The position numbers and the translations under genes were made by a program. From assembly GCF_029168945.1 (NCBI RefSeq), contig NC_083606.1:14224041-14288040 (forward strand): DNA of 64,000 nt. The letters are read 5' to 3'. Below are positions 1 through 64,000 of this stretch, piece by piece (the first letter of the stretch is position 1; each line of letters opens with the position of its first letter). The stretch is from Cannabis sativa (Eukaryota > Streptophyta > Magnoliopsida > Rosales > Cannabaceae). The notes beneath the pieces were generated by a model, which had not been told where the DNA came from, made no database searches, and saw only the letters and a list, made by a program, of their open reading frames with translations.

Positions 1-309
1 GTATAGTGTAAACTAACTCCCCCTCATTTAGACATTCGTGGATATCTTCTAATCGACGAATTTTGATCTTGTATGTCGTCTTCTCAAATGTTGATGTTGG
101 TAATAACTTTGTGAATAAGTTTGCAAGATTAACACTTGATTGAATTTGTTGAACACCAATATGCATTTTCTTGAAGCGTATAAAGAAGAATTTGGTGAAA
201 TGTGTTCTAAATCTATCTCCTTCAATGTACCCTCCTTTAAGTTGAGCGATGTAAGCAGTATTATCTTCATAGAGAACTGCTTGGGTTGATACTTCTTTAT
301 TGAGTGCAA
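1..309 (-). pseudogene. Ty1/copia pol 3' end (RNase H C-terminus) remnant
   Basis: The minus strand reads as the end of a copia polyprotein. Recognisable phrases are HISPNSSLYASRKC (decayed from the usual HI-PKFF-TH-L) and a QSYYQHQHL stretch, decayed from the LFTKSLP-STF region. In a neighbouring frame, KIRRLEDIHECLNEGE continues towards position 1. The reading frame changes at least once between positions 49 and 70, so the gene is dead. Only the last part of RNase H is visible. The RT and integrase expected at higher coordinates on this strand are absent; non-coding repeat-rich DNA takes their place. It probably belongs to the same element as the LTR at 4843-5102. The family call is good; the lineage is not determined. 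Confidence 0.7.
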
Positions 310-3300
310 TCCATATGTTTCCCGAATATGTTATGTCAATGATCTCACTCACACACATTCTCTACTTGCTTCATAAAATGCAAGTATGTTAACATGATTT
401 ATAGTTGCCTCGTTAAAAATCTTGCCAGAAAAACCCAGTGGGAGAAAATCTGAGCTAGGGAAAAAGAGTACAATATATATTTGATATTCATAACTATTTG
501 CAAGTTGCCTTGTTAAAAACCTTGCCAGGAAAACCCAGTGGGACAAAACCTGAACTAAGGGAAAAAGAGTGCAACATAAATATGTCTCCCCCTCATGCAC
601 ATATGATCCATAATTCTTTTGGTGATAATAGATATCTCATAAGATTATTGTTATCACTTTTAAAATATCACCATATACAATCTTTGATCATATATTTTCT
701 ATAACTCTTCCAGAGTATGTATGGACTTCTAAATTATAGATGAGGGGTTCGTGGAACATTAATCTTTATCCAACTAATTGTATCATTCATGTGTGTACAC
801 AACTTTGTTCATACTAAAATTTAAAATTTCAAGTAGATATGAACATAACACATTAATGGTACTATAAATTTTCATTTGTGACAATGATGGTACTCCAAGA
901 CCATATATTTGTTCCATCTTGTTGTATGATCTTAATTTCCATATCAAATGATCATATATCTATAATTCTTGATACATATGAAATACTTTAGGACTTCAAT
1001 ACTAACGAACAACTTTATACATTTAATATTTCTCAATATATAGAAAGAAATAAAAGTTTGTTCTTCAATCACTTATAATATAATCAAAAACTCTTCAAGA
1101 GTCTATCACAACGTATAATTTACGAATTTATACTGCATAGACAACCATACGTATTTTTCAAACAATAATTTACTTACATGTCTTTATTTCATACAAAGAT
1201 CTTTGTCATATAGTGCGCGCGACTTTGAATTTATATCACTTAAGACATGTAGTTAATTCTTCTAGAATTTTTAGATTAGGCTTATTTCAAATTCTCACTA
1301 TATTAGGAGCTACAAATAAATAATCTTTTGTTGCAACATTTATGTGACGCTTATAAATCCTCATAAAATATATTCCTGGCTATAATCAAATCATGATTAT
1401 ATTTTCTCAATATTTAAGCCTTACTTCAATCAATCTCATATCTATGCAAACTTTGTACAACAATTCATTATGTACAAATACATATATAAAAATTTCTCAT
1501 TAGAAATATTTATTTGCACACCTTACGGGTCTTACTTCACTTTATGCGAGTAAACTTGTCTGGACCGTGTCATAATATTTTGGCCAAAAACAAAATGTAT
1601 GTCGATGATTCTCGACAAATCTAATACCATGATCCTTGCTATCTCATGTTAGTTTATTGCATATGCAAATATTCAACTTCTATTGTCGACAAAAAGTTTC
1701 AGTATATGATAATTTCCTCCCATATTGACATAACTTATAGAGATCTCTTTAAATTACATATTTTCAAATATGTTTATCATTTATAGGTACCTATATAGAA
1801 CCACTTCAGGGATTCAATTATCATCAAATGTGTTATGTCTAACTTCTCTTGGGAGTCTCTTCTAGAGCACCGTTTCCATCACGGTTATCATTTTTAAATC
1901 ATCAATACTTTATAACATTAAGGTATCTCCATGAGTACCTCTAGATTTAACAACTTCAGGGTAAATCAAATGAACATTTACTAATAATTTCTATATTGTT
2001 CATTTACGCTTCAGGTGTTTTCAACTCATTCTAACTCAACTTTGAATAATATTGATTTGCAGTTGGTATATATCATTTTGAACTATATTACTCTTATATA
2101 CTTTGTGCAAGGATCATTTTTCAAAAATTATCATCGATCCCAACTGCTTCTCTCCCCCTGATCGAGAGAATTTTTAAAAATTGTGATATCTAATAATATT
2201 AATATACCTGTAGGGATTTCAATATATCACAATGAATCAATATTTATTTAAACTCATCTATACTATATGACATTGAACTTCAGGTTCAATAAACTTCAGT
2301 TTCAAGTTCAATCCTTATGAACTTAATTCATTTCTAAGAATGAGTCATATGTGTATAATTAGAAATACATAAATTTACACATTTTGTAAATGCATGATCA
2401 TATAATCTTATCACATCGATAAGAAACTATGCAATAAAAATTTAACAATGGCTCAAGATTGTTAAAGAAATATAATTTTAATATTTTTTATGTGCAAATA
2501 TATGCACATTCTTCTTTTGAGCCTTATAAATTAACAATGAGAAGAATCTTCTGGTTCTTCAACAAAATTTAGCCAAATTCTTTGACAATTTATTGCATAT
2601 GATTGATCATGTCAAAATAATTCAATTCATGAACTTCAGGTTCACTATAATTTATATTTCAATGAAACTTTCAAAAGGTAATGTAAATTCATTACAACAT
2701 AGTCATTACAAGTTTCATTTTTATATACACGAATAATATAATTATATTATTCTCCAAAACATATACACTCTTCAGGAGTCACTATTATGTTTATCAAACT
2801 TTATATTTCTTCAGGAATCACTATCATCAATTCAATGATGTGTATAATTTAAAAGATACATGACAACTTCATCATGTTATTGTAATGGTCAAATAGATAT
2901 AACCATAATATATCATTCATTTTTCCTGGTATCTTTTTAACAAGTCGTCTAATTTATTAATAGACTATTCATTAGTCTAATTATCATGACTTGATATATT
3001 ATATATTTAAATGTACAACCAGTACATATAATAAGTTATTTCTTATTACTTTCATAACTAGATAAAAGTTATACATCTAGGTACATACAAATATATTTTA
3101 CTACTCCAAGTAGCAATTGTATGTAAGACTTCTTCAGGAAGCTTTTCAAATAATCATTTTGTGATTCTTTATCACTTTGATTATATTGGATCACTAACAA
3201 ATATTAGTAAATTATATATCTACTTCTGGAAATATGCAAACTGAATTAAATAGTAACTATATATACATATTTTGTACCAATAATAGTTTGAAACTATTGA

Positions 3301-4689
3301 TTTCAAGAAATAATAAAATATGTATATATTAATTTGCTTCTGGCATTACCAATATATGTGAAATCTCTATTCTTTGAAATAGAATTTCATGTCTATTCAT
3401 TCTATCTTCAGGGAATGATATTTAAATATTCTAAATGTACAATAAATTTGTACAATTCACATTCTATTAAATAATCAAATATACTTTTATCTTGATTATA
3501 AGTGTGTCCGTACCACAGGTACGCGACCACTATTATTCAATTCCACACATGATATATAGATTTCATGCACTTTGATTGTGTGTGGTATCTCATCTTTTGG
3601 TTGTTTCCACTTTCTTCTAGAAATATTTGAGTAGTAAATAATGCCATCGATTATTTAAAATTATTACATTCACTTCGGGAAATGACTTTGAACAAGTAGA
3701 TTTTATTATAAATTTCTTAAAAATTTATTACTTGTTCATCCATAAAAATATAAGAAATTATTCAGCAATTTCTTTTACGATATTTCAAAGATTATATAAA
3801 TGCAATTTTTGCATAGTTTCCAAGATGTATGCAAAATTTAATCTTTAATATATGTCAAATTCAATAATTTCCAACATTGCAAGTAATAACAATGTATAAT
3901 AACATGACTAATACGAACAATCTTTAAAAATAATTGACTTCAATTTGTATCATTCTCTGCAGGGAATGATGAACAATAAATACATGCCTTATGTATTTAA
4001 ATAACATTAGTCATGCTCATTGTTATTCTTATACTTTGATGTTTCAATGCAATTTTCTTAACATTCTTTTTGGGTATTCAAAACCCACTATAAAATTGCA
4101 TCAATAATAATCATTTTAATGATTCTTTAGTTGTATTCACATAAATACAATCATTTTTTTTCGACAAATATAAAACATTTACTTCAGGAAATGTTTGTCA
4201 AAATTAATCTATATCGATATTAGATTACTTTACATTGTCCTCAAAGAATACAAGAACATATATATAAATATGTATTCATCTCTTTCATTATATATTCATC
4301 AACTATATAATGAATATTACGTTTGCATAATCTTCAAGATATATGTAAGATTTTATTGAGGATGCATAATCTTCAGGATATATGCAATATTTTATCGATG
4401 ATACATAATCTTTAGGATATATGTATATAGATTTTTCTCTACTATATCATATACACACATATATTGTAAATATTATGAATAATAAGAAAATAATATATAT
4501 ATGAAATTAATAATAAATATATAAAAATATATACATACATATATAATATATAGATATATAGATAAAAATAAAAAAGAAAACAAAGAATTCTTGAAATTGT
4601 TTCAGTCAGATAAGTATATATATAAATATATATTAGTGTATCGTGACCTTGAAATAATTCAAGAACTTTAACAAAATACTTACATTGTG
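310..4689 (-). mobile_element. Non-coding interior of a copia-type element
   Basis: About 4.4 kb of AT-rich DNA with no credible reading frame on either strand. It starts with two diverged copies of a block containing CTTGCCAG-AAAACCCAGTGGGA (around 420-470 and 515-570). A short motif of the form CTTCAGGA/CTTCAGGG then recurs at irregular spacing, for example near 1803, 1953, 2009, 2633, 2769, 2810, 3129, 3406, 3669 (CTTCGGGAAATG), 4182 and 4370. It lies between the RNase H remnant and the LTR, where gag-pol should be. I infer a non-autonomous derivative whose coding interior was replaced or degraded beyond recognition. Confidence 0.45.
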
Positions 4690-4839
4690 GCTTAGGCAGA
4701 GACTTATGCTTGAAGCTTGGGCAGAGACTCATGCTTGAAGCTTGGGCAGAGACTCATGCTTGAAGCTTGGGCAGAGACTCATGCTTGAAGCTTGGGCAGA
4801 GACTCATGCTTGAAGCTTGGGCAGAGACTCGTGCTGATA
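4690..4839 (-). repeat. 25-bp tandem repeat next to LTR
   Basis: Five full units of 25 bp start at 4690, 4715, 4740, 4765 and 4790. Each is of the form GCTTGGGCAGAGACTCATGC followed by TTGAA. A sixth, partial unit starts at 4815 and runs into GTGCTGATAACG. Units 2-5 are identical in the sequence shown; unit 1 has two changes. On the minus strand the array lies directly downstream of the LTR and primer-binding region, in the 5' leader of the element. Confidence 0.9.
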
Positions 4840-4842
4840 ACG

Positions 4843-5102
4843 TGTTATAAAATAAAATAAAATTATATAAAGTAGATGAGAAGAAAGAAGAAGAAGATGA
4901 AGAGAGAAAGAGAAAGTGAATGAGAATTTCTCAGTTGTTTATTCCAATGGGGTGAACCCCTATTTATACAAATACAATAGTGAAATATTAAGAAACTAAG
5001 AAAAAGGGAAACTAAGAAAAGATAAATGTTGATTACAATTAATGGTAATAAATAAAAAATTTGGACATCCACATAATTATTAATATTTATAACAATTGGC
5101 AC
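4843..5102 (-). mobile_element. LTR of the left copia-type element
   Basis: On the minus strand this segment begins TGTGCCAATTG and ends TTTTATAACA. It is followed by CGTTATCAGCACGAG, which resembles the tRNA-primer-adjacent sequence of plant copia elements. A TATA box (TATAAATA followed by GGGG) is at 4961-4968 on the minus strand, followed by a pyrimidine-rich leader, as expected for the U3-R boundary. The outer boundary at 5102 is an estimate, because the partner LTR lies outside the window and no target duplication can be tested. Confidence 0.55.
4961..4968 (-). promoter_or_regulatory. LTR TATA box
   Basis: TATAAATA followed by GGGG on the minus strand, about 120 bp before the end of the LTR. 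The position and context fit a retrotransposon promoter. Confidence 0.55.
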
Positions 5103-5317
5103 AATATATTGATTCTTTTCAAAAATTAATTCTATTTGTTATTAATGAACTAAATTAGCAATTAACTCTAATTTATTATTTCAAATTTAAGGAAATACAA
5201 GTTAAAATGATAATAAATTAGAAAATAACTTGCGCTTTGTGTACGGTTGTATTTATTTTTAGCGATAATTAATTTATAAAACTATATTAAATTTTAAATT
5301 TTAATATTTCTTTATAT

Positions 5318-8031
5318 AATGTAATGATATGACTCAGTTGAATAAGTCCATTATAACCTTGATACCGAAAGTGGCTAACCCTTCGGCTGTGCATGATTAT
5401 CGTCCTATAAGTTTGTGTAATGTTATATACAAACTTATCTCGAAGACGATTGTCCTCAGATTTCAGAAAGTCCTTCCTTTTGTGATCTCTGAAACACAAT
5501 CTGCCTTTCTCTCTAACAGACTCATTACGGATAATATCTTAGTTGCTTTTGAGCTTATTCATCACATTAGGCATAAGACTCAAGGCAGACTAGGATATTC
5601 GGCGCTTAAATTGGATATGAGTAAGGCATTTGACAGGGTGGAATGGCAATATTTAGAAGCGGTTATGCTAAAGATGGGTTTTGCTTCATGGTGGGTGACT
5701 TTGATTATGAACTGTATTACCACTAGTTCTTTCTCTTTTTCACTCAATGGAGATGTGGTTGGTCATGTCCAACCTTCCCGAGGATTACGTCAAGGAGATC
5801 CTTTATCTCCATATCTGTTTCTTATTTGTTCTGAGGGTCTTTCACGTATACTGCAATTTGAAGAATCCCAAAGGAATTTGAGAGGTTTGAGTATAACACG
5901 AAATGCACCATCAATTTCACATCTTCTCTTTGCAGATGATAGTCTATTGTTTTGTCAAGCCTCGGATCAATCTGCATTAGCCATAAAAAAAGTTCTGCAC
6001 ACGTATCATCAAGCCTCGGGACAAGTTCTCAACAATGATAAGTCGGTAATGTCTTTTTCTCCAAATACATCTGTGGCAACCCAAAACTTTTTTGCACAAA
6101 CACTTCAAATGCCAATCACGGATTGCCATGAGAAGTACTTGGGATTACCTTCTTATTCAGGAAGGGACAAGCAGGAGTTGTTCAGTAGTATCAAAGAAAA
6201 GGTTTGGAAACTCCTTCACTCTTGGAATGAAAAAATTTTCTCCATTGGAGGGAAAGAAGTCCTTCTTAAAGCAGTGGTGCAATCAATTCCAACCTATGCT
6301 ATGAGTTGCTTCAAGCTCACTAAAAAGTTTTGCAACCAATTGGAGAGTATGATGGCTAACTTTTGGTGGGGTACTAATCAAAATGGTACAAAAATACATT
6401 GGAAACGATGGAACTCATTATGTAAGTCTAAACATGAAGGAGGCATGGGTTTCCGTTCTTTCGTCCATTTTAATCAAGCGCTCTTGGCTAAGCAAGCTTG
6501 GCGGATTTTTGATATGCCCGACTCTTTGTTGAGCCGCTTACTTAAACATCGATATTTTTCTGCCACTTCTTTTTTGGATGCTAACATTGGTCATTCTCCA
6601 TCCTACACTTGGCAAAGTATATGTTGGGGAAGAGAATTGCTCATTAAGGGATTGAGGTTTAAAGTGGGTAATGGTTTTAATGTGGCTGCTGGATTTGATC
6701 CTTGGATACCCGGCCAAACAAACTTCAAACCAGTCAGTTTCTGTGGCCCTTCCAGCATGATGGTTTCGTCTCTTATAACTGACAATCGGGAATGGAACTT
6801 GGAGCTCTTAAATGACTGGTTTTTGCCTATTGATGTTGACAAAATTCTAACCATTCCTTTAAGTTTCTTTGCAGCAGATGATAGATTGATATGGCATCAT
6901 TCCTCAAATGGAATTTATAATGTTAAATCAGGATTCCATTTGGCAACCACCTTGGAGGATCAACTTATTTCTTCCACTTCAGATGTTAATCGTGATTGGT
7001 GGAAGTATTTTTGGAGTCTCAAGTTGCCACCAAAAATTCGTATCTTTGCTTGGAAAGTTTTTCAGGAAATCCTTCCTACTGCTGCTGGTTTATTTAAGAG
7101 GAAAATCATTGACTCAGCCGCTTGTTCTCTTTGTACATCAAGTTGGGAATCCATAGGACATGCTCTTTTTGGATGTCAACATGCAAAGGCTGTTTGGAAG
7201 AAATCGAAATTTAGAATAGACTTCAATAAGGCTCAATCCATGTTTAAAGGAGACTATCTGCACTATCTCTCAGGTGTGTACAATCAAGAGGATTTTGAGC
7301 TTTTTCTATGTCTTTTATGGGGTGTTTGGACAAACCGAAACAGGGTTTTTCATGGGGGAAAATCGCGTGATACCTCCTCAATAATTGCCTACACCACTGG
7401 GTTCTATAATGACTTTAGCAAAGCCAAAACTGCCCCAAAACCAGTAGCAGTTGCAGGCCCGAATCACTCACACCAGATGGCATCTTCACCCGTCCAGAGC
7501 AACCAAATACCGTGGTCTCCTCCCTCATCAAATGGTTTCAAACTAAATGTTGATGCAGCAACCAATTATGAACAGAAAAAATTAGGCATTGGAGCTATAC
7601 TTAGAGATCACGATGGCATGGTAGTGGCTGCCCTTTCAAAGGTGGTTCAAGGCAGTTTTCGTTCAGATGAAATGGAAGCAAAATCACTTTTTCATGCTCT
7701 CAATTGGGCTACACAATCGCAATTGACTATAACGCATATTGAGACGGATGCTTTGAGAGTTTCTACTGCTTTGAATTCAGCTACAAACGATTTATCTAGT
7801 TTTTCGAGTCTTATTTTCGATGTAAGGTGTCTTTTATCCTTTTTCCCTGGTGTTTTAGTGTCTCATGTTAAAAGATCTGCTAATCAAGCAGCTCATGGAC
7901 TTGCTAAATTTGCTTTAGGGTTGGATGATGACATAAGTTGGATGGGAGAAATACCCTATCCTATTTTCTCTATTGTTGTAAATGATTTCAGTTTATAATA
8001 ACAGTGATTATTCTCAAAAAAAAAAAAAAAA
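5318..8031 (+). mobile_element. 5'-truncated L1-type LINE with poly(A) tail
   Basis: This is the element carrying the 889-codon ORF2 fragment. The 3' end is marked by 16 A at 8016-8031 directly after a short 3' UTR. The 5' boundary is approximate. I compared both flanks and saw no convincing target-site duplication. Confidence 0.8.
5329..7998 (+). CDS. L1-type LINE ORF2 protein, C-terminal 889 aa (RT, zf-RVT, RNase H)
   Basis: One uninterrupted 889-codon frame covering the C-terminal two thirds of a plant L1 ORF2. Reverse transcriptase occupies about residues 1-260: LIPKV...DYRPISLCNVIYK near the start, KLDMSKAFDRVEW, GLRQGDPLSPYLF, and the catalytic FADD at residues 201-204. A zf-RVT domain follows at about 560-640 with Cys599, Cys602, His611 and Cys616. 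A plant-type RNase H (RVT_3-like) occupies about 735-870, with acidic residues at Asp742, Glu783 and Asp807 and a final R-ANQAAHGLA block. The endonuclease and the first RT blocks are missing, so the copy is 5'-truncated near 5325; the ATG is simply the first in frame. A run of A follows at 8016-8031. No stops or frameshifts suggest a fairly young insertion, but without a promoter or endonuclease it cannot retrotranspose by itself. Confidence 0.93.
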   Translation: MTQLNKSIITLIPKVANPSAVHDYRPISLCNVIYKLISKTIVLRFQKVLPFVISETQSAFLSNRLITDNILVAFELIHHIRHKTQGRLGYSALKLDMSKAFDRVEWQYLEAVMLKMGFASWWVTLIMNCITTSSFSFSLNGDVVGHVQPSRGLRQGDPLSPYLFLICSEGLSRILQFEESQRNLRGLSITRNAPSISHLLFADDSLLFCQASDQSALAIKKVLHTYHQASGQVLNNDKSVMSFSPNTSVATQNFFAQTLQMPITDCHEKYLGLPSYSGRDKQELFSSIKEKVWKLLHSWNEKIFSIGGKEVLLKAVVQSIPTYAMSCFKLTKKFCNQLESMMANFWWGTNQNGTKIHWKRWNSLCKSKHEGGMGFRSFVHFNQALLAKQAWRIFDMPDSLLSRLLKHRYFSATSFLDANIGHSPSYTWQSICWGRELLIKGLRFKVGNGFNVAAGFDPWIPGQTNFKPVSFCGPSSMMVSSLITDNREWNLELLNDWFLPIDVDKILTIPLSFFAADDRLIWHHSSNGIYNVKSGFHLATTLEDQLISSTSDVNRDWWKYFWSLKLPPKIRIFAWKVFQEILPTAAGLFKRKIIDSAACSLCTSSWESIGHALFGCQHAKAVWKKSKFRIDFNKAQSMFKGDYLHYLSGVYNQEDFELFLCLLWGVWTNRNRVFHGGKSRDTSSIIAYTTGFYNDFSKAKTAPKPVAVAGPNHSHQMASSPVQSNQIPWSPPSSNGFKLNVDAATNYEQKKLGIGAILRDHDGMVVAALSKVVQGSFRSDEMEAKSLFHALNWATQSQLTITHIETDALRVSTALNSATNDLSSFSSLIFDVRCLLSFFPGVLVSHVKRSANQAAHGLAKFALGLDDDISWMGEIPYPIFSIVVNDFSL

Positions 8032-9297
8032 GTCTATAAGTAAAACTTATTATAATTTCAAATTTGTTGTCCTCACCGTATCTCAAATGTAACTACTACT
8101 ACATTCAAAATTGATGTTATATATTTTGATAATTATATATTTTATAATTTTGTTAATATATATTTGTATGCTTATAAATATAATAAAAAAATTGACTAAC
8201 ATTATCAAATTTAATATATGTATATAAGAAAAGGGATTACTCCATATATTATTTTTAACTTTTTTTTTCTTTCAAATTTATGGTTTAGATTGCTCTAATA
8301 GTTGCTCCAGTAGTTTCTATGTGGGTTGCTATGTGGATTTTGATTGCGATTTAGGTTACTCCATTAATTACTATATGGGTTGTTATGTGGAATTCCGTAA
8401 AAATGTAAAAAAAAAATAATTTAAAGTGTAAAAACAAAAAAAAAATCTCTAAAAAAATTAATAAATATATTTAAATCAATTTTTTTAAAAAATTATACAT
8501 AACAAAACTCATATATATAATTAAAAAAATATTAAAAATAAAACTAATATTTTTAATAAGTATTTTTTTAAAACTAATATCTTTTAAAAAAATATCCAAA
8601 TTATTAAGAGGGCTATAATTTTTTATTATATACGTAAAGTATTTTTTTTTAAATGAAAAAAATTTGATTAATTAATTTTTTGAATTGTATATAAATATTT
8701 ATAAATTTATTAAAAAACTAAAAAAATTAAGAATAAAATTAATAATTGTATTTTAAATGATTTTATTTTAATAAAAAATTGAAAAGTGAAAGAATTAAGA
8801 AAAGATTAATTAGGAGTGTTTCACGTCATCTCTTCTAGATAGATAGATTTAATGGGCTAATAAATAAAAATGAAAAAAAAAAATTACTAATTTTATTAAT
8901 ATTGATAAATAAAAAGACCAACCGTACAAACCCTAGATTAGTATAACATGGCGCGTCATGCAACATTTTTCTTATTTAAATATAAATATATTAATTTTCA
9001 TAGACTGTACAGTATCGTCATCGTGTAACGTACACCCTGTAACGATACACAAAACATGATTATTATTTCTAACTAAAAAACATAATAAATAAATAAATTT
9101 TGCAGCAAAAAAAAAAAAACATAATAAATCAATATAATATTATATTTTATTTTATTTATATATTCATTTTATTTGATCTAATTCTCTATAAGCAGCGGTT
9201 GAGAGAAAGAAATACAAAAAATGCACGTGGGAGTTATAATTGAGAATGGAACGAACAAAGAAGAAGAAAAAGTGTACAAAACCAAAAGGGATATATT
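8032..9297. other. AT-rich intergenic stretch
   Basis: No gene, RNA or bounded element seen. It contains long A and T runs and a pair of related phrases near 8290-8390 (GGGTTGCTATGTGG and GGGTTGTTATGTGG). Confidence 0.5.
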
Positions 9298-9822
9298 AAA
9301 AATTCCATCTTTTATTTATTAATTAATCAAATTTATTTTTAATTTTATATTTAATTTAAATATACTTTTACATGTACTATACCCAAAATACTTTGACACA
9401 AAGGAGTCACATAGAGAGTATATTGAAGTGACATGGATAAAATCAGTAAAGTATTTAAAAAAGAAGCTAAAAATAATAGACTTTAAAAAAAAAATAAAAA
9501 TAAAAAAAAGACAATATAAAAAAAGTATAGAGTCTAATTTCTTCTAAAACAAATAAAAAATAATAAAAAAAAAAGAAATTACACTCTATACCTTTTTTAT
9601 ATTGTCCTCTTTTATTTTTACCCTCTTTTTTAAAGTCTATCATTTTTATCTCTTTTTTTAAACATTGTACCAATTTTGCCCCTGTCACTTCAAGATACTC
9701 TACATGTGACTCTCTTATATTAGGGTATTTTGGGTATAATACATATAAAAAGAGGTATGTTTCAAATAAATATAAAATTAGAGGTAAATTTGATTAATTG
9801 ATTAATAAAAAAGGTATTTTTC
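9298..9822. mobile_element. MITE with ~250-bp inverted arms
   Basis: The left arm (about 9298-9545) and right arm (about 9575-9822) are imperfect reverse complements along their whole length. Shared blocks include ATTAATTAATCAAATTTA, TACCCAAAATAC, TTGAAGTGACA and AGACAATATAAAAAA. A short loop lies near 9550-9575. A related single arm occurs at 23209-23370 and 25488-25566, so this is a repeat family. Exact ends and target duplication are unclear, so the superfamily is not assigned. Confidence 0.75.
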
Positions 9823-12800
9823 AACTTAGCACATAAAAAAATATATTTTTTAAGCCCAAAATTGGAATTTCGGGCTCACATGTGGAGGCGGGCCCACCAG
9901 TGGGAACGTGCGAGTACACCCCCGATTTTCCCGGAACGGAGGTCGCTTTGTCGGAAGCTTGTGGCGGACACTATTGCTATTTTTACGATGAAAAGAAAAC
10001 TATTGGTATTTTTACTTTTAACCCCTACATCTTTACTGTTCTTTCAATTTAATCCTTCCTTTTACGTTTTTAATATTTTACTGCCTTACAAATTAACAAT
10101 ATTGTTGATTTAGTTTAATATTTATTTTATTATAACAAAAAAGATAACAACAAGTTGGTGGTGAGCACGTTAAACACTGTGCTCTCCTTCATTTTCCCTA
10201 AGATTAATTTTTCTGATGTGATTAAGTTAGCTGGCATTCACTAATCTTTTTCTTTTTCATTAACCAATTAATTAAACAGTGCTTTATTTTTTGATTTGAT
10301 GTTTTATATATATCCCAAAATAATTAGCTAGTAATGGTTGTAATTGTAAAAGAGAAAGGAGCTAGGTTTGATATGTGTCCTTATAAGCAAAGCCAAAAAT
10401 TCATGTGCGTGCATTAACACATATAGATCATAGATGGGGATGGCTTTAAATATATAAAAAGTTAGTATATATTTCTTTACCTAAAAGTATGATTAATTAA
10501 GGCACCAACCACAAGGTGATGAGAAAATGAAAAAGCAGAGCAAACAAAATAAATGTGGCTTTTCTCCGTGTGGCTGAAACAGAAAATTGATAGGAGTAGG
10601 TTATATGCCCATTTTAAGTTTCAATATCATTCATTAATTGTCCTATGTGCTGTATCCAGTGAATGTAACACATTGCTTTGCTTCTTCTCTATACTCAAAA
10701 CAAATTTCATATTTTTGGCTTATTATCAGTGAAAATATATGTCTCTAACTCTTTTCAATCTCTGTAATACATGTTAAAATTCCACAATATTAAATATGTG
10801 CTACTTACTATATGCTTTCACAGAATTATATATATTATTAGACATTAGTAATATCTCACACAATTATAAAAGTGCCTTGTCACTTAATTAAACTTACTAC
10901 TAATAACAATACAAAACCTCCTATAGTTATAAGCACCACAGTAATAGTTCTCTATTATATATTTTGTACACAATAATTATTGTCCTTTTATACTATTAAC
11001 TATCATTGACATGTCAGAAGTGTTGATTACTACTTCTGATGAAATTACAAATAATGCAACATATAATTTTTATATATATACCAAGTACAAAATGAGATCA
11101 ACGATTTTGACATGAGTCAATTTTGAATTAAGAACAATTCAATGCATTTGTAAACTTAAAAGGAAAATCAATAAGTTGAACTCACTATGTTGAATGTGAT
11201 CAATGCAATAAGCCAAAAAATTGATCCCCACAATAATCATATAAGAAAAAGGCAGCTATCTTGCTAATTAAATTACCATTCATATATGTATTTAGTATAT
11301 AATAGTAGCACATTCGACCATAAATACTTAGACATAGAACTCGAATCTCTTATGAATATTTCTAAATAAGGATAATATATAAAGGACAACTTTTGTTTTT
11401 TTTTTTAATTTATTTAGGAGAAAGGACAATTCTGTATAAACTAAAAGAATAGTTATACTTTGAAATTCAAAAATATATATATATATATATAAAAATATAT
11501 ATATATACTAGCAAAAAGTTACGTACGAGGCACATATAGTAAATTTTATGCTAATTTTTTTCTACATTATTAAAAAGTGATACAATTAAAAATTAAAAAA
11601 AATATATTATTAGTTATTAGGTTCAACATCATTACCCTGTGTTCATTTTTAAAGAAAATAAAAAATATATTTATGAAATAATAATTTGTTGCAACGTGAG
11701 TATAGGCAAAATTCAGAAAATATAGTATTTATTAGTAGAGTGTTGACAATTTCAACAGTAAATTAACTGATTGTATACTTTTTTTTTCTGCTAACATTAA
11801 GCTTTTGATATATGAGTGGTGAACTCTTATTTGTCCGTTTTTTAAATTTTTCTAACACTCTCATTTTATTCTTCAAACTTTCTGTAGTTAGAGTGATGTC
11901 CTTAATTGTTGTATATAGTGTAGTCATTTATTCACCTGTTTTCAAATAAAACAATAGATATACAAAATAAAAAATATAATTAAGCTCATATTAAAATCAA
12001 TCTCACATTTCAATATAGTGAAAAGTTTTTAAATTGATTCATTCTCACTTAATAATTGTGAAACGAATAATAATATTATGTTACCTAATAACAAAATAGG
12101 AATCCACCAAACAACATTATCAAAATTTATTCCAAGTATAATTATATAAATCTATTACTCATTGAAGTCTATTAAAAACTCTAAAAAGCTCACAATAAGA
12201 AATTTCACATCAAAAATCTAAAAATGATCAACTATGTAGCAGGAATGATAATACAATAACCAAAATTGTCTAGTCATATACAGTCTTAAAACTTAAAAGA
12301 GTGGCATTATTCATTCAAGTTTCGACTAAGTGCTTCTGAGTTTGAGTTATAATATTGTGTCCTGTGTTTATGTCTAAATATATTTTGTGTGTCTGGCTAA
12401 TCTTGTGAAGAAGATTGAAGTTTTGATTCTCAATAAATAGAATGAATATAAGTGTATACTTTGTAGTAGGTCATTATTGTGTCATGTTTAAGTTAATGTG
12501 TCAACTTGAAAATAATTCATTTAATAAACGGAATGGAGTCAATCTAAAAATATTTTTCTATCTTAATAAGTAGAGCTATAGAAAACAAACTCGGTAACTT
12601 TTTGAGTGTTAAAAAATTGTAAATGGTTATAAATTCAAAGTAAAAAACTTGTGTGTGGCAGCTGGTTAAAGAAGCCAAAATTGAGGTTTATGATTAGAAA
12701 GTAGAAGCACTGCTAGAACTTTCCTTTGTTTGAAGTAATAGTATAATAACTAATATCTTTTATTACATATTAATTAATAATTAATTCAAGATGAACTTTC

Positions 12801-13135
12801 CAAAGTATTTTTGAAACATCATGGGATATATAAATGCAATACTTTTGTATAATAGCATGTAGCATGTTGTCTTCATTAGTATTTTTTAAATTTTAAAATG
12901 AAAATTAAAATTATAAAATATAGCTTAAGAAATTATAATTAAGGTTATAAACTGGTAAAGGTTGTGTTGGAGGCTAGGGTTTTTGCTCTAGAGAGAGAAA
13001 TTTGTTAGATTAAATTTTGGTAGGATTATTTAGCTAAAATTAATCAATTATAATTAACGTTTTCTAATCAGAATATTCTGTCAAATTTTAGAATATTCTG
13101 TTAATATTTTGACAGAAAAATAAATAATAACATTA
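9823..13135. other. Intergenic DNA without recognisable genes
   Basis: Mostly AT-rich. Around 9870-9970 there is a short GC-richer island with an 83-codon open frame (9862-10113) that matches nothing I recognise. An (AT)n-type simple repeat sits at about 11470-11510. I see no protein domain, tRNA or bounded transposon here. Confidence 0.5.
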
Positions 13136-13619
13136 AATTAACTAAGAATTCTGTTACATAGCCACATTTTATATAAAAAAAATATTTTAAAAAAAAAGTC
13201 ACCCAATAATTTTTCATAAACAAAGAATTCGCCACATTTTATATATTCAGATGTGGAGGCAAACAATTATAACCTGATCGAGCCAAAAAAAAACAAATAG
13301 AAAAATTCTTTAGCAATATATATATAATATATAAATAGTAGTAAATTCTTATTTAGAATAAAATCCAACTAAATAACATAAGTACATTTAGAAAAGTCAA
13401 TCGTAGATGTACAACAGCAAAAACTCAATCATATTTTTTTTTGATTTAATGGGATTTATTTTATTTATTTTATTATATATAAATAAAAAGTGACCCATAA
13501 ATTTCTCATAAACCATTTTATTTTTATTAATAAACCATTTATTTTTAATATAAATAAAAAGTCACCCATGAATTTCTCATAAACCAAGAATTCTGTTATA
13601 TATGCACACTTTATATAGA
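13136..13619 (-). mobile_element. Stacked Helitron 5'-end fragments
   Basis: Three minus-strand sequences resemble the 5' terminal region of the Helitron at 13625-15619. On the plus strand they read as an AAGAATTC core followed by CACATTTTATATA or CACACTTTATATAGA, ending near 13175, 13245 and 13619. Two related GTCACCCA-AATTT-TCATAAAC blocks (13195 and 13560) accompany them. No matching CTRR 3' end was located, so these are partial copies. Confidence 0.5.
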
Positions 13620-13624
13620 ATAGA

Positions 13625-14897
13625 CTAGATGAGAGTTACGTGGCGAGCCGCGTAAATATTAGTTTTATATAAGTTCTAGTGGTTTTTGTTTAAGAATTCA
13701 ATAACTAAGCAACAACAACAACAATGGTAGATATATCTATTTAAGTTTTTCATATTTGTAAAGATTATAAATCTAAACTTTTAATTTTCTTGATTTGAGA
13801 TTTTGAATTGTTCTGATTTATTTGTTTATGAATTTATTGAAATACTTGAATATTTATTTGTTCTGATTTTGAATTGTTTTGATTTGTTCATGTTTGAATA
13901 TTTATATTGATGATTGTTAATGAAATTAGTCCATAAAAATCTCTTTTCATTCTACAAAATAAATAAACAAATAAAACAGATTGATGAAAATCCATGGTAA
14001 AACTACTTAAAGTAAATGAGTTATTGCATTCTTTTTCTCTCTCTTTCTTTTTAAAAAAAAAATGATACAACAAACATAAGATGCACATGAAATGAATGCA
14101 CATAAAAGAACACTCAGTCCATTGTTTAACCTAACATGCCAAAAAAAATGCACACTAACACACGAAGGAAGGCAAAACAAGCAATTATCATAGATTATCA
14201 ACTGTCATCGTGTCCCTAGGTCCGAAAAAATAAAACTTTACGAACTCCAATTCACAGAAAGTGAGTTTTTTCATCTTAAAGGGACACATTCCTTATATTA
14301 TATATATATATGTGTCAATTATTATTTCCTTAATATATTCATTTTTTTTTACTAAAACAGAAAAAGAAAAGAAAATTTTCAAATTCATAATCAAATTAAA
14401 AACAAAAGAACACGACTGACCTCAACAGACTACCCACTTGTATCTGTAAAAATGGTAATGGAGAACCCTTCAATTATTTATCTCATGTATGCATCATTTC
14501 AGCAAGATTAATTGGAAAAACCTTCATCCATACAATTGAACTATTTAAAACCCCATAACAGAAGATAAATTTTCTACCAGTACTGATGTGAAGAGAGTGA
14601 ATAAACAAACAAGCATATTAAAACCAATAAAGCTAATAGTAATAATAAAACATCAATATATTAGAAATTAAAAGAGCTAATAACCGATGATATTATTAAA
14701 GTATAATAAAATTAATTTATTAAGTTCACCGCAGAATATTTCTAATTTTCAGCACGAAGATTGAGCTCTGTAGTTGTCTCTGTGCAAATTCTCTTCCATA
14801 CCTTCACAAACCAAAATAAAAATTAATAAAAGAAGAGAACCCCAAATCAATCAAAAGCACTAATGAGCATAAAACAAAACTTTAAGGCTACAACAAC

Positions 14898-14928
<31 letters not shown>

Positions 14929-15619
14929 CAAAGGATAGAAAAGACCAATCGTGACCACCTCTTCCATATTACTTCATAACCAAATTCAACATCTCTCATC
15001 ACCAAATTCTCACTATTATCTTTACTCAACCGAAAAAGATTAAAGAAACCCACTGAAATCAATCAATCATGAGATCTAATCAAAGTCCACTTGGTGATAA
15101 AGATCAAATAAATTAAAAAGAGAGTTTGAAAGAACAAAAAAAAATAAGAAACTAATATAAGGGTCTTTGAGTAGCAAAGAGGATCAAAGTGAAGTCGGGT
15201 CGCTGAGCAAATGATCTTCTTTGAATCCTTTCCGTACTGTATTTTCTTGAGATTATGCCTTACACGTTTTCGGCTATTTGCTATAAATTTCCAAATCATT
15301 AAATGAATATTAAGATAAAAAAAAAAAAAGTTCTCACTGTTATCATAAATTAAGTAGCATTTTACAAATAAATAAATAAAAAAAATATTAATATTCTTCC
15401 AAGATAGGTTTGTTAGAGAGATATGTGGTATTTTTTTAATTTAAAAAGAGATTATTAATATTTAAAAGATTGTTTAATTTTTTGGGTTTAATTATTGGGT
15501 TTATTTATTAACGGGAGATCAAACCTAATCGTTAAATTTAACAGAATATTCTTTTATTTTTAAGTATATTCTGTTAAACCAAGAATTGCCGTTAGATAGG
15601 CACTTTTAATATATAAAGA
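13625..15619 (-). mobile_element. Non-autonomous Helitron, complete ends
   Basis: On the minus strand the element starts TCTTTATATATTAAAAGTGC and ends in CTAG. It sits exactly between a flanking A and T, the Helitron insertion rule. Just before the CTAG end is an imperfect hairpin, ACGCGG-CTCG-CCACGT, with a 13-nt spacer that ends in CTAG. The same ends occur on a second copy at 42051-42988, which confirms both boundaries. The element is 1,995 bp long with no Rep or helicase coding region, so it is non-autonomous. It has an A run at about 14899-14925 and a GC-richer patch near 15180-15300 that could be captured host sequence. Confidence 0.85.
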
Positions 15620-16549
15620 TATACGGGTTATTATTGACTTTCTCTTTAATTAAGAGAAATTATAGCAAATAGCTCTAAATCATAACACTATATTAGTATA
15701 TGTCTTCATTTCAAAAAATCATAACAAATAGCCATAAATTATAGGATTATGTTAGCAAATATCCTCATTTCAAAACTTGTAGAGAAATGATCATTTTAAA
15801 CTATTTACTATTTATACTGCCTTTTGTCACATAAAAAAAATCATTAATTTTTTTTTTCATTTTTTTTTAAATTAGAAGCAAATTATTTAAAGATTATTAT
15901 ATATTTATATTAGTTTTGTTAAAAAACATTATTTAAAAATTATGTCGATCTTTTTAATTTTTTTTGAGTTGTTGTGGGCTGTTGGTATATAGATTTTGTT
16001 GTACGGTGTATTTCTATTTTGTTGTATGGTATATTATTATTCTTAGATGATATTTATTTTTATTTTGATATGTATAATAGTGGTATATAATTTTATTAGC
16101 ATAATAAAAATATTTTAATGTATGTATATAATTTTATTGGCATGCTACATATATTTAATTATTATTTTTATATATTTTGATTGTATGATTATTTATTTAC
16201 AATAATATTTAATTAGTTTTTATTTTATTATATACAATGGTAGTATATAATTTTGCTATCATGATATATATATTTCAATTGTGGTATATAATTTGGTTAG
16301 TATAGTATATATATATTGGTAATATATATTTTTTTTATTATTATTTTTTTTATATATATGTTCTGGTGAATGGTATATGTATTTTTTATTATACGGTATA
16401 TAATTTTTTTTAAAAAATATTTAAGTTCAATTTTCTATTGTACTTTTGTTGACATGATATATACTTTTATTAGCATCCTACATATTTTTATTTTTATTTG
16501 TTGTTATTATTATATATATATTTCTATTGTAAGGTATGTATTTTATGTT
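15620..16549 (+). repeat. AT-rich dispersed repeat, left part (split by solo LTR)
   Basis: Low-complexity DNA built from repeated phrases such as GGTATATAATTTTATTAGCATG. The same type of sequence resumes at 19630 after the solo LTR. The join TTTCTATTGTAAGGTATGTATTTTATGTT | ATATGG is confirmed by a second, uninterrupted internal copy near 19766-19802. An inverted relative lies at about 26640-26885. The class of element is unknown. Confidence 0.6.
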
Positions 16550-17599
16550 TGTAATATCCAGATTAAAATAGTATTTAATTTTTTTTTCTCTCCTTGGGAT
16601 ATTAATTGTGTGAGGATAATTATCTTATATATTTGTGTTGTTAGTGAGTTGAGATTGTTGCTTAGATTATTGTACCAATTTTCTAGAGAGAGTTAAAGTT
16701 ATATTAACTACGAAAGTGAAATATTATGGTATTTTTACAAGGTAGGTAATCATTTAATTAAAGCCCAATATGAAAGTTTATTAGGGTTTTATAAATTATT
16801 TAGTGGATTTTAATTAATGGTATAAGTGATATTAAATAACATTATTATAGAATTAATGTTAAAAATTCGTAGGTTTGGATAAATTCGCAGGATTAAAAAC
16901 TGTTTTACTAAAACGATCATATCTGGAGTTCTGGAGCTCGGATTGAGGTGATTTCAGTGGCGTTGGAAAGATAATTCAAAGATCTATCAATTATGTAGAA
17001 ATAGATTTATCGTAATTTAAACTTTATTGGGGTCAAAATTAAGCTACAAAGTGACTACCTGTTAAGTTTAGTATAGAAACCCTAAGTTTTAAAATTCAAA
17101 TTTAAAACTTATATCTAACAAATAAGATTTTTATTTAATTATTCTATTTAGAGTTAAATTAGTATCAGATTATAGGAGTTATTTTATTATTTTCTTTTAT
17201 AGGTTTAATTAGATTATAAAACCTAAATGTATCACATTCTTAATACGTAATATGCAGAGCCTCTAACCTGAGAAAAATAAAACTCAACCTCAATCTCCTT
17301 CTTTCAGCCTGAACACAATTCTTAGAGAAGACACTCATAAAATCCTATACCCTACAAGTTATTCATCTCGCTATCTATCAAAGATTTATAATTTTCCTTC
17401 TTGTTTCGTTCTCTTCGCCAAACAACACTCATGATTTTCATCAACATAACATTGAGATCATCATCACCATTCTAATAATTTGAGATTTCAAGATCTAGCA
17501 CTGATTAAGAAGAGTCATCAAGAGGTAAGAGAGTTCTTCCACTTATTGTTGTGAACTTTTAGGTTAAACTATGAAATCTCATTTTTTATTTTTTTTCTG

Positions 17600-18365
17600 A
17601 AAATTATTGTCTTAGTAAAATAGTCATATCTCTCTCAACATTGATCCGTTTCCAGCGATTTTTGTATCGTTAGAAAGCTTATTCGATGATATAAAATTTT
17701 TATGAAGAAACTATTCACCAATTCAGTGTTCTTCTATGTTGAAAATTATCATCTTTCTGCTGTTGTTGTAATTCGTTTTTTTTTTTTTATATTTCCAGAA
17801 AAAAAAATACTTTCACTTAAAACACCATAACTCTCTCAATTATTGTCCATTTTTAATGATCTATATATGGTTTCAAAGCTTATTTAATTTTCCATAAGTT
17901 TCATGAAGAAACATTTCGTTAATTCGGAGTTATACTATGTCGAAAAGTTAGTTTCCTTCTGTATCATGTAATTCGTTTCTTGAATCTTGTTCTTCCAAAA
18001 CTGTTTTGGTAAAATTGTAATATCTCTTTGAATATAATTCCAATTTCAGAGATTTTGGTATCATTGGAAAGGGAATTTAATTTCCTAAAACTTTCATGAA
18101 GATGTTATCTTCTAGTTCTGAACCTTTCAATGCAAAAAGTTTGTATTTTTTCTAAGTCGTATAATTCGTTACTCCATAATCCTTCTCAGAAATAGTTTCA
18201 GTAAAACAATCATAACTCTCTCAGTTTTAATCCATTTTTAATGATCTTTATATCATTGGAAAGATAATGAAAGTTTCTATAATTTTTATGAAGACAATTT
18301 TTACTGAATTAGTGTAGTTGTTGGTCAAAAATAGTAATCTTTCTGCTGTACTGTAAGAGTACGAA
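17600..18365 (+). repeat. Four diverged ~195-bp tandem units inside the solo LTR
   Basis: Each unit holds, in order: a GTAAAA block; a CATAACTCTCTCA-like block (at about 17625, 17825, 18017, 18210); TTTTAATGATCT/CAGCGATTTT; a GTATC-TTGGAAAG block; TTTCATGAAGA-like; and GTAATTCGT. Spacing is about 200, 192 and 193 bp. A more diverged fifth relative is at about 16905-17050 (CGTTGGAAAGATAATTCAAA). Confidence 0.8.
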
Positions 18366-18611
18366 TTTTAATATTAGGGCCTTGACCCATGTCTTATTAT
18401 AGGTAGTAGTGACGAGATAACAAGTCTTAAGCAGCGGGATTTGAGGTAAGGAAATTAAGTAGTTTTTATGTGTTGAACTGCATAATTTAAATTATTTGTC
18501 TATTGAAATATTATTTGTGATGTATTATTATGAATGTGTATATAGTACTAAGAATGTGTGGTATGGACACAATATGAGTTTGTGAATCGATATATATTAT
18601 GGTTGGTACGA

Positions 18612-18925
18612 TTTGTATGTTGTATGATGTATGTGGTGTGTTGTATGTTGTATGTTGTATGTTGTATGCTAATGTCTCAGGTACAAATGAGGGGTCATGG
18701 TGGGGTATGATACGGGGTAAGGCCGTTGAATGTAGAGATACCCTACCCTACATTTGTCTGATTCGTGTATGACATTGTTATGGTGGGGTATGATACAGTG
18801 ATATTACTGTTGAATATAGAGATACCCTATCCTATAACAATGGTAGGGTTACATAGGCCCAGGTTATTATATGGGCAGATTAGGCCCAGGATATTATAGG
18901 GCCAGGCTAGGCCCAGGTTATGTAA
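18612..18925 (+). repeat. Short tandem duplications in the solo LTR
   Basis: Three kinds are seen: TTGTATG repeated near 18615-18668; two copies of a block running from GGTGGGGTATGATAC to GAGATACCCTA (about 18697-18757 and 18782-18837); and three GGCCCAGG-type units at about 18855-18920. Confidence 0.7.
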
Positions 18926-19629
18926 TTAATGGCTATGATATGTCAATGTTATGGTAAAGACATGATATGATTGAAATAATTTTTATATGTTATTGCTATG
19001 ATTGTGCTATGAGTATGATGTCAGGGTTGTGATCCCTACATATATGTAATGGTTTCGTTTAGTACAAATATATGGTATATGATATAGCTTTCCATATCTT
19101 GAGTTATTTAAATTACAATTATGAGCTAAGGCATAGAATTTTGTTAAGACTGGATACGTTAATGTTATAAAGAATCGTATTATTGTGAATTTTAAGATAT
19201 GTTTAGTGTATTGAATGCTATTGTATGTTAAGCATTTCCTTAGTGGGCTTTTAGCTCACCCCCCTTACTTTCCCCCTACAGGCAATAGACAGGGAACATT
19301 GAATGTAAGTTTGATGAGCTGGGTCGCCCGGTATGTATACTGTGAGGGGCTATGTACGAGCAAACGGTCTAGAACGTCGGTGGAGCCTTGGTTTTGTTTT
19401 TTTTTTTATATAATAAAGTAATCTGAGCTCAGTGGGATGTTGCAAATTTATTTTTTTTTTTAAGAAAAATACACTCAACTACTTATTTTGTTTTAATATG
19501 AATGATCATTCACCTTTTTGCATATTCATTGTAAAACCCACTGTGTATTTCCAAACATCTTTGAATCTTTTTAATTAATGCATCAAAAATAGTATTTTGT
19601 AAAATAAGGCAAAATATTGGGGCGTTACA

Positions 19630-20470
19630 ATGTTATATGGTATATAAGTTTTATTATATGGTATATCATTTTATTTTAGATAATGCATGTTCAGTTTTTA
19701 TTTTATTTTATCATTTTATTTTATTTTTATTTTTATTTTTATTTGTTGTTATTATTATATATATTTCTATTTTAAGGTATATATTTTATGTTATATGGTA
19801 TATAAGTTTTATTGTATAGTATACCATTTTATTTTAGATAATGCATGTTTAGTTTTTATTTTATTATACATAAAGGTAATATATAATTTTGTTAATATGA
19901 TATATATAATTTTTTTAATAATATTATATTATTTTATTTTATTTTTTATTGTTTGTATATACGTTTTCTTGTATGGTATATAATTTTTTTTTTATCTATA
20001 GTATATCATTTATTTAAGATGATATTTATTTTATATTTTATTATATATACATTTTTCGGTATGTATTCATATTTTAATAGTGGTATATATAATTTTGTTA
20101 GCATGATATATATTTTTTGAGCATTAATTTAGTGTTGTTATAATTTCTTTGTGGTATATAATTTTATTACTACGGTATATTAATTTTCAGTAACACGATA
20201 TATCAAATACTGCTGTATATATTTAATGATTTAATATATTTATTCATTTTTGTTACAATATAATAATATGCAATACTAAAAAAAAATTATATAACTTAAT
20301 TTTATTATTATATATTTTTTTAAAAAATAAAATATGTGGTTAATGTATTTTTATAATTTTTATCACATAATTTATTATATTTGGCCATTTTCTTAATTTG
20401 TTTAAAAAATGGACATTTACTAACTTAGTTTCTAAATTTAGGGTCATTTTTCATCTCAGCCCATTAAGAG
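19630..20470 (+). repeat. AT-rich dispersed repeat, right part
   Basis: This continues the repeat at 15620-16549 beyond the solo LTR. It has the same GGTATATAATTTT-type phrases and ends around CCATTAAGAGAAATTA. Reverse-complemented relatives of 20150-20400 occur at about 26640-26885. Confidence 0.55.
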
Positions 20471-21244
20471 AAATTATTTCACAAATACACAAAAATAATA
20501 AAAACAAAATTATAAAAATATGGTTTAAAGGAATTTTAAATATTTTTACGATTTATTCTATTTTATTTACAGAAAATACATTTGTTTTATGTTGTACTCT
20601 TGTTAATTTGTTGTTGATTTTTTGTTATCAGTATATTATTTTTTGTTGTTGTTTTGATGTTATTTAAATGTTATTTTCATGTTACTTTTAAGTAGTTTTT
20701 TGTTGTTTTTATGAAAAACTGTAAAAATATAAAATAAAAAAAAATCTTTAATCGTAAAAATATAATTTTTTTTTAAAAAAATAAATTATACCATTATTTA
20801 TTATATGTTATTTGAAAAATTAATTGTTAAAAATAGACAATATTATTAGTTTTTTTGGAAGAAAAAAATTCACCAAAAATATATTCTGGGGACCATTTTA
20901 ATTATGGGATGATCTTTTTTTATCATTTTTTTTAAAACAGATAGTCTAAAATGAAATTTCCTTATAACAGAGAGCACTTTTTTTTTTTTTTGTATTATCC
21001 CTTTTTTTTATAAGGACTTATTCCTAAGACTTTCTCAATTTGTATTTTGATATTTTTTTGTTAATTCTAATATTTTTTAGTTTAAAAAAGTCAATATTAT
21101 TCTTTTTTTTAGGAATTATTACATAGAAAATCTAAATTGACACTTTATTTACAAAAATACCTTCATAAGGTGTGGACAGCATTTATACCTTTTATGTAAT
21201 TTTAATTACTAAAATACCACGTACATAATCACTTACATAATATT
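20471..21244. other. AT-rich intergenic stretch
   Basis: Long T and A runs and short open frames with low-complexity translation. Nothing recognisable is seen. Confidence 0.5.
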
Positions 21245-21432
21245 CAGACGATAGTTGCAGGGTGGTTGCTGCGTGGTTGTGCGGTGGTTGCATCAGACGA
21301 AGGTTTCAATCAGACGATGGTTGCAGGGTGGTTGCTGGGTGGTTGGCCGAAGGTTGCATCAGACGAAAGTTTTTGGGTAGTTGCTGGGTGGTTGGCTGAA
21401 GGTTGCATCAGACGAAGGTTTCAATCAGACGA
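21245..21432 (+). repeat. Minisatellite with alternating 49- and 17-bp units
   Basis: All units start with CAGACGA. Starts are 21245 (49 bp), 21294 (17 bp), 21311 (49 bp), 21360 (49 bp), 21409 (17 bp) and a partial unit at 21426. The 17-bp units read CAGACGAAGGTTTCAAT. The long units carry GGTTGCAGGGTGGTTGCTG. GC content is far higher than in the surroundings. A 66-codon frame across it is a product of the repeat. Confidence 0.85.
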
Positions 21433-22700
21433 AATAACTGTTAGCAAAATGTTTATGCAATTGTAATGCAACTATTGTGAAACATTAAAAATCAGAATAG
21501 TGTTTCCACGTACATAACTCTATCTACATGTCTTTTTATGATTTAATATGAACAAATTCGTCATTAGTAATTTGGAAAACAACAAAAATACATCAAGATA
21601 AATATTTTACTATAGTATTGACATGCTTTTTTTTTTTGGAATATACTTGAGTTGGAGTGTTTGGGAACTCCAGTTCAACTTTTTGAGACCTGCCTTTCAT
21701 GGATCTGAAAATTGAAATCAGGACATTAGTTTTATGTAAATTAAACTGGATTTCCGGTTGAATTTTAGTTTCGTAGTAGTTTTTCTACACTTTTTTTCAT
21801 GAATTCGAAACAGCCTGCGTTTTGATTGATTCTGGTTGTCTTCTCAGGTGAAGTCGCCGAAATTAATGGTGGTTCTCTTTCTGATTGAATTTTTGTTTCG
21901 ATTTCGCGTAGTTGCGCGATAATTGCCCAAGAAACATGGATTTTTGGTTGAAGGTGTATGTAAGTGGTGTATGTATAATTTTTTTTATTTAGGCTGTATA
22001 TTTATTTATTTGGCCAGCTGAAAGTATTTTTGTAATATTGTTACTTTTTTTTTTTAGTTAAAACTGAAAACAGTCCAATTTTTTTAATCTTATTTTCATA
22101 TATATTTTTTTTTTAAATATACATTTATTTTACTTTAGCTTTTCGCATAACAGTTGAAAATACATTTATCTAAACTACATTTTATTTGTGATAATTTTCT
22201 TAAAAAAATTTATATTTGATTTTTTTAATAATAAGAAGAAATTTAGGAGAAAATTAGTAAAAGTTAGAAAATAAAAAGGTTTTACATAATAATAATAATA
22301 TTAAGAAATATAACGTCTCTAAATTTTTAAAAATAATACAAAAATATAACGTCTCTAAATTGTTATGTCTCACATATATGTTAATTAGTTTATCATTTTT
22401 AACAATTAATTGAAAATAATATGAATATGTTATAGGATGTTGGCATTAAATGGAAATAAAAAATAATAAAATATTATTTAAAATAATAAAATAATATTTT
22501 GAAAAATAATATTTAAAATATTATTTATGAAATAAATTTAATGACAAATAAAATTATATTGATAATTTTGCAAAAATTCATTATATTTAATTTAGTGGTA
22601 TACTACATAAATTAATATATTAATGCCGAATAAATATCATTTTATGAAGATAAAATATTTATACAACAAGGTCTATTCTAAAAACAATACAACAAGGTTT
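21433..22700. other. Intergenic DNA
   Basis: AT-rich, with a somewhat more balanced stretch at about 21640-21960. That stretch resembles degraded transcribed or element DNA but gives no recognisable product. TATAACGTCTCTAAATT occurs twice (about 22309 and 22346). Confidence 0.45.
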
Positions 22701-22718
22701 AAAGCCCTCCAATTGGCA

Positions 22719-22884
22719 GGACTTGTAATTTTGTTGCCCATAATATGGCTAAGTGGGCCTTTTCCCACAATTTGGTTGGTGATATTCCGGTATTCACCAT
22801 CCCTTTGAACATTTTATGTAATGACCACGAGGTCTAGTTTGTTGATTAATCAAAAATGCTTTTATTCAAAAAAAAAAAAAAAAA
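22719..22884 (+). mobile_element. Severely 5'-truncated L1 tail
   Basis: A 166-bp insertion bounded by a perfect 18-bp target duplication, AAAGCCCTCCAATTGGCA, at 22701-22718 and 22885-22902. It ends in an A run. In one frame it encodes the last residues of an L1 ORF2: VGDIPVFTIPLN and on to a stop near 22835. This parallels the C-terminus of the L1 at 5329-7998 (MGEIPYPIFSIV). Target-primed reverse transcription explains all of these features. Confidence 0.9.
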
Positions 22885-22936
22885 AAAGCCCTCCAATTGG
22901 CATGGACAGTGGTGAACACATAAAATACGATAAAAT

Positions 22937-23134
22937 GGGAGAAATTTTATAAAAATACTGTGACACCAAGTTTTTTACATTTTTATGGTACCAACTTAAC
23001 AAAAATATTATATTTAAAGTTGTAAAATTACAAAAATACTGTATTTCAGTAAAATAAATACAGTATTTTTATTGAAATTAGCACAATAAAAAATATAAAA
23101 CACTTTGTGTCACAGTATTTTTGTAAATTCTCCC
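22937..23134. mobile_element. Short MITE with terminal inverted repeats
   Basis: The left end GGGAGAAATTTTATAAAAAT followed by ACTGTGACAC is mirrored at the right by GTGTCACAGTATTTTTGTAA followed by ATTCTCCC. A second internal palindrome carries AAAATACTGTATTT and AAATACAGTATTTTT. No clear target duplication was found, so the superfamily is open. Confidence 0.7.
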
Positions 23135-23208
23135 TTATTTTACAGTATTTTTGTAAATTCTAAAAAATAATAAAAGAAAACCTTAGCCTTAATTTTATGG
23201 GGTAAAAT

Positions 23209-23370
23209 AAAAAATACCTTTTCTATTTATCAATTAATTAAATCTACCTTTAATTTATATTTAATTGAAACATACCTCTCTTTATATGTACTGTACCCAA
23301 AATACCCTGATATAAGGAAGTCACATGAAAGTATGTTGAAGTGACAAGGAAAAAATTGGTAAAGTATATT
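23209..23370 (+). mobile_element. MITE arm (family of 9298-9822), left piece
   Basis: Reads AAATACCTTTTCTATTTATC... through TACCCAAAATACCCTGATAT and TTGAAGTGACA to ATTGGTAAAGTATATT. It matches an arm of the MITE at 9298-9822. The arm is interrupted by an L1 and resumes at 25488. Confidence 0.7.
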
Positions 23371-25487
23371 AAAGTCACATGGTTTTTCTAGCTACTTTTT
23401 CCAGGACAATTAGGAGCTAATAGGGAATGATATATATGAAACAGTGGATTCTTTTTTGACTACATGGAACATTTTGAAGGAGATAAACTCCACGGTGCTT
23501 ACTCTTATCCCCAAAGTTAAGTGCCTGAACACAGTAAAGGACTTCAGACCCATTGCCTGTTGTAATGTCATATACAAAATTGCCACTAAAATGTTATGCT
23601 CCCGGCTAAAGAACATCCTTCCTAGCCTTATTGCTCAGAACCAAAGTGGATTTGTAAAAGGGAGACTCTTAGCTCACAATGTCATGATATGCCAGGACAT
23701 AATAAGGCACTATGGGAGGAGGAATGTTAAGGCAAACTGTATGATTAAGCTGGACCTGCAGAAGGCATATGACACAATTGAGTGGGACTTCATTGAAGAA
23801 ATATTGGAGGCCTTTTAGTTTCCTAACTAGTTCATCAGCTTAACCATGAACTGTGTTAGGACTCCAAGGTTCTCCATCATGCTTAATGGTACTCTACACA
23901 GATTTTTTGAATCTAGAAGAGGTCTGAGACAGGGAGATCCCATATCACCATTGCTCTTTGTTATGGGAATGGAGTACTTGTCTAGAATAATGCAAAATAT
24001 TGGAGATAGGGAGGATTTCCAATTCCATGAAAGATGTGGTGGACTCAAACTCAACCACTTGAGCTTTGCTGATGATATGCTACTTTTCAGCAAAGGAGAT
24101 TTCAAAAGTGTCTACCTCATGCTACAAGGATTGAAGTTATTCTCTTGCACCTCAGGTTTGCATCCTAATCCTACAAAATCTGCTATTTATTTCAGTTGTA
24201 TGCAAAATGGAGAAATTCAAAGAATATTGGATATGTTTGGGTTTAGTAGGCAGGATGTACCTTTCAGATACTTGGGTGTCCTGATATGTGCTAAAAGAAT
24301 CTCAGGGCAGGATTGTAAATTGCTGGATGAGAAAATGACTTCCCGAATCAAAACCTGGAGCTCCAGGAACTTATCTTTTGTAGGTAGAGCAGTCCTTGTG
24401 AATTCGGCGTTGATGGCGATCCATTCATATTGGAGTCAGATAATGATATTGCCTAAGAATGTGGTTAATGAGATTGAAGCTATTTGTCGAGCCTTCTTGT
24501 GGAAGGGACAGAACACCCTGAATGGTTCGAGTCTAATTGCATGGGAATCTGTTTGTCAAACAAAATCAGAAGGTGGTATTGGGTTCAAAAGGGTAGCTGA
24601 ATGGAATAGAGCCGCAATGTTCAAGTATGTTTGGGAAATTGCAAATAAAGAAGATAATATGTGGGTTAAATGAGTTCATAGTGTGTACATTCGGGAGGAA
24701 GATTGGTGGGGCTACAAGGCCCCATCATAAGGGAGTTGGTACTGGAATAAGGTAGTGGAGGCCAAGAACCAGGTTAAAGACTTGGTAGATGGACATCAGT
24801 TTACCCAATCCAAGTACTACATCTCCCTCGGGTACAAGCTACTTGTTCCTCCAAATCATAGAGTCCATTGGAGTAATGAAGTTTGGGGGAGGCTCAACAC
24901 TCCCAAAACTAGTTTCATCATGTGGATTGCAATTCAAGGAAGATTGAGAACAAAAGAGAGACTTCACAGGTTCGGAATTATTGATGACCCCGTGTGTGTA
25001 CTGTGTAAAAATCATGCTGAAACTTGTGAGCATCTCTTCTTTTCTTGCTCTTTTTCAAGGCATGGACTTCAAAGAATCAAAGATTGGTTAGGGTGGAATG
25101 CATCCACTTTGGATATCACAAGACTCACCTGATGGATAGAAAGAAGCAAAGGCAGCAAGTTCAGGAAACAAGCTCTCGGCTACTTTGTCAAGCCTAGTGT
25201 ACCGTGTTTGGAAGGCTAGGAATGATCAAATATGGAACTCGAAAGTAGGTAATGTAGACAGAGTTGTATGTACAATTAAAGAAATGGTAAAACAAAGAAT
25301 ATATAGCATTTTGCCTAAGAAAATTGGGCAACAAGAGTTGGATTGGTTTAGATCATTGTAAGTTTGTAGAGTTATACTCATATTGTGTATTACATACGAA
25401 GTTTTGAGGTCCTTCAATTGGGATGCTCTTAGGTTGTAAATTGGTTTATTGGAGTAATGAAAACACTGTTGATTCATAAAAAAAAAA
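23371..25487 (+). mobile_element. 5'-truncated L1-type LINE inserted in a MITE arm
   Basis: Contains the dead ORF2 described separately and ends in an A run at about 25478-25487. The MITE arm before it (to about 23370) and after it (from 25488, GAGATAAAAATGATAGAC) are consecutive in the related MITE at 9298-9822. The L1 therefore landed inside that arm. No clean target duplication is visible. Confidence 0.75.
23444..25361 (+). pseudogene. L1-type LINE ORF2 (RT, zf-RVT), dead copy
   Basis: The frame carries L1 reverse transcriptase: [48 protein letters not shown] and the catalytic FADD at about 24064-24075. A zf-RVT region follows (FIMWIAIQGRL, CVLCKNHAETCEHLFFSC) at about 24900-25050. In-frame stops occur at about 23816 (TAG), 23828 (TAG), 24671 (TGA) and 24728 (TAA). 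A frameshift at about 25165-25180 moves the tail (LVYRVWKARNDQIWNS to the stop at 25359) to another frame. There is no RNase H domain after the zf-RVT, unlike the L1 at 5329-7998, so this copy is from a different L1 lineage. The 5' part, including the endonuclease, is missing. Confidence 0.9.
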
Positions 25488-25566
25488 GAGATAAAAATGA
25501 TAGACTTTAAAAAAGATAGTAAAAATAAAAGAGGACAATATAAAAAGGATATAAAGTTTAATTTTC
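25488..25566 (+). mobile_element. MITE arm, right piece after the L1
   Basis: GAGATAAAAATGATAGACTT through GAGGACAATATAAAAAGGAT resumes the arm interrupted at 23370. Sequence after about 25566 no longer follows the family and the second arm is absent, so this is a half element. Confidence 0.65.
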
Positions 25567-25989
25567 AATCTATGCCAATTGAAGGGCTATAGACCTTGTG
25601 GTATTTTTTTAGTATAGACCTTGTGGTATATATTTTATCTTCATCTTTATTTGACATTTATTATATTGAAATTAGTGATAGTTAAATTAGTTACAAAAAT
25701 AATATATGATCCGTGTCAATGAAAGATGTTATTATATATCTGTCCAGTCATGCAAAATTTAATTATACACATCACATTTATTATATTTTTATCCACATAT
25801 ATGATCCGAATCAAAATCACACACACTAGAAGTATAGTGTATAGTAAACCATACTTAGCGTTCCATATTGAAAATTCCTATTACTTTAATACACTACCAA
25901 TTTGTTTTATTCATATGGCATGATTTTAATTCTCTTGCACATCCTTACAAAATTATACCTTCTCCATATGAATAAGAAATTTTCATATA
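25567..25989. other. Intergenic DNA
   Basis: TATAGACCTTGTGGTAT occurs twice (about 25590 and 25613). Otherwise it is AT-rich and without recognisable content. Confidence 0.45.
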
Positions 25990-25998
25990 ATTATTAAT

Positions 25999-26593
25999 GA
26001 GCAATTTGCGGCGAAACCCCCTTATGTTTTGATTTTTATACACTTAACCCCCTTATCTTTATTTTTGGTGGCAAAACCCCCTTATGTTTTAATTTTTATA
26101 CACTTAACCCCCTTATCTTTTTTTTTTTGTGGCAAAACTCCCTTATGTTTTAATTTTTATACACTTAACCCCTCTATCTTTTGTTTTGGTGGCAAAACCC
26201 TTCAGTTTACTTTTCTTTGCAAATTTAAAGTTTTAGTTAAATATTACCGTTAAATACTAACCGGATTACTACTGTATCGACTTCGAGGTTTTACCGTTAC
26301 ATATACAAAGGTGTATACAGTGGTCATCCAGTTGATATTTAACGGTAATATTTAACTGGCGTGTCAAATTTGCAAAGAAAAATAAACATAAAGGGGTTTT
26401 GCCACCAAAAAAAAAAATAAGGGGGTTAAGTGTATAAAAATTAAAACATAAGGGGGTTTTGCCACAAAAAAAAAGATAAGGGGGTTAAGTGTATAAAAAT
26501 TAAAACATAAGGGGATTTTGCCACCAAAAATAAAGATAAGGGGGTTAAGTGTATAAAAATCAAAACACAAGGAGGTTTCGTCGCAAATTGCTC
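25999..26593. mobile_element. Mutator-type MITE with tandem units in both arms
   Basis: 595-bp palindromic element with termini GAGCAATTTGCGGCGAAACC and, at the right, the complement ending GTCGCAAATTGCTC. It is flanked by a perfect 9-bp duplication ATTATTAAT (25990-25998 and 26594-26602), the length typical of Mutator-like elements. Each arm consists of about three tandem units of roughly 60 bp (GGCAAAACCCCCTTATG, TTTTTATACACTTAACCCCC, then a T-rich stretch). A central core of about 150 bp contains TTAACGGTAATATTTAACTGG. Open frames of 60-75 codons in the arms are repeat artefacts. Confidence 0.9.
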
Positions 26594-26639
26594 ATTATTA
26601 ATTATACTTCTATAATTAATAAATGTCCCCTTTATAAAA

Positions 26640-26885
26640 AAATTAAAAAATGACCAAATAGAATAAATTAGCTAATAAAAATTATAAAAATACATTTATT
26701 GTATATTATTATTTTTTTAAAAAAATATATAATAAATAAATTAAGTTATATAATTTGTTTGGTATTGCATATTATTATATTGTAACAAAAACGAATAAAT
26801 ATATTAGATCATTAAATATATACAATATTATTTGATATATCGTATCACCGAAAATTAATATATCGTAGTAATAAAATTATATACC
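26640..26885 (-). repeat. Inverted relative of the AT-rich repeat
   Basis: Reverse complement of the type of sequence at about 20150-20400: TATATCGTATCACCGAAAAT matches the complement of ATTTTCAGTAACACGATATA, and AATATGCAATA-type blocks are shared. Boundaries are not defined. Confidence 0.55.
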
Positions 26886-26928
26886 ACTCGAGGAAGCAAG
26901 TTTTTGCTTTAGTACTGGTTGCAACGAT

Positions 26929-27450
26929 TAGGGGTGTTCGCGGTGCGGATGGTGCGATTTTTGACTATTTTTTCAAACCAACCCGCACATGTAGTTTTTC
27001 AAACCGCACCCGCACTGCAAACTTAAAAAATCGCAAAAACTGCACCGCAAAAAATGATGCGGTGCGGTGCGGTTTTTGCAGTTTGGACTATCACCAATAA
27101 TTAAACTATCACAAATACAACAAAGCTTGAGCAAGACTTGTCAAAAATACTTTAAGGTTTGAAAATAAATATGAAAAAAAAAAAATTAAATTTCAATAAT
27201 ACAATAATTAGTGGGCTTTGGGTTGGACATTCACATATTGGACCTAGCTAAATATAAAAATTGGTATTTTTATAATGTGCGGTGCGGTGCGGTTTGAACC
27301 GCATATTAATAATTTAAAACCGCAAACCGCATCGCACCTCGCGGTTTAAGAAAAATTCAAACCGCGACCGCACCGCAAAGAATTTCAAACCACATTTTTT
27401 GGCGGTGCGGTATGGTGCAGGCGGTTTGAACGGTTTGATGAATACCCCTA
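26929..27450. mobile_element. hAT-type MITE
   Basis: 522 bp with terminal inverted repeats TAGGGGTGTTCG and the right end GAATACCCCTA. It is flanked by a perfect 8-bp duplication GCAACGAT (26921-26928 and 27451-27458), diagnostic of hAT. Subterminal regions are packed with GGTGCGG/CCGCACC motifs in both orientations, as in many plant hAT MITEs. Confidence 0.92.
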
Positions 27451-27661
27451 GCAACGATATACCACATATGGAGATGCAAGAATCAACTGTTCTAGAATCA
27501 AACAACAGCACCAGTAGACACAGTTATACAGTGTATAAAGAAAGAAACCAAACATAGAATTCAAAGCTTGGAATAAAAAAAAATAGTACATGGAGATAAA
27601 GATTGGTTGGAAAGTTTGTAATTAAAAGTGTGCTGCTTGGAAGGGGCAGATAGATTGTAAA

Positions 27662-27745
27662 GGGGAAATTTCATATTTTGGCCCTAATAAAACACTCAAT
27701 ATCAAAATTTATACCTATTAATTTTTTGAACAAATTGATTCCTCT
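27662..27745 (+). repeat. MULE left terminal inverted repeat
   Basis: Begins GGGGAAATTTCATATTTTGG and continues through CCCTAATAAAACACTC and TATCAAAATTTATACC. It is the counterpart, reverse-complemented, of 36262-36346. The inner boundary is gradual. Confidence 0.75.
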
Positions 27746-28108
27746 AATTTGAAAAAGTTCCTAAAATACCCCTAAAATTAAATTTTCACTATCTCTCTGA
27801 CTTTCCCTCTCTCTCTGGCTCTCTGACTTTCCCTCTCTCTCGCTCAAAGACTTTCCCTCTCTCTCGCTCTCTTCACGAACCCACACGAACCAGACCAACG
27901 TACCCACGGCGTCGACCACGAAACCAACAAACCCACGCCGCCGTCGACCACCCACGAACCCAACCCCACGAACCAAACCCAATCGACGAACCGAGGAGAA
28001 ACTGCCGTCACCACCACGAGGAGAAACTGCCGTCGCCACCACGAGGAGAAACCGCCGTCACCACCCACGAGCAAAAACCGTCGCCTACACCACGAAATTC
28101 AGTCAAAG

Positions 28109-28773
28109 GTAAGATTTTTTTTTTAAAAAAATACATTTTTCATAGATTTGGATGCCAATTATTGCATGTTGTTGAGATTAGTGGATTTTGTGTAGCATTT
28201 GTGATCTTTAGGTGTAGTGTTTGAATGAAATCTGTGTAAATTACAGGATTATCGATGACATGTCAATAGGTTATCGATAGGATGTCGATAGATTGAGTGT
28301 CTGTTTGAATGTTACTGTAATTTGTATGTCGATAGGATATCGCCTGTATGTCGATAGGATGTCGACTGGTATTTTAAGAGTATTTCTGCCCTATATTGTC
28401 GACGACTTATCGACAGTATGTCGATGGTATGTCGATTAAATGAGCATGTTGATTGTTAGGTTGTATTGTCGACTGAATGTCGATTGTATGTTGACAGCAT
28501 GTCGATATATTGTGTAATTGTTATTTGTTTGAATTGTCGACTGAATGTCGACAGGATGTCGACATTTTGTCGACATGAAAGTATTTTCTCTGCTTTTGAT
28601 AATGTCGACATAATGTCGAGGGTATGTCGACATAATGTCGACATGTTTGTTTTGAAATTTTTGTGTGCTTACTGTTAGATAATGTCGACTGAATATCGAC
28701 ATGATGTCGATGTTATGTCGACCATTTTAAATTTTTTTAGCAGCTTTATTTATTTGTTTTTTTGTTTTTTCAG
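28109..28773 (+). other. Predicted 5' leader intron of the DUF1985 gene
   Basis: The donor AAAG|GTAAGATTTT is at 28108/28109. The acceptor, after a T-rich tract (TTTGTTTTTTCAG), is directly before the ATG at 28774. The pyrimidine-rich sequence at 27780-27880 upstream fits a plant 5' leader. The intron contains all of motif array 1. This is an inference from splice signals only. Confidence 0.45.
28251..28722 (+). repeat. Array 1: seven quartets of 11-bp-spaced TCGA motifs
   Basis: The motif is RTCGAY in an 11-bp unit of the form GTCGACNNNAT. Hexamer starts by quartet: 28251, 28262, 28273, 28284; 28328, 28339, 28350, 28361; 28398, 28409, 28420, 28431; 28468, 28479, 28490, 28501; 28536, 28547, 28558, 28569; 28604, 28615, 28626, 28637; 28684, 28695, 28706, 28717. 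Spacing inside each quartet is exactly 11 bp. Quartets start 68-80 bp apart. A few sites are mutated (28262 GTCAAT, 28339 ATCGCC, 28490 GTTGAC) yet keep the phase. The array sits just upstream of the DUF1985 start codon. Confidence 0.95.
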
Positions 28774-29914
28774 ATGGCTCCCAGACTCATTATTCCAGCA
28801 CCCGAGCATTTCACTGGCCGCGTCACATATAGGGGCACTGGAATTTTTGCAAAAATTAAAGCTCGGTTTGAGGAGTTCAACCTTAATAACACGGCGAAGG
28901 AAAGCCGTTTCGGGAGCTTCTGGAATGCCGTACCACTGACATTCTCCTCGGTGTTATTTCACCACTCGATGCTCCACAAAATGAAAGTGGATGCTCAGGA
29001 GGAGTTGAGGATGAGGTTTTATGTTGGTCGGAAGGAGGTCCGATTCGGGGTGCTGGAGTTTGCACTCATTACGGGTTTGGACTTCTCCTCGGGGCCAACA
29101 GAAGAGGAGAAGGCTGCGCAGGTCGCGAGCTCGGGGTCAGACCGATTGATCAACAAATATTTCAACCGGTCTGATAGTGTGAAGACAGAAGCACTCCAAC
29201 TTCAGTTCACAAACTGCCAGAACCCGGAAGACTTGTACAAGCTCGGCTTGTGCTTGTTTGTGGAGTCAGTGCTTCTGGGCCGCGAGGCCAACGCGCTGAT
29301 CACGCCTCACATCATTAGATATGTGGAAGACCTCGAGTTCTTCTTCCGGATTCCTTGGGGGAAGCACTCATTCGCCAGACTCATGCACTCGCTTCAGAAA
29401 GACATGTTGAAACGTAAGGCCAACTACGAGAAGAAGCCGAGTTCGGATGTTCAAGACGAGTGCAAATACACGGCATATGGCTTCGCACCCGCAAATTCAA
29501 TATTGGGCGTACGAGGCCATTTTGGAGGTTGGCAAGAGGTATGGCACGAACCACGGATTCGGTTCCCCAGATGCTTAGCCGGACGAGCAAAGGCGATATT
29601 GGGAAGAAAGACGTCGCCGCATTATTTTCTAGACGGGTATGATTTTCACTTATGTTCTGAATAATTATTTAACATAAATGCTTGTAATAAATGCTAAATG
29701 GTTTTATTTTGATATTTGTTAAACCATAAACAGAATCTGGAAGTGGTGAAGGGGCTACTTCCACGGACGCAGGAGGAGGCATTTGTGAGGACAATATCTT
29801 ACGATGGTGTGGAGAACCCGGTTGATGATGCCGTGGATGACACGTAGGCCGAGGCAGTAGTCGTACCGTAGACTCGTGTCCCGTACACTCGTGAAAGAGA
29901 CACTCGTGTACCAA
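28774..29914 (+). pseudogene. DUF1985-domain protein (N-terminal exons of the MULE ULP-like gene)
   Basis: ATG at 28774 directly follows a predicted intron acceptor. The frame MAPRLIIPAPEHFTGRVTYR continues to about 29490 and has the features of DUF1985 (PF09331) proteins: FSSVLFHHSMLHKM, ELRMRFYVGRKEVRFGVLEF, ALITGLDF, and FFRIPWGKHSFARLMHSL. Two frameshifts follow. Near 29490 the sequence moves to a frame reading QYWAYEAILEVGKRYGTNHG, and near 29565 to one reading SRTSKGDIGKKDVAALFSRR. A donor GG|GTATGATTTT lies at about 29638 and an acceptor AAACAG near 29733. The next exon reads NLEVVKGLLPRTQEEAFVRT, with a stop near 29846. DUF1985 occurs in ULP-like genes carried by plant MULEs and, as I recall, in VANC anti-silencing proteins of Arabidopsis VANDAL elements. 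This copy cannot make a full protein. Confidence 0.8.
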
Positions 29915-30015
29915 TTTCGGAACTTTTTTTATGTCTTTATTTTTTTTTGATTTTTTTTATATAGTGGAGGGTATATCGTATGCTTACCGTATTTTTTTGA
30001 TATATATTTTTTCAG

Positions 30016-30318
30016 GCCACTGCTTCAGAACCTCAGCCCAGTGCACCATCTGCATCAGGCGTTCGGGGTGCCGAGTACACTGATTTAGTGGCTCGGTTGG
30101 ATAGGATCGAGGGTGACACTCAGGGTCTGTATGCTGCTCATGTCGAGCTGAAGAAGGCATACGAGACCAGCCATGTAGAGCTGAAGGGTGGTCATAACGT
30201 AATTATGGAGCAGCTCAGACACATATTGGCCATGTTGAATCGTCCGCCAACGACAGCTTCAAAGACCGGAGGCCCCGGAGATCCATCTACCCCACCACCA
30301 CCGCTTCACCCCCGGTAG
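30016..30318 (+). pseudogene. Coiled-coil linker exon of the MULE ULP-like gene
   Basis: Preceded by a T-rich acceptor (TTTTTTCAG, ending 30015). It reads ATASEPQPSAPSASGVRGAE and then a heptad-like stretch, LVARLDRIEGDTQGLYAAHV...ELKKAYETSHVELKGG...IMEQLRHILAML, followed by a proline-rich tail to a stop at 30316. It lies between the DUF1985 part and the protease part, where ULP-like MULE genes usually have a low-complexity or coiled-coil linker. The stop is probably a frameshift effect, because acidic sequence (EEDEVFPDDYDPYEG) continues in another frame directly afterwards. Confidence 0.55.
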
Positions 30319-31569
30319 AAGAGGATGAGGTCTTCCCCGACGATTACGATCCTTATGAGGGAGCTCCGGCCGACTCCGATCGAGGCACAACCTCTTATCC
30401 ATGTACATGACACCGAGTCGCAGGGTGAGATTCGTCCATAGAGGCACAACCCGCAAGTGGTTAAGAGTCGGAAGAGGAAGAGAAAGCCTCCCGTATGGTT
30501 CGGTGACTATACGGAGATGAAGAGGAGACATAGGCCATCTTCGACTTTTGATCCCCGGAGCCACCTGGGATGAGAAATTGTTAACCACTTTCCGAAAGTG
30601 GTGTGTTGGACTCATTCCGAACCACCGACTTCGGATTTGAGAAGTGGTGATTACGGTCCAGGATTCTTTTGGATAATGCTCACACCAAAGGAATGGCTTA
30701 CGGTATGACGTAAGTAAAGTATTTTATAATATTACTTCACTTTACAACTTTATGTGCAATTAATATATTTTTTTGTGTAACTGACATTTCCGTTTATATG
30801 CAAGATATAGATGCAAAGAATGCATATGCCGAGGAGGCGACGCACCGACTATCCACTGACATTTCCTCAGAAGGGTATCATTCTCTCCACATTCGTGACC
30901 GCCATGATCAGCAGTGCATGGACGAGCCACAAGGGTCCGAGGAAAAACTTTAAATGGGAGGAATATATCCTGGACTACTGCACAGGGTTTCATAAGGTAT
31001 TGTTTTAGTAAGATTTTAAATGTTAATTGTTTGGGAAGATTATTATGGTTTGTTAATTGTTTCGTTGTTCTCCGTAATTACGTCCCAAGTCTTTGAGAGA
31101 TGGAGGGGTAACGAGTTTATTTACTTCGTTCGCACCTTCCCACGGCAAGACACCGGGTCACGCTGAAGTGGACATGTAGCCGTGGAAAATTAATGTCTAC
31201 GACCGTGATTCCGCCGTCCGTCATTGGACCGCCATGGAACCCATCTTGAAGGTTTGGTCGAACCGCCGCCCTCGCTAATCCTTGCAACCGGGGAATTTCC
31301 ACATAACAACCGCATCATGGCGTTAGCTAACGGTGACATCACGGTGCTTCCAAAAATGCACGCGACTCGAGCCACTCACGACTTAGTTCCGAAGTCGGCA
31401 ACTGTGTACATAGCGATAAAAAAGTACTATAGTATTAAAATATGTTTTACGTTAGATCGACTTTACATTTTATTTTGCATTTAGTGGTGATTGTGGCGTG
31501 TATTGCATTGAGTATGTGGAGCATCTCATGATGCAACGTGGATTGACCGATGTGACGCCGATCGGATAG
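30319..31569 (+). pseudogene. ULP1-like cysteine protease (C48) domain, frameshifted
   Basis: Pieces in changing frames follow the order of plant ULP-like proteins: an acidic segment; SRKRKRKPPVWFGDYTEMKR; FFWIMLTPKEWLT; LRRRRTDYPLTFPQKG..ILSTF, and KWEEYILDYCTGFHK. Then comes the peptidase core. A His codon (31151-31153, HRVTLKW, with the usual Trp after His replaced by Arg), an Asp (31201-31203, NVYDRD) and the nucleophile Cys (31492-31494, GDCGVYCIEYVEHLM) are all present, so the catalytic triad survives but in different frames. A stop is at 31567. In functional relatives this protease cleaves SUMO-type isopeptide bonds; here it is surely inactive. Some breaks may be introns rather than frameshifts. 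Confidence 0.75.
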
Positions 31570-34525
31570 CCATGTTTCGTCAACGGTGGTGTGTCGATTT
31601 ATTTTACCAAAATGTCGGTGATTATATGTGTAATTATTGGGACATTGTATATTTTGTGTAATTAACATTACGGTTATGTATATATAGATTTTCTTTTCGT
31701 TCAAATTTTGATAATTATACGTGGTTTCAAATATAAAATATCAACATTATTCAACAAAAATAACTATTAAACCTAAAAATAATTAAAATATTTGAAAAAT
31801 ATTCAACCTCAACAAAAATAACTATGACAAAATATGCATCATTACAATATATCAAATTTCCCAACGAATACGTACAAGACGCCTCAGATGCGGGCTTTGC
31901 ATGTTGCTCGTTGTGGCACGAAGCACCACGGCGGCAGCTTCGTGGTACGTAACCTTTTTTATCACCGGACGGAAACGGTTCTCCCGTCTTCTTCCAACCG
32001 TTGCTTTTTCTTGGACGACCTACGGGCTTCTTTTCCACAGGTACCCCAACTTTCATATTCTTGATGTGTTTTGGGAGAACCCAATCATCCTCGTCACCAG
32101 CGAGATTGATGGTATCATCGTAAATCTTCCTCCACGTTTCTTTTGAATAATAAGGTGAGCAAAGCGTGTACACACTTGTGTTCGTTTTCAATGCCGCGCA
32201 CATGCATGAAGGCAAGGGAGTTTCAATAACGTGAACACGCCGCAGTGCATGTTTTTTCAACTAGATTCACATCACCACCTCTTTCACCGTTAGGTCCCCT
32301 ACCAACGTTATACAAATTGGCTCCATTTCGTTGGACGCGCCTGTACCTTGCATTTTCATGAATTTTTGCCAAGTTTTTTTCGAAGAGCGTGGCCAAAGGG
32401 GTAGCACATTTGTCAGCATTTTCGAGGCGATCAGCGAACCACGATTGGAGTGTGAACTCGATAAATTCAACCAAAGTAGTTATTGGATATTTCCCGAACT
32501 CTTCGTGACACTATTGAAGCTTTCGGCGGCGTTGCTCGTCATGATGTTGTATCTATCGCCCAAACAATAAGGGTGAGCCCACTTCTCAAACCCTATACTC
32601 TCCACATATGCGGCGATGGCCGGATTCATCTTTCTAAGCTTCTCGAACTCTCTATCGCATTCGCCTTCGACCATGCGTAAGCAACATTATATATTTGGTT
32701 GTGAAAAGCATCGGTCTTGAATTTGGCGTTCACGTTCATAACAATGTGGTGATAGCATGCACAAGTGGACCGCTTCGGGAAAAACGAGTTCAACAAAGAT
32801 GATCAATGCTTTGATGCCTATCCGACACAAACACTAAGTTCTCAACCACGCCAATTGCTACCCTCAACTTCGTAAGAAATACGTCCAGAGTCGTTATTCT
32901 CACCGTCAACGATACCATAAGCAACCGGCAACAATTGGTTGTTCGCATCGTATGCCACAAAGAACTAACATTATACCGCCGTACTTCGTCTTCAAGAAGG
33001 TGCCATCGATACTCAAAACAGACGACAAAAAGAAAAGCCCCTTCTACATGCACCGAGTGATATAAAACAAGACTTGAACCGCTCATCCTCTAAGTACAAG
33101 TCGGTAATGGTACCGGATTCTTCGTTCCGCATGTACAAGTACCCAGAAGCTTCATGTATGAAAACTCGGGCGTACCCCTAGCATACGTAAGTCCCATCTC
33201 CCCGCACCTCCACGCCTTCACATAACTCATACCGATACCGTAGTTGTCAAACATGTCCCTCTCGTATGTCTTTAGCCTTGTACTTAGTTCCGTCTTGGGT
33301 GTACTTCCCCTTAATAAGGTGGCCAACTACCCATGGTGCCGCTTGACGGTGATCCGAACGTCTCGCATTCAAGTTACATGTGTGTTCATTGTGAAATACG
33401 GTTGACCTCAAAGTTGTCGAATGCATCTTCTTCCTCCCCCTCAATCTCCATTTACAATCTGGAGCCTTGCATGTAACGTACAACACATCGGTGGGATGAC
33501 TTCTTCACCATCCACTCGAAATTGTTATTAAGGGCAAACCTACCCACAACTTGTCTCGCTTCTTCCTTGTTTTCATAAAAATTACCAAGCTCTATCACCC
33601 CTGCTTCCTTACTTTGTAAACAAGTAGTTAGCTCATGATTTTCCATTATATCTTCCTTTGTCCACATGGGAGCTTTGAACTTGGTACAAACTTCGAAAGA
33701 GGAGAACGTTGAGAACGTTGCATGACGAGCATGTTCTTCGCCCGCCCGGTCGACTACTGCTAGTTCCAGGTGTAGTGCGATTTTCACTACGAGGTTGTCG
33801 TTCTCGCTGTGTACCTTGGTTACTCGGTACACACTCTAACCTCAACAATGGTCCCGCTACGGGTTCATCGACTGCTAAATCATGGTCATCGTCCATATTC
33901 AAATCTACAATAGGATCATTATTGTAGAAGGGTGTATCGAACTCTTCAAACTGATGAAATCCTGTCGCTTCTTGTTCTTGCCCTACATTGGTCGGAACAT
34001 CAAAATTGGTCGGAACCTCTAAATTGGCCGGAACCTCCTCATTCACACCAATCCCAACATCTGTTTCGGGAACCCAAGACCCTACCACACTCCGAGGGAG
34101 AGGATTAGTAGGCGGCGTAGGCTCCGAATTCCTAACTTTTCTCACCTTGGTCACGAATAATGGCATAAACTCTGTATTTGACATTGTTGCCCTCATCTCT
34201 AAAAACGTTCTCAGTTGGCGTTCTCTCTTAATAACCTCTGGCGCAACCATTTTTCCCTTCATGTACAAGGAACAAATCTCCAACTTTAAATCATACGCTA
34301 CCGGATCAACTTCCAACTCTTCATATAAAATTTGTCGCAGTTCTTGTAGGGTTGTCTCGGTTGTAATCGTCAACGTCAAGCCGCTATTTGCTTTGTAGAT
34401 CCAATTATAATTCTCACATAACCAAACACCATCGTACGATACAACAAGGAACACTTTGTCTCCTGCAATTGCAAACCAAAAAAACAAGGTGAGTAAAGGA
34501 AAAAACACCAAAAAAAAAATAAAAA

Positions 34526-34899
34526 TCGACATCCCATCGATATCTATAGACATAATGTCGAGAAGCACAACACCAGAAATTAGGGCACTGATTGTCGACA
34601 TTGTGTCGACATATTATCGACATACAATCGACAACAACAACAACCATGCTCGTCATCGACATACTATCGACATACCATCGACATTCAATCGACAATTAAA
34701 AACGGTTGCACATTAAATGTTAATAAATTTTACATACGTTCCCAACGACCCTTCCCAACTGAAACGTTGCATGTCAGACACGTGTCCTATCGACAACATA
34801 TCGACATGAAGTCGACATGTCGTCGACAAATGTGTTAGCAGTGACACTAAATTGGCATGTTGTCGATAAGATGTCGACATAGTATCGACATTCTGTCGA
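34526..34899 (-). repeat. Array 2: five quartets of 11-bp-spaced TCGA motifs
   Basis: TCGA starts by quartet: 34526, 34537, (34547, decayed to TAGA), 34558; 34595, 34606, 34617, 34628; 34656, 34667, 34678, 34689; 34790, 34801, 34812, 34823; 34863, 34874, 34885, 34896. On the plus strand units read ATCGACATACT, the reverse complement of the array 1 unit, so this array is inverted relative to array 1. It lies between the transposase exon 2 (minus) and the 109-aa gene (plus). The gap between the third and fourth quartets is about twice the usual period, as if one quartet had been lost. Confidence 0.95.
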
Positions 34900-34988
34900 T
34901 AAATACGCCATTTCATGCGTTTTTCCCTGTACAGTTACGCATTTAATGACCATTAAATTTTCATACATTCCCAACATTTTTACTGCTC

Positions 34989-34995
34989 TATAAAA
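34989..34995 (+). promoter_or_regulatory. Putative TATA box of the 109-aa gene
   Basis: CTATAAAAGC, 95 bp upstream of the ATG at 35084 and just downstream of array 2. The distance leaves about 60 nt of pyrimidine-rich 5' leader (CTCTTACTCTTAAAAATTTT). Confidence 0.6.
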
Positions 34996-35083
34996 GCAAA
35001 GGGAAATCTTATTCATAAGTGCTCTTGTATTCTACCTATCTCTTACTCTTAAAAATTTTCTCTTATTCTATTAAGTTTGAAAT

Positions 35084-35413
35084 ATGGCCCCAAGAAAGAA
35101 CGGCAAATTCCCCATCCTAACTCCTGAGGAGCTGAAGCAGGAGCCTGATGTTGGCATAGTTACTCCTGCAATGCAGAAAGTTTTGGACGCCGCTCGAGCT
35201 TTCAAAAGAGAGCGAAACGGTAACGAGTTCAGGTTCATGCAACTTGAAAGAGAATTTTGCAAAACTGGTGTATGGCCGGCTCCACCACCTGGGTTCCCCG
35301 AAGGATGCCGTCGTTGCAAACTGGGCATCTTCAACGGTAAACCGGTGAAGCCGGGAACATTATGCAAGTATTGCAAGGCTCACCCACAAGCCAAAGAATT
35401 TAAAAAAAAATAA
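35084..35413 (+). CDS. 109-aa basic protein with a four-cysteine zinc-ribbon-like motif
   Basis: Intact frame, MAPRKNGKFPILTPEEL to a lysine-rich C-terminus and TAA. Cys75-x2-Cys78 and Cys94-x2-Cys97, with His100 after the second pair, look like a small zinc ribbon (CRRCKLG and CKYCKAH). An Arg/Lys-rich segment (AFKRERNGNEFR) precedes it, and a PAPPPGFP stretch joins the halves. It has its own TATA box and lies between motif arrays 2 and 3, on the strand opposite the predicted long intron of the transposase. I do not recognise the family. Size, basic charge and zinc ligands suggest a DNA- or RNA-binding accessory protein of the MULE; that is inference. It is the only unbroken gene in this element, although a short gene is also less likely to be hit. 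Confidence 0.7.
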   Translation: MAPRKNGKFPILTPEELKQEPDVGIVTPAMQKVLDAARAFKRERNGNEFRFMQLEREFCKTGVWPAPPPGFPEGCRRCKLGIFNGKPVKPGTLCKYCKAHPQAKEFKKK

Positions 35414-35589
35414 TTTCTTATGTTATGGTTTGTGGGTTTTATTTAATGTTTTTTTTTTTAATTTTTATGAACTTTTATTTTCTGTTTTTTTTTTTTTTTA
35501 TGTTTTTTTTTTGTTATTTTTAATGAACTTTATTTTCTGTTAATGTTATGTTTATGTTTATGTTTTATCCACGGTATTTTTCCATTGCA

Positions 35590-35836
35590 TCGATATTTTA
35601 TCGACATCATGTCGACAAAATATCGACAACTTCTCAAAAACAACAAAAATGCTTGTTGTCGACATTCTGTCGACAAACATGTCGACAAAATGTCGACAAA
35701 TAGTTAATCCCAAAGTTGGTTGCATGATGTCGACAACATGTCGACATAACGTCGACATAACGTCGATAATGGTCATCACTGACCTTTCCTTTATAATCAT
35801 CGACAAACCATCGACATATCATCGACATATCATCGA
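35590..35836 (-). repeat. Array 3: four quartets of 11-bp-spaced TCGA motifs
   Basis: TCGA starts: 35590, 35601, 35612, 35623; 35659, 35670, 35682, 35693; 35730, 35741, 35752, 35763; 35800, 35811, 35822, 35833. Only one interval (35670 to 35682) is 12 rather than 11 bp. Quartets start 69, 71 and 70 bp apart. Orientation is as in array 2 and opposite to array 1. It sits about 0.5 kb inside the right terminal repeat. Confidence 0.95.
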
Positions 35837-36261
35837 TAACACTGGAAAACCCAGAAATCAACTGAAAACCAGATCTGCCAGATCTCAACAATTTCAGACC
35901 AAAAAACAGCAGTTCCAACAATAAACACACGTATAACAATTTTAAACTACATAAAGTCAAACAAAATGCTTAAAATACAACTTACCCATTATAATGGTGT
36001 AAGATTCTTGAGTGATGTTGTATTGTGCTTCGGTTTTCCACCAACACCCACCGAGAAAACAACCATGCAACAGCAAATAAAGAGAGTGGGACGGATTTCA
36101 GCTTCGGTTTTTCATAAATTTTTCAATTTTTTCCTAGAGAGAGAGAGTGGTGCACGAGAGAGAGGGAAGAGGGAAGAGAGAGAGAGAGAAATACACTTTC
36201 AGATTTTAGCTTTTTTTTTTTTTTTTAAAAAAAAAAATGTTAAAATGGGAAGTTCATGTAA

Positions 36262-36346
36262 TTAATGGACTAAATTTGTACAAATTATAAAGGGGTATAA
36301 ATTTTGATATAGGTTGTATTATTAGGGTCAAAAATTGAAATTTCCC
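36262..36346 (-). repeat. MULE right terminal inverted repeat
   Basis: On the minus strand it reads GGGAAATTTCAATTTTTGAC, then CCCTAATAATACAACC and TATCAAAATTTATACC. A CT-rich leader (GA-rich on plus, 36137-36190) follows inside, mirroring the arrangement at the left end. Confidence 0.75.
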
Positions 36347-36936
36347 TTATAAAATGATAAACATCTTGTTAGCCAATAGTAATACTTTTTGGTATCCGGT
36401 GCCAGTCGAGTTTCACCTCAGCAGACAGTAGTAGTAGTAGTATAATCCACCTTCCTGAGAGCGCGTGGTACCATATTTTTCGCTTAATAAACGGACAGAT
36501 CTGAAACTGAGGGTCCCACAACATTGCCCACACTACGGTGACCATCACCCTTAGATCCAGTAGGTTTCATCCTAGCCGCACATACATTCATTATGACTTT
36601 TCTTTTCTCATTACACAAAATTTACAATTACATTACATGATCTGTCTATGTATATAAAAATACAAGAGATATTAATAATAAACTAATTATTATTTCGTTA
36701 TTATTTTCTATTCTGATCGGATCAAAATCAAATGTAGTCAGCTTTTCAAGTAGAGCTTGTATTATTATTATTTTAAATAAAATCAAAAGCAGGGTAGGAA
36801 TGAGTAATCTGTAACTTTAGGTCCCAATATTCTTCTTGGGATTGGTAAAACTATTTTTTATTTTCTTATTTTTTTTTTATTTTTTTAAATCCCAACAAAA
36901 TAAAAGAAAAAGAAAAAAGAAACCCTTCATTTCCCC
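36347..36936 (+). promoter_or_regulatory. Upstream region of MIR396a
   Basis: About 590 bp between the MULE end and the MIR396a TATA box. It contains GGTCCCAC at 36512-36519, which fits the class I TCP consensus GGNCCCAC, and a second GGTCCCA near 36819. No coding frame is present. Confidence 0.5.
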
Positions 36937-36944
36937 TATAAATA
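36937..36944 (+). promoter_or_regulatory. TATA box of MIR396a
   Basis: CCCCTATAAATATCACC: a canonical plant TATA box about 250 bp upstream of the hairpin, followed by a C/T- and A-rich presumed 5' leader (about 36970 onward). Confidence 0.75.
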
Positions 36945-37188
36945 TCACCTTCAAGCCTCACCTAAAACCTACACCTTTACTCCTATCTCTCTTACCCAAA
37001 CCAAACCAATAAAACCTCTTTTCCTTTTTCCGTTACAGCATTCATTTTAATGGCCGGAGTTTCTTTTGATAATTCCACCAAAACCCTTTTTCTCTCTAAC
37101 CTTATTGGTTAGGATCCACAGGAATCTAAATTTATGTATATATGTATATTATTGTACGTTTGGTGGCCGTGTTTATGGATACATACAT

Positions 37189-37385
37189 GACCCTCTTTTT
37201 ATTCTTCCACAGCTTTCTTGAACTGCATCTGAGAAAAGAAAGAGAGAATCTTCACAATTTTTTTTTTTTTTTTTTTTGAGATGAAAGAAAGACTGCTTTT
37301 TGAAACTTTGGTTTATGGATACTTCTCTCTCTCTTGTTAATTGAGTTGCGGTTCAATAAAGCTGTGGGAAGATACAAATAGGGTC
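37189..37385 (+). ncRNA. MIR396A: miR396a precursor hairpin
   Basis: The mature 21-nt miRNA is at 37205-37225: TTCCACAGCTTTCTTGAAC followed by TG, identical to conserved plant miR396a. The star strand is at 37351-37371 (GTTCAATAAAGCTGTGGGAA followed by G). They form the two arms of a stem, which extends outward through GACCCTC (37189) and AGGGTC (ending 37385). The loop is about 125 nt. miR396 targets GRF transcription-factor mRNAs and so controls cell proliferation in leaves and flowers; that is established for the family. A TATA box lies upstream. The primary transcript probably starts near 36970, and its 3' end is not determined. Confidence 0.96.
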
Positions 37386-40300
37386 AAAGAAAAGGTTTTA
37401 TCAACATCGGAATTCAAGTAATGGTATATTCCCCCTCTTGATTTTTGTTATATAAATATACTTGATTTTGATTTTGTACTTGTTTGTAGGTGAAATTGAT
37501 CTGTGAACTTTCGTCTGAGACATGGGTTTTTTTTTTTAAAAAAAAAAACCCAACATGATGAATGGCCATTATTAAAGATTTGTTTTGATAATGATTTTAT
37601 GTTGATAAGTTTGTTCTTATGTGCCTATGGGAATTAACCTTAAACTCAATGTGCTTTTTTCATGTGACTGAGATTTATGTCATCAAAAAATAATTTTTTG
37701 TACCGATCCATGAAAAATCTCTGGTCTAGGAGTATGTATATATGTCAGAACATGGGGTTTTAACCATGCAGACTTAAAGAACTATGTCAGTCATTATAAA
37801 AAAAATATAAATTAAAATTAAAATATCCTCCTTTTCGGTGAAAACTTTCTCTTAAACAATTCTTATTATAAAATTAAGAACCATTGATCTGAATTATCTT
37901 GTACTTGAGAAAATGCACAATATAACAATATATATATGCTATATACATTGTACTTTTTTGTTGTTGATCATGATGTTTTCATGGACTTTATTTGTATATC
38001 TTTAGTTTAGATTCTTGTCTCTGTTTTTTTTGGCATTTTAGTTTTTTTCTTCTTACCATATATTTTAGCATGCTTTCACAAAAAATGTTGACAGATATTC
38101 CATGCACAGGCCTTGTATATCTGTTTTGTTTTTTCTTTTCTTGTGTGTGAATCAAATATATATATATCCATATATTTATGTATGCGATCTGTAAATAATT
38201 TGTCGGTTCATAAAGTATTATAACACATACACACATACATATATATGCACACACACAATCCAACCCCTCAGATTCTATTATAAGGCTTTCAATATATATA
38301 ATCTTTAAGTGAGTCGATAATTGATTGCACATAATCGATAGTTTGGCATCTTCAAGGCTGTTTATTTTTAGATAGTTAATGCTATACACACACTGTCATA
38401 TACTTAATTTAAAGTAAATGTATAGCTAGGTAGGTTTTCATTGTAATAAGTAGTTTATTAGGTTTACATTTTACTTAGTTGGGAATTATTTGAAGAGAAA
38501 AAACAAAGACTTTTATTTAGATAGATGTATTAATATTGCGACTAACTGATTAATTAATGACATGAAACAAATTTCAGTAGCTAAATGTTCTTCTGGACCA
38601 CAAGGTACTGTACATATATATATACATACATGTATATATCTTTACTGAACATCATGAAATTTTACATCATTACAATTTACCTTGCTTATTAGTTTTGAAA
38701 AAGCAATCAAGCTAAGATCTAGTAACAGTTTGAATACTTAAAAGATATAGATCGATCTTCTGGTTAGTTTAGTTTTGCTAATATATATTTATATATATAA
38801 ATATATATTATGTGTGTTTATTATAATAATATGTATAATAGAAAATACGAGTTAATTAAGTAAAGCAAAGAAGAAATTAAATAAAGAAAGAGAGAAAAAA
38901 GTATCCAAGATAATTTACCATGCATTGAGAAGAGTAAGATAATTAACCAAAGAAAAACTAGAAACTTTTGTGAGAAAAAGAACTGTCAAACCACTAAGAT
39001 GTACTCATGTCTTCATGTATTTTCTGTGATAATATACAGCAAACAACTTCAGCTTTTTCATGTGCATACACAAGCTGGTGTGCGATATATATTTTATGTA
39101 TATATATATGCCATGATCAGTACTAGGAAAAAATACTAAGCATATTTATAAGATATTCCCAGGCATAAATACATATATATTATGTATACACTATAGTAGC
39201 TCAATCCTGTACATATATATGAGAGTAAATAAATACTAAGTAACATATATTTATATATATAACAGGATCTTAATTTACATGAAATCCTTAGCTGGATTTG
39301 TATATATAGATTCCCTTTGAGGTTTCACGGGGCCTCCAGTCTTGATCCAATTAATAAGCCAACCTACTTTATATGATCCAACAACCTTTATTGTTTGGAT
39401 ATGTACACATACATACATATATTTATATAAATATTTCTTGATCTTACCCACTAATCACACACCTATGCTAAATGCCACCCTTTCATTTGCTGTTCCATCT
39501 TCTTTAAACAATTGTTTATTTAATATATATATATTATATAAAAAAAAAATATATGATGCATAAACCATCTTTTGAACTGTTATTCCTTTTTCTAATTTGT
39601 TTTTTTCTGTGATTATAATATATAATATATATGAACTCGTGAATCATTTGCTTTACTTTAGTGAAGAGTTTAATTAATGTATATACATAAGGGCTTTTTT
39701 TTCTTTCTTTTCTCTCAAGTTTTTCTCATCATGATCTTTATGTTGATAATGTTTGTAGACTTAAAGCTAAACAAAGTGGAGACAAAGAAACTTTATTTGA
39801 TCAAAGTTGATTAATCACTTACAGGTTATCAGGATTACAAGTCATTAATATGAAGAAAAAGTGGCACTGACTTGTTATTGAATTATTAATTAAATGATAA
39901 TTATGACCATTGGGAGAGCTAGGGGTGTGGTGAAAAGTCTTAAACTAATTAACTTTTTCTTACCCTGGATTTTTGTGAATAATTAAATTTCATGATGAAG
40001 AGGTTAAAATCTCAAGAATAGAGAAAGAATTTTAATTAATGTGTTCAATGTATAAGATGTGTTTCCTTACCAAGAAAATGTATAATACGTATATATATAT
40101 ATAAATTTAGTTTCCTAAATTATATAAATTTTCGCGACTCTTTCCTTAATATTTTGTTTTTACAAATTTGTACCCTAATAATTAAGTTTAATTTGGCAAG
40201 TTAGAGCATCTTCAATTATAAACTACCAAATAATTTGTGTGGAATTTTTACATTTTTACTTTAATGGCATACTAAATTATACACTATATTTTATACTATT

Positions 40301-42050
40301 AATAGTGTTGAGTTTTGAATATACACTAATTTAGTGTAAAACTTTTTTCTTAGAGCACACATGTACACTAGCTCTTTTAAAATAGCTAATTTTTGAAAAT
40401 AGAGAAAAGAGAATTGCTAAAATATACTATACATCAAGTAATTTATTTTACATATATTTTTTAAATGGAATGAATAGTACTTCTCCACATGTAGAGAAGT
40501 ATTTTTAATGCTCTAAATTTATTTTATTAATATTTTTTTGTTTTATGTGTGTATGAGTGTATAAATTAATGTTATATATATATATATTTACAATGAATAA
40601 ATATATATTTTAAATATAATATTTTATTGATATAGAAAAAAAGAAAAAACTAATGTATGGTGTAATGTAAAAGTTTAAAATAAAATAAAGAAAAAGTAAA
40701 GTTTTAGTCATGTATTTTAAAGGAATAAGTTGAGAAGCTATATAATGTGAATGCTCTTGCATTCTAACCCTTAATTTAATTTATTTTAAAAAATAATTTA
40801 CATTTTAGTCATTAAATCAAAATTTATTATAAAAATAATAAATGATTCAAAACACTAATATATTGAAAAATATAAAATAACAATAACAAAAATACTAATA
40901 AATATAAAATAAAAAAAATATACTAAAGTTTTAAAACCTAAAAAGACATCATTGTTAAATTAATCATATGTGAAAATACTATAATAATTTAAAAAATCAA
41001 ATTATGTTGGTGTAATTTTATATATATATTTTTTTAAAAAAATATATTGTGTAATGTTAAATTAATTTATTTATTTATTTTATGAATCAAATCATTATAT
41101 TGCTTCAACTTCATCCTAACATCCTAACAGCACCAAAATTGGTCTGAGTAATCTATTGTACATATTCCTTCCTTCAGAGCTTGTTAAACCACTATATGTC
41201 AGATTGTTTCATTTAATTTTTTAGGCATAATAGTTGAAATTATACACTTTACATCTTGTTTTATCCAGTATACCCAAGTTGTTGGGAGTTTTTGAGACCA
41301 ATAAACTGTAATGTTCAATTCATTTAATAAATATTTTATTTTATTCAAAAAAACATAAATATAATAGGTGAGATCTTTTAAAGAAAAATATTTATTTGGT
41401 AGAATATTTTATGTTATATTTAATGTGAATTATTGAAGTTGTTACACTAAATTAGTAAAAGCTCCTACACACTAAATTAGTATAACCATTTAAAGATAGT
41501 CTTATTAGACATTGAAGATAGTCTTATTAGACATTGATCTTTATATTTTTGCAAGTTCGTCACAAACTTTTAATTTTGTAGAAACCTTAAAATTTTCACT
41601 TTTAAATAGTTTTGTTGCTTTTTTTTTTTTTTTTTTTTTTTTTTTTGTAATTTTAAATATGTGCTTTTAATAATTTCTATTTTATTTTTTCACTTTATTA
41701 TTTATCTATACATATATCTTTTCAAATATATTGTATTTGTATGTATTTTTTAGAATATTCAAAAAAAAAAAAATGGACAAAGAGCTTAAATTAAAAAAAA
41801 AAACATACAAATTCATTTTATTTTCCAATTGGCCTAAGTAATTATGTTTCAAAATTTGTTTTTAACTTAGGTTCATTTTTTTTTTTTTTGCATATTTAAA
41901 TATATTTTAAATAATTAATTTTTTAAAAAATTAAAAATACATATATAAAAATTTGGAATTATTTTTACATTATTAATACCCACTATTTGTTTTATAAAAA
42001 TATTTAAAATTTAAAAAAATATAGAATTAATATAAAATATTTAACAAATA
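37386..42050. other. Region downstream of MIR396a
   Basis: AT-rich and rich in (TA)n tracts. It presumably includes the 3' part of pri-miR396a. The few open frames (for example 37988-38389 on minus, 39342-39563 on plus) have low-complexity translations with no domain I recognise. A T run of roughly 35 nt is at about 41611-41646. No bounded element found. Confidence 0.45.
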
Positions 42051-42988
42051 TCTTTATATATTAAAAATGTCTATTTAACGGCATTTCTTAATTTAACAGA
42101 ATATACTTTAAAAATAAAAGAATATTCTGTTAAATTTAACGATGTTAGTAGGTTTGATCCTCCCGTTAACTTTCAAAAATATATAAATAATTAAATCCAA
42201 AAAATTAAACAATCTTTTTTTACATGTTTAAACCCAATAATTAAACCTAAAAAATATTAATATTAATATTTTTACACGATTAGCTTAACAGATTAGGCTT
42301 ACACGATTTTTTTTTAAACTCAAAAAATTAAATAATCTTTTTTAAACGTTTAAACCCAATAATTAAACCCAAAAAATTAAACAATTTTTTTTAAAATTAA
42401 AAAAAAACTACACTGATACCCCCCTAAATAACAATCATCAATATAAAATTTAAATTCTATACAAAAAAATCGTTTATAACCGTTAACTTTCAAAAATATA
42501 TAAATAATTAAACCTAAAAAATTAAACAATCTTTTTTTAAATGTTTAAACCCAATAATTAAACCCAAAAAATATTAATATTAATATTGTTACACTTAACA
42601 GATTAGGCTTACACGATTTTTTTTTTAAAACCCAAAAAATTAAACAATCTTTATTTAAACGTTTAAACCTAATAATTAAACCCAAAAAATTAAACAATCT
42701 TTTTTTAAAATTAAAAAAAAAAACTACATCGATACCCACCCTAAATAACAATCATCAATATAAAATTTAAACTCTATACAAAAAAATCGTTTATAACATA
42801 AAATATTTTAATAACAATGTGTATATTATAGGTTTATATACACAGTTATGACATTCTTAACAATTAGTTTTATAAAACATATCGTTTATAACATAATTTA
42901 CAATTAGTCACTAAATTCTTAAACAAAAACCACTAGAACTTAAAATAAAACTAATATTTATGTGACTCGCCTCGTAACTCTCATCTAG
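42051..42988 (+). mobile_element. Non-autonomous Helitron, 938 bp
   Basis: Starts TCTTTATATATTAAAAATGT after an A and ends CTCATCTAG before a T, the A|T insertion rule. Its 3' end shares about 60 bp with the Helitron at 13625-15619, including ACTAGAACTT and the run-up to TAACTCTCATCTAG. The hairpin before the end is decayed (ATGTGACTCGCCTCGT). There is no coding capacity. Confidence 0.85.
42165..42800 (+). repeat. Two ~317-bp tandem copies inside the Helitron
   Basis: GTTAACTTTCAAAAATATAT begins at 42165 and again at 42482. Both copies end with CTATACAAAAAAATCGTTTA followed by TAAC. Differences are few. Confidence 0.85.
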
Positions 42989-44163
42989 TAAAATATAAAA
43001 GTAAAAAAATTACAACTTTTTTTTTTTTTTATTATTATGGAAAGCATGATATTATTACAGAACCAAATCAAAATTACAACCTTTTAATATGGGGACTTAT
43101 AAAATTATCAAGAAACTAATTAGGTGACTTTTGGTTGGGATGAATGAAAATTTAGGAATAGGAATAAGAATTGAGTGAAAAAAAATTTAAAATGCATAAA
43201 AAAAATTGATAAAAAGTTATTAAATTTTTTCTCATGTTATATTCGTATGATTTTTCCTTCTAATTCAAAATATAATAATTATTTTACCAAAATGATAGAA
43301 AAGATATTTTATGGGAATGATATTTCAATACTTTAAAATATAATCGAACAAAAATTCTATTCTATTTCATTTTATATTACCTCCAACTAAACGATATCTA
43401 AGAGTTTAAGGACCAATTTACTAAAACATAAATGTTCCCTAACAAACTTAACAAAACACACATATTTGGGACAAATTTATCAAAAATAAATCAGAGAACA
43501 ACTTGTCAAAATCTATATAATCGAGGACCAGCTATACCAATAAATCTATAAATTAATTAATGTATTGAAACTATAGAAAATGTTCTAATAATAACTAGCT
43601 ATCTAAGAGAATATGGATAAATTTGTCTTTGTCGGTACTGTTTTGGCTTACTGCTTAAACAACATTGATAAATCCATTTTTCTCTCCGGGAATATTGTTA
43701 TCTTTTTCTTGTCGTCTTTTCTGGAGAAGGGGACAACAGTTAGTGCTATTACCAATAAGTCTTACAGTGTGTGCATTTTGAAATGTGAAATAATTTTACA
43801 TTCTTTGAGGAGTATGTTGCATAATAAATATTTATCTATATGTGAAAACTCTACTTTGACGATCAATCAGAAAAAAATGTTAGGTTTACTATGCAATTGT
43901 TTGTGGACCAATTCAATTTATATCAGCTATAGTATTTGTTTGTCCTTCCATCATTTATAAGCACTATCGTATACTGAAATTACTACTATACTCGACAAAT
44001 ATATGAAACAGAATTAACTTTGAATTTTTCATCATAATTTACATATCATGTCTTATAGAATTTAGAGATACTCAAATTGTTGTCCAAATAATTAGCTTTG
44101 TAACAATCCACTTGAAGCTAGAGCAGCTAAATTTCTGGATTATTAGCTGGCATTTGCACACAC

Positions 44164-44200
<37 letters not shown>

Positions 44201-46396
44201 TTGAGCTAATTGTTATATAAATTTAAGCCAATTGGTGTGACGTGACTGTTCCACTGTTGTGCCCCAACACATGGGGGCAACATTATTGCATCTCTCCATG
44301 CCATTTCTTTGTCAGTTGGCCATTTAATAAAAAAATTTCTATAGGGTACTAATATTAATCTCTTTATTACACAAACAATATTTTCTTTTAATTAAATTTG
44401 ATAGTAAATAATTTGGTATGTATATATAGATATGAATAATATATATATATATATTCGACTGATTTTTTGAAAAATGTCGTACATATAATATTTACCTTCA
44501 TGTGTCAACATCTTCAAGAAATGGATATGATCAGTTGTGTATAAGTGAAAGAAAGATGATACATTGTACTAAACTGCTAACTCATTATAATCATCGCCAT
44601 CGACTGCCTGCATATCCTGCACAATCGAAATCATGATGATGAATTTTTTTATTTTTTATTTTTGAAATGTAATGATCATGCATGTATATATTTAGGTATA
44701 ATTAATGCATACATGTTGTCTTAGCCATTGTTGATTGTAATATTAGAGTTTATATTTGTACAGTTATGGTAGGGAGATGAGATCAATATTAGTTTCATTC
44801 TGTCTTTTGGCTAACATAGAAATGAATTGCTCATTTTGTGTGAATGTATTTTATGAGTATATGTAGATATATTATATACATATATAAACATATACGGTTT
44901 TACTAATTAATTAACATTACCAAGAAAAAAAAGATCAAAACCCTATGTTTGCCTCTTCTAAATCTTTATATATAATTGTGAAAATTCACGATTTGAAGTT
45001 GAGATGATTAACATTTTATCGATAGAAAGAAAGCAAAAAAAGTCAATAGTCATAGATCTTGATAATCAATCTATCGAGTTTTGACCAAGTCTCCCCCATA
45101 ATCTCAAGTCCCAACAATATCATGTTAAATTAATTAATAAAAATAATGTGTACGGGTTAGTATTCTCTTATGCTATAATATTGCTATTAATTGTATCAAG
45201 TCTCATGTACATAAAATTTTGTAATAATTTTTAAGGAATATTATTAACTAATGGTCTAAAATGACAGCTTGAAAAATATTAGCTACCACTGATAATGAAT
45301 AACAATGCTTATAATGATATCAATAATTGTGGTAATAACAGATCAATAATATAACAATATACACTGCGCTAGTGCTATATAGTATATACATACACCGTAT
45401 ACCACGTACTATATAATTTCTTGTTTTTGGAAGCATTCCAATTAATATTAATAAAAATACACAAATACAATATTCAATGATTCTTGCATCAAGTTCTCTC
45501 TTGCATAACTTTTTGCAGAACACAGCTTAGGTGACCCTTCAAGCCCTGATAACTAGGTAGAGAAAGAAAGGTCTCTAGCTTGTGTTGGCTATATATCTAT
45601 ACATATATACATAGAGAGAGACACACACAAATATATATAAACATGGAACATTTTCTTCTTTATTTTCTATTTTTTGCAACAACAGAACCCTCCATGCCAC
45701 CTTGTCTGGTCTAACTTTAAACTTATATAATTGGACCTAATTGGACCTATTTATGATGATGATGATCTATCTATATACCTCTCTATTTAATATTTATTCT
45801 CCATTTAATTACTGGGTATATATATATATATATATATAATGAACTTTCTATATGTAATATATGTGTATTATTGCCTGATTGATCAGTCTACTCCATTTAC
45901 GGGGTATGTACATTAATTGTAACATAGGTTTTTATTAATTTTTTCTTCTAAGTACGCACTTGTATATGATATACATATTCTACACCCTAAATAGACCTAT
46001 AATGATATTTGGTAACAATATAATTATGCATACGTATTATTCATATAAATATATATACTAATTTCTCATTTGTCCTTACGAGTAATTAATATGTCTAATA
46101 CACATTTTATACAAATTATTAGTGTAATTAATTATTAGGTGAAAAGTAATTTATTTATATTTAATAATTATTATAAAATAATACCATATACAATCTCAGG
46201 TGGTGCTAGACATTAATTGTTGAGCTTGAAAACTAAATGCTCTTATTGAAAACATTGTTCACTTGAAAAGCCAAATGAAAATAAACATTATAAAAAAATA
46301 AAAAAGAAAAGAAAAGTTGTCCATGAAGAGCCAGCTGCAAAAACTTAACGTTGTACGGTAGTACTTGTGAAAATTGCCCAATTAAAAGGATCGGAA

Positions 46397-46436
<40 letters not shown>

Positions 46437-48466
46437 TTGATGAATAATATAGGATCTGAGTATATTGCTCCAATAGTCCAATGTATATCATCATTCATTT
46501 CTTTTTCCTTGGCATATATATATATATCATATGAATTATATATAATAATCTATGTTATATATATATATATATATTTCTATAGTTGTAGAATTGTGACAAT
46601 TAATTTCACCTGTATAATAATTCAACAGAGACATATAAAAGATCAAGTTGAATTATTATTGATTGTTTGTTTGGGTAATAAAAGGTATTTGATTGACCAA
46701 AAAAAAGACAAGGGGTGTATATATATATATATATTTAATATATTGTTCCATTCAAAAAAAAAAAAAAAAAAATCAACGTGACAATAAATAGAACAGAGAA
46801 AAATACGAATAATTGTTGGATCAGTGAGATACGTACTCTTTATTAATTATTATTATTATTATTATTATTATTATTGATCAGTGGAAACTGATTAATTAAT
46901 TAATTAATGAACACACAATTAAGTATGGTTTTTATATTTCGATTTACTATAGCTCAAAATTCAGTGATACAAAAATTTAAAGTTCTAGTACTCAAAAATG
47001 GAAAATTGTACTGGAATCTCTCAACATCCAATCCAACCTAATCATAATTGAATCAAGCACCATAATTTATACCATCTGTTTCTCCATTTCTTTGCCAAGT
47101 TCATAAGTCCAAACAACAACATAAAAAATCAATTAGGATTATTAATTCTAAAAAGAAAAAACACTGAATATATATATAATTTTCATATATACTTACTTGG
47201 AGAAACATGATCACATACAAGTGGCAGTAAGTGCAATTTAGCTAGCAATTGTGCTAATTAAATTAAAGAATAATCATCCTCACAAAAGAAAAAAAAATAC
47301 ATCATTGAGAATTAAATTTTACTTTTTTTTTTTAATTTTTATTTTTTACCTTGGCCATTGTTTTTCAAATAATATGTAATGAATTTATGAAGCTAATCAC
47401 AATTATCTAAATAGTACATTGCATTGGATTGCCTACATAATTAGTATAGAGAGAAAGAGAGAGAGGGAGGGAGATAGATACATACAGAGATATTGAAATA
47501 AAAATAGGCAGAAATAATAAATAGAAGTGTGATGTAAGAATGGGAAGTGTGGTTAAAAAATGATGTCAGATAGTGACAAAGTTTAACCTTTTTCACAGAA
47601 ATGTAGGAGAAGATGTGGAAGCAAAAATAAAAGGCTACAGGAAGAACTGTCATCATTGGTGATAAAAAGGAAAGCAGGGAATCTTCTCTGCAGCTTAACT
47701 CTTTTATCTTTTATCTTTTTCATTATTTTTAAATGCATATACCAAATTAATATCATTTTTTGGAAAAAGAATTATATTATTTTTTTTTTTTGATAGGAAA
47801 AAAAAAAAGAAAAAGAATTGTATTATTAGTAAAGCTAAGACAAATAGAAATTTCATAAACACAATTTCTTTTTATTTTAGAAAAAGAAAAAAAAAATCCC
47901 TTCAAACTACTAATCTACACTTTAATTAATTCACCTCTATAGTTTCCCATGCATGGCTCAAACGTGTAGCAGTTTATTTTGCAAAAGAAATGAAAAAAAG
48001 AGAAAAGAGAAAACTTTATCAGAAAATTTGTATGACCTTCCCTTTTGCTTTTTTTTTTTTGTTTTTTTTTTCTATATATATCCAGTGGTCAATTTGGAGC
48101 TATTGATGTTTTCCTATGGTTCTGCTTGTAAATCCGTAACTAGTTTACACATTAATTCAAGAAACTCAGTAGGTTTAAAGATAAGAACTTTATAATTAAC
48201 CCCCCACCCCCAAAACTGTAAAAAGAAAATACATTTATCAAAAATCATAAATGGTTTTCATGTAATTCATACTAAATTGTAAAATTACTGGTCAATTTCA
48301 ACCATATTGGCCTAAGAAGAAAAAATTATTATGTAAATAAACAAGAATTTTAGCTTAGTTTTTTGGAAAATTAAGAACAACAGAATTATCATGAATAAAT
48401 TTAATAGATAAGAAGATGTAAAATAGAAACACACCTCAAGATCTTGATGAACTGCATTGTCTAAAA
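42989..48466. other. Region between the second Helitron and MIR396b
   Basis: AT-rich with simple repeats: (TA)n at about 44166-44199 and 45820-45838, (ATT)n at about 46398-46437 and 46848-46875. A 115-codon open frame (43613-43960) has no recognisable domain. A GC-richer short hairpin, TGTTGTGCCCC and GGGGGCAACA, lies at about 44255-44283. The 3' part of pri-miR396b must lie near the right end. Confidence 0.4.
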
Positions 48467-48666
48467 GTCTTGACATCACCATGTTGTCCCACAGCTTTCT
48501 TGAGCTTATAATAATAACTATTGTAATAATAATAATAAAGTGTATAATAAACTTAAATAATTAATCTTATACACAAAGAAGAGATCGAGATAGATCGATT
48601 CAGACACTAAACAAAAGAAATTATATAATAAGTTCAAGAAAGCTGTGGAAAAGCATGACCAAGACT
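48467..48666 (-). ncRNA. MIR396B: miR396b precursor hairpin
   Basis: On the minus strand the mature 21-nt miRNA is at 48650-48630: TTCCACAGCTTTCTTGAAC followed by TT, identical to conserved plant miR396b. The star strand is at 48505-48485 (GCTCAAGAAAGCTGTGGGAC followed by A). The stem continues outward (CATGCTTTTCCACAG paired with CTGTGGGACAACATG). The loop is about 124 nt. The last base differs from miR396a, the standard distinction. The gene runs toward MIR396a. A TATA box is at 48870-48865 on the minus strand, about 210 bp upstream. Confidence 0.96.
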
Positions 48667-48828
48667 ACCCTTTTCAGCTCATATATATGAAAAGCTAGCT
48701 TTCTCAACATATACATCTCAGATCTCAATTGTGAAGAGGATATATATATAGTAAAAGAAGAAGATAATGAATTTGAAGATGGATGAGAGAAAATTGAGAA
48801 ATGGGTAGTTTAAAATGAAGCCTCTTAT

Positions 48829-48870
48829 GGACCACTCTACCATATATAATCTCTGTGCACCAGCTTTATA
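48829..48870 (-). promoter_or_regulatory. MIR396b core promoter with TCP-like site
   Basis: The minus strand has CTATAAAG (TATA box, TATAAA at 48870-48865), with a pyrimidine-rich stretch just upstream (plus GAGAGGGGAGAGG, 48871 onward). GTGGTCC at 48835-48829 lies near the expected start site and fits the class II TCP core. Confidence 0.6.
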
Positions 48871-49879
48871 GAGAGGGGAGAGGTGAAAAAGAGAGGGTGG
48901 GGATAATATGAGTAGGGTTTTCACTCATGAGTGAGAAAGAGAGAGAAACTGTTTATTTTGAGGAAAGAGAGAGAGAGAGACTACTATGCATTATTCCAAT
49001 TTTACCTACTCAATTAATAGTATAACTATAATAATATTATTTATAAGATTACTAATAATAATAAGTTAATAACGTACGTGTCTTCTTTTAGTCTTTACAT
49101 TTTCTAGCTAGTGAGTGCGCAGTAGGGTATATATTTATATTTATTTATATATAAATGTTTTTTGTAATAATTCATATGGGTAGAAGATGAGAAATTAACA
49201 AAAATGACGAGGTAAAAAAGTTGGAAATTTATGTATAGATATTAGAATGATAAATAATATATATGTTAGAAATAATAAAGAGGGGGGAAATATAAAAGGG
49301 GAAAAGAGGAAAATTCAAAAACCATCCCATCCCCATCACATGGTGGCATGTGATGAAGATCTCTTTTTATTTTATTGGGATTTAAAGGTATGGGGTGTTT
49401 ATGGTCCCCCAATCGACATGTTTCAATTTTATTTTATTTTTAAAATTTATGTACTTATATGCATTAGACTTATGTATATGTACATGTTGTGAATCATCAA
49501 TAATGTAATTGTGTCTCTTCGGCTAGCTTTCTTGCTTGGATATGTTATTTCATTTATGTACACATTAATATATATATATATTTATATATATATATATATG
49601 CACCTTAAAGGGACATTAGCCATGAGTAAATCATATTTTAACTCACATATTATAACTAAATACAGTAAAAAAAAAATTAAAATACAAAAAAAAAAATATC
49701 AATATAATAAACAATCTTTTATACTATATCATATCAAAAATATTTTTAAATAAATATAATATTTATAAATATATTACAATTTAAAATAAATTTATTAATA
49801 CACTTTTAATTATAGATTTAGCCATAAAATAGTGGAAATTTATCTTGTCTTTTGACATGGTTATGAAATTCTCTCTAAA
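48871..49879. other. Upstream region of MIR396b
   Basis: GA-rich near 48880-48980. A more balanced block at about 49280-49430 (CCATCCCATCCCCATCACAT, and GGTCCCCC near 49403) might hold promoter elements. (TA)n is at about 49568-49600. No gene seen. Confidence 0.4.
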
Positions 49880-50811
49880 GTGGTAAAAGTTTGTTTGTGT
49901 GTTTATTCTGTTTTATTGTATTTGTTCATAGCTTCATCGAGTACGTTATTTAAAAATATTAAAGATCAGTATGCTAATATTGCAATTGACGGGGAGGATG
50001 ATAGTGAGTTTGCTTTTGACTTTGTTGATGAGGGTGAACAACCGGTTGATGAGCGGTGGTGTATCGTGGCGAGATTCCTGACTGAACATGCTATTGATTT
50101 TGATACTATGCGACATATCATGGCATCCCTTTTTCAACCAAGTAAAGGAATGTATGTCAAAGAACTTGAGCCAAACTGATACCTCCTTCATATCTATCAT
50201 CAACTTGATATTGAAAGAGCGATAGAAGGAAACCCCTGGATGTTTAATCACATACAATTTGTTTTCGAGCGGCTACAACATGGTCAAGACCCACGATCTC
50301 TTATTATCAATAAACTTGATATGTGGGTGCAGGTTCATGGTCTAATGCCAGGCTTTAAATTCGAACATGTGCTATGGGAGTTAGGAAACTACATTGGTAC
50401 ATTTGTTAAAACAGATCCTAAGAATTTTCAAGGTATTTGGCGTGACTACTTACGGGTTCGGGTGACCTTGGATATATCTGTCCCGTAAAAAAGGAGGAAG
50501 AAACTTCGAAGAACTGCTGCTGAAGAAGGATTCTGGGCTTTTTTTAAATACGAGTATGTCCCAACGTTTTGTTTCATTTGTGGAATTTTGGGTCATTCTG
50601 ATAAATTCTATCCTCAGTTGTTTGTTTTACCTGCGGATCAAATTGTGAAACCTTACGGAGTTGCTATGCGAGCGCAACCAAGATGGAGGAACCATCTGAT
50701 CGGTGCTAAATGGCTTCGTACCAGAGCTGAAGAAGACATGTCCTCTGGTGATACTTCGAGATCTAATGCTGTAAATTTGACAGCAAACAGAAATCTCCTG
50801 CATATATAATG
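49880..50811 (+). pseudogene. L1-type LINE ORF1-like protein (DUF4283, zinc knuckle), decayed
   Basis: Pieces in order: EDDSEFAFDFVDEGEQPVDE; a DUF4283-like region (WCIVARFLTEHAIDFDTMRH, GNPWMFNHIQFVFERLQHG), LDMWVQVHGLMPGF, WELGNYIGTFVKTD; and a zinc-knuckle region, CFICGILGHSDKF, in which the last Cys is replaced by Tyr. In-frame stops are at 50177-50179 (TGA) and 50486-50488 (TAA). The protein would be the nucleic-acid-binding ORF1/gag-like product of a plant L1. The 5' end of the element is not defined. Confidence 0.8.
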
Positions 50812-51178
50812 GAGGAAATTTGGCTAGAAATCAGGAGAAAGTTAATAGCAAATCAGGTGTTATCTTAAGGAATCAATCTGAAGGAGACAAGTGTGGGAAA
50901 GCTATAACACACAATATTCCTTTGATAGTTGGTCATATTGATATGGGGCATAATGTTGAGATTGGTGAGGACTCACAACTTACCATATTGGATATCAAAA
51001 GAAGAAGGACTAATGAGTTAATGTCTAGTGGGCCATGTGTGTTGGATCTTTCTAAAAATGGGCCGACTGTTATGTCAGCACAAGATAAAATGGAGGTCTA
51101 TGATGGTGATGTTAGTGACAATGGGGCTTCAAAAAACGGATTGTTGGTGGGTGCTGGTTTCCAGGCTCACCGTTCATT

Positions 51179-52320
51179 ATGAGTATTTTGAGCTAGAATT
51201 GCTGGGGACTTAGGAACCCATGGGTTTTTCAATTCTTAACGGATCTTATTATCCGAAAGGGTCCCAATTTTATCATTCTCTGTGAAACTTTATGTCAGAA
51301 CCATGTGATTGATCGTTTGAAAGTGGTTGTGGGTTTTGAGGGCATGTTATCTGTTGATGTTAGAGGCCATAATGGCGGCATTGCTTTGTTATGGAGATTC
51401 ACTGATGAAGTGGAATTTCTTGGTACCTCTGTTAATAATATTGATTTAAAAGTAACAATGATCAGAGGTTTGTTTCTGCCCAGCTTTTTAATCTCGAAGT
51501 ATTCGTTTCTGATCATTCTCCTATACTTCTTCAGTTATCGTCTCAGCTTTTCACCAAGTCGAATGCTCACTTTAAATTCAAAAATACCTGACTCCGAGAA
51601 CCTCTTTGTTGTCAGGTTGTTGCTGACTGCTGGGAGATGTGTGTGGGTCGGCCTATAATAGAAAAATAAAAGTTTGTGGGGAGAAGTTGTGGGGACGGGA
51701 TTATACAGGAAATTTTCAAGATCACATTGCTGCCTGTAAAAAAGAATTACAGAAATTAAAAAGAAGCAAAGATCATGATTCAGTTATGAAGTATAAAAAT
51801 GCCCAGGCCTCTCTTGCTGAGATTTATAATCAACGTGAAGTGTTTTGGCGGAAGCATTCCAAGCAGCTTTGGCTTCGTGAGGGTGATCAAAATAGTAAGT
51901 TTTTTCATGCCAAGGCCACTTCTAGAAAGAAAAACAATACTATTCACTCTTTGAAGAACAATTCTGGTGTTTGGGTTGATTGGGAAGGGGGTTTGGCTAA
52001 TGTCATTGTCCACTATTTTGATGAGTTATTTACTTCTTCTAGTGTTTGATTATCATTGTGTGACTGATGGCATTTCACCTATTGTTACAAGCTTGCAAAA
52101 GGCTGAGTTATTACAGCATGTCACACCTGAAGAAGTAAAGAAAGCTATGTTTCAAATGCATCCTGAAAAGTCTTTGGGACCGGATGGAATGACTCCAGGA
52201 TTCTACCAGAAATATTGGGATGTTGTTGGCAGCGATAGATGTCATACACCAGGTCACTAATTTCTTCAATTCGTGTTCCCTACCCGACGGTATGAATCAA
52301 ACAAACATTGTTCTTATTCA
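51179..52320 (+). pseudogene. L1-type LINE ORF2 N-terminus (endonuclease and start of RT), truncated
   Basis: ATG at 51179 begins an endonuclease/exonuclease/phosphatase-type domain: MSILS-stop-NCWGLRNPWV, LIIRKGPNFIILCETL, and SDHSPILLQLSS in another frame. The pre-RT region follows (WRKHSKQLWLREGDQNSKFF, HAKATSRKKNNTI), then fragments of the KAMFQMHPEKSLGPDGMTPG block. It stops at the beginning of the first RT block (NIVLI at about 52300) because an LTR retrotransposon starts there. Several stops and frameshifts make it dead. The rest of the RT may lie beyond that element, to the right of the window. Confidence 0.85.
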
Positions 52321-54159
52321 CTAACAAGTATGTTTTTAACATCCTAATATGAATTTCTAAAACGATGAAAATAAACACATAAAAGGTATGAGAAACCTTA
52401 CAGTGGCTGCAGCGGAATTAAATGACTCTTTCTGCTTAGATCTCTAACCCTTGTATCCTTTCTGTAGTAGAGTATCACCAAGATTTGAGCCCGATTCTCC
52501 TTCTTGTTGTTTGGATTCTTCACAGTCTTACATACTATGATTGAGCACTCACTTGTTATGTGTGGGCATGCAATCAATCACTAATGGCTGAATTTTGTTT
52601 TGTGAAGAAAGGCTATGGTATTTTGAATTAGAAGAAGAAGAAGGAAGAGGTCTCATAAACCTAGAGAGAAAACTAGGTTTTTAGCTTTGGAGGCATTAGT
52701 TGGATGATGAGACCATAGCCTTCCTTTTATATTAATTTCCACTAGGGTTAGGGTTGAGTTATTTGGAATAAAAAATTGATAAAAATAGAGCAAAATTAGC
52801 ACATAGTGGCCGGCCACTTAATGGGCCCAACACTAGTTTGGTTTTTGCCATTTTTCTCAACTATTTTTATCTATTTTTCACAAATACCACTTTTTGTAAT
52901 TTCAACCCTATAAATGCCAAAACTATTTATTTAATAATTAAAATAATTATCAAATAAAATTGTCATTTATAATATTTATTAATTAGACTCCACAAAGTCT
53001 CTTAATTAATAAATTAGCCCTAAAATACCATTTCTTCACAATCAAGTCATGACATAGTGAAAATTCATAAACTAGACATAGTCTGATTTTAGAATTAAAA
53101 TCAATTAACTGAGTCTTACAAGCAGTTTGTCTCAACTAGTATGGGGACCATGGGCCTATATATAACCGAGCTTCCAATAAGCAAATCTAGAATTTACCAA
53201 GTAAATTCTCTAACTTATTAATGCCTCGTTGAACCACTATAGAGCTTGGAATTGCACTCTCAGTTACATAGAACGCTTTATATGTTCCACGATATAGATA
53301 CGCTATTAATTATCCATTGTTATAATCCCAATAATCAATGATCCTCTATAGATGATTTACATTTCATAGGGACAATAAAACCGTACACACTTTCAATGTA
53401 TTTTATCCTTAAAATACTTAGCCACCTATAAATATTTTAGTGAACTAATATAATCACTAGAATGAGCGTTCTATCATTTATCTCTATTTAGCCAAGCTCG
53501 AAGGAAATCATCGTTTCACTTCTATATCTGGATAGAAGCTATAGATTCCATATCTATGCTTAGCGCTCCCACTCAATTGTACTATAATGTTCCCAAAATG
53601 TACGTATTACCCGGACCATAAGGTAGGCTTAACTAACAAATCAAAGAACACAAATAACACTCTCGAGATTGAACCTAACCATGTCAGGATTGAGATCATT
53701 TGATCTACGTTCAACTAGGTGATATTGAATTGAATAGATATTACGGTAAAATTATCATATCTAGTTTAATTTCAATATCGGTCCCTTTCGATGCATACTC
53801 CATACATCCAACCCAAGCTTACTTTAACCAATGCCTTGAAAAGAACATAGCACTTATCCAAGGTGCAAGTAAACTACGTTGTAGCTTATCATATCAGTTA
53901 AACCCTGTGTACTGATAAATCTAGGATTACATTTAATCACACAATCTTGATTACTTTTCACTGTGTTGACAACATAATAAACAAGAATATCAATGTGATA
54001 AGGATTTGGATGAATTTATTAATCAAATAAGTGAATAAATGATCACATGAACCAAATAACACATTAAACAAGTAATGAAATTAAATCTGTTCTTTATTGA
54101 TAATTTAATAGAAAAGATTACATTGAAATAAAGTTTTATTTAGGGCACAAAGCCCAACA
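52321..54159 (-). repeat. 3' LTR of the copia element
   Basis: On the minus strand it starts TGTTGGGCTTTGTGCCCTAA (at 54159) and ends near TTAGTGAATAAGAACAAT. Compared with the right LTR, about 30 bp between the expected TGTTGG end and ACTAACAAGTAT are missing or altered at its left edge. A TATA box (TATAAAAGG on minus) is at 52731-52723. Confidence 0.85.
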
Positions 54160-54171
54160 AACTCCCACTTG
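54160..54171 (-). other. Polypurine tract
   Basis: The minus strand reads AAGTGGGAGTTT immediately before the LTR start TGTTGGGC. This is the expected plus-strand primer site. Confidence 0.75.
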
Positions 54172-57100
54172 CACTAACATAAAACAATCAGTACATTTCA
54201 ATTAATTCTAAATTCAATCCGTGCTTTTCAAATGTAGTTGTAACCAAAACTTTGGTGAATGGATCAGCTAAGTTGTCTTCAGTGTCGACTTTCTCCACCA
54301 GTATGCCCCCTCTTGCCACATATTCTCTAGTAATGTGGTTTTTCCTCTCTGTGTGTTTGCTTCTCTTGTGGCTTCGAGGCTCTTACTATTGGCTATAGCA
54401 CCAGTGTTGTCACAAAGTAAAACCAGTAGTTTTTCCATTCCAGGATCAACATCAAATCCTGAGAAGAACTTTCTTAGCCAAACAAGTTCCTTAGCAGCCT
54501 CAACGACAGCTATGTACTCGGCCTCCATGGTAGAGTCTGATATTGCAGTTTTCTTAGCGCTTCTCCAAACAGCTGCTCTACCCCCAAGAGTAAAAACTAT
54601 CCCAGATGTAGACATTCTGTCATCAAGACATGCCTGGAAATCTGAGTCGGTATAGCCTACGGGATTTAAAGCACCACCCTTGTAGACTAACACATAATGC
54701 CTAGTACTTTTCAATATTTCAGAATATACTTAACTGCAATGCAATGTTCATCTCCTGGGTTTGTCCGATACTTGCTCACAATTCCTACTAGATAGCATAT
54801 GTCAGGTCTAGTGCATAACATTGCTTACATTAGACTCCCAACTGCTGAAGCATAAGGAACCCTTCTCATGTCCTCTATCTCTTGAGGATCAGTGAGACAC
54901 TGTTCCTTAGATAGACGAACACCAAATCTAGAAGGCATCTGTTCCCCTTTAGAATTGGTCATTGAAAATCTCTCCAAAACCTTATCAATGTAAGTTGTTT
55001 GAGAGAGAGAGCAAGGGATCTATTCTTACGGTTTCTGATGATCTGAATACCAAAAACATAAGCAGCTTCACCCAAATCTTTCATTTCGATTTGAGTGTCA
55101 AGACATTCCTTGATGTCAGTCATTTTCTTGATATTGTTGCCAATAATCAAAATGTCATCAACATAAAGGACCAGGAATACTACCACTTGATTATCCTTGA
55201 GTTGGTAAACATAAGGTTCATCTTCATTTTGATGAAAGTCGTAGGTCTTGATGATTTCATCAAACCTATTATTCCAAGAGCGAGAAGCTTGCTTAAGTCC
55301 ATAGATAGACCTATTGAGTTTGCAAACTTTCTTTTTCTACCCTGGAAGAACATAGCCTTCTGGTTGCTCCATATAGATGGTTTCTTGAAGAATTCCGTTA
55401 GGGAAAGTTGTCTTGACATCCATTTGCCAAATTTCATAATCGAAAGCGGCTGCTATGGAGAGAAGAATTCGGATGGATTTGAGCATGACAATTGGACTAA
55501 AAGTTTCCTCATAGTTCACACCTTCTCTTTGGGTATAACCCTTAGCGACCAGTCTAGCTTTGAAAGTTTCGACCTCGCCTCCAGCACCTCTTTTCTTCTT
55601 GTAGACCCATTTACATCCAATTGGACGATAATCATAAGGTGCGTCTACATATTCCCAGACTTTGTTCTTTTTCATGGAATCCATTTCTGAATCCATGTCA
55701 GCTGACCATTGTTTCTATTACGGACTTGCCATTGCCTGTTTATAGGTTAATGGATCGTCATCAATACCGTCACCAATGACCATATTGATTTCACCATCCA
55801 AGCCATAACGAGATGGTTTTGTAGAAACTGTCCCACTACGACGAGGAGCCATGATCTTCTGAACAAGAACATTAGTGGTAGATTTCCCAGTTGTATCAAC
55901 TTGTAAAGGTTCAACCGAGGGAGTGGGATTATCCTCTTCTTGAGAAGAAGAGGATGGAACATTAGAAGGAGTTATATCTGAAAGCATTTCCTCCAATACT
56001 ACTTTCCTTTGCGGCTTGAAGCTCTTAATATAGTCATCTTCAAGGAAAGTGGCATTTGTGGAAACAAACACTTTATCATCCTTGCGACTATAAAATAGTC
56101 CACCCCTAGTCTCCTTAGAATTTCAAACAAACATGCAAACCTCAGTTCACTTTTCTAGTTTGCCATATTTCTTTCTTAAGACATGAGCAGGGCACCCCCA
56201 GATTTTGTAATGGCGTAAACTAGGTATACGATTATTCCACAATTCTAAAGGTGTCTTAGGGATCGATTTAGATGGAACAACATTTAAAATATCAGTTGCC
56301 ATCTGAATTGCATATCCCCAGAAGGACGTAGGTAGAGTTGAGTAGCTAAGCATGGACCTAACCATTTCCAAAAGCGTGCGATTTCTTCTTTCTGCAACTC
56401 CATTTTGCTGTGGAGTGCTAGAGGCAGTCAATTGGGATTCAATGCCAAGTTCAATTAAATGATCTTTGAACTGAATATCCATATATTCTCCACCCCTATC
56501 AGTTTGCAAGATCTTTAAAGTTTTACCCAATTGGTTTTGAGCCAATGCTAGAAATTCCTAAAACTTTTCAAACGTTTCAGATTTCTCATGCATAAGGTAA
56601 ATATGACCATATCTAGAGTAATCATCGATGAAAGTGACAAAGTACTCATAATTACCTCTAGCTTTGACATTCAGTGGTCCACAAAGATATGAATGCACTA
56701 TGCCTAGTGGTTCCTTGGCACGGTCTCCCTTTGCAGAGAAAGAACGTTTTGTCATTTTACCTTCTAGGCAAGATTCACAAACTATTAATTCACCTAAGGT
56801 GACATTTTTCAATGGACCACCTTTGGTTAACCTGGGAAGTCTATCATAGCCTATATGACCAAGACGTAAGTGCCATAGATATGTTTCATCTTCATTATCG
56901 ATCTTTTGCTTTTTGTGGTTTCTAGGTTTAGCTACTTTAAACAATTCATTATTAAGTGCAGATGGTTCATCTGGTCTTAGAACATAAAGCCCCTATTCCA
57001 TAGATGCAACACAAATTTGAATATCATTTTGAGAAATGATAGAACCAGAACTCAAAAAATCTAATTTGTATTGTTGCAACTGTAAGCATGAAACAGAAAT

Positions 57101-57531
57101 CAAGTTTCTACTGAAATTTGGAATGAATAAGACATTGTCTAAATCCAAAACTCTGTTCTGAAACTTGAGTTTGGATTTTCCTCTAGCTCTAACCGATACC
57201 ATTTCGCCATTACCAACCCTAAGTTTCAAGTCTCAGGATTTTAAATAGTTCTAGTTTTCAAGCAATTGCAATGAACAACAGACATGGTTTGTAGATCCAG
57301 AATCAAGAATCCATATGGATTTGTCATTCTTTAAAACACATGATTCAAAAACTAAAGCATTAGAATCATTGCTTAATTGTTTTTGGAATGTTCTTATTGC
57401 TGGTTCAATCCGTTGTGAAAGATAATATGAGGAAGTGGAATCACTTTCTCTATCCTTTTAAACTGAGCCTGAAGTAGTAGGATTGTTGGAGGAATTATTC
57501 TCAATATCTTCAACTTTCCTTATGCCCTTAT
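54172..57531 (-). pseudogene. Ty1/copia pol (protease, integrase, RT, RNase H), decayed
   Basis: Order on the minus strand: protease WILDSGSTNHVC (about 57325-57290) and VLDLDNVLFIPNFSRNLISV; integrase zinc region WHLRLGHIGYDRL...CESCLEGKMTKRSF (about 56880-56745), TFIDDYSRYGHIY, TDRGGEYMD and STPQQNGVAERRNRTLLEM (56500-56380); reverse transcriptase NKVWEYVDAPYDYRPIGCKW, ARLVAKGYTQREGVNYEETF, and the catalytic LYVDDILIIGNN (about 55170-55130); RNase H GYTDSDFQACLDDRMSTSG, ISDSTMEAEYIA, CDNTGAIANS (54660-54400). Stops and frameshifts occur throughout, for example near 57465, 57240, 56560, 55715 and 54715-54960. All usual domains of a complete copia pol are present, so the element was autonomous before decay. 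Confidence 0.92.
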
Positions 57532-59396
57532 TGTTGAAAATATTTTACCAGGATCTAGATTTACTAACAAGTATGTTTCATTAACATCCTAATAAGAATT
57601 CTAAAACAATGAAATAAACACATATAAAGTTTAGGAAACCTTACATTGGGTGCAGCGAAATATAATGACTCCTTCTGTTCAGATATCTAGCCCTTGATTC
57701 CTTTCTGTAGCAGAGCATTATCAATATCTGAACCTGGATCTCTTTCTCTTTTTCCTTTGATGCTGAATCTCCTTCTTGTTGGTTGGAATCTCCTACAGTT
57801 TTACACACTATGATTGAGATACCACTTGATGTGTGTGGGAACTCACTCACTCACTCAAGGATTTCGAAATTTAAAGAAGAAAAGAAGAGAGAAGGTGGCG
57901 GCTAGAAAATTTTCTCTGAAGGAATGAGATGCTTCTCTATTTTTCCTGAAGCCATCACTACCTATTTATAGGTAACCACCTAGGTTTAAGTTAGAATTAT
58001 TTGGCATTAAAATAATGAAAAAATAAATGATAAAAGCCTACAATAATGGCTGGCCTGGGCTTTGGATATTGGGCCCCACTTTTGCAATTTTACTGTTTTA
58101 TCATTTCTGCATCTAATTTTCTCAAAAACGCCAATTTTCAAATTCAACCATTTAAATGCCAATTCTAATTATTTAATAACTAAAAATTAATTATTAAATA
58201 ATATTGTCATTTAATATATTTATTAATTAGACATATAAAGTCTCTTAATTAATAAATAAACCTAGAATCTCTTATCTTTACAATTTCGCCCTTGCTTAGT
58301 GAAAATTCATAAAGTAGACATAGTCTAACTTTAGAATTATAATTGATTAATCAAAATCAATTAAATGAGTCTTACAAGCAGTATGGTCTCAACTAGTATG
58401 GGGACCATGGGCCTATATTTCTGAGCTTCCAATAAGTCGAACCGAATTTACCAAGTAAATTCCTAACTTATTAATTCCTTATTGAATCCACACTTAGAAC
58501 TTGGAATTGCACTCTCAGTCATATAGAACGCTTTATATGTTCCACGATATAGATACGTCATTAGTTATCCATTGTTATAATCCTAATTTGATCAATGACC
58601 CTCTACTAGATGATCTACATTGAATAGGCACTAAATTACCGTTACACCTTCAATGTATTTTATCCTCAAAACACTTAGCTCCGTATAAATGATATTTCAG
58701 CGAAGTGAAATGAGATCTCCACCATTTATCTCTGTTTAGCCAAGCTCGAAGGATATCATCGTTTCACTTCTAAATTCCTATAGAAGTTATAGACTCCATA
58801 TTTATGTTAGCGCTCCCACTCAATTATACTATCATGTTCCCAAAATGTACGTATCACCCTGACCCAAAAGTAGGCTTAACTAACAAATCAAAGAACATGT
58901 ACAATACTCTTGAGATCGAACCTAAACATATCAGGATTAAGATCATTTGATCTAGGATCAACAGGTGATATTGAATTGAATAGATATTACGGTAAATTTA
59001 ATATATCTAATCAAAGTTCAATATCGGTCCCTTCCGATATATACTCCATACATCCGATACTGGTAAACTTTGCCAATGCCCATGAAAGGAAATAACACTT
59101 ATCCAAGGTGTAAGAATACCTATCGCTGATTATCATGTCAGTATAAATCCAGTGAACTGACAAATCAGGGAATAAACTTTCGAACATATAATCAAGATTA
59201 TATTCCACTTTGCTGACAACACTATAATCATTAACAAATTCATATGTTCTGGACTTAAATAGAATTCATACATTATATATATAATCACGAAATAAATCAT
59301 GTGAACCATGCAACATAAAATGTTATTTCTGATCTTTATTAATAAGTAAATCTGATTATATTGAAATAGGCTTTATTTAGGGCACAAAACCCAACA
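57532..59396 (-). mobile_element. Solo LTR of a related copia element, nested in gag-pol
   Basis: Runs from TGTTGAAAATATTTTACCAG to GGGCACAAAACCCAACA and is flanked by a perfect 5-bp duplication CTTAT (57527-57531 and 59397-59401). 1,865 bp, same orientation as and clearly related to the outer LTRs, but diverged with indels. A TATA box (TATAAATAGG on minus) is at about 57968-57959. It separates the host element's gag (59397-59717) from its protease. Confidence 0.93.
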
Positions 59397-59717
59397 CTTA
59401 TCTGCATTACTAGAGAAAGATCTCCATGGAAATGACAATGTCCGTTCATAAGCACGCAACACTTCGTCCAGCTTGTCTGTGTCGGAAGAGTTCCAATTCT
59501 TTAAAACAAATTGGTTAAACTCAGGTGATAAGCTGTTGAGAATAAAATGAACTCTCTGCACTTCAGATAAAACAATTCCCAGCTTAGCTGCTTTCTGGTA
59601 TTTCATGTTCATCATGAGCAAGTGTGAAGTGATACTCTGACTAGGAGTCATCTTCACACTTTGAAGTTCATTCCTAAAGGCATATTCTAGATGAGGATTT
59701 GGGTGTGGGTTGTACAT
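59397..59717 (-). pseudogene. Ty1/copia gag fragment
   Basis: The minus strand reads MYNPHPNPHLEYAFRNELQS, KMTPSQSITSHLLMMNMKYQ, GIVLSEVQRVHFILNSLSPE and FNQFVLKNWNSSDTDKLDEV, characteristic of the UBN2/copia gag domain. The frame continues to SFSSNADK, where the solo LTR has inserted, and resumes at 57526 with GIRKVEDIENNSS. The N-terminal part of gag is not visible upstream, and no CCHC zinc knuckle is seen on either side of the insertion. Pseudogene. Confidence 0.8.
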
Positions 59718-62658
59718 TTTGACACTACAAATATCAATAAATAGAAATAAATTATTGGTTCAATAAATTCATAGACAAGTTCAGAAAATAACAAGTAAAG
59801 CAAATATGTTTGCAAAAATACTAAAATCTAAACATATTTATTATTTTCCAAGGTTTCCAACATAATGAAATACAGTGTCCCGGTAGGTGAGAGTCAAAGA
59901 TAACATTAGTTGAATAGAGTAGTCAACTCATCTAAAATGGACACTATTTTAGCAACCTTTTATTCGATCAAAATGAGAATCCAACGTTGTCCCGGTAGGC
60001 GAGAGTCAAGGTTATTCTCATTTTATGAGCTTCCACCATTGTTTCACACTCTGTAAGTTTATCTCTAAGTAGTCACTGTAGGGGAGAGTATGAAGACGAA
60101 AACTTACAAAATACTTATCATATGAGATCTTACGTTGTTAAATCCTTTCAACGAATAACCATATATAAGGGGGACGAAGTCTAGCGTCTCAAGGTTATAT
60201 TGAAAACATTTAACCATTGTAAGACCAACAATGGAGATCGAATATCTCTATGATTAAAGCTCATTATTTAAAATAATGTATTTTTAATTAATCATTTATT
60301 TTAATCTGTATATTTTATTAATGAAAATTACTTAATTTAAGTTGATCCAAAATTAATTAAATAAATAATTTTCAAATTTAATTTTCGAAAATCATTATAT
60401 AAAAATATAACATTTTGAAAATAATTAAAATACAATAAAAGAAATATTTGAAAATATCTAATTTAAGTTGTTCTAAAATAATAAGATTTTCAACTGAAAT
60501 TATTTTTCAAAAATTTAATTAAATAACAAATTAAGTACCTTGAACCAATCACCTTAATTTGAAAAATATTCCATTTAAGTTGATCCAAAATTAACAAATT
60601 TTTAACTTAAAAATATTTTAAAGAATATCTGAATAACTAATTTTCAAGAAGATTCTACTTAATTATTAATTTCAAAATATTCTAATTTAATTTGATCTAA
60701 AATTAGTTTGAAAAACTAGTTTTCAACTTAAATATATTTCCTTTGAAATTCAAATAATTAAGTATTCAGAAGAATCTAATTAGTTATAACTTCTTTTATT
60801 TAATTTAATATAGAAAAATACATCTAGTTTATCTTGAATTTGAATTTCATTAAACTAAGTGTGTTTTTCTTAAATTAATTTCAAAATAACCAAAAGAAAA
60901 ATTAATTTCATATATTTTGAAATTAATTATGTTGCTAATCAATTTTATTAGGTTAAACTAGTTTAATTAACCTATTACAGTTATTCAAATCAGACAAATG
61001 GGCCTTCACAATTGGGGTTGTTCATGTGACGGAGGGCTGAGTTCAGTATGTCGTACACACTACTAATGGCCCCCTAACTCTCACACAAGGCCTAAAAGAG
61101 AGGAATTTAACCTTAATTTAAACAACTGTTATTAATTGAATAGGCCCAATACTAATTGGGCCTAAATAAAATCTATCATAATGTGACAATTTTATTTAGC
61201 AACCTAGTCCATTTTAATTACAAAAATTAAATGGGCTCCCTATATATATGCATCTAAGCCCAAAGCAAATATATAGGCTCACAGAGGCATGAATCCTATC
61301 ATGTTACTAGGTTTATACACAGATGAAAGAAGATTGTAAAATTTACCTGTTACAAATTATTTATTTGACCTATTGACAATTGAACCATTGGTTAAAATCA
61401 GATTATTTGATCTGTCAACAAGTTAACCATGGAAATTTAGATCAAACAATAATAGGTTTTATAAAACTTGTTTTAATAATAAACAATATAAAACACACAC
61501 ATGCAACAAATTGGATAGTTAGATATATGATTTATTTAATTTTAATTAATTAATTTTCGAAAAAGTCTAAATAAGAAAATATATTTTTGAAACTTTAAAA
61601 AAAATTAAATAATTAATTTCAAAATTAAACCTATAAATTTGAAAAATTAGGTTTTCAACAAACCTAAATATCTATTCAATGATATGCTAACAACTTTTCA
61701 AATTTCATGTTATTTCAAAAAAATAAAATTAAATATCCAATAAAATAAAATGATAAATAAATACCATTCATCTAATTTTATAATTTAACTTAAATAAAAT
61801 AATAAAATTTAAAAGTTAGCAAAATATCTTGTTACAATTTAAAATTTCTTGATTAAAATATTCTTATTTTAAATTTCAAATAAGGTCATTTTATAAAATT
61901 AATTAAATAATTTAAAATATAAAATATTTGATTTAAAAATAAGATAAAATAATCAAATTTTAAAAATAAGATAACAAAATAAGCAAAAAGATATATTTTT
62001 ACCTATTTTCAAGGTTCAAATATCACTAATATCTTAAATTATTAAAAAAATATTTATTAATTTAATTATGATAATTAGATTTGAAATATGAAAAATAAAA
62101 ATCTAAATACAAAATTATACAAAAAATTCGAAATTAATTCCATGAAAAAGCATGAAAAATGAAAAAAAAAATAGATTTGGTATGGATGGTATGCATTGCA
62201 TACCATCCGCGCGCGTCCTAGGAAGGGGCTGGCGGAAAAACCTCGGCCAAGGAGGCTGCCAGCAGGGTGTCCCACGCGCGCATGACCCCAAATTCAGACA
62301 GATCTGCCTTTCTGACCGAGAAAACTTAGACATGAGCCTTGTCCGAAGCCGCACGCACTCGAAAAAAAAGGGATCCACACGCGCATAGGAGGTGTCACAC
62401 CTCCTTATTTTTTTTTCTGATTTTAAAAGAATCATAACTAATTAAAATAAAATCAAAATTGAGTTCTGTAAAAAAAATTGCTTAATTTTTTCCATACTAT
62501 CCAATAAAAATAATTCCAGAACAAAAATCCAATTATTTTACGTAAAAATTTTGCAAACATCAATCAATCATCAATAAACACATAGATTAACATGAATCAC
62601 ATCCAAATCACACAAACATCGTTTTAAATCCATATTACTTGAAAGTAAATCAACCAGT
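59718..62658 (-). other. Untranslated or degraded leader of the copia element
   Basis: Begins with two copies of TGTCCCGGTAGG(T/C)GAGAGTCAA (about 59876 and 59989). A series of diverged repeats containing TTTAAGTTGATCCAAAATTAA follows (about 60337, 60460, 60566, 60685). Then come AT-rich DNA and a GC-rich patch at about 62195-62400. No reading frame of note. It ends at the 5' LTR. Confidence 0.55.
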
Positions 62659-64000
62659 TGTTGGAATTAATTTTGCTAGGATCTAGATTTACTAACAAGT
62701 ATATTTTTAACATCCTAATATGAATTTCTAAAACGATGAAAATAAACACATAAAAGGTATGAGAAATCTTACAGTGGTTGCAGCGGAATTAAATGACTCA
62801 TTCCGCTTAGATCACTAACCCTTGTATCCTTTTTCTAGCGGAGTATCACCAAGATCTGAGCCCGATTCTCCTTCTTGTTGTTTGGATTCTTCACAGTCTT
62901 ACATACTATGATTGAGGACTCACTTGTTATGTGTGGGCAGGAACTCAATCACTAATGAATGAATTTTATTTGTGAAGAAAGGCTATGGTATTTCGAATTA
63001 GAAGAAGAAGAAGGAAGAGGTCTCATAAACCTAGAGAGAAAACTAGCTTTTTAGCTTTGGAGGCATTAGTTGGATAATGAGAACATAGCGTTCCTTTTAT
63101 GGTAATTTCCACTAGGGTTAGGGTTGAATTATTTGGAATAAAAAATTGATAAAAATAGAGCAAAATTAGCACATAGTGGCCGACCACTTAACGGGCCCAA
63201 CACTAGTTTGGTTTTTGCCATTTTTCTCAATTATTTTATCTATTTTTCACAATACCACTTTTTGCAATTTCAACCCTATAAATGCCAAAACTATTTATTT
63301 AATAATTAAAATAATTACCAAATGAAATTGACATTTATAATATTTATTAATTAGACTCCACAAAGTCTCTTAATTAATAAATTAACCTTAAAATATCATT
63401 TCTTCACAATCAAGCCATAACATAGTGAAAATTGATAAACTAGACATAGTCTAATTTTAGAATTAAAATTGATTAACTAAAATCAATTAACTGAGTCTTA
63501 CAAGCAGTTTATCTCAACTAGTATGGTGACCATGGGCCTATATAACCGAGCTTCCAATAAGCAAATCTCTAACTTATTAATTCCTCGTTGAACCAATATA
63601 GAACTTGGAATTGCACTCTCAGTTACATAGAACGCTCTATATGTTCCACGATATAGATATGCCATTAATTATCCATTGTTATAACCCAATAATCAATGAT
63701 CCTCTATAGATGATTTACATTGCATAGGGAAAAAATTACCATTACACCCTTTCAATGTATTTTATCCTTAAAACACTTAGCCACCTATAAATGATATTTT
63801 AGTAAACTAATATAATCACTAAAATGAGCGCTCTATCATTTATCTTTATTTAGCCAAGCTCGAAGGAAATCATTGTTTCACTTCTATATCCGGATAGAAG
63901 CTATAAATTCCATATCTATGATTAGCGCTCCCACTCAATTGTACTATCATGTTCCCAAAAAGTACGTATTACCCGGACCAAAAGGTAGGCTTAACTAACA
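62659..64000 (-). repeat. 5' LTR of the copia element, cut by the window end
   Basis: Starts on the plus strand with TGTTGGAATTAATTTTGCTA and then parallels 52321-53650. About 510 bp remain beyond the window by comparison with the other LTR. The TATA box seen in the left LTR is changed here (CCTTTTATGG at about 63094). Confidence 0.88.

Follow-up and report, generated by a model that had tools for sequence, protein, structure and literature searches.

The window, a stretch of 64,000 nucleotides of the Cannabis sativa genome, holds a MULE whose three arrays of short oriented sites, set four at a time at 11-bp intervals, are probably the cis-acting targets of a VANC-like anti-silencing system, in which both the binding and the demethylation are what we infer. 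The observed basis of this reading is the motif, its phase, its orientation, the constraint upon it and the homology to VANC21, together with a gene-less copy that retains the sites and a sister clade whose motif has changed while the layout is similar.

The element (Table 1) is a MULE. Target-site duplications of MULEs measure about 8-11 bp, and here the duplication is 8 bp. Of the 16 stretches with both ends located, 14 have it exact, one has it with one mismatch and one, the window copy, with two (TTGTAAAG / TTATAAAA). The left and right inverted-repeat arms are 77% complementary over 108 nt. Whilst the DUF1985 and transposase frames of the window copy are both broken, the transposase frame of another copy, L011, is open over 862 aa, with MULE (2.9e-26), DBD_Tnp_Mut (5.4e-8) and SWIM (9.8e-8) matches, i.e. 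a transposase with MuDR DNA-binding and SWIM domains. The VANDAL family is reported to have a 9-bp duplication (PMC6446971), and because ours is 8 bp we do not file the element as a VANDAL. Its arms are unlike the Arabidopsis type, in which inverted repeats are described as absent or short and degenerate, and fall inside the 46-174 bp given for some members of the VANDAL group.

Table 1. Features of the element, in window coordinates.
Feature	Position	Strand	Remarks
MULE element	27663..36346	.	ends GGGAAATTTC...GAAATTTCCC
Left terminal inverted repeat arm	27654..27761	+	108 nt; few flanking bases included
Predicted 5'-UTR intron, DUF1985 gene	28109..28773	+	contains array 1; splice-site conservation
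Array 1	28249..28722	+	seven quartets, WTRTCGAY in + orientation; 25/28 slots TCGA
DUF1985 exon (VANC-like)	28774..29664	+	PF09331, E 4.2e-20
C48 (Ulp1-like) protease exon remnant (putative)	31483..31560	+	SGDCGVYCIEYVEHLM
Degenerate MULE transposase gene	31878..34462	-	window range inferred from shared acceptor position
Predicted 5'-UTR intron, transposase gene	34463..35985	-	contains arrays 2 and 3; splice-site conservation
Array 2	34525..34902	-	five quartets, first irregular; motif in - orientation
109-aa ORF	35084..35413	+	CxxC-x15-CxxC
Array 3	35589..35839	-	four quartets; motif in - orientation
Right terminal inverted repeat arm	36248..36355	-	few flanking bases included

A sequence-only reading of this DNA had counted 64 positions in sixteen quartets. 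The positions hold, in groups of 7 + 5 + 4, with intact TCGA in 60 of the 64 slots (25, 19 and 16 in arrays 1, 2 and 3); fifteen of the sixteen groups are four-slot runs, but array 2 begins with an irregular one (34526, 34537, then 34558). The 11-bp step, said to have almost no exception, is borne out by 39 pairs within the arrays exactly 11 bp apart, compared with an average of 0.18 and a maximum of 2 such pairs in 100 dinucleotide shuffles of the whole element; a single step, from 35670 to 35682, measures 12 bp. The autocorrelation of TCGA has the anticipated peaks at 11, 22, 33 and about 70 bp, mutation at three slots of array 1 has not shifted the phase, and arrays 2 and 3 are, as had been noted, inverted relative to array 1. 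The supposed quartet period of about 70 bp is present as a peak, but this spacing is far looser than the 11-bp step: among the last-to-first quartet gaps below 150 bp in 21 copies (n=285), 126 are 35-38 bp, and others include 27-28, 40, 42-44, 47-49, 58 and 101 bp. The 11-bp spacing fits an arrangement in which the four sites would face one side of the DNA.

The phase is kept in all 20 further copies examined, full copies picked by hand at 92-99% protein identity from 150 scored of 452 candidates (eight loci were not taken as separate copies: L001-L006, which overlap the window and L009-L013, and L007 and L008, which do not). Runs of sites number 14 to 19 per copy, and of the 354 in all, four slots exactly are found in 286, three in 28, two in 38 and more than four in 2. 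Across the genome, triplets of phased sites number 6,328 at the 11-bp step (3169+3159) and 0 at 10 bp, 12 bp and in the reversed controls. One copy of about 1 kb (L029), with no ORF above 87 aa, ends like the family's and an 8-bp duplication in its flanks, still has phased sites in four runs of 3-4; L030 and L032/L033 have their arrays partly within long inverted repeats.

The arrays lie within the predicted first introns of the two genes, and the orientation of the motif follows each gene. The acceptor of the DUF1985-gene intron (CAG|ATGG) is found in 20 of 21 copies, and 18 of these 20 also have, at the distance expected, a donor-like GGTAA (it is absent from L024 and L026; L019 is the copy without the acceptor). 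For the transposase-gene intron, inside which the 109-aa ORF lies on the opposite strand, the donor is present in 20 and the acceptor in 21 of 21 copies.

TCGA, the motif originally named, is the core of a larger unit, an oriented 8-mer, WTRTCGAY, with three free bases, one per 11 bp. The phased sites are apparently kept by selection. Between copies, the core positions of arrays 2 and 3 show 8 substitutions in 3495 cells, and the core is about tenfold less variable than its neighbours (8/2795 vs 533/20462); these counts cover sites with a TCGA majority state in arrays 2 and 3, and the cells come from related copies and are not independent events. At the degenerate positions, read in motif orientation, all 25 changes at R and all 18 at Y conform to the code, as do 17 of the 18 at W. 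A stricter set, which leaves out 230 of 714 cells, gives 5 core substitutions in 2420 and 31/31 changes obeying the code; counted by distinct events, it gives 5 core events over 170 columns and 14/14 conforming changes at R, Y and W, where other non-coding columns, over all cells and not the reduced set, have 0.25 events per column.

The element's DUF1985 protein, judged by its sequence, is related to Arabidopsis VANC21 (PDB 9lnj/9lnk; E 5.7e-7 as a single sequence, 1.6e-14 as profile A3), the last part of the exon being out of frame in alignment with its relatives; DUF287 was not found in this exon nor in P0006, P0011 or P0014. A remnant with SGDCGVYCIEYVEHLM, which we take to be a C48 (Ulp1-like) protease motif, probably belongs to the same gene. 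A C48 domain occurs in the related Cannabis protein P0014, and in sister copies the C48 part of that protein lies downstream of DUF1985; the window pieces tried gave no Pfam match for the remnant. Clade B DUF1985 is 55% identical to clade A over 170 residues, and of its 5 loci found, the 4 examined keep TCGAY, mostly with spacings that are multiples of 11 bp. In clade C, 47% identical to clade A, the base before CGA has changed: L039 has GCGAY groups, as have 13 of 14 upstream pieces, and the four-site groups are less strict, with steps of 10, 11 or 12 bp. Exact GCGAYAT triplets number 34 genome-wide (0 in the reversed control), 28 of them at most 1.7 kb from a DUF1985 match. In k-mer scans of ten other DUF1985 loci, eight (L034, L035, L037, L038, L040-L043) had no site array within 4.4 kb, L037 having T-rich 116-bp repeats only, and L057, chosen as a possible clade C member, had no array. 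AlphaFold models were too poor and went unused: mean pLDDT was 42.6 for the DUF1985 protein (P0006 and six other rows) and 53.1 for the 109-aa protein.

We posit that the DUF1985 protein of the element would recognise the 8-bp WTRTCGAY, that four sites 11 bp apart would bring four protein copies onto nearly one helix face, and that each quartet would be bound as one cooperative unit of about 41 bp. With this many runs per copy, the density of sites could make binding element-specific; the bound protein may then remove DNA methylation, or block it, in the neighbourhood of the two genes' first introns, which would leave the element expressed, mobile and free of host silencing. Three features are those of a VANC-type system: motif arrays of one orientation and high density within non-coding parts of the element, a DUF1985 protein homologous to VANC21, and a motif that varies among relatives (TCGAY in clades A and B vs GCGAY in clade C). 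The last of these fails to single out DUF1985, because the transposase presumably diverges along with it between clades. Both the 109-aa and the DUF1985 proteins had been put forward for binding assays; the latter, as a relative of VANC21, is the better candidate binder, and we rejected the former, which has no match in Pfam or PDB. Its ORF, with 150 scored genome matches (of 452 candidates), some with stops, is under weak constraint only, since a crude codon count gives 18 synonymous changes of 213 possible and 36 non-synonymous of 768, a ratio of 0.55. The notion of a designed platform for an element-encoded protein thus survives in its second half, as the best-supported reading; considering that some copies have recently duplicated whole quartets, the platform itself speaks of amplification plus selection, not design. 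A more tentative proposal, plausible without being one we would rely on, is that four DUF1985 protomers on 11-bp-phased sites form a reader of fixed geometry, the base code of the site drifting with the protein between clades whilst the four-site scaffold stays. If so, sequence-specific anti-silencing would be an old plant MULE strategy beyond the Brassicaceae, its architecture conserved and its specificity free to change.

Could the quartets instead be binding sites of the element's MULE transposase, for synapsing the ends in transposition, as the subterminal repeats of Spm/En are? We consider this unlikely, although it would account for quartets kept in the gene-less L029 with its intact ends and 8-bp duplication, and for arrays at both element ends that point inward; indeed, the arrays partly in long inverted repeats in L030 and L032/L033 fit a transposase-binding role too. 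Against it, in this family 0.5 to 1.8 kb separates the arrays from the ends, their place being in predicted introns and outside the inverted repeats, clades B and C also have arrays adjoining the DUF1985 exon, and we know of no comparable array for the MuDR transposase. Multiple transposase-binding sites in long inverted repeats have been reported for Galileo (PMC3688188), a precedent in its favour.

Perhaps host factors read the sites, through intron-mediated enhancement near the transcription start or as auxin response factors, which we hold to be rather improbable. Both array sets do lie in predicted promoter-proximal introns in sense orientation, and TGTCGA resembles an AuxRE, the DR5 reporter likewise being an 11-bp direct repeat. 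However, enhancement is not known to us to need strict 11-bp spacing or four-slot groups, auxin response factors should not tolerate the A that R accepts (TATCGA), the gene-less L029 retains its phased sites, and a fixed host factor leaves the changed base before CGA in the sister clade unexplained. In support of enhancement, expression is reported to rise with an intron that contains TTNGATYTG in 11 copies (PMC6760150); in the literature on auxin elements with TGTCGA, that string was absent among the matches listed.

It is very improbable that the arrays are a functionless by-product of tandem duplication of a 70-bp unit. Whole quartets have indeed been duplicated recently in L009, L012, L019 and L026 (spacer identity up to 1.0; pairs above 0.7 identity in 2/28, 2/28, 4/36 and 3/21), but no array 1 quartets have in the window, L010 or L011 (0/21 each). 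The window's 37-bp spacers are 28.75% identical vs 28.78% expected from composition and its motifs 79% alike in the same comparison, in which some spacers contain the tail of the preceding quartet and one of 15 quartets has a 12-bp step that puts its last slots out of register. That spacers would not be conserved like the motifs was thus rightly foreseen, a plain tandem origin is largely refuted for the window copy, and the roughly tenfold lower variability of the core likewise speaks against a by-product. Least credible is a DNA-structure device in which 11-bp periodic steps bend DNA or exclude nucleosomes with no specific protein. The spacing is close to one helical turn, but such a device would not be expected to show an oriented 8-base code under base-specific constraint, A/T-only changes among it, and on that constraint we reject it.

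Among known systems, Kaonashi-type MULEs carry Ulp1/C48 genes, as the Cannabis MULE carries a putative C48 protease gene; we know of no phased site arrays in them. Spm/En and Ac have subterminal transposase- or TNPA-binding repeats, TNPA being also linked to demethylation, and the Cannabis element is like them in its many short-motif copies inside the ends, unlike them in having these sites in introns and not near the ends; we know of no helical-phase quartets in their repeats. Phased quartets were absent among the matches listed from the literature on phased or subterminal transposase-binding arrays, the nearest being Galileo (PMC3688188).

With VANDAL21/VANC21 and VANDAL6/VANC6 of Arabidopsis, as described (PMC5735166, PMC10398659), the element shares a MULE with a transposase and a DUF1985 protein, a dense short motif in a single orientation in non-coding DNA including introns, a motif varying among relatives and sites gained in tandem. 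VANC21 is presented as a transposon-encoded anti-silencing protein binding short motifs, its YAGTATTAY arrayed in one orientation in non-coding regions that include the introns of VANC21 and VANB21 and the region upstream of VANA21 (PMC5735166); its crystal structure is mentioned, as unpublished, in a meeting report. The Cannabis element differs in setting its sites in fours at 11 bp (none of '11 bp', 'periodic', 'spacing' or 'helical' occurs in the main text of PMC5735166), in its WTRTCGAY vs the published YAGTATTAY and AGTTGTCC/AC of VANC21 and VANC6, in its 108-nt inverted repeats and 8-bp duplications, in its 109-aa ORF, and in a C48 protease accompanying DUF1985, beside which no DUF287 was found. 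Should the anti-silencing reading be right, transposon anti-silencing would extend to the hemp family, and these sites would offer targeted demethylation an array of natural origin, very dense and coded by orientation. That VANC proteins recognise long targets via a short motif and yet change specificity has been called enigmatic (PMC5735166); this puzzle of VANC specificity becomes directly testable in a genome that combines two site codes with several DUF1985 clades and exactly phased sites in the thousands.

The sequence-only reading had described phased quartets of TCGA, and this layout holds: 64 slots fall into 16 groups in three arrays, the exceptions being the irregular opening group of array 2 and a single 12-bp step within array 3, with arrays 2 and 3 inverted relative to array 1 by motif orientation. 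Within the limits first drawn for arrays 1, 2 and 3 lie 25, 19 and 16 intact TCGA, respectively. Across the element, 39 pairs stand exactly 11 bp apart (mean 0.18, maximum 2 in dinucleotide shuffles of the whole element), together with all the further peaks that had been anticipated (22, 33 and about 70 bp). The phase is shared by other family members: in 21 full copies, comprising the window copy and 20 others hand-picked over 92-99% protein identity, 840 of 884 neighbouring TCGA pairs at most 16 bp apart are spaced by exactly 11 bp. What needs amending is the motif itself, as in these copies TCGA is the core of a larger oriented motif of 8 bp, W-T-R-T-C-G-A-Y, after which come three linker bases that are almost free. 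Among their 354 runs of at least two sites, 286 have four slots, 28 three, 38 two, and one each five and six. Genome-wide (770.7 Mb, 18 contigs), motif triplets at 11-bp spacing number 3169 and 3159 on the two strands; reversed-pattern triplets at this spacing, and motif triplets at 10 or 12 bp, are absent.

Motif bases are shared on average at 79% among 15 quartets of the window element, whilst its 37-bp spacers are 28.75% identical against 28.78% predicted from composition, and its linkers 34% against 29% expected. With motifs alike and spacers at composition level, the window arrays are therefore not the recent amplification of one 70-bp unit, which had been raised as a possibility. Constraint is also visible between copies. 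In the core TCGA columns of arrays 2 and 3, 8/2795 cells differ, compared with 187/5430 between quartets, 346/15032 in other non-coding DNA and 150/6930 in the 109-aa ORF. CpG, which in methylated transposons usually mutates more readily than any other dinucleotide, is kept in 672/679 cells inside phased sites and in 429/454 elsewhere in non-coding DNA. Changes at degenerate positions, read in motif orientation, stay within the code (R 25/25, Y 18/18, W 17/18). Repeat units that swap could give the same appearance of code-conforming changes, and we therefore made a stricter set by dropping the 230 of 714 cells with differing flanking linkers; here 31/31 changes at degenerate positions conform, and the 2420 core cells hold 5 changes, each of them C to T or G to A. 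The three linker bases of arrays 2 and 3 vary by 5-7% across the 21 copies, about twice other non-coding DNA, perhaps because units exchange sequence with one another.

Array 1 differs in quartet number among copies. Of the seven copies scored, L009, L012, L019 and L026 carry recently duplicated quartets, with spacer identity up to 1.0, and the window copy, L010 and L011 carry none. VANDAL targets, too, are described as gaining sites in tandem (PMC5735166).

Features of the element in the window
Feature	Position	Motif orientation	Remarks
MULE element	27663-36346		inverted repeats and 8-bp target duplication
Array 1	28249-28722	+	
Array 2	34525-34902	-	
Array 3	35589-35839	-	
109-aa ORF	35084-35413		CxxC-x15-CxxC; antisense in the transposase's predicted first intron

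Both ends were located in 16 stretches; in 14 of them the target duplication is exact, L014 has one mismatch and the window copy two. Decay has broken the transposase frames of the window copy and put its DUF1985 exon out of frame near the end; in the sister copy L011 the transposase frame is open (862 aa) and encodes MULE, DBD_Tnp_Mut and SWIM domains. The plus-strand gene encodes DUF1985 and, judging from the Cannabis protein P0014, probably also has a C48 protease exon. Array 1 is flanked by a donor-like GGTAA and by an acceptor directly 5' of the DUF1985 start codon (acceptor in 20/21 copies, donor in 18 of those 20), and arrays 2 and 3 by a minus-strand donor (20/21) and acceptor (21/21) upstream of the transposase frame; both array sets therefore lie in predicted first introns, and the motifs point in the direction of each gene. 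The first ~110 residues of the P0014 gene model align in sister copies partly to array 1 and partly to the DUF1985 exon start, and array sequence may thus be treated as protein-coding in this public model. The 109-aa ORF, 98-99% identical in about 20 other genome places, has no known domain. Outside the element, a short GCGGTGCGGTTT-like sequence, read by eye, is repeated at 27000-27430, just to its left, and two inverted 60-bp tandem arrays at 26010-26200 and 26384-26578 are perhaps the ends of another element.

We compared five stretches (L029-L033) whose triplets lie outside typical copies; DUF1985, 109-aa and transposase proteins had no match in them save DUF1985 in L031. L029 is gene-less and about 1 kb, shares its ends with the window copy, shows an 8-bp duplication and has its sites in four phased runs of 3-4; L030, a short stretch, contains arrays and lacks a long ORF; L032 and L033 (G000:C1:13381500-13394500) form an 11.6-kb element whose 644-bp inverted repeats hold part of its arrays. 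L031 belongs with L058-L060 to clade B, its DUF1985 being 55% identical to P0006 of the window family's clade A over 170 residues; in the 4 clade B loci examined, out of 5 found, TCGAY sites are retained, mostly spaced by multiples of 11 bp. In clade C (L039 and L044-L056; DUF1985 47% identical) the code is TTnRCGAYnT, with 191 GCGAY against 20 TCGAY in 14 pieces. GCGAY sites occur in 13 of these 14 and are absent from L057; they stand mostly in fours, at steps of 10, 11 or 12 bp, the groups spanning 32 to 34 bp, with one irregular group in the majority row of the alignment. Here, therefore, G or A has replaced T before CGA, R is looser and the spacing of sites is less regular. Genome-wide there are 34 exact GCGAYAT triplets, 28 of them at most 1.7 kb from a DUF1985 match, and the reversed control gives 0. 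Ten loci taken from a DUF1985 family search (4.4 kb each, k-mer scans) include the clade C locus L039 and L036 (G000:C1:4632668-4637078, reversed; DUF1985 about 26% identical), where about 91-bp tandem repeats just upstream carry ACGACC at 10, 21 and 31 bp with conserved spacers, a possible third site code. The other eight show no site arrays in their 4.4 kb; one, L037, has T-rich 116-bp repeats.

Most simply, the DUF1985 protein would recognise WTRTCGAY at four sites together, all on one helical face. B-form DNA makes a turn every 10.5 bp, so that an 11-bp step rotates each site by about 17 degrees and the quartet by about 51 degrees; 'one face' is therefore a reasonable term. That runs seldom exceed four slots suggests a unit of four protomers. 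On sequence alone, the transposase or host factors may instead be what binds the quartets.

Reading by the DUF1985 protein would, by analogy, give an anti-silencing system its sequence specificity. The DUF1985 exon matches VANC21, the anti-silencing protein of Arabidopsis VANDAL21 (PDB chain 9lnj/9lnk; E 5.7e-7 as a single sequence), and a seven-sequence profile does so at E 1.6e-14 over 219 positions. VANC21 is described as binding YAGTATTAY in vivo and in vitro, drastically less after single-base motif changes, and as localising with motif density in one orientation (PMC5735166); target elements lose DNA methylation on VANC expression (PMC5735166; PMC10398659). In the passages on VANC that were consulted and in the literature searches run here, we found no description of strict helical phasing in quartets or of a code change with kept layout, and against that background these two features would set the present family apart. 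The target duplication is 8 bp here and 9 bp in VANDAL, and we therefore do not file the window element as a VANDAL; its likeness to the VANDAL/VANC system is nevertheless one of the same kind.
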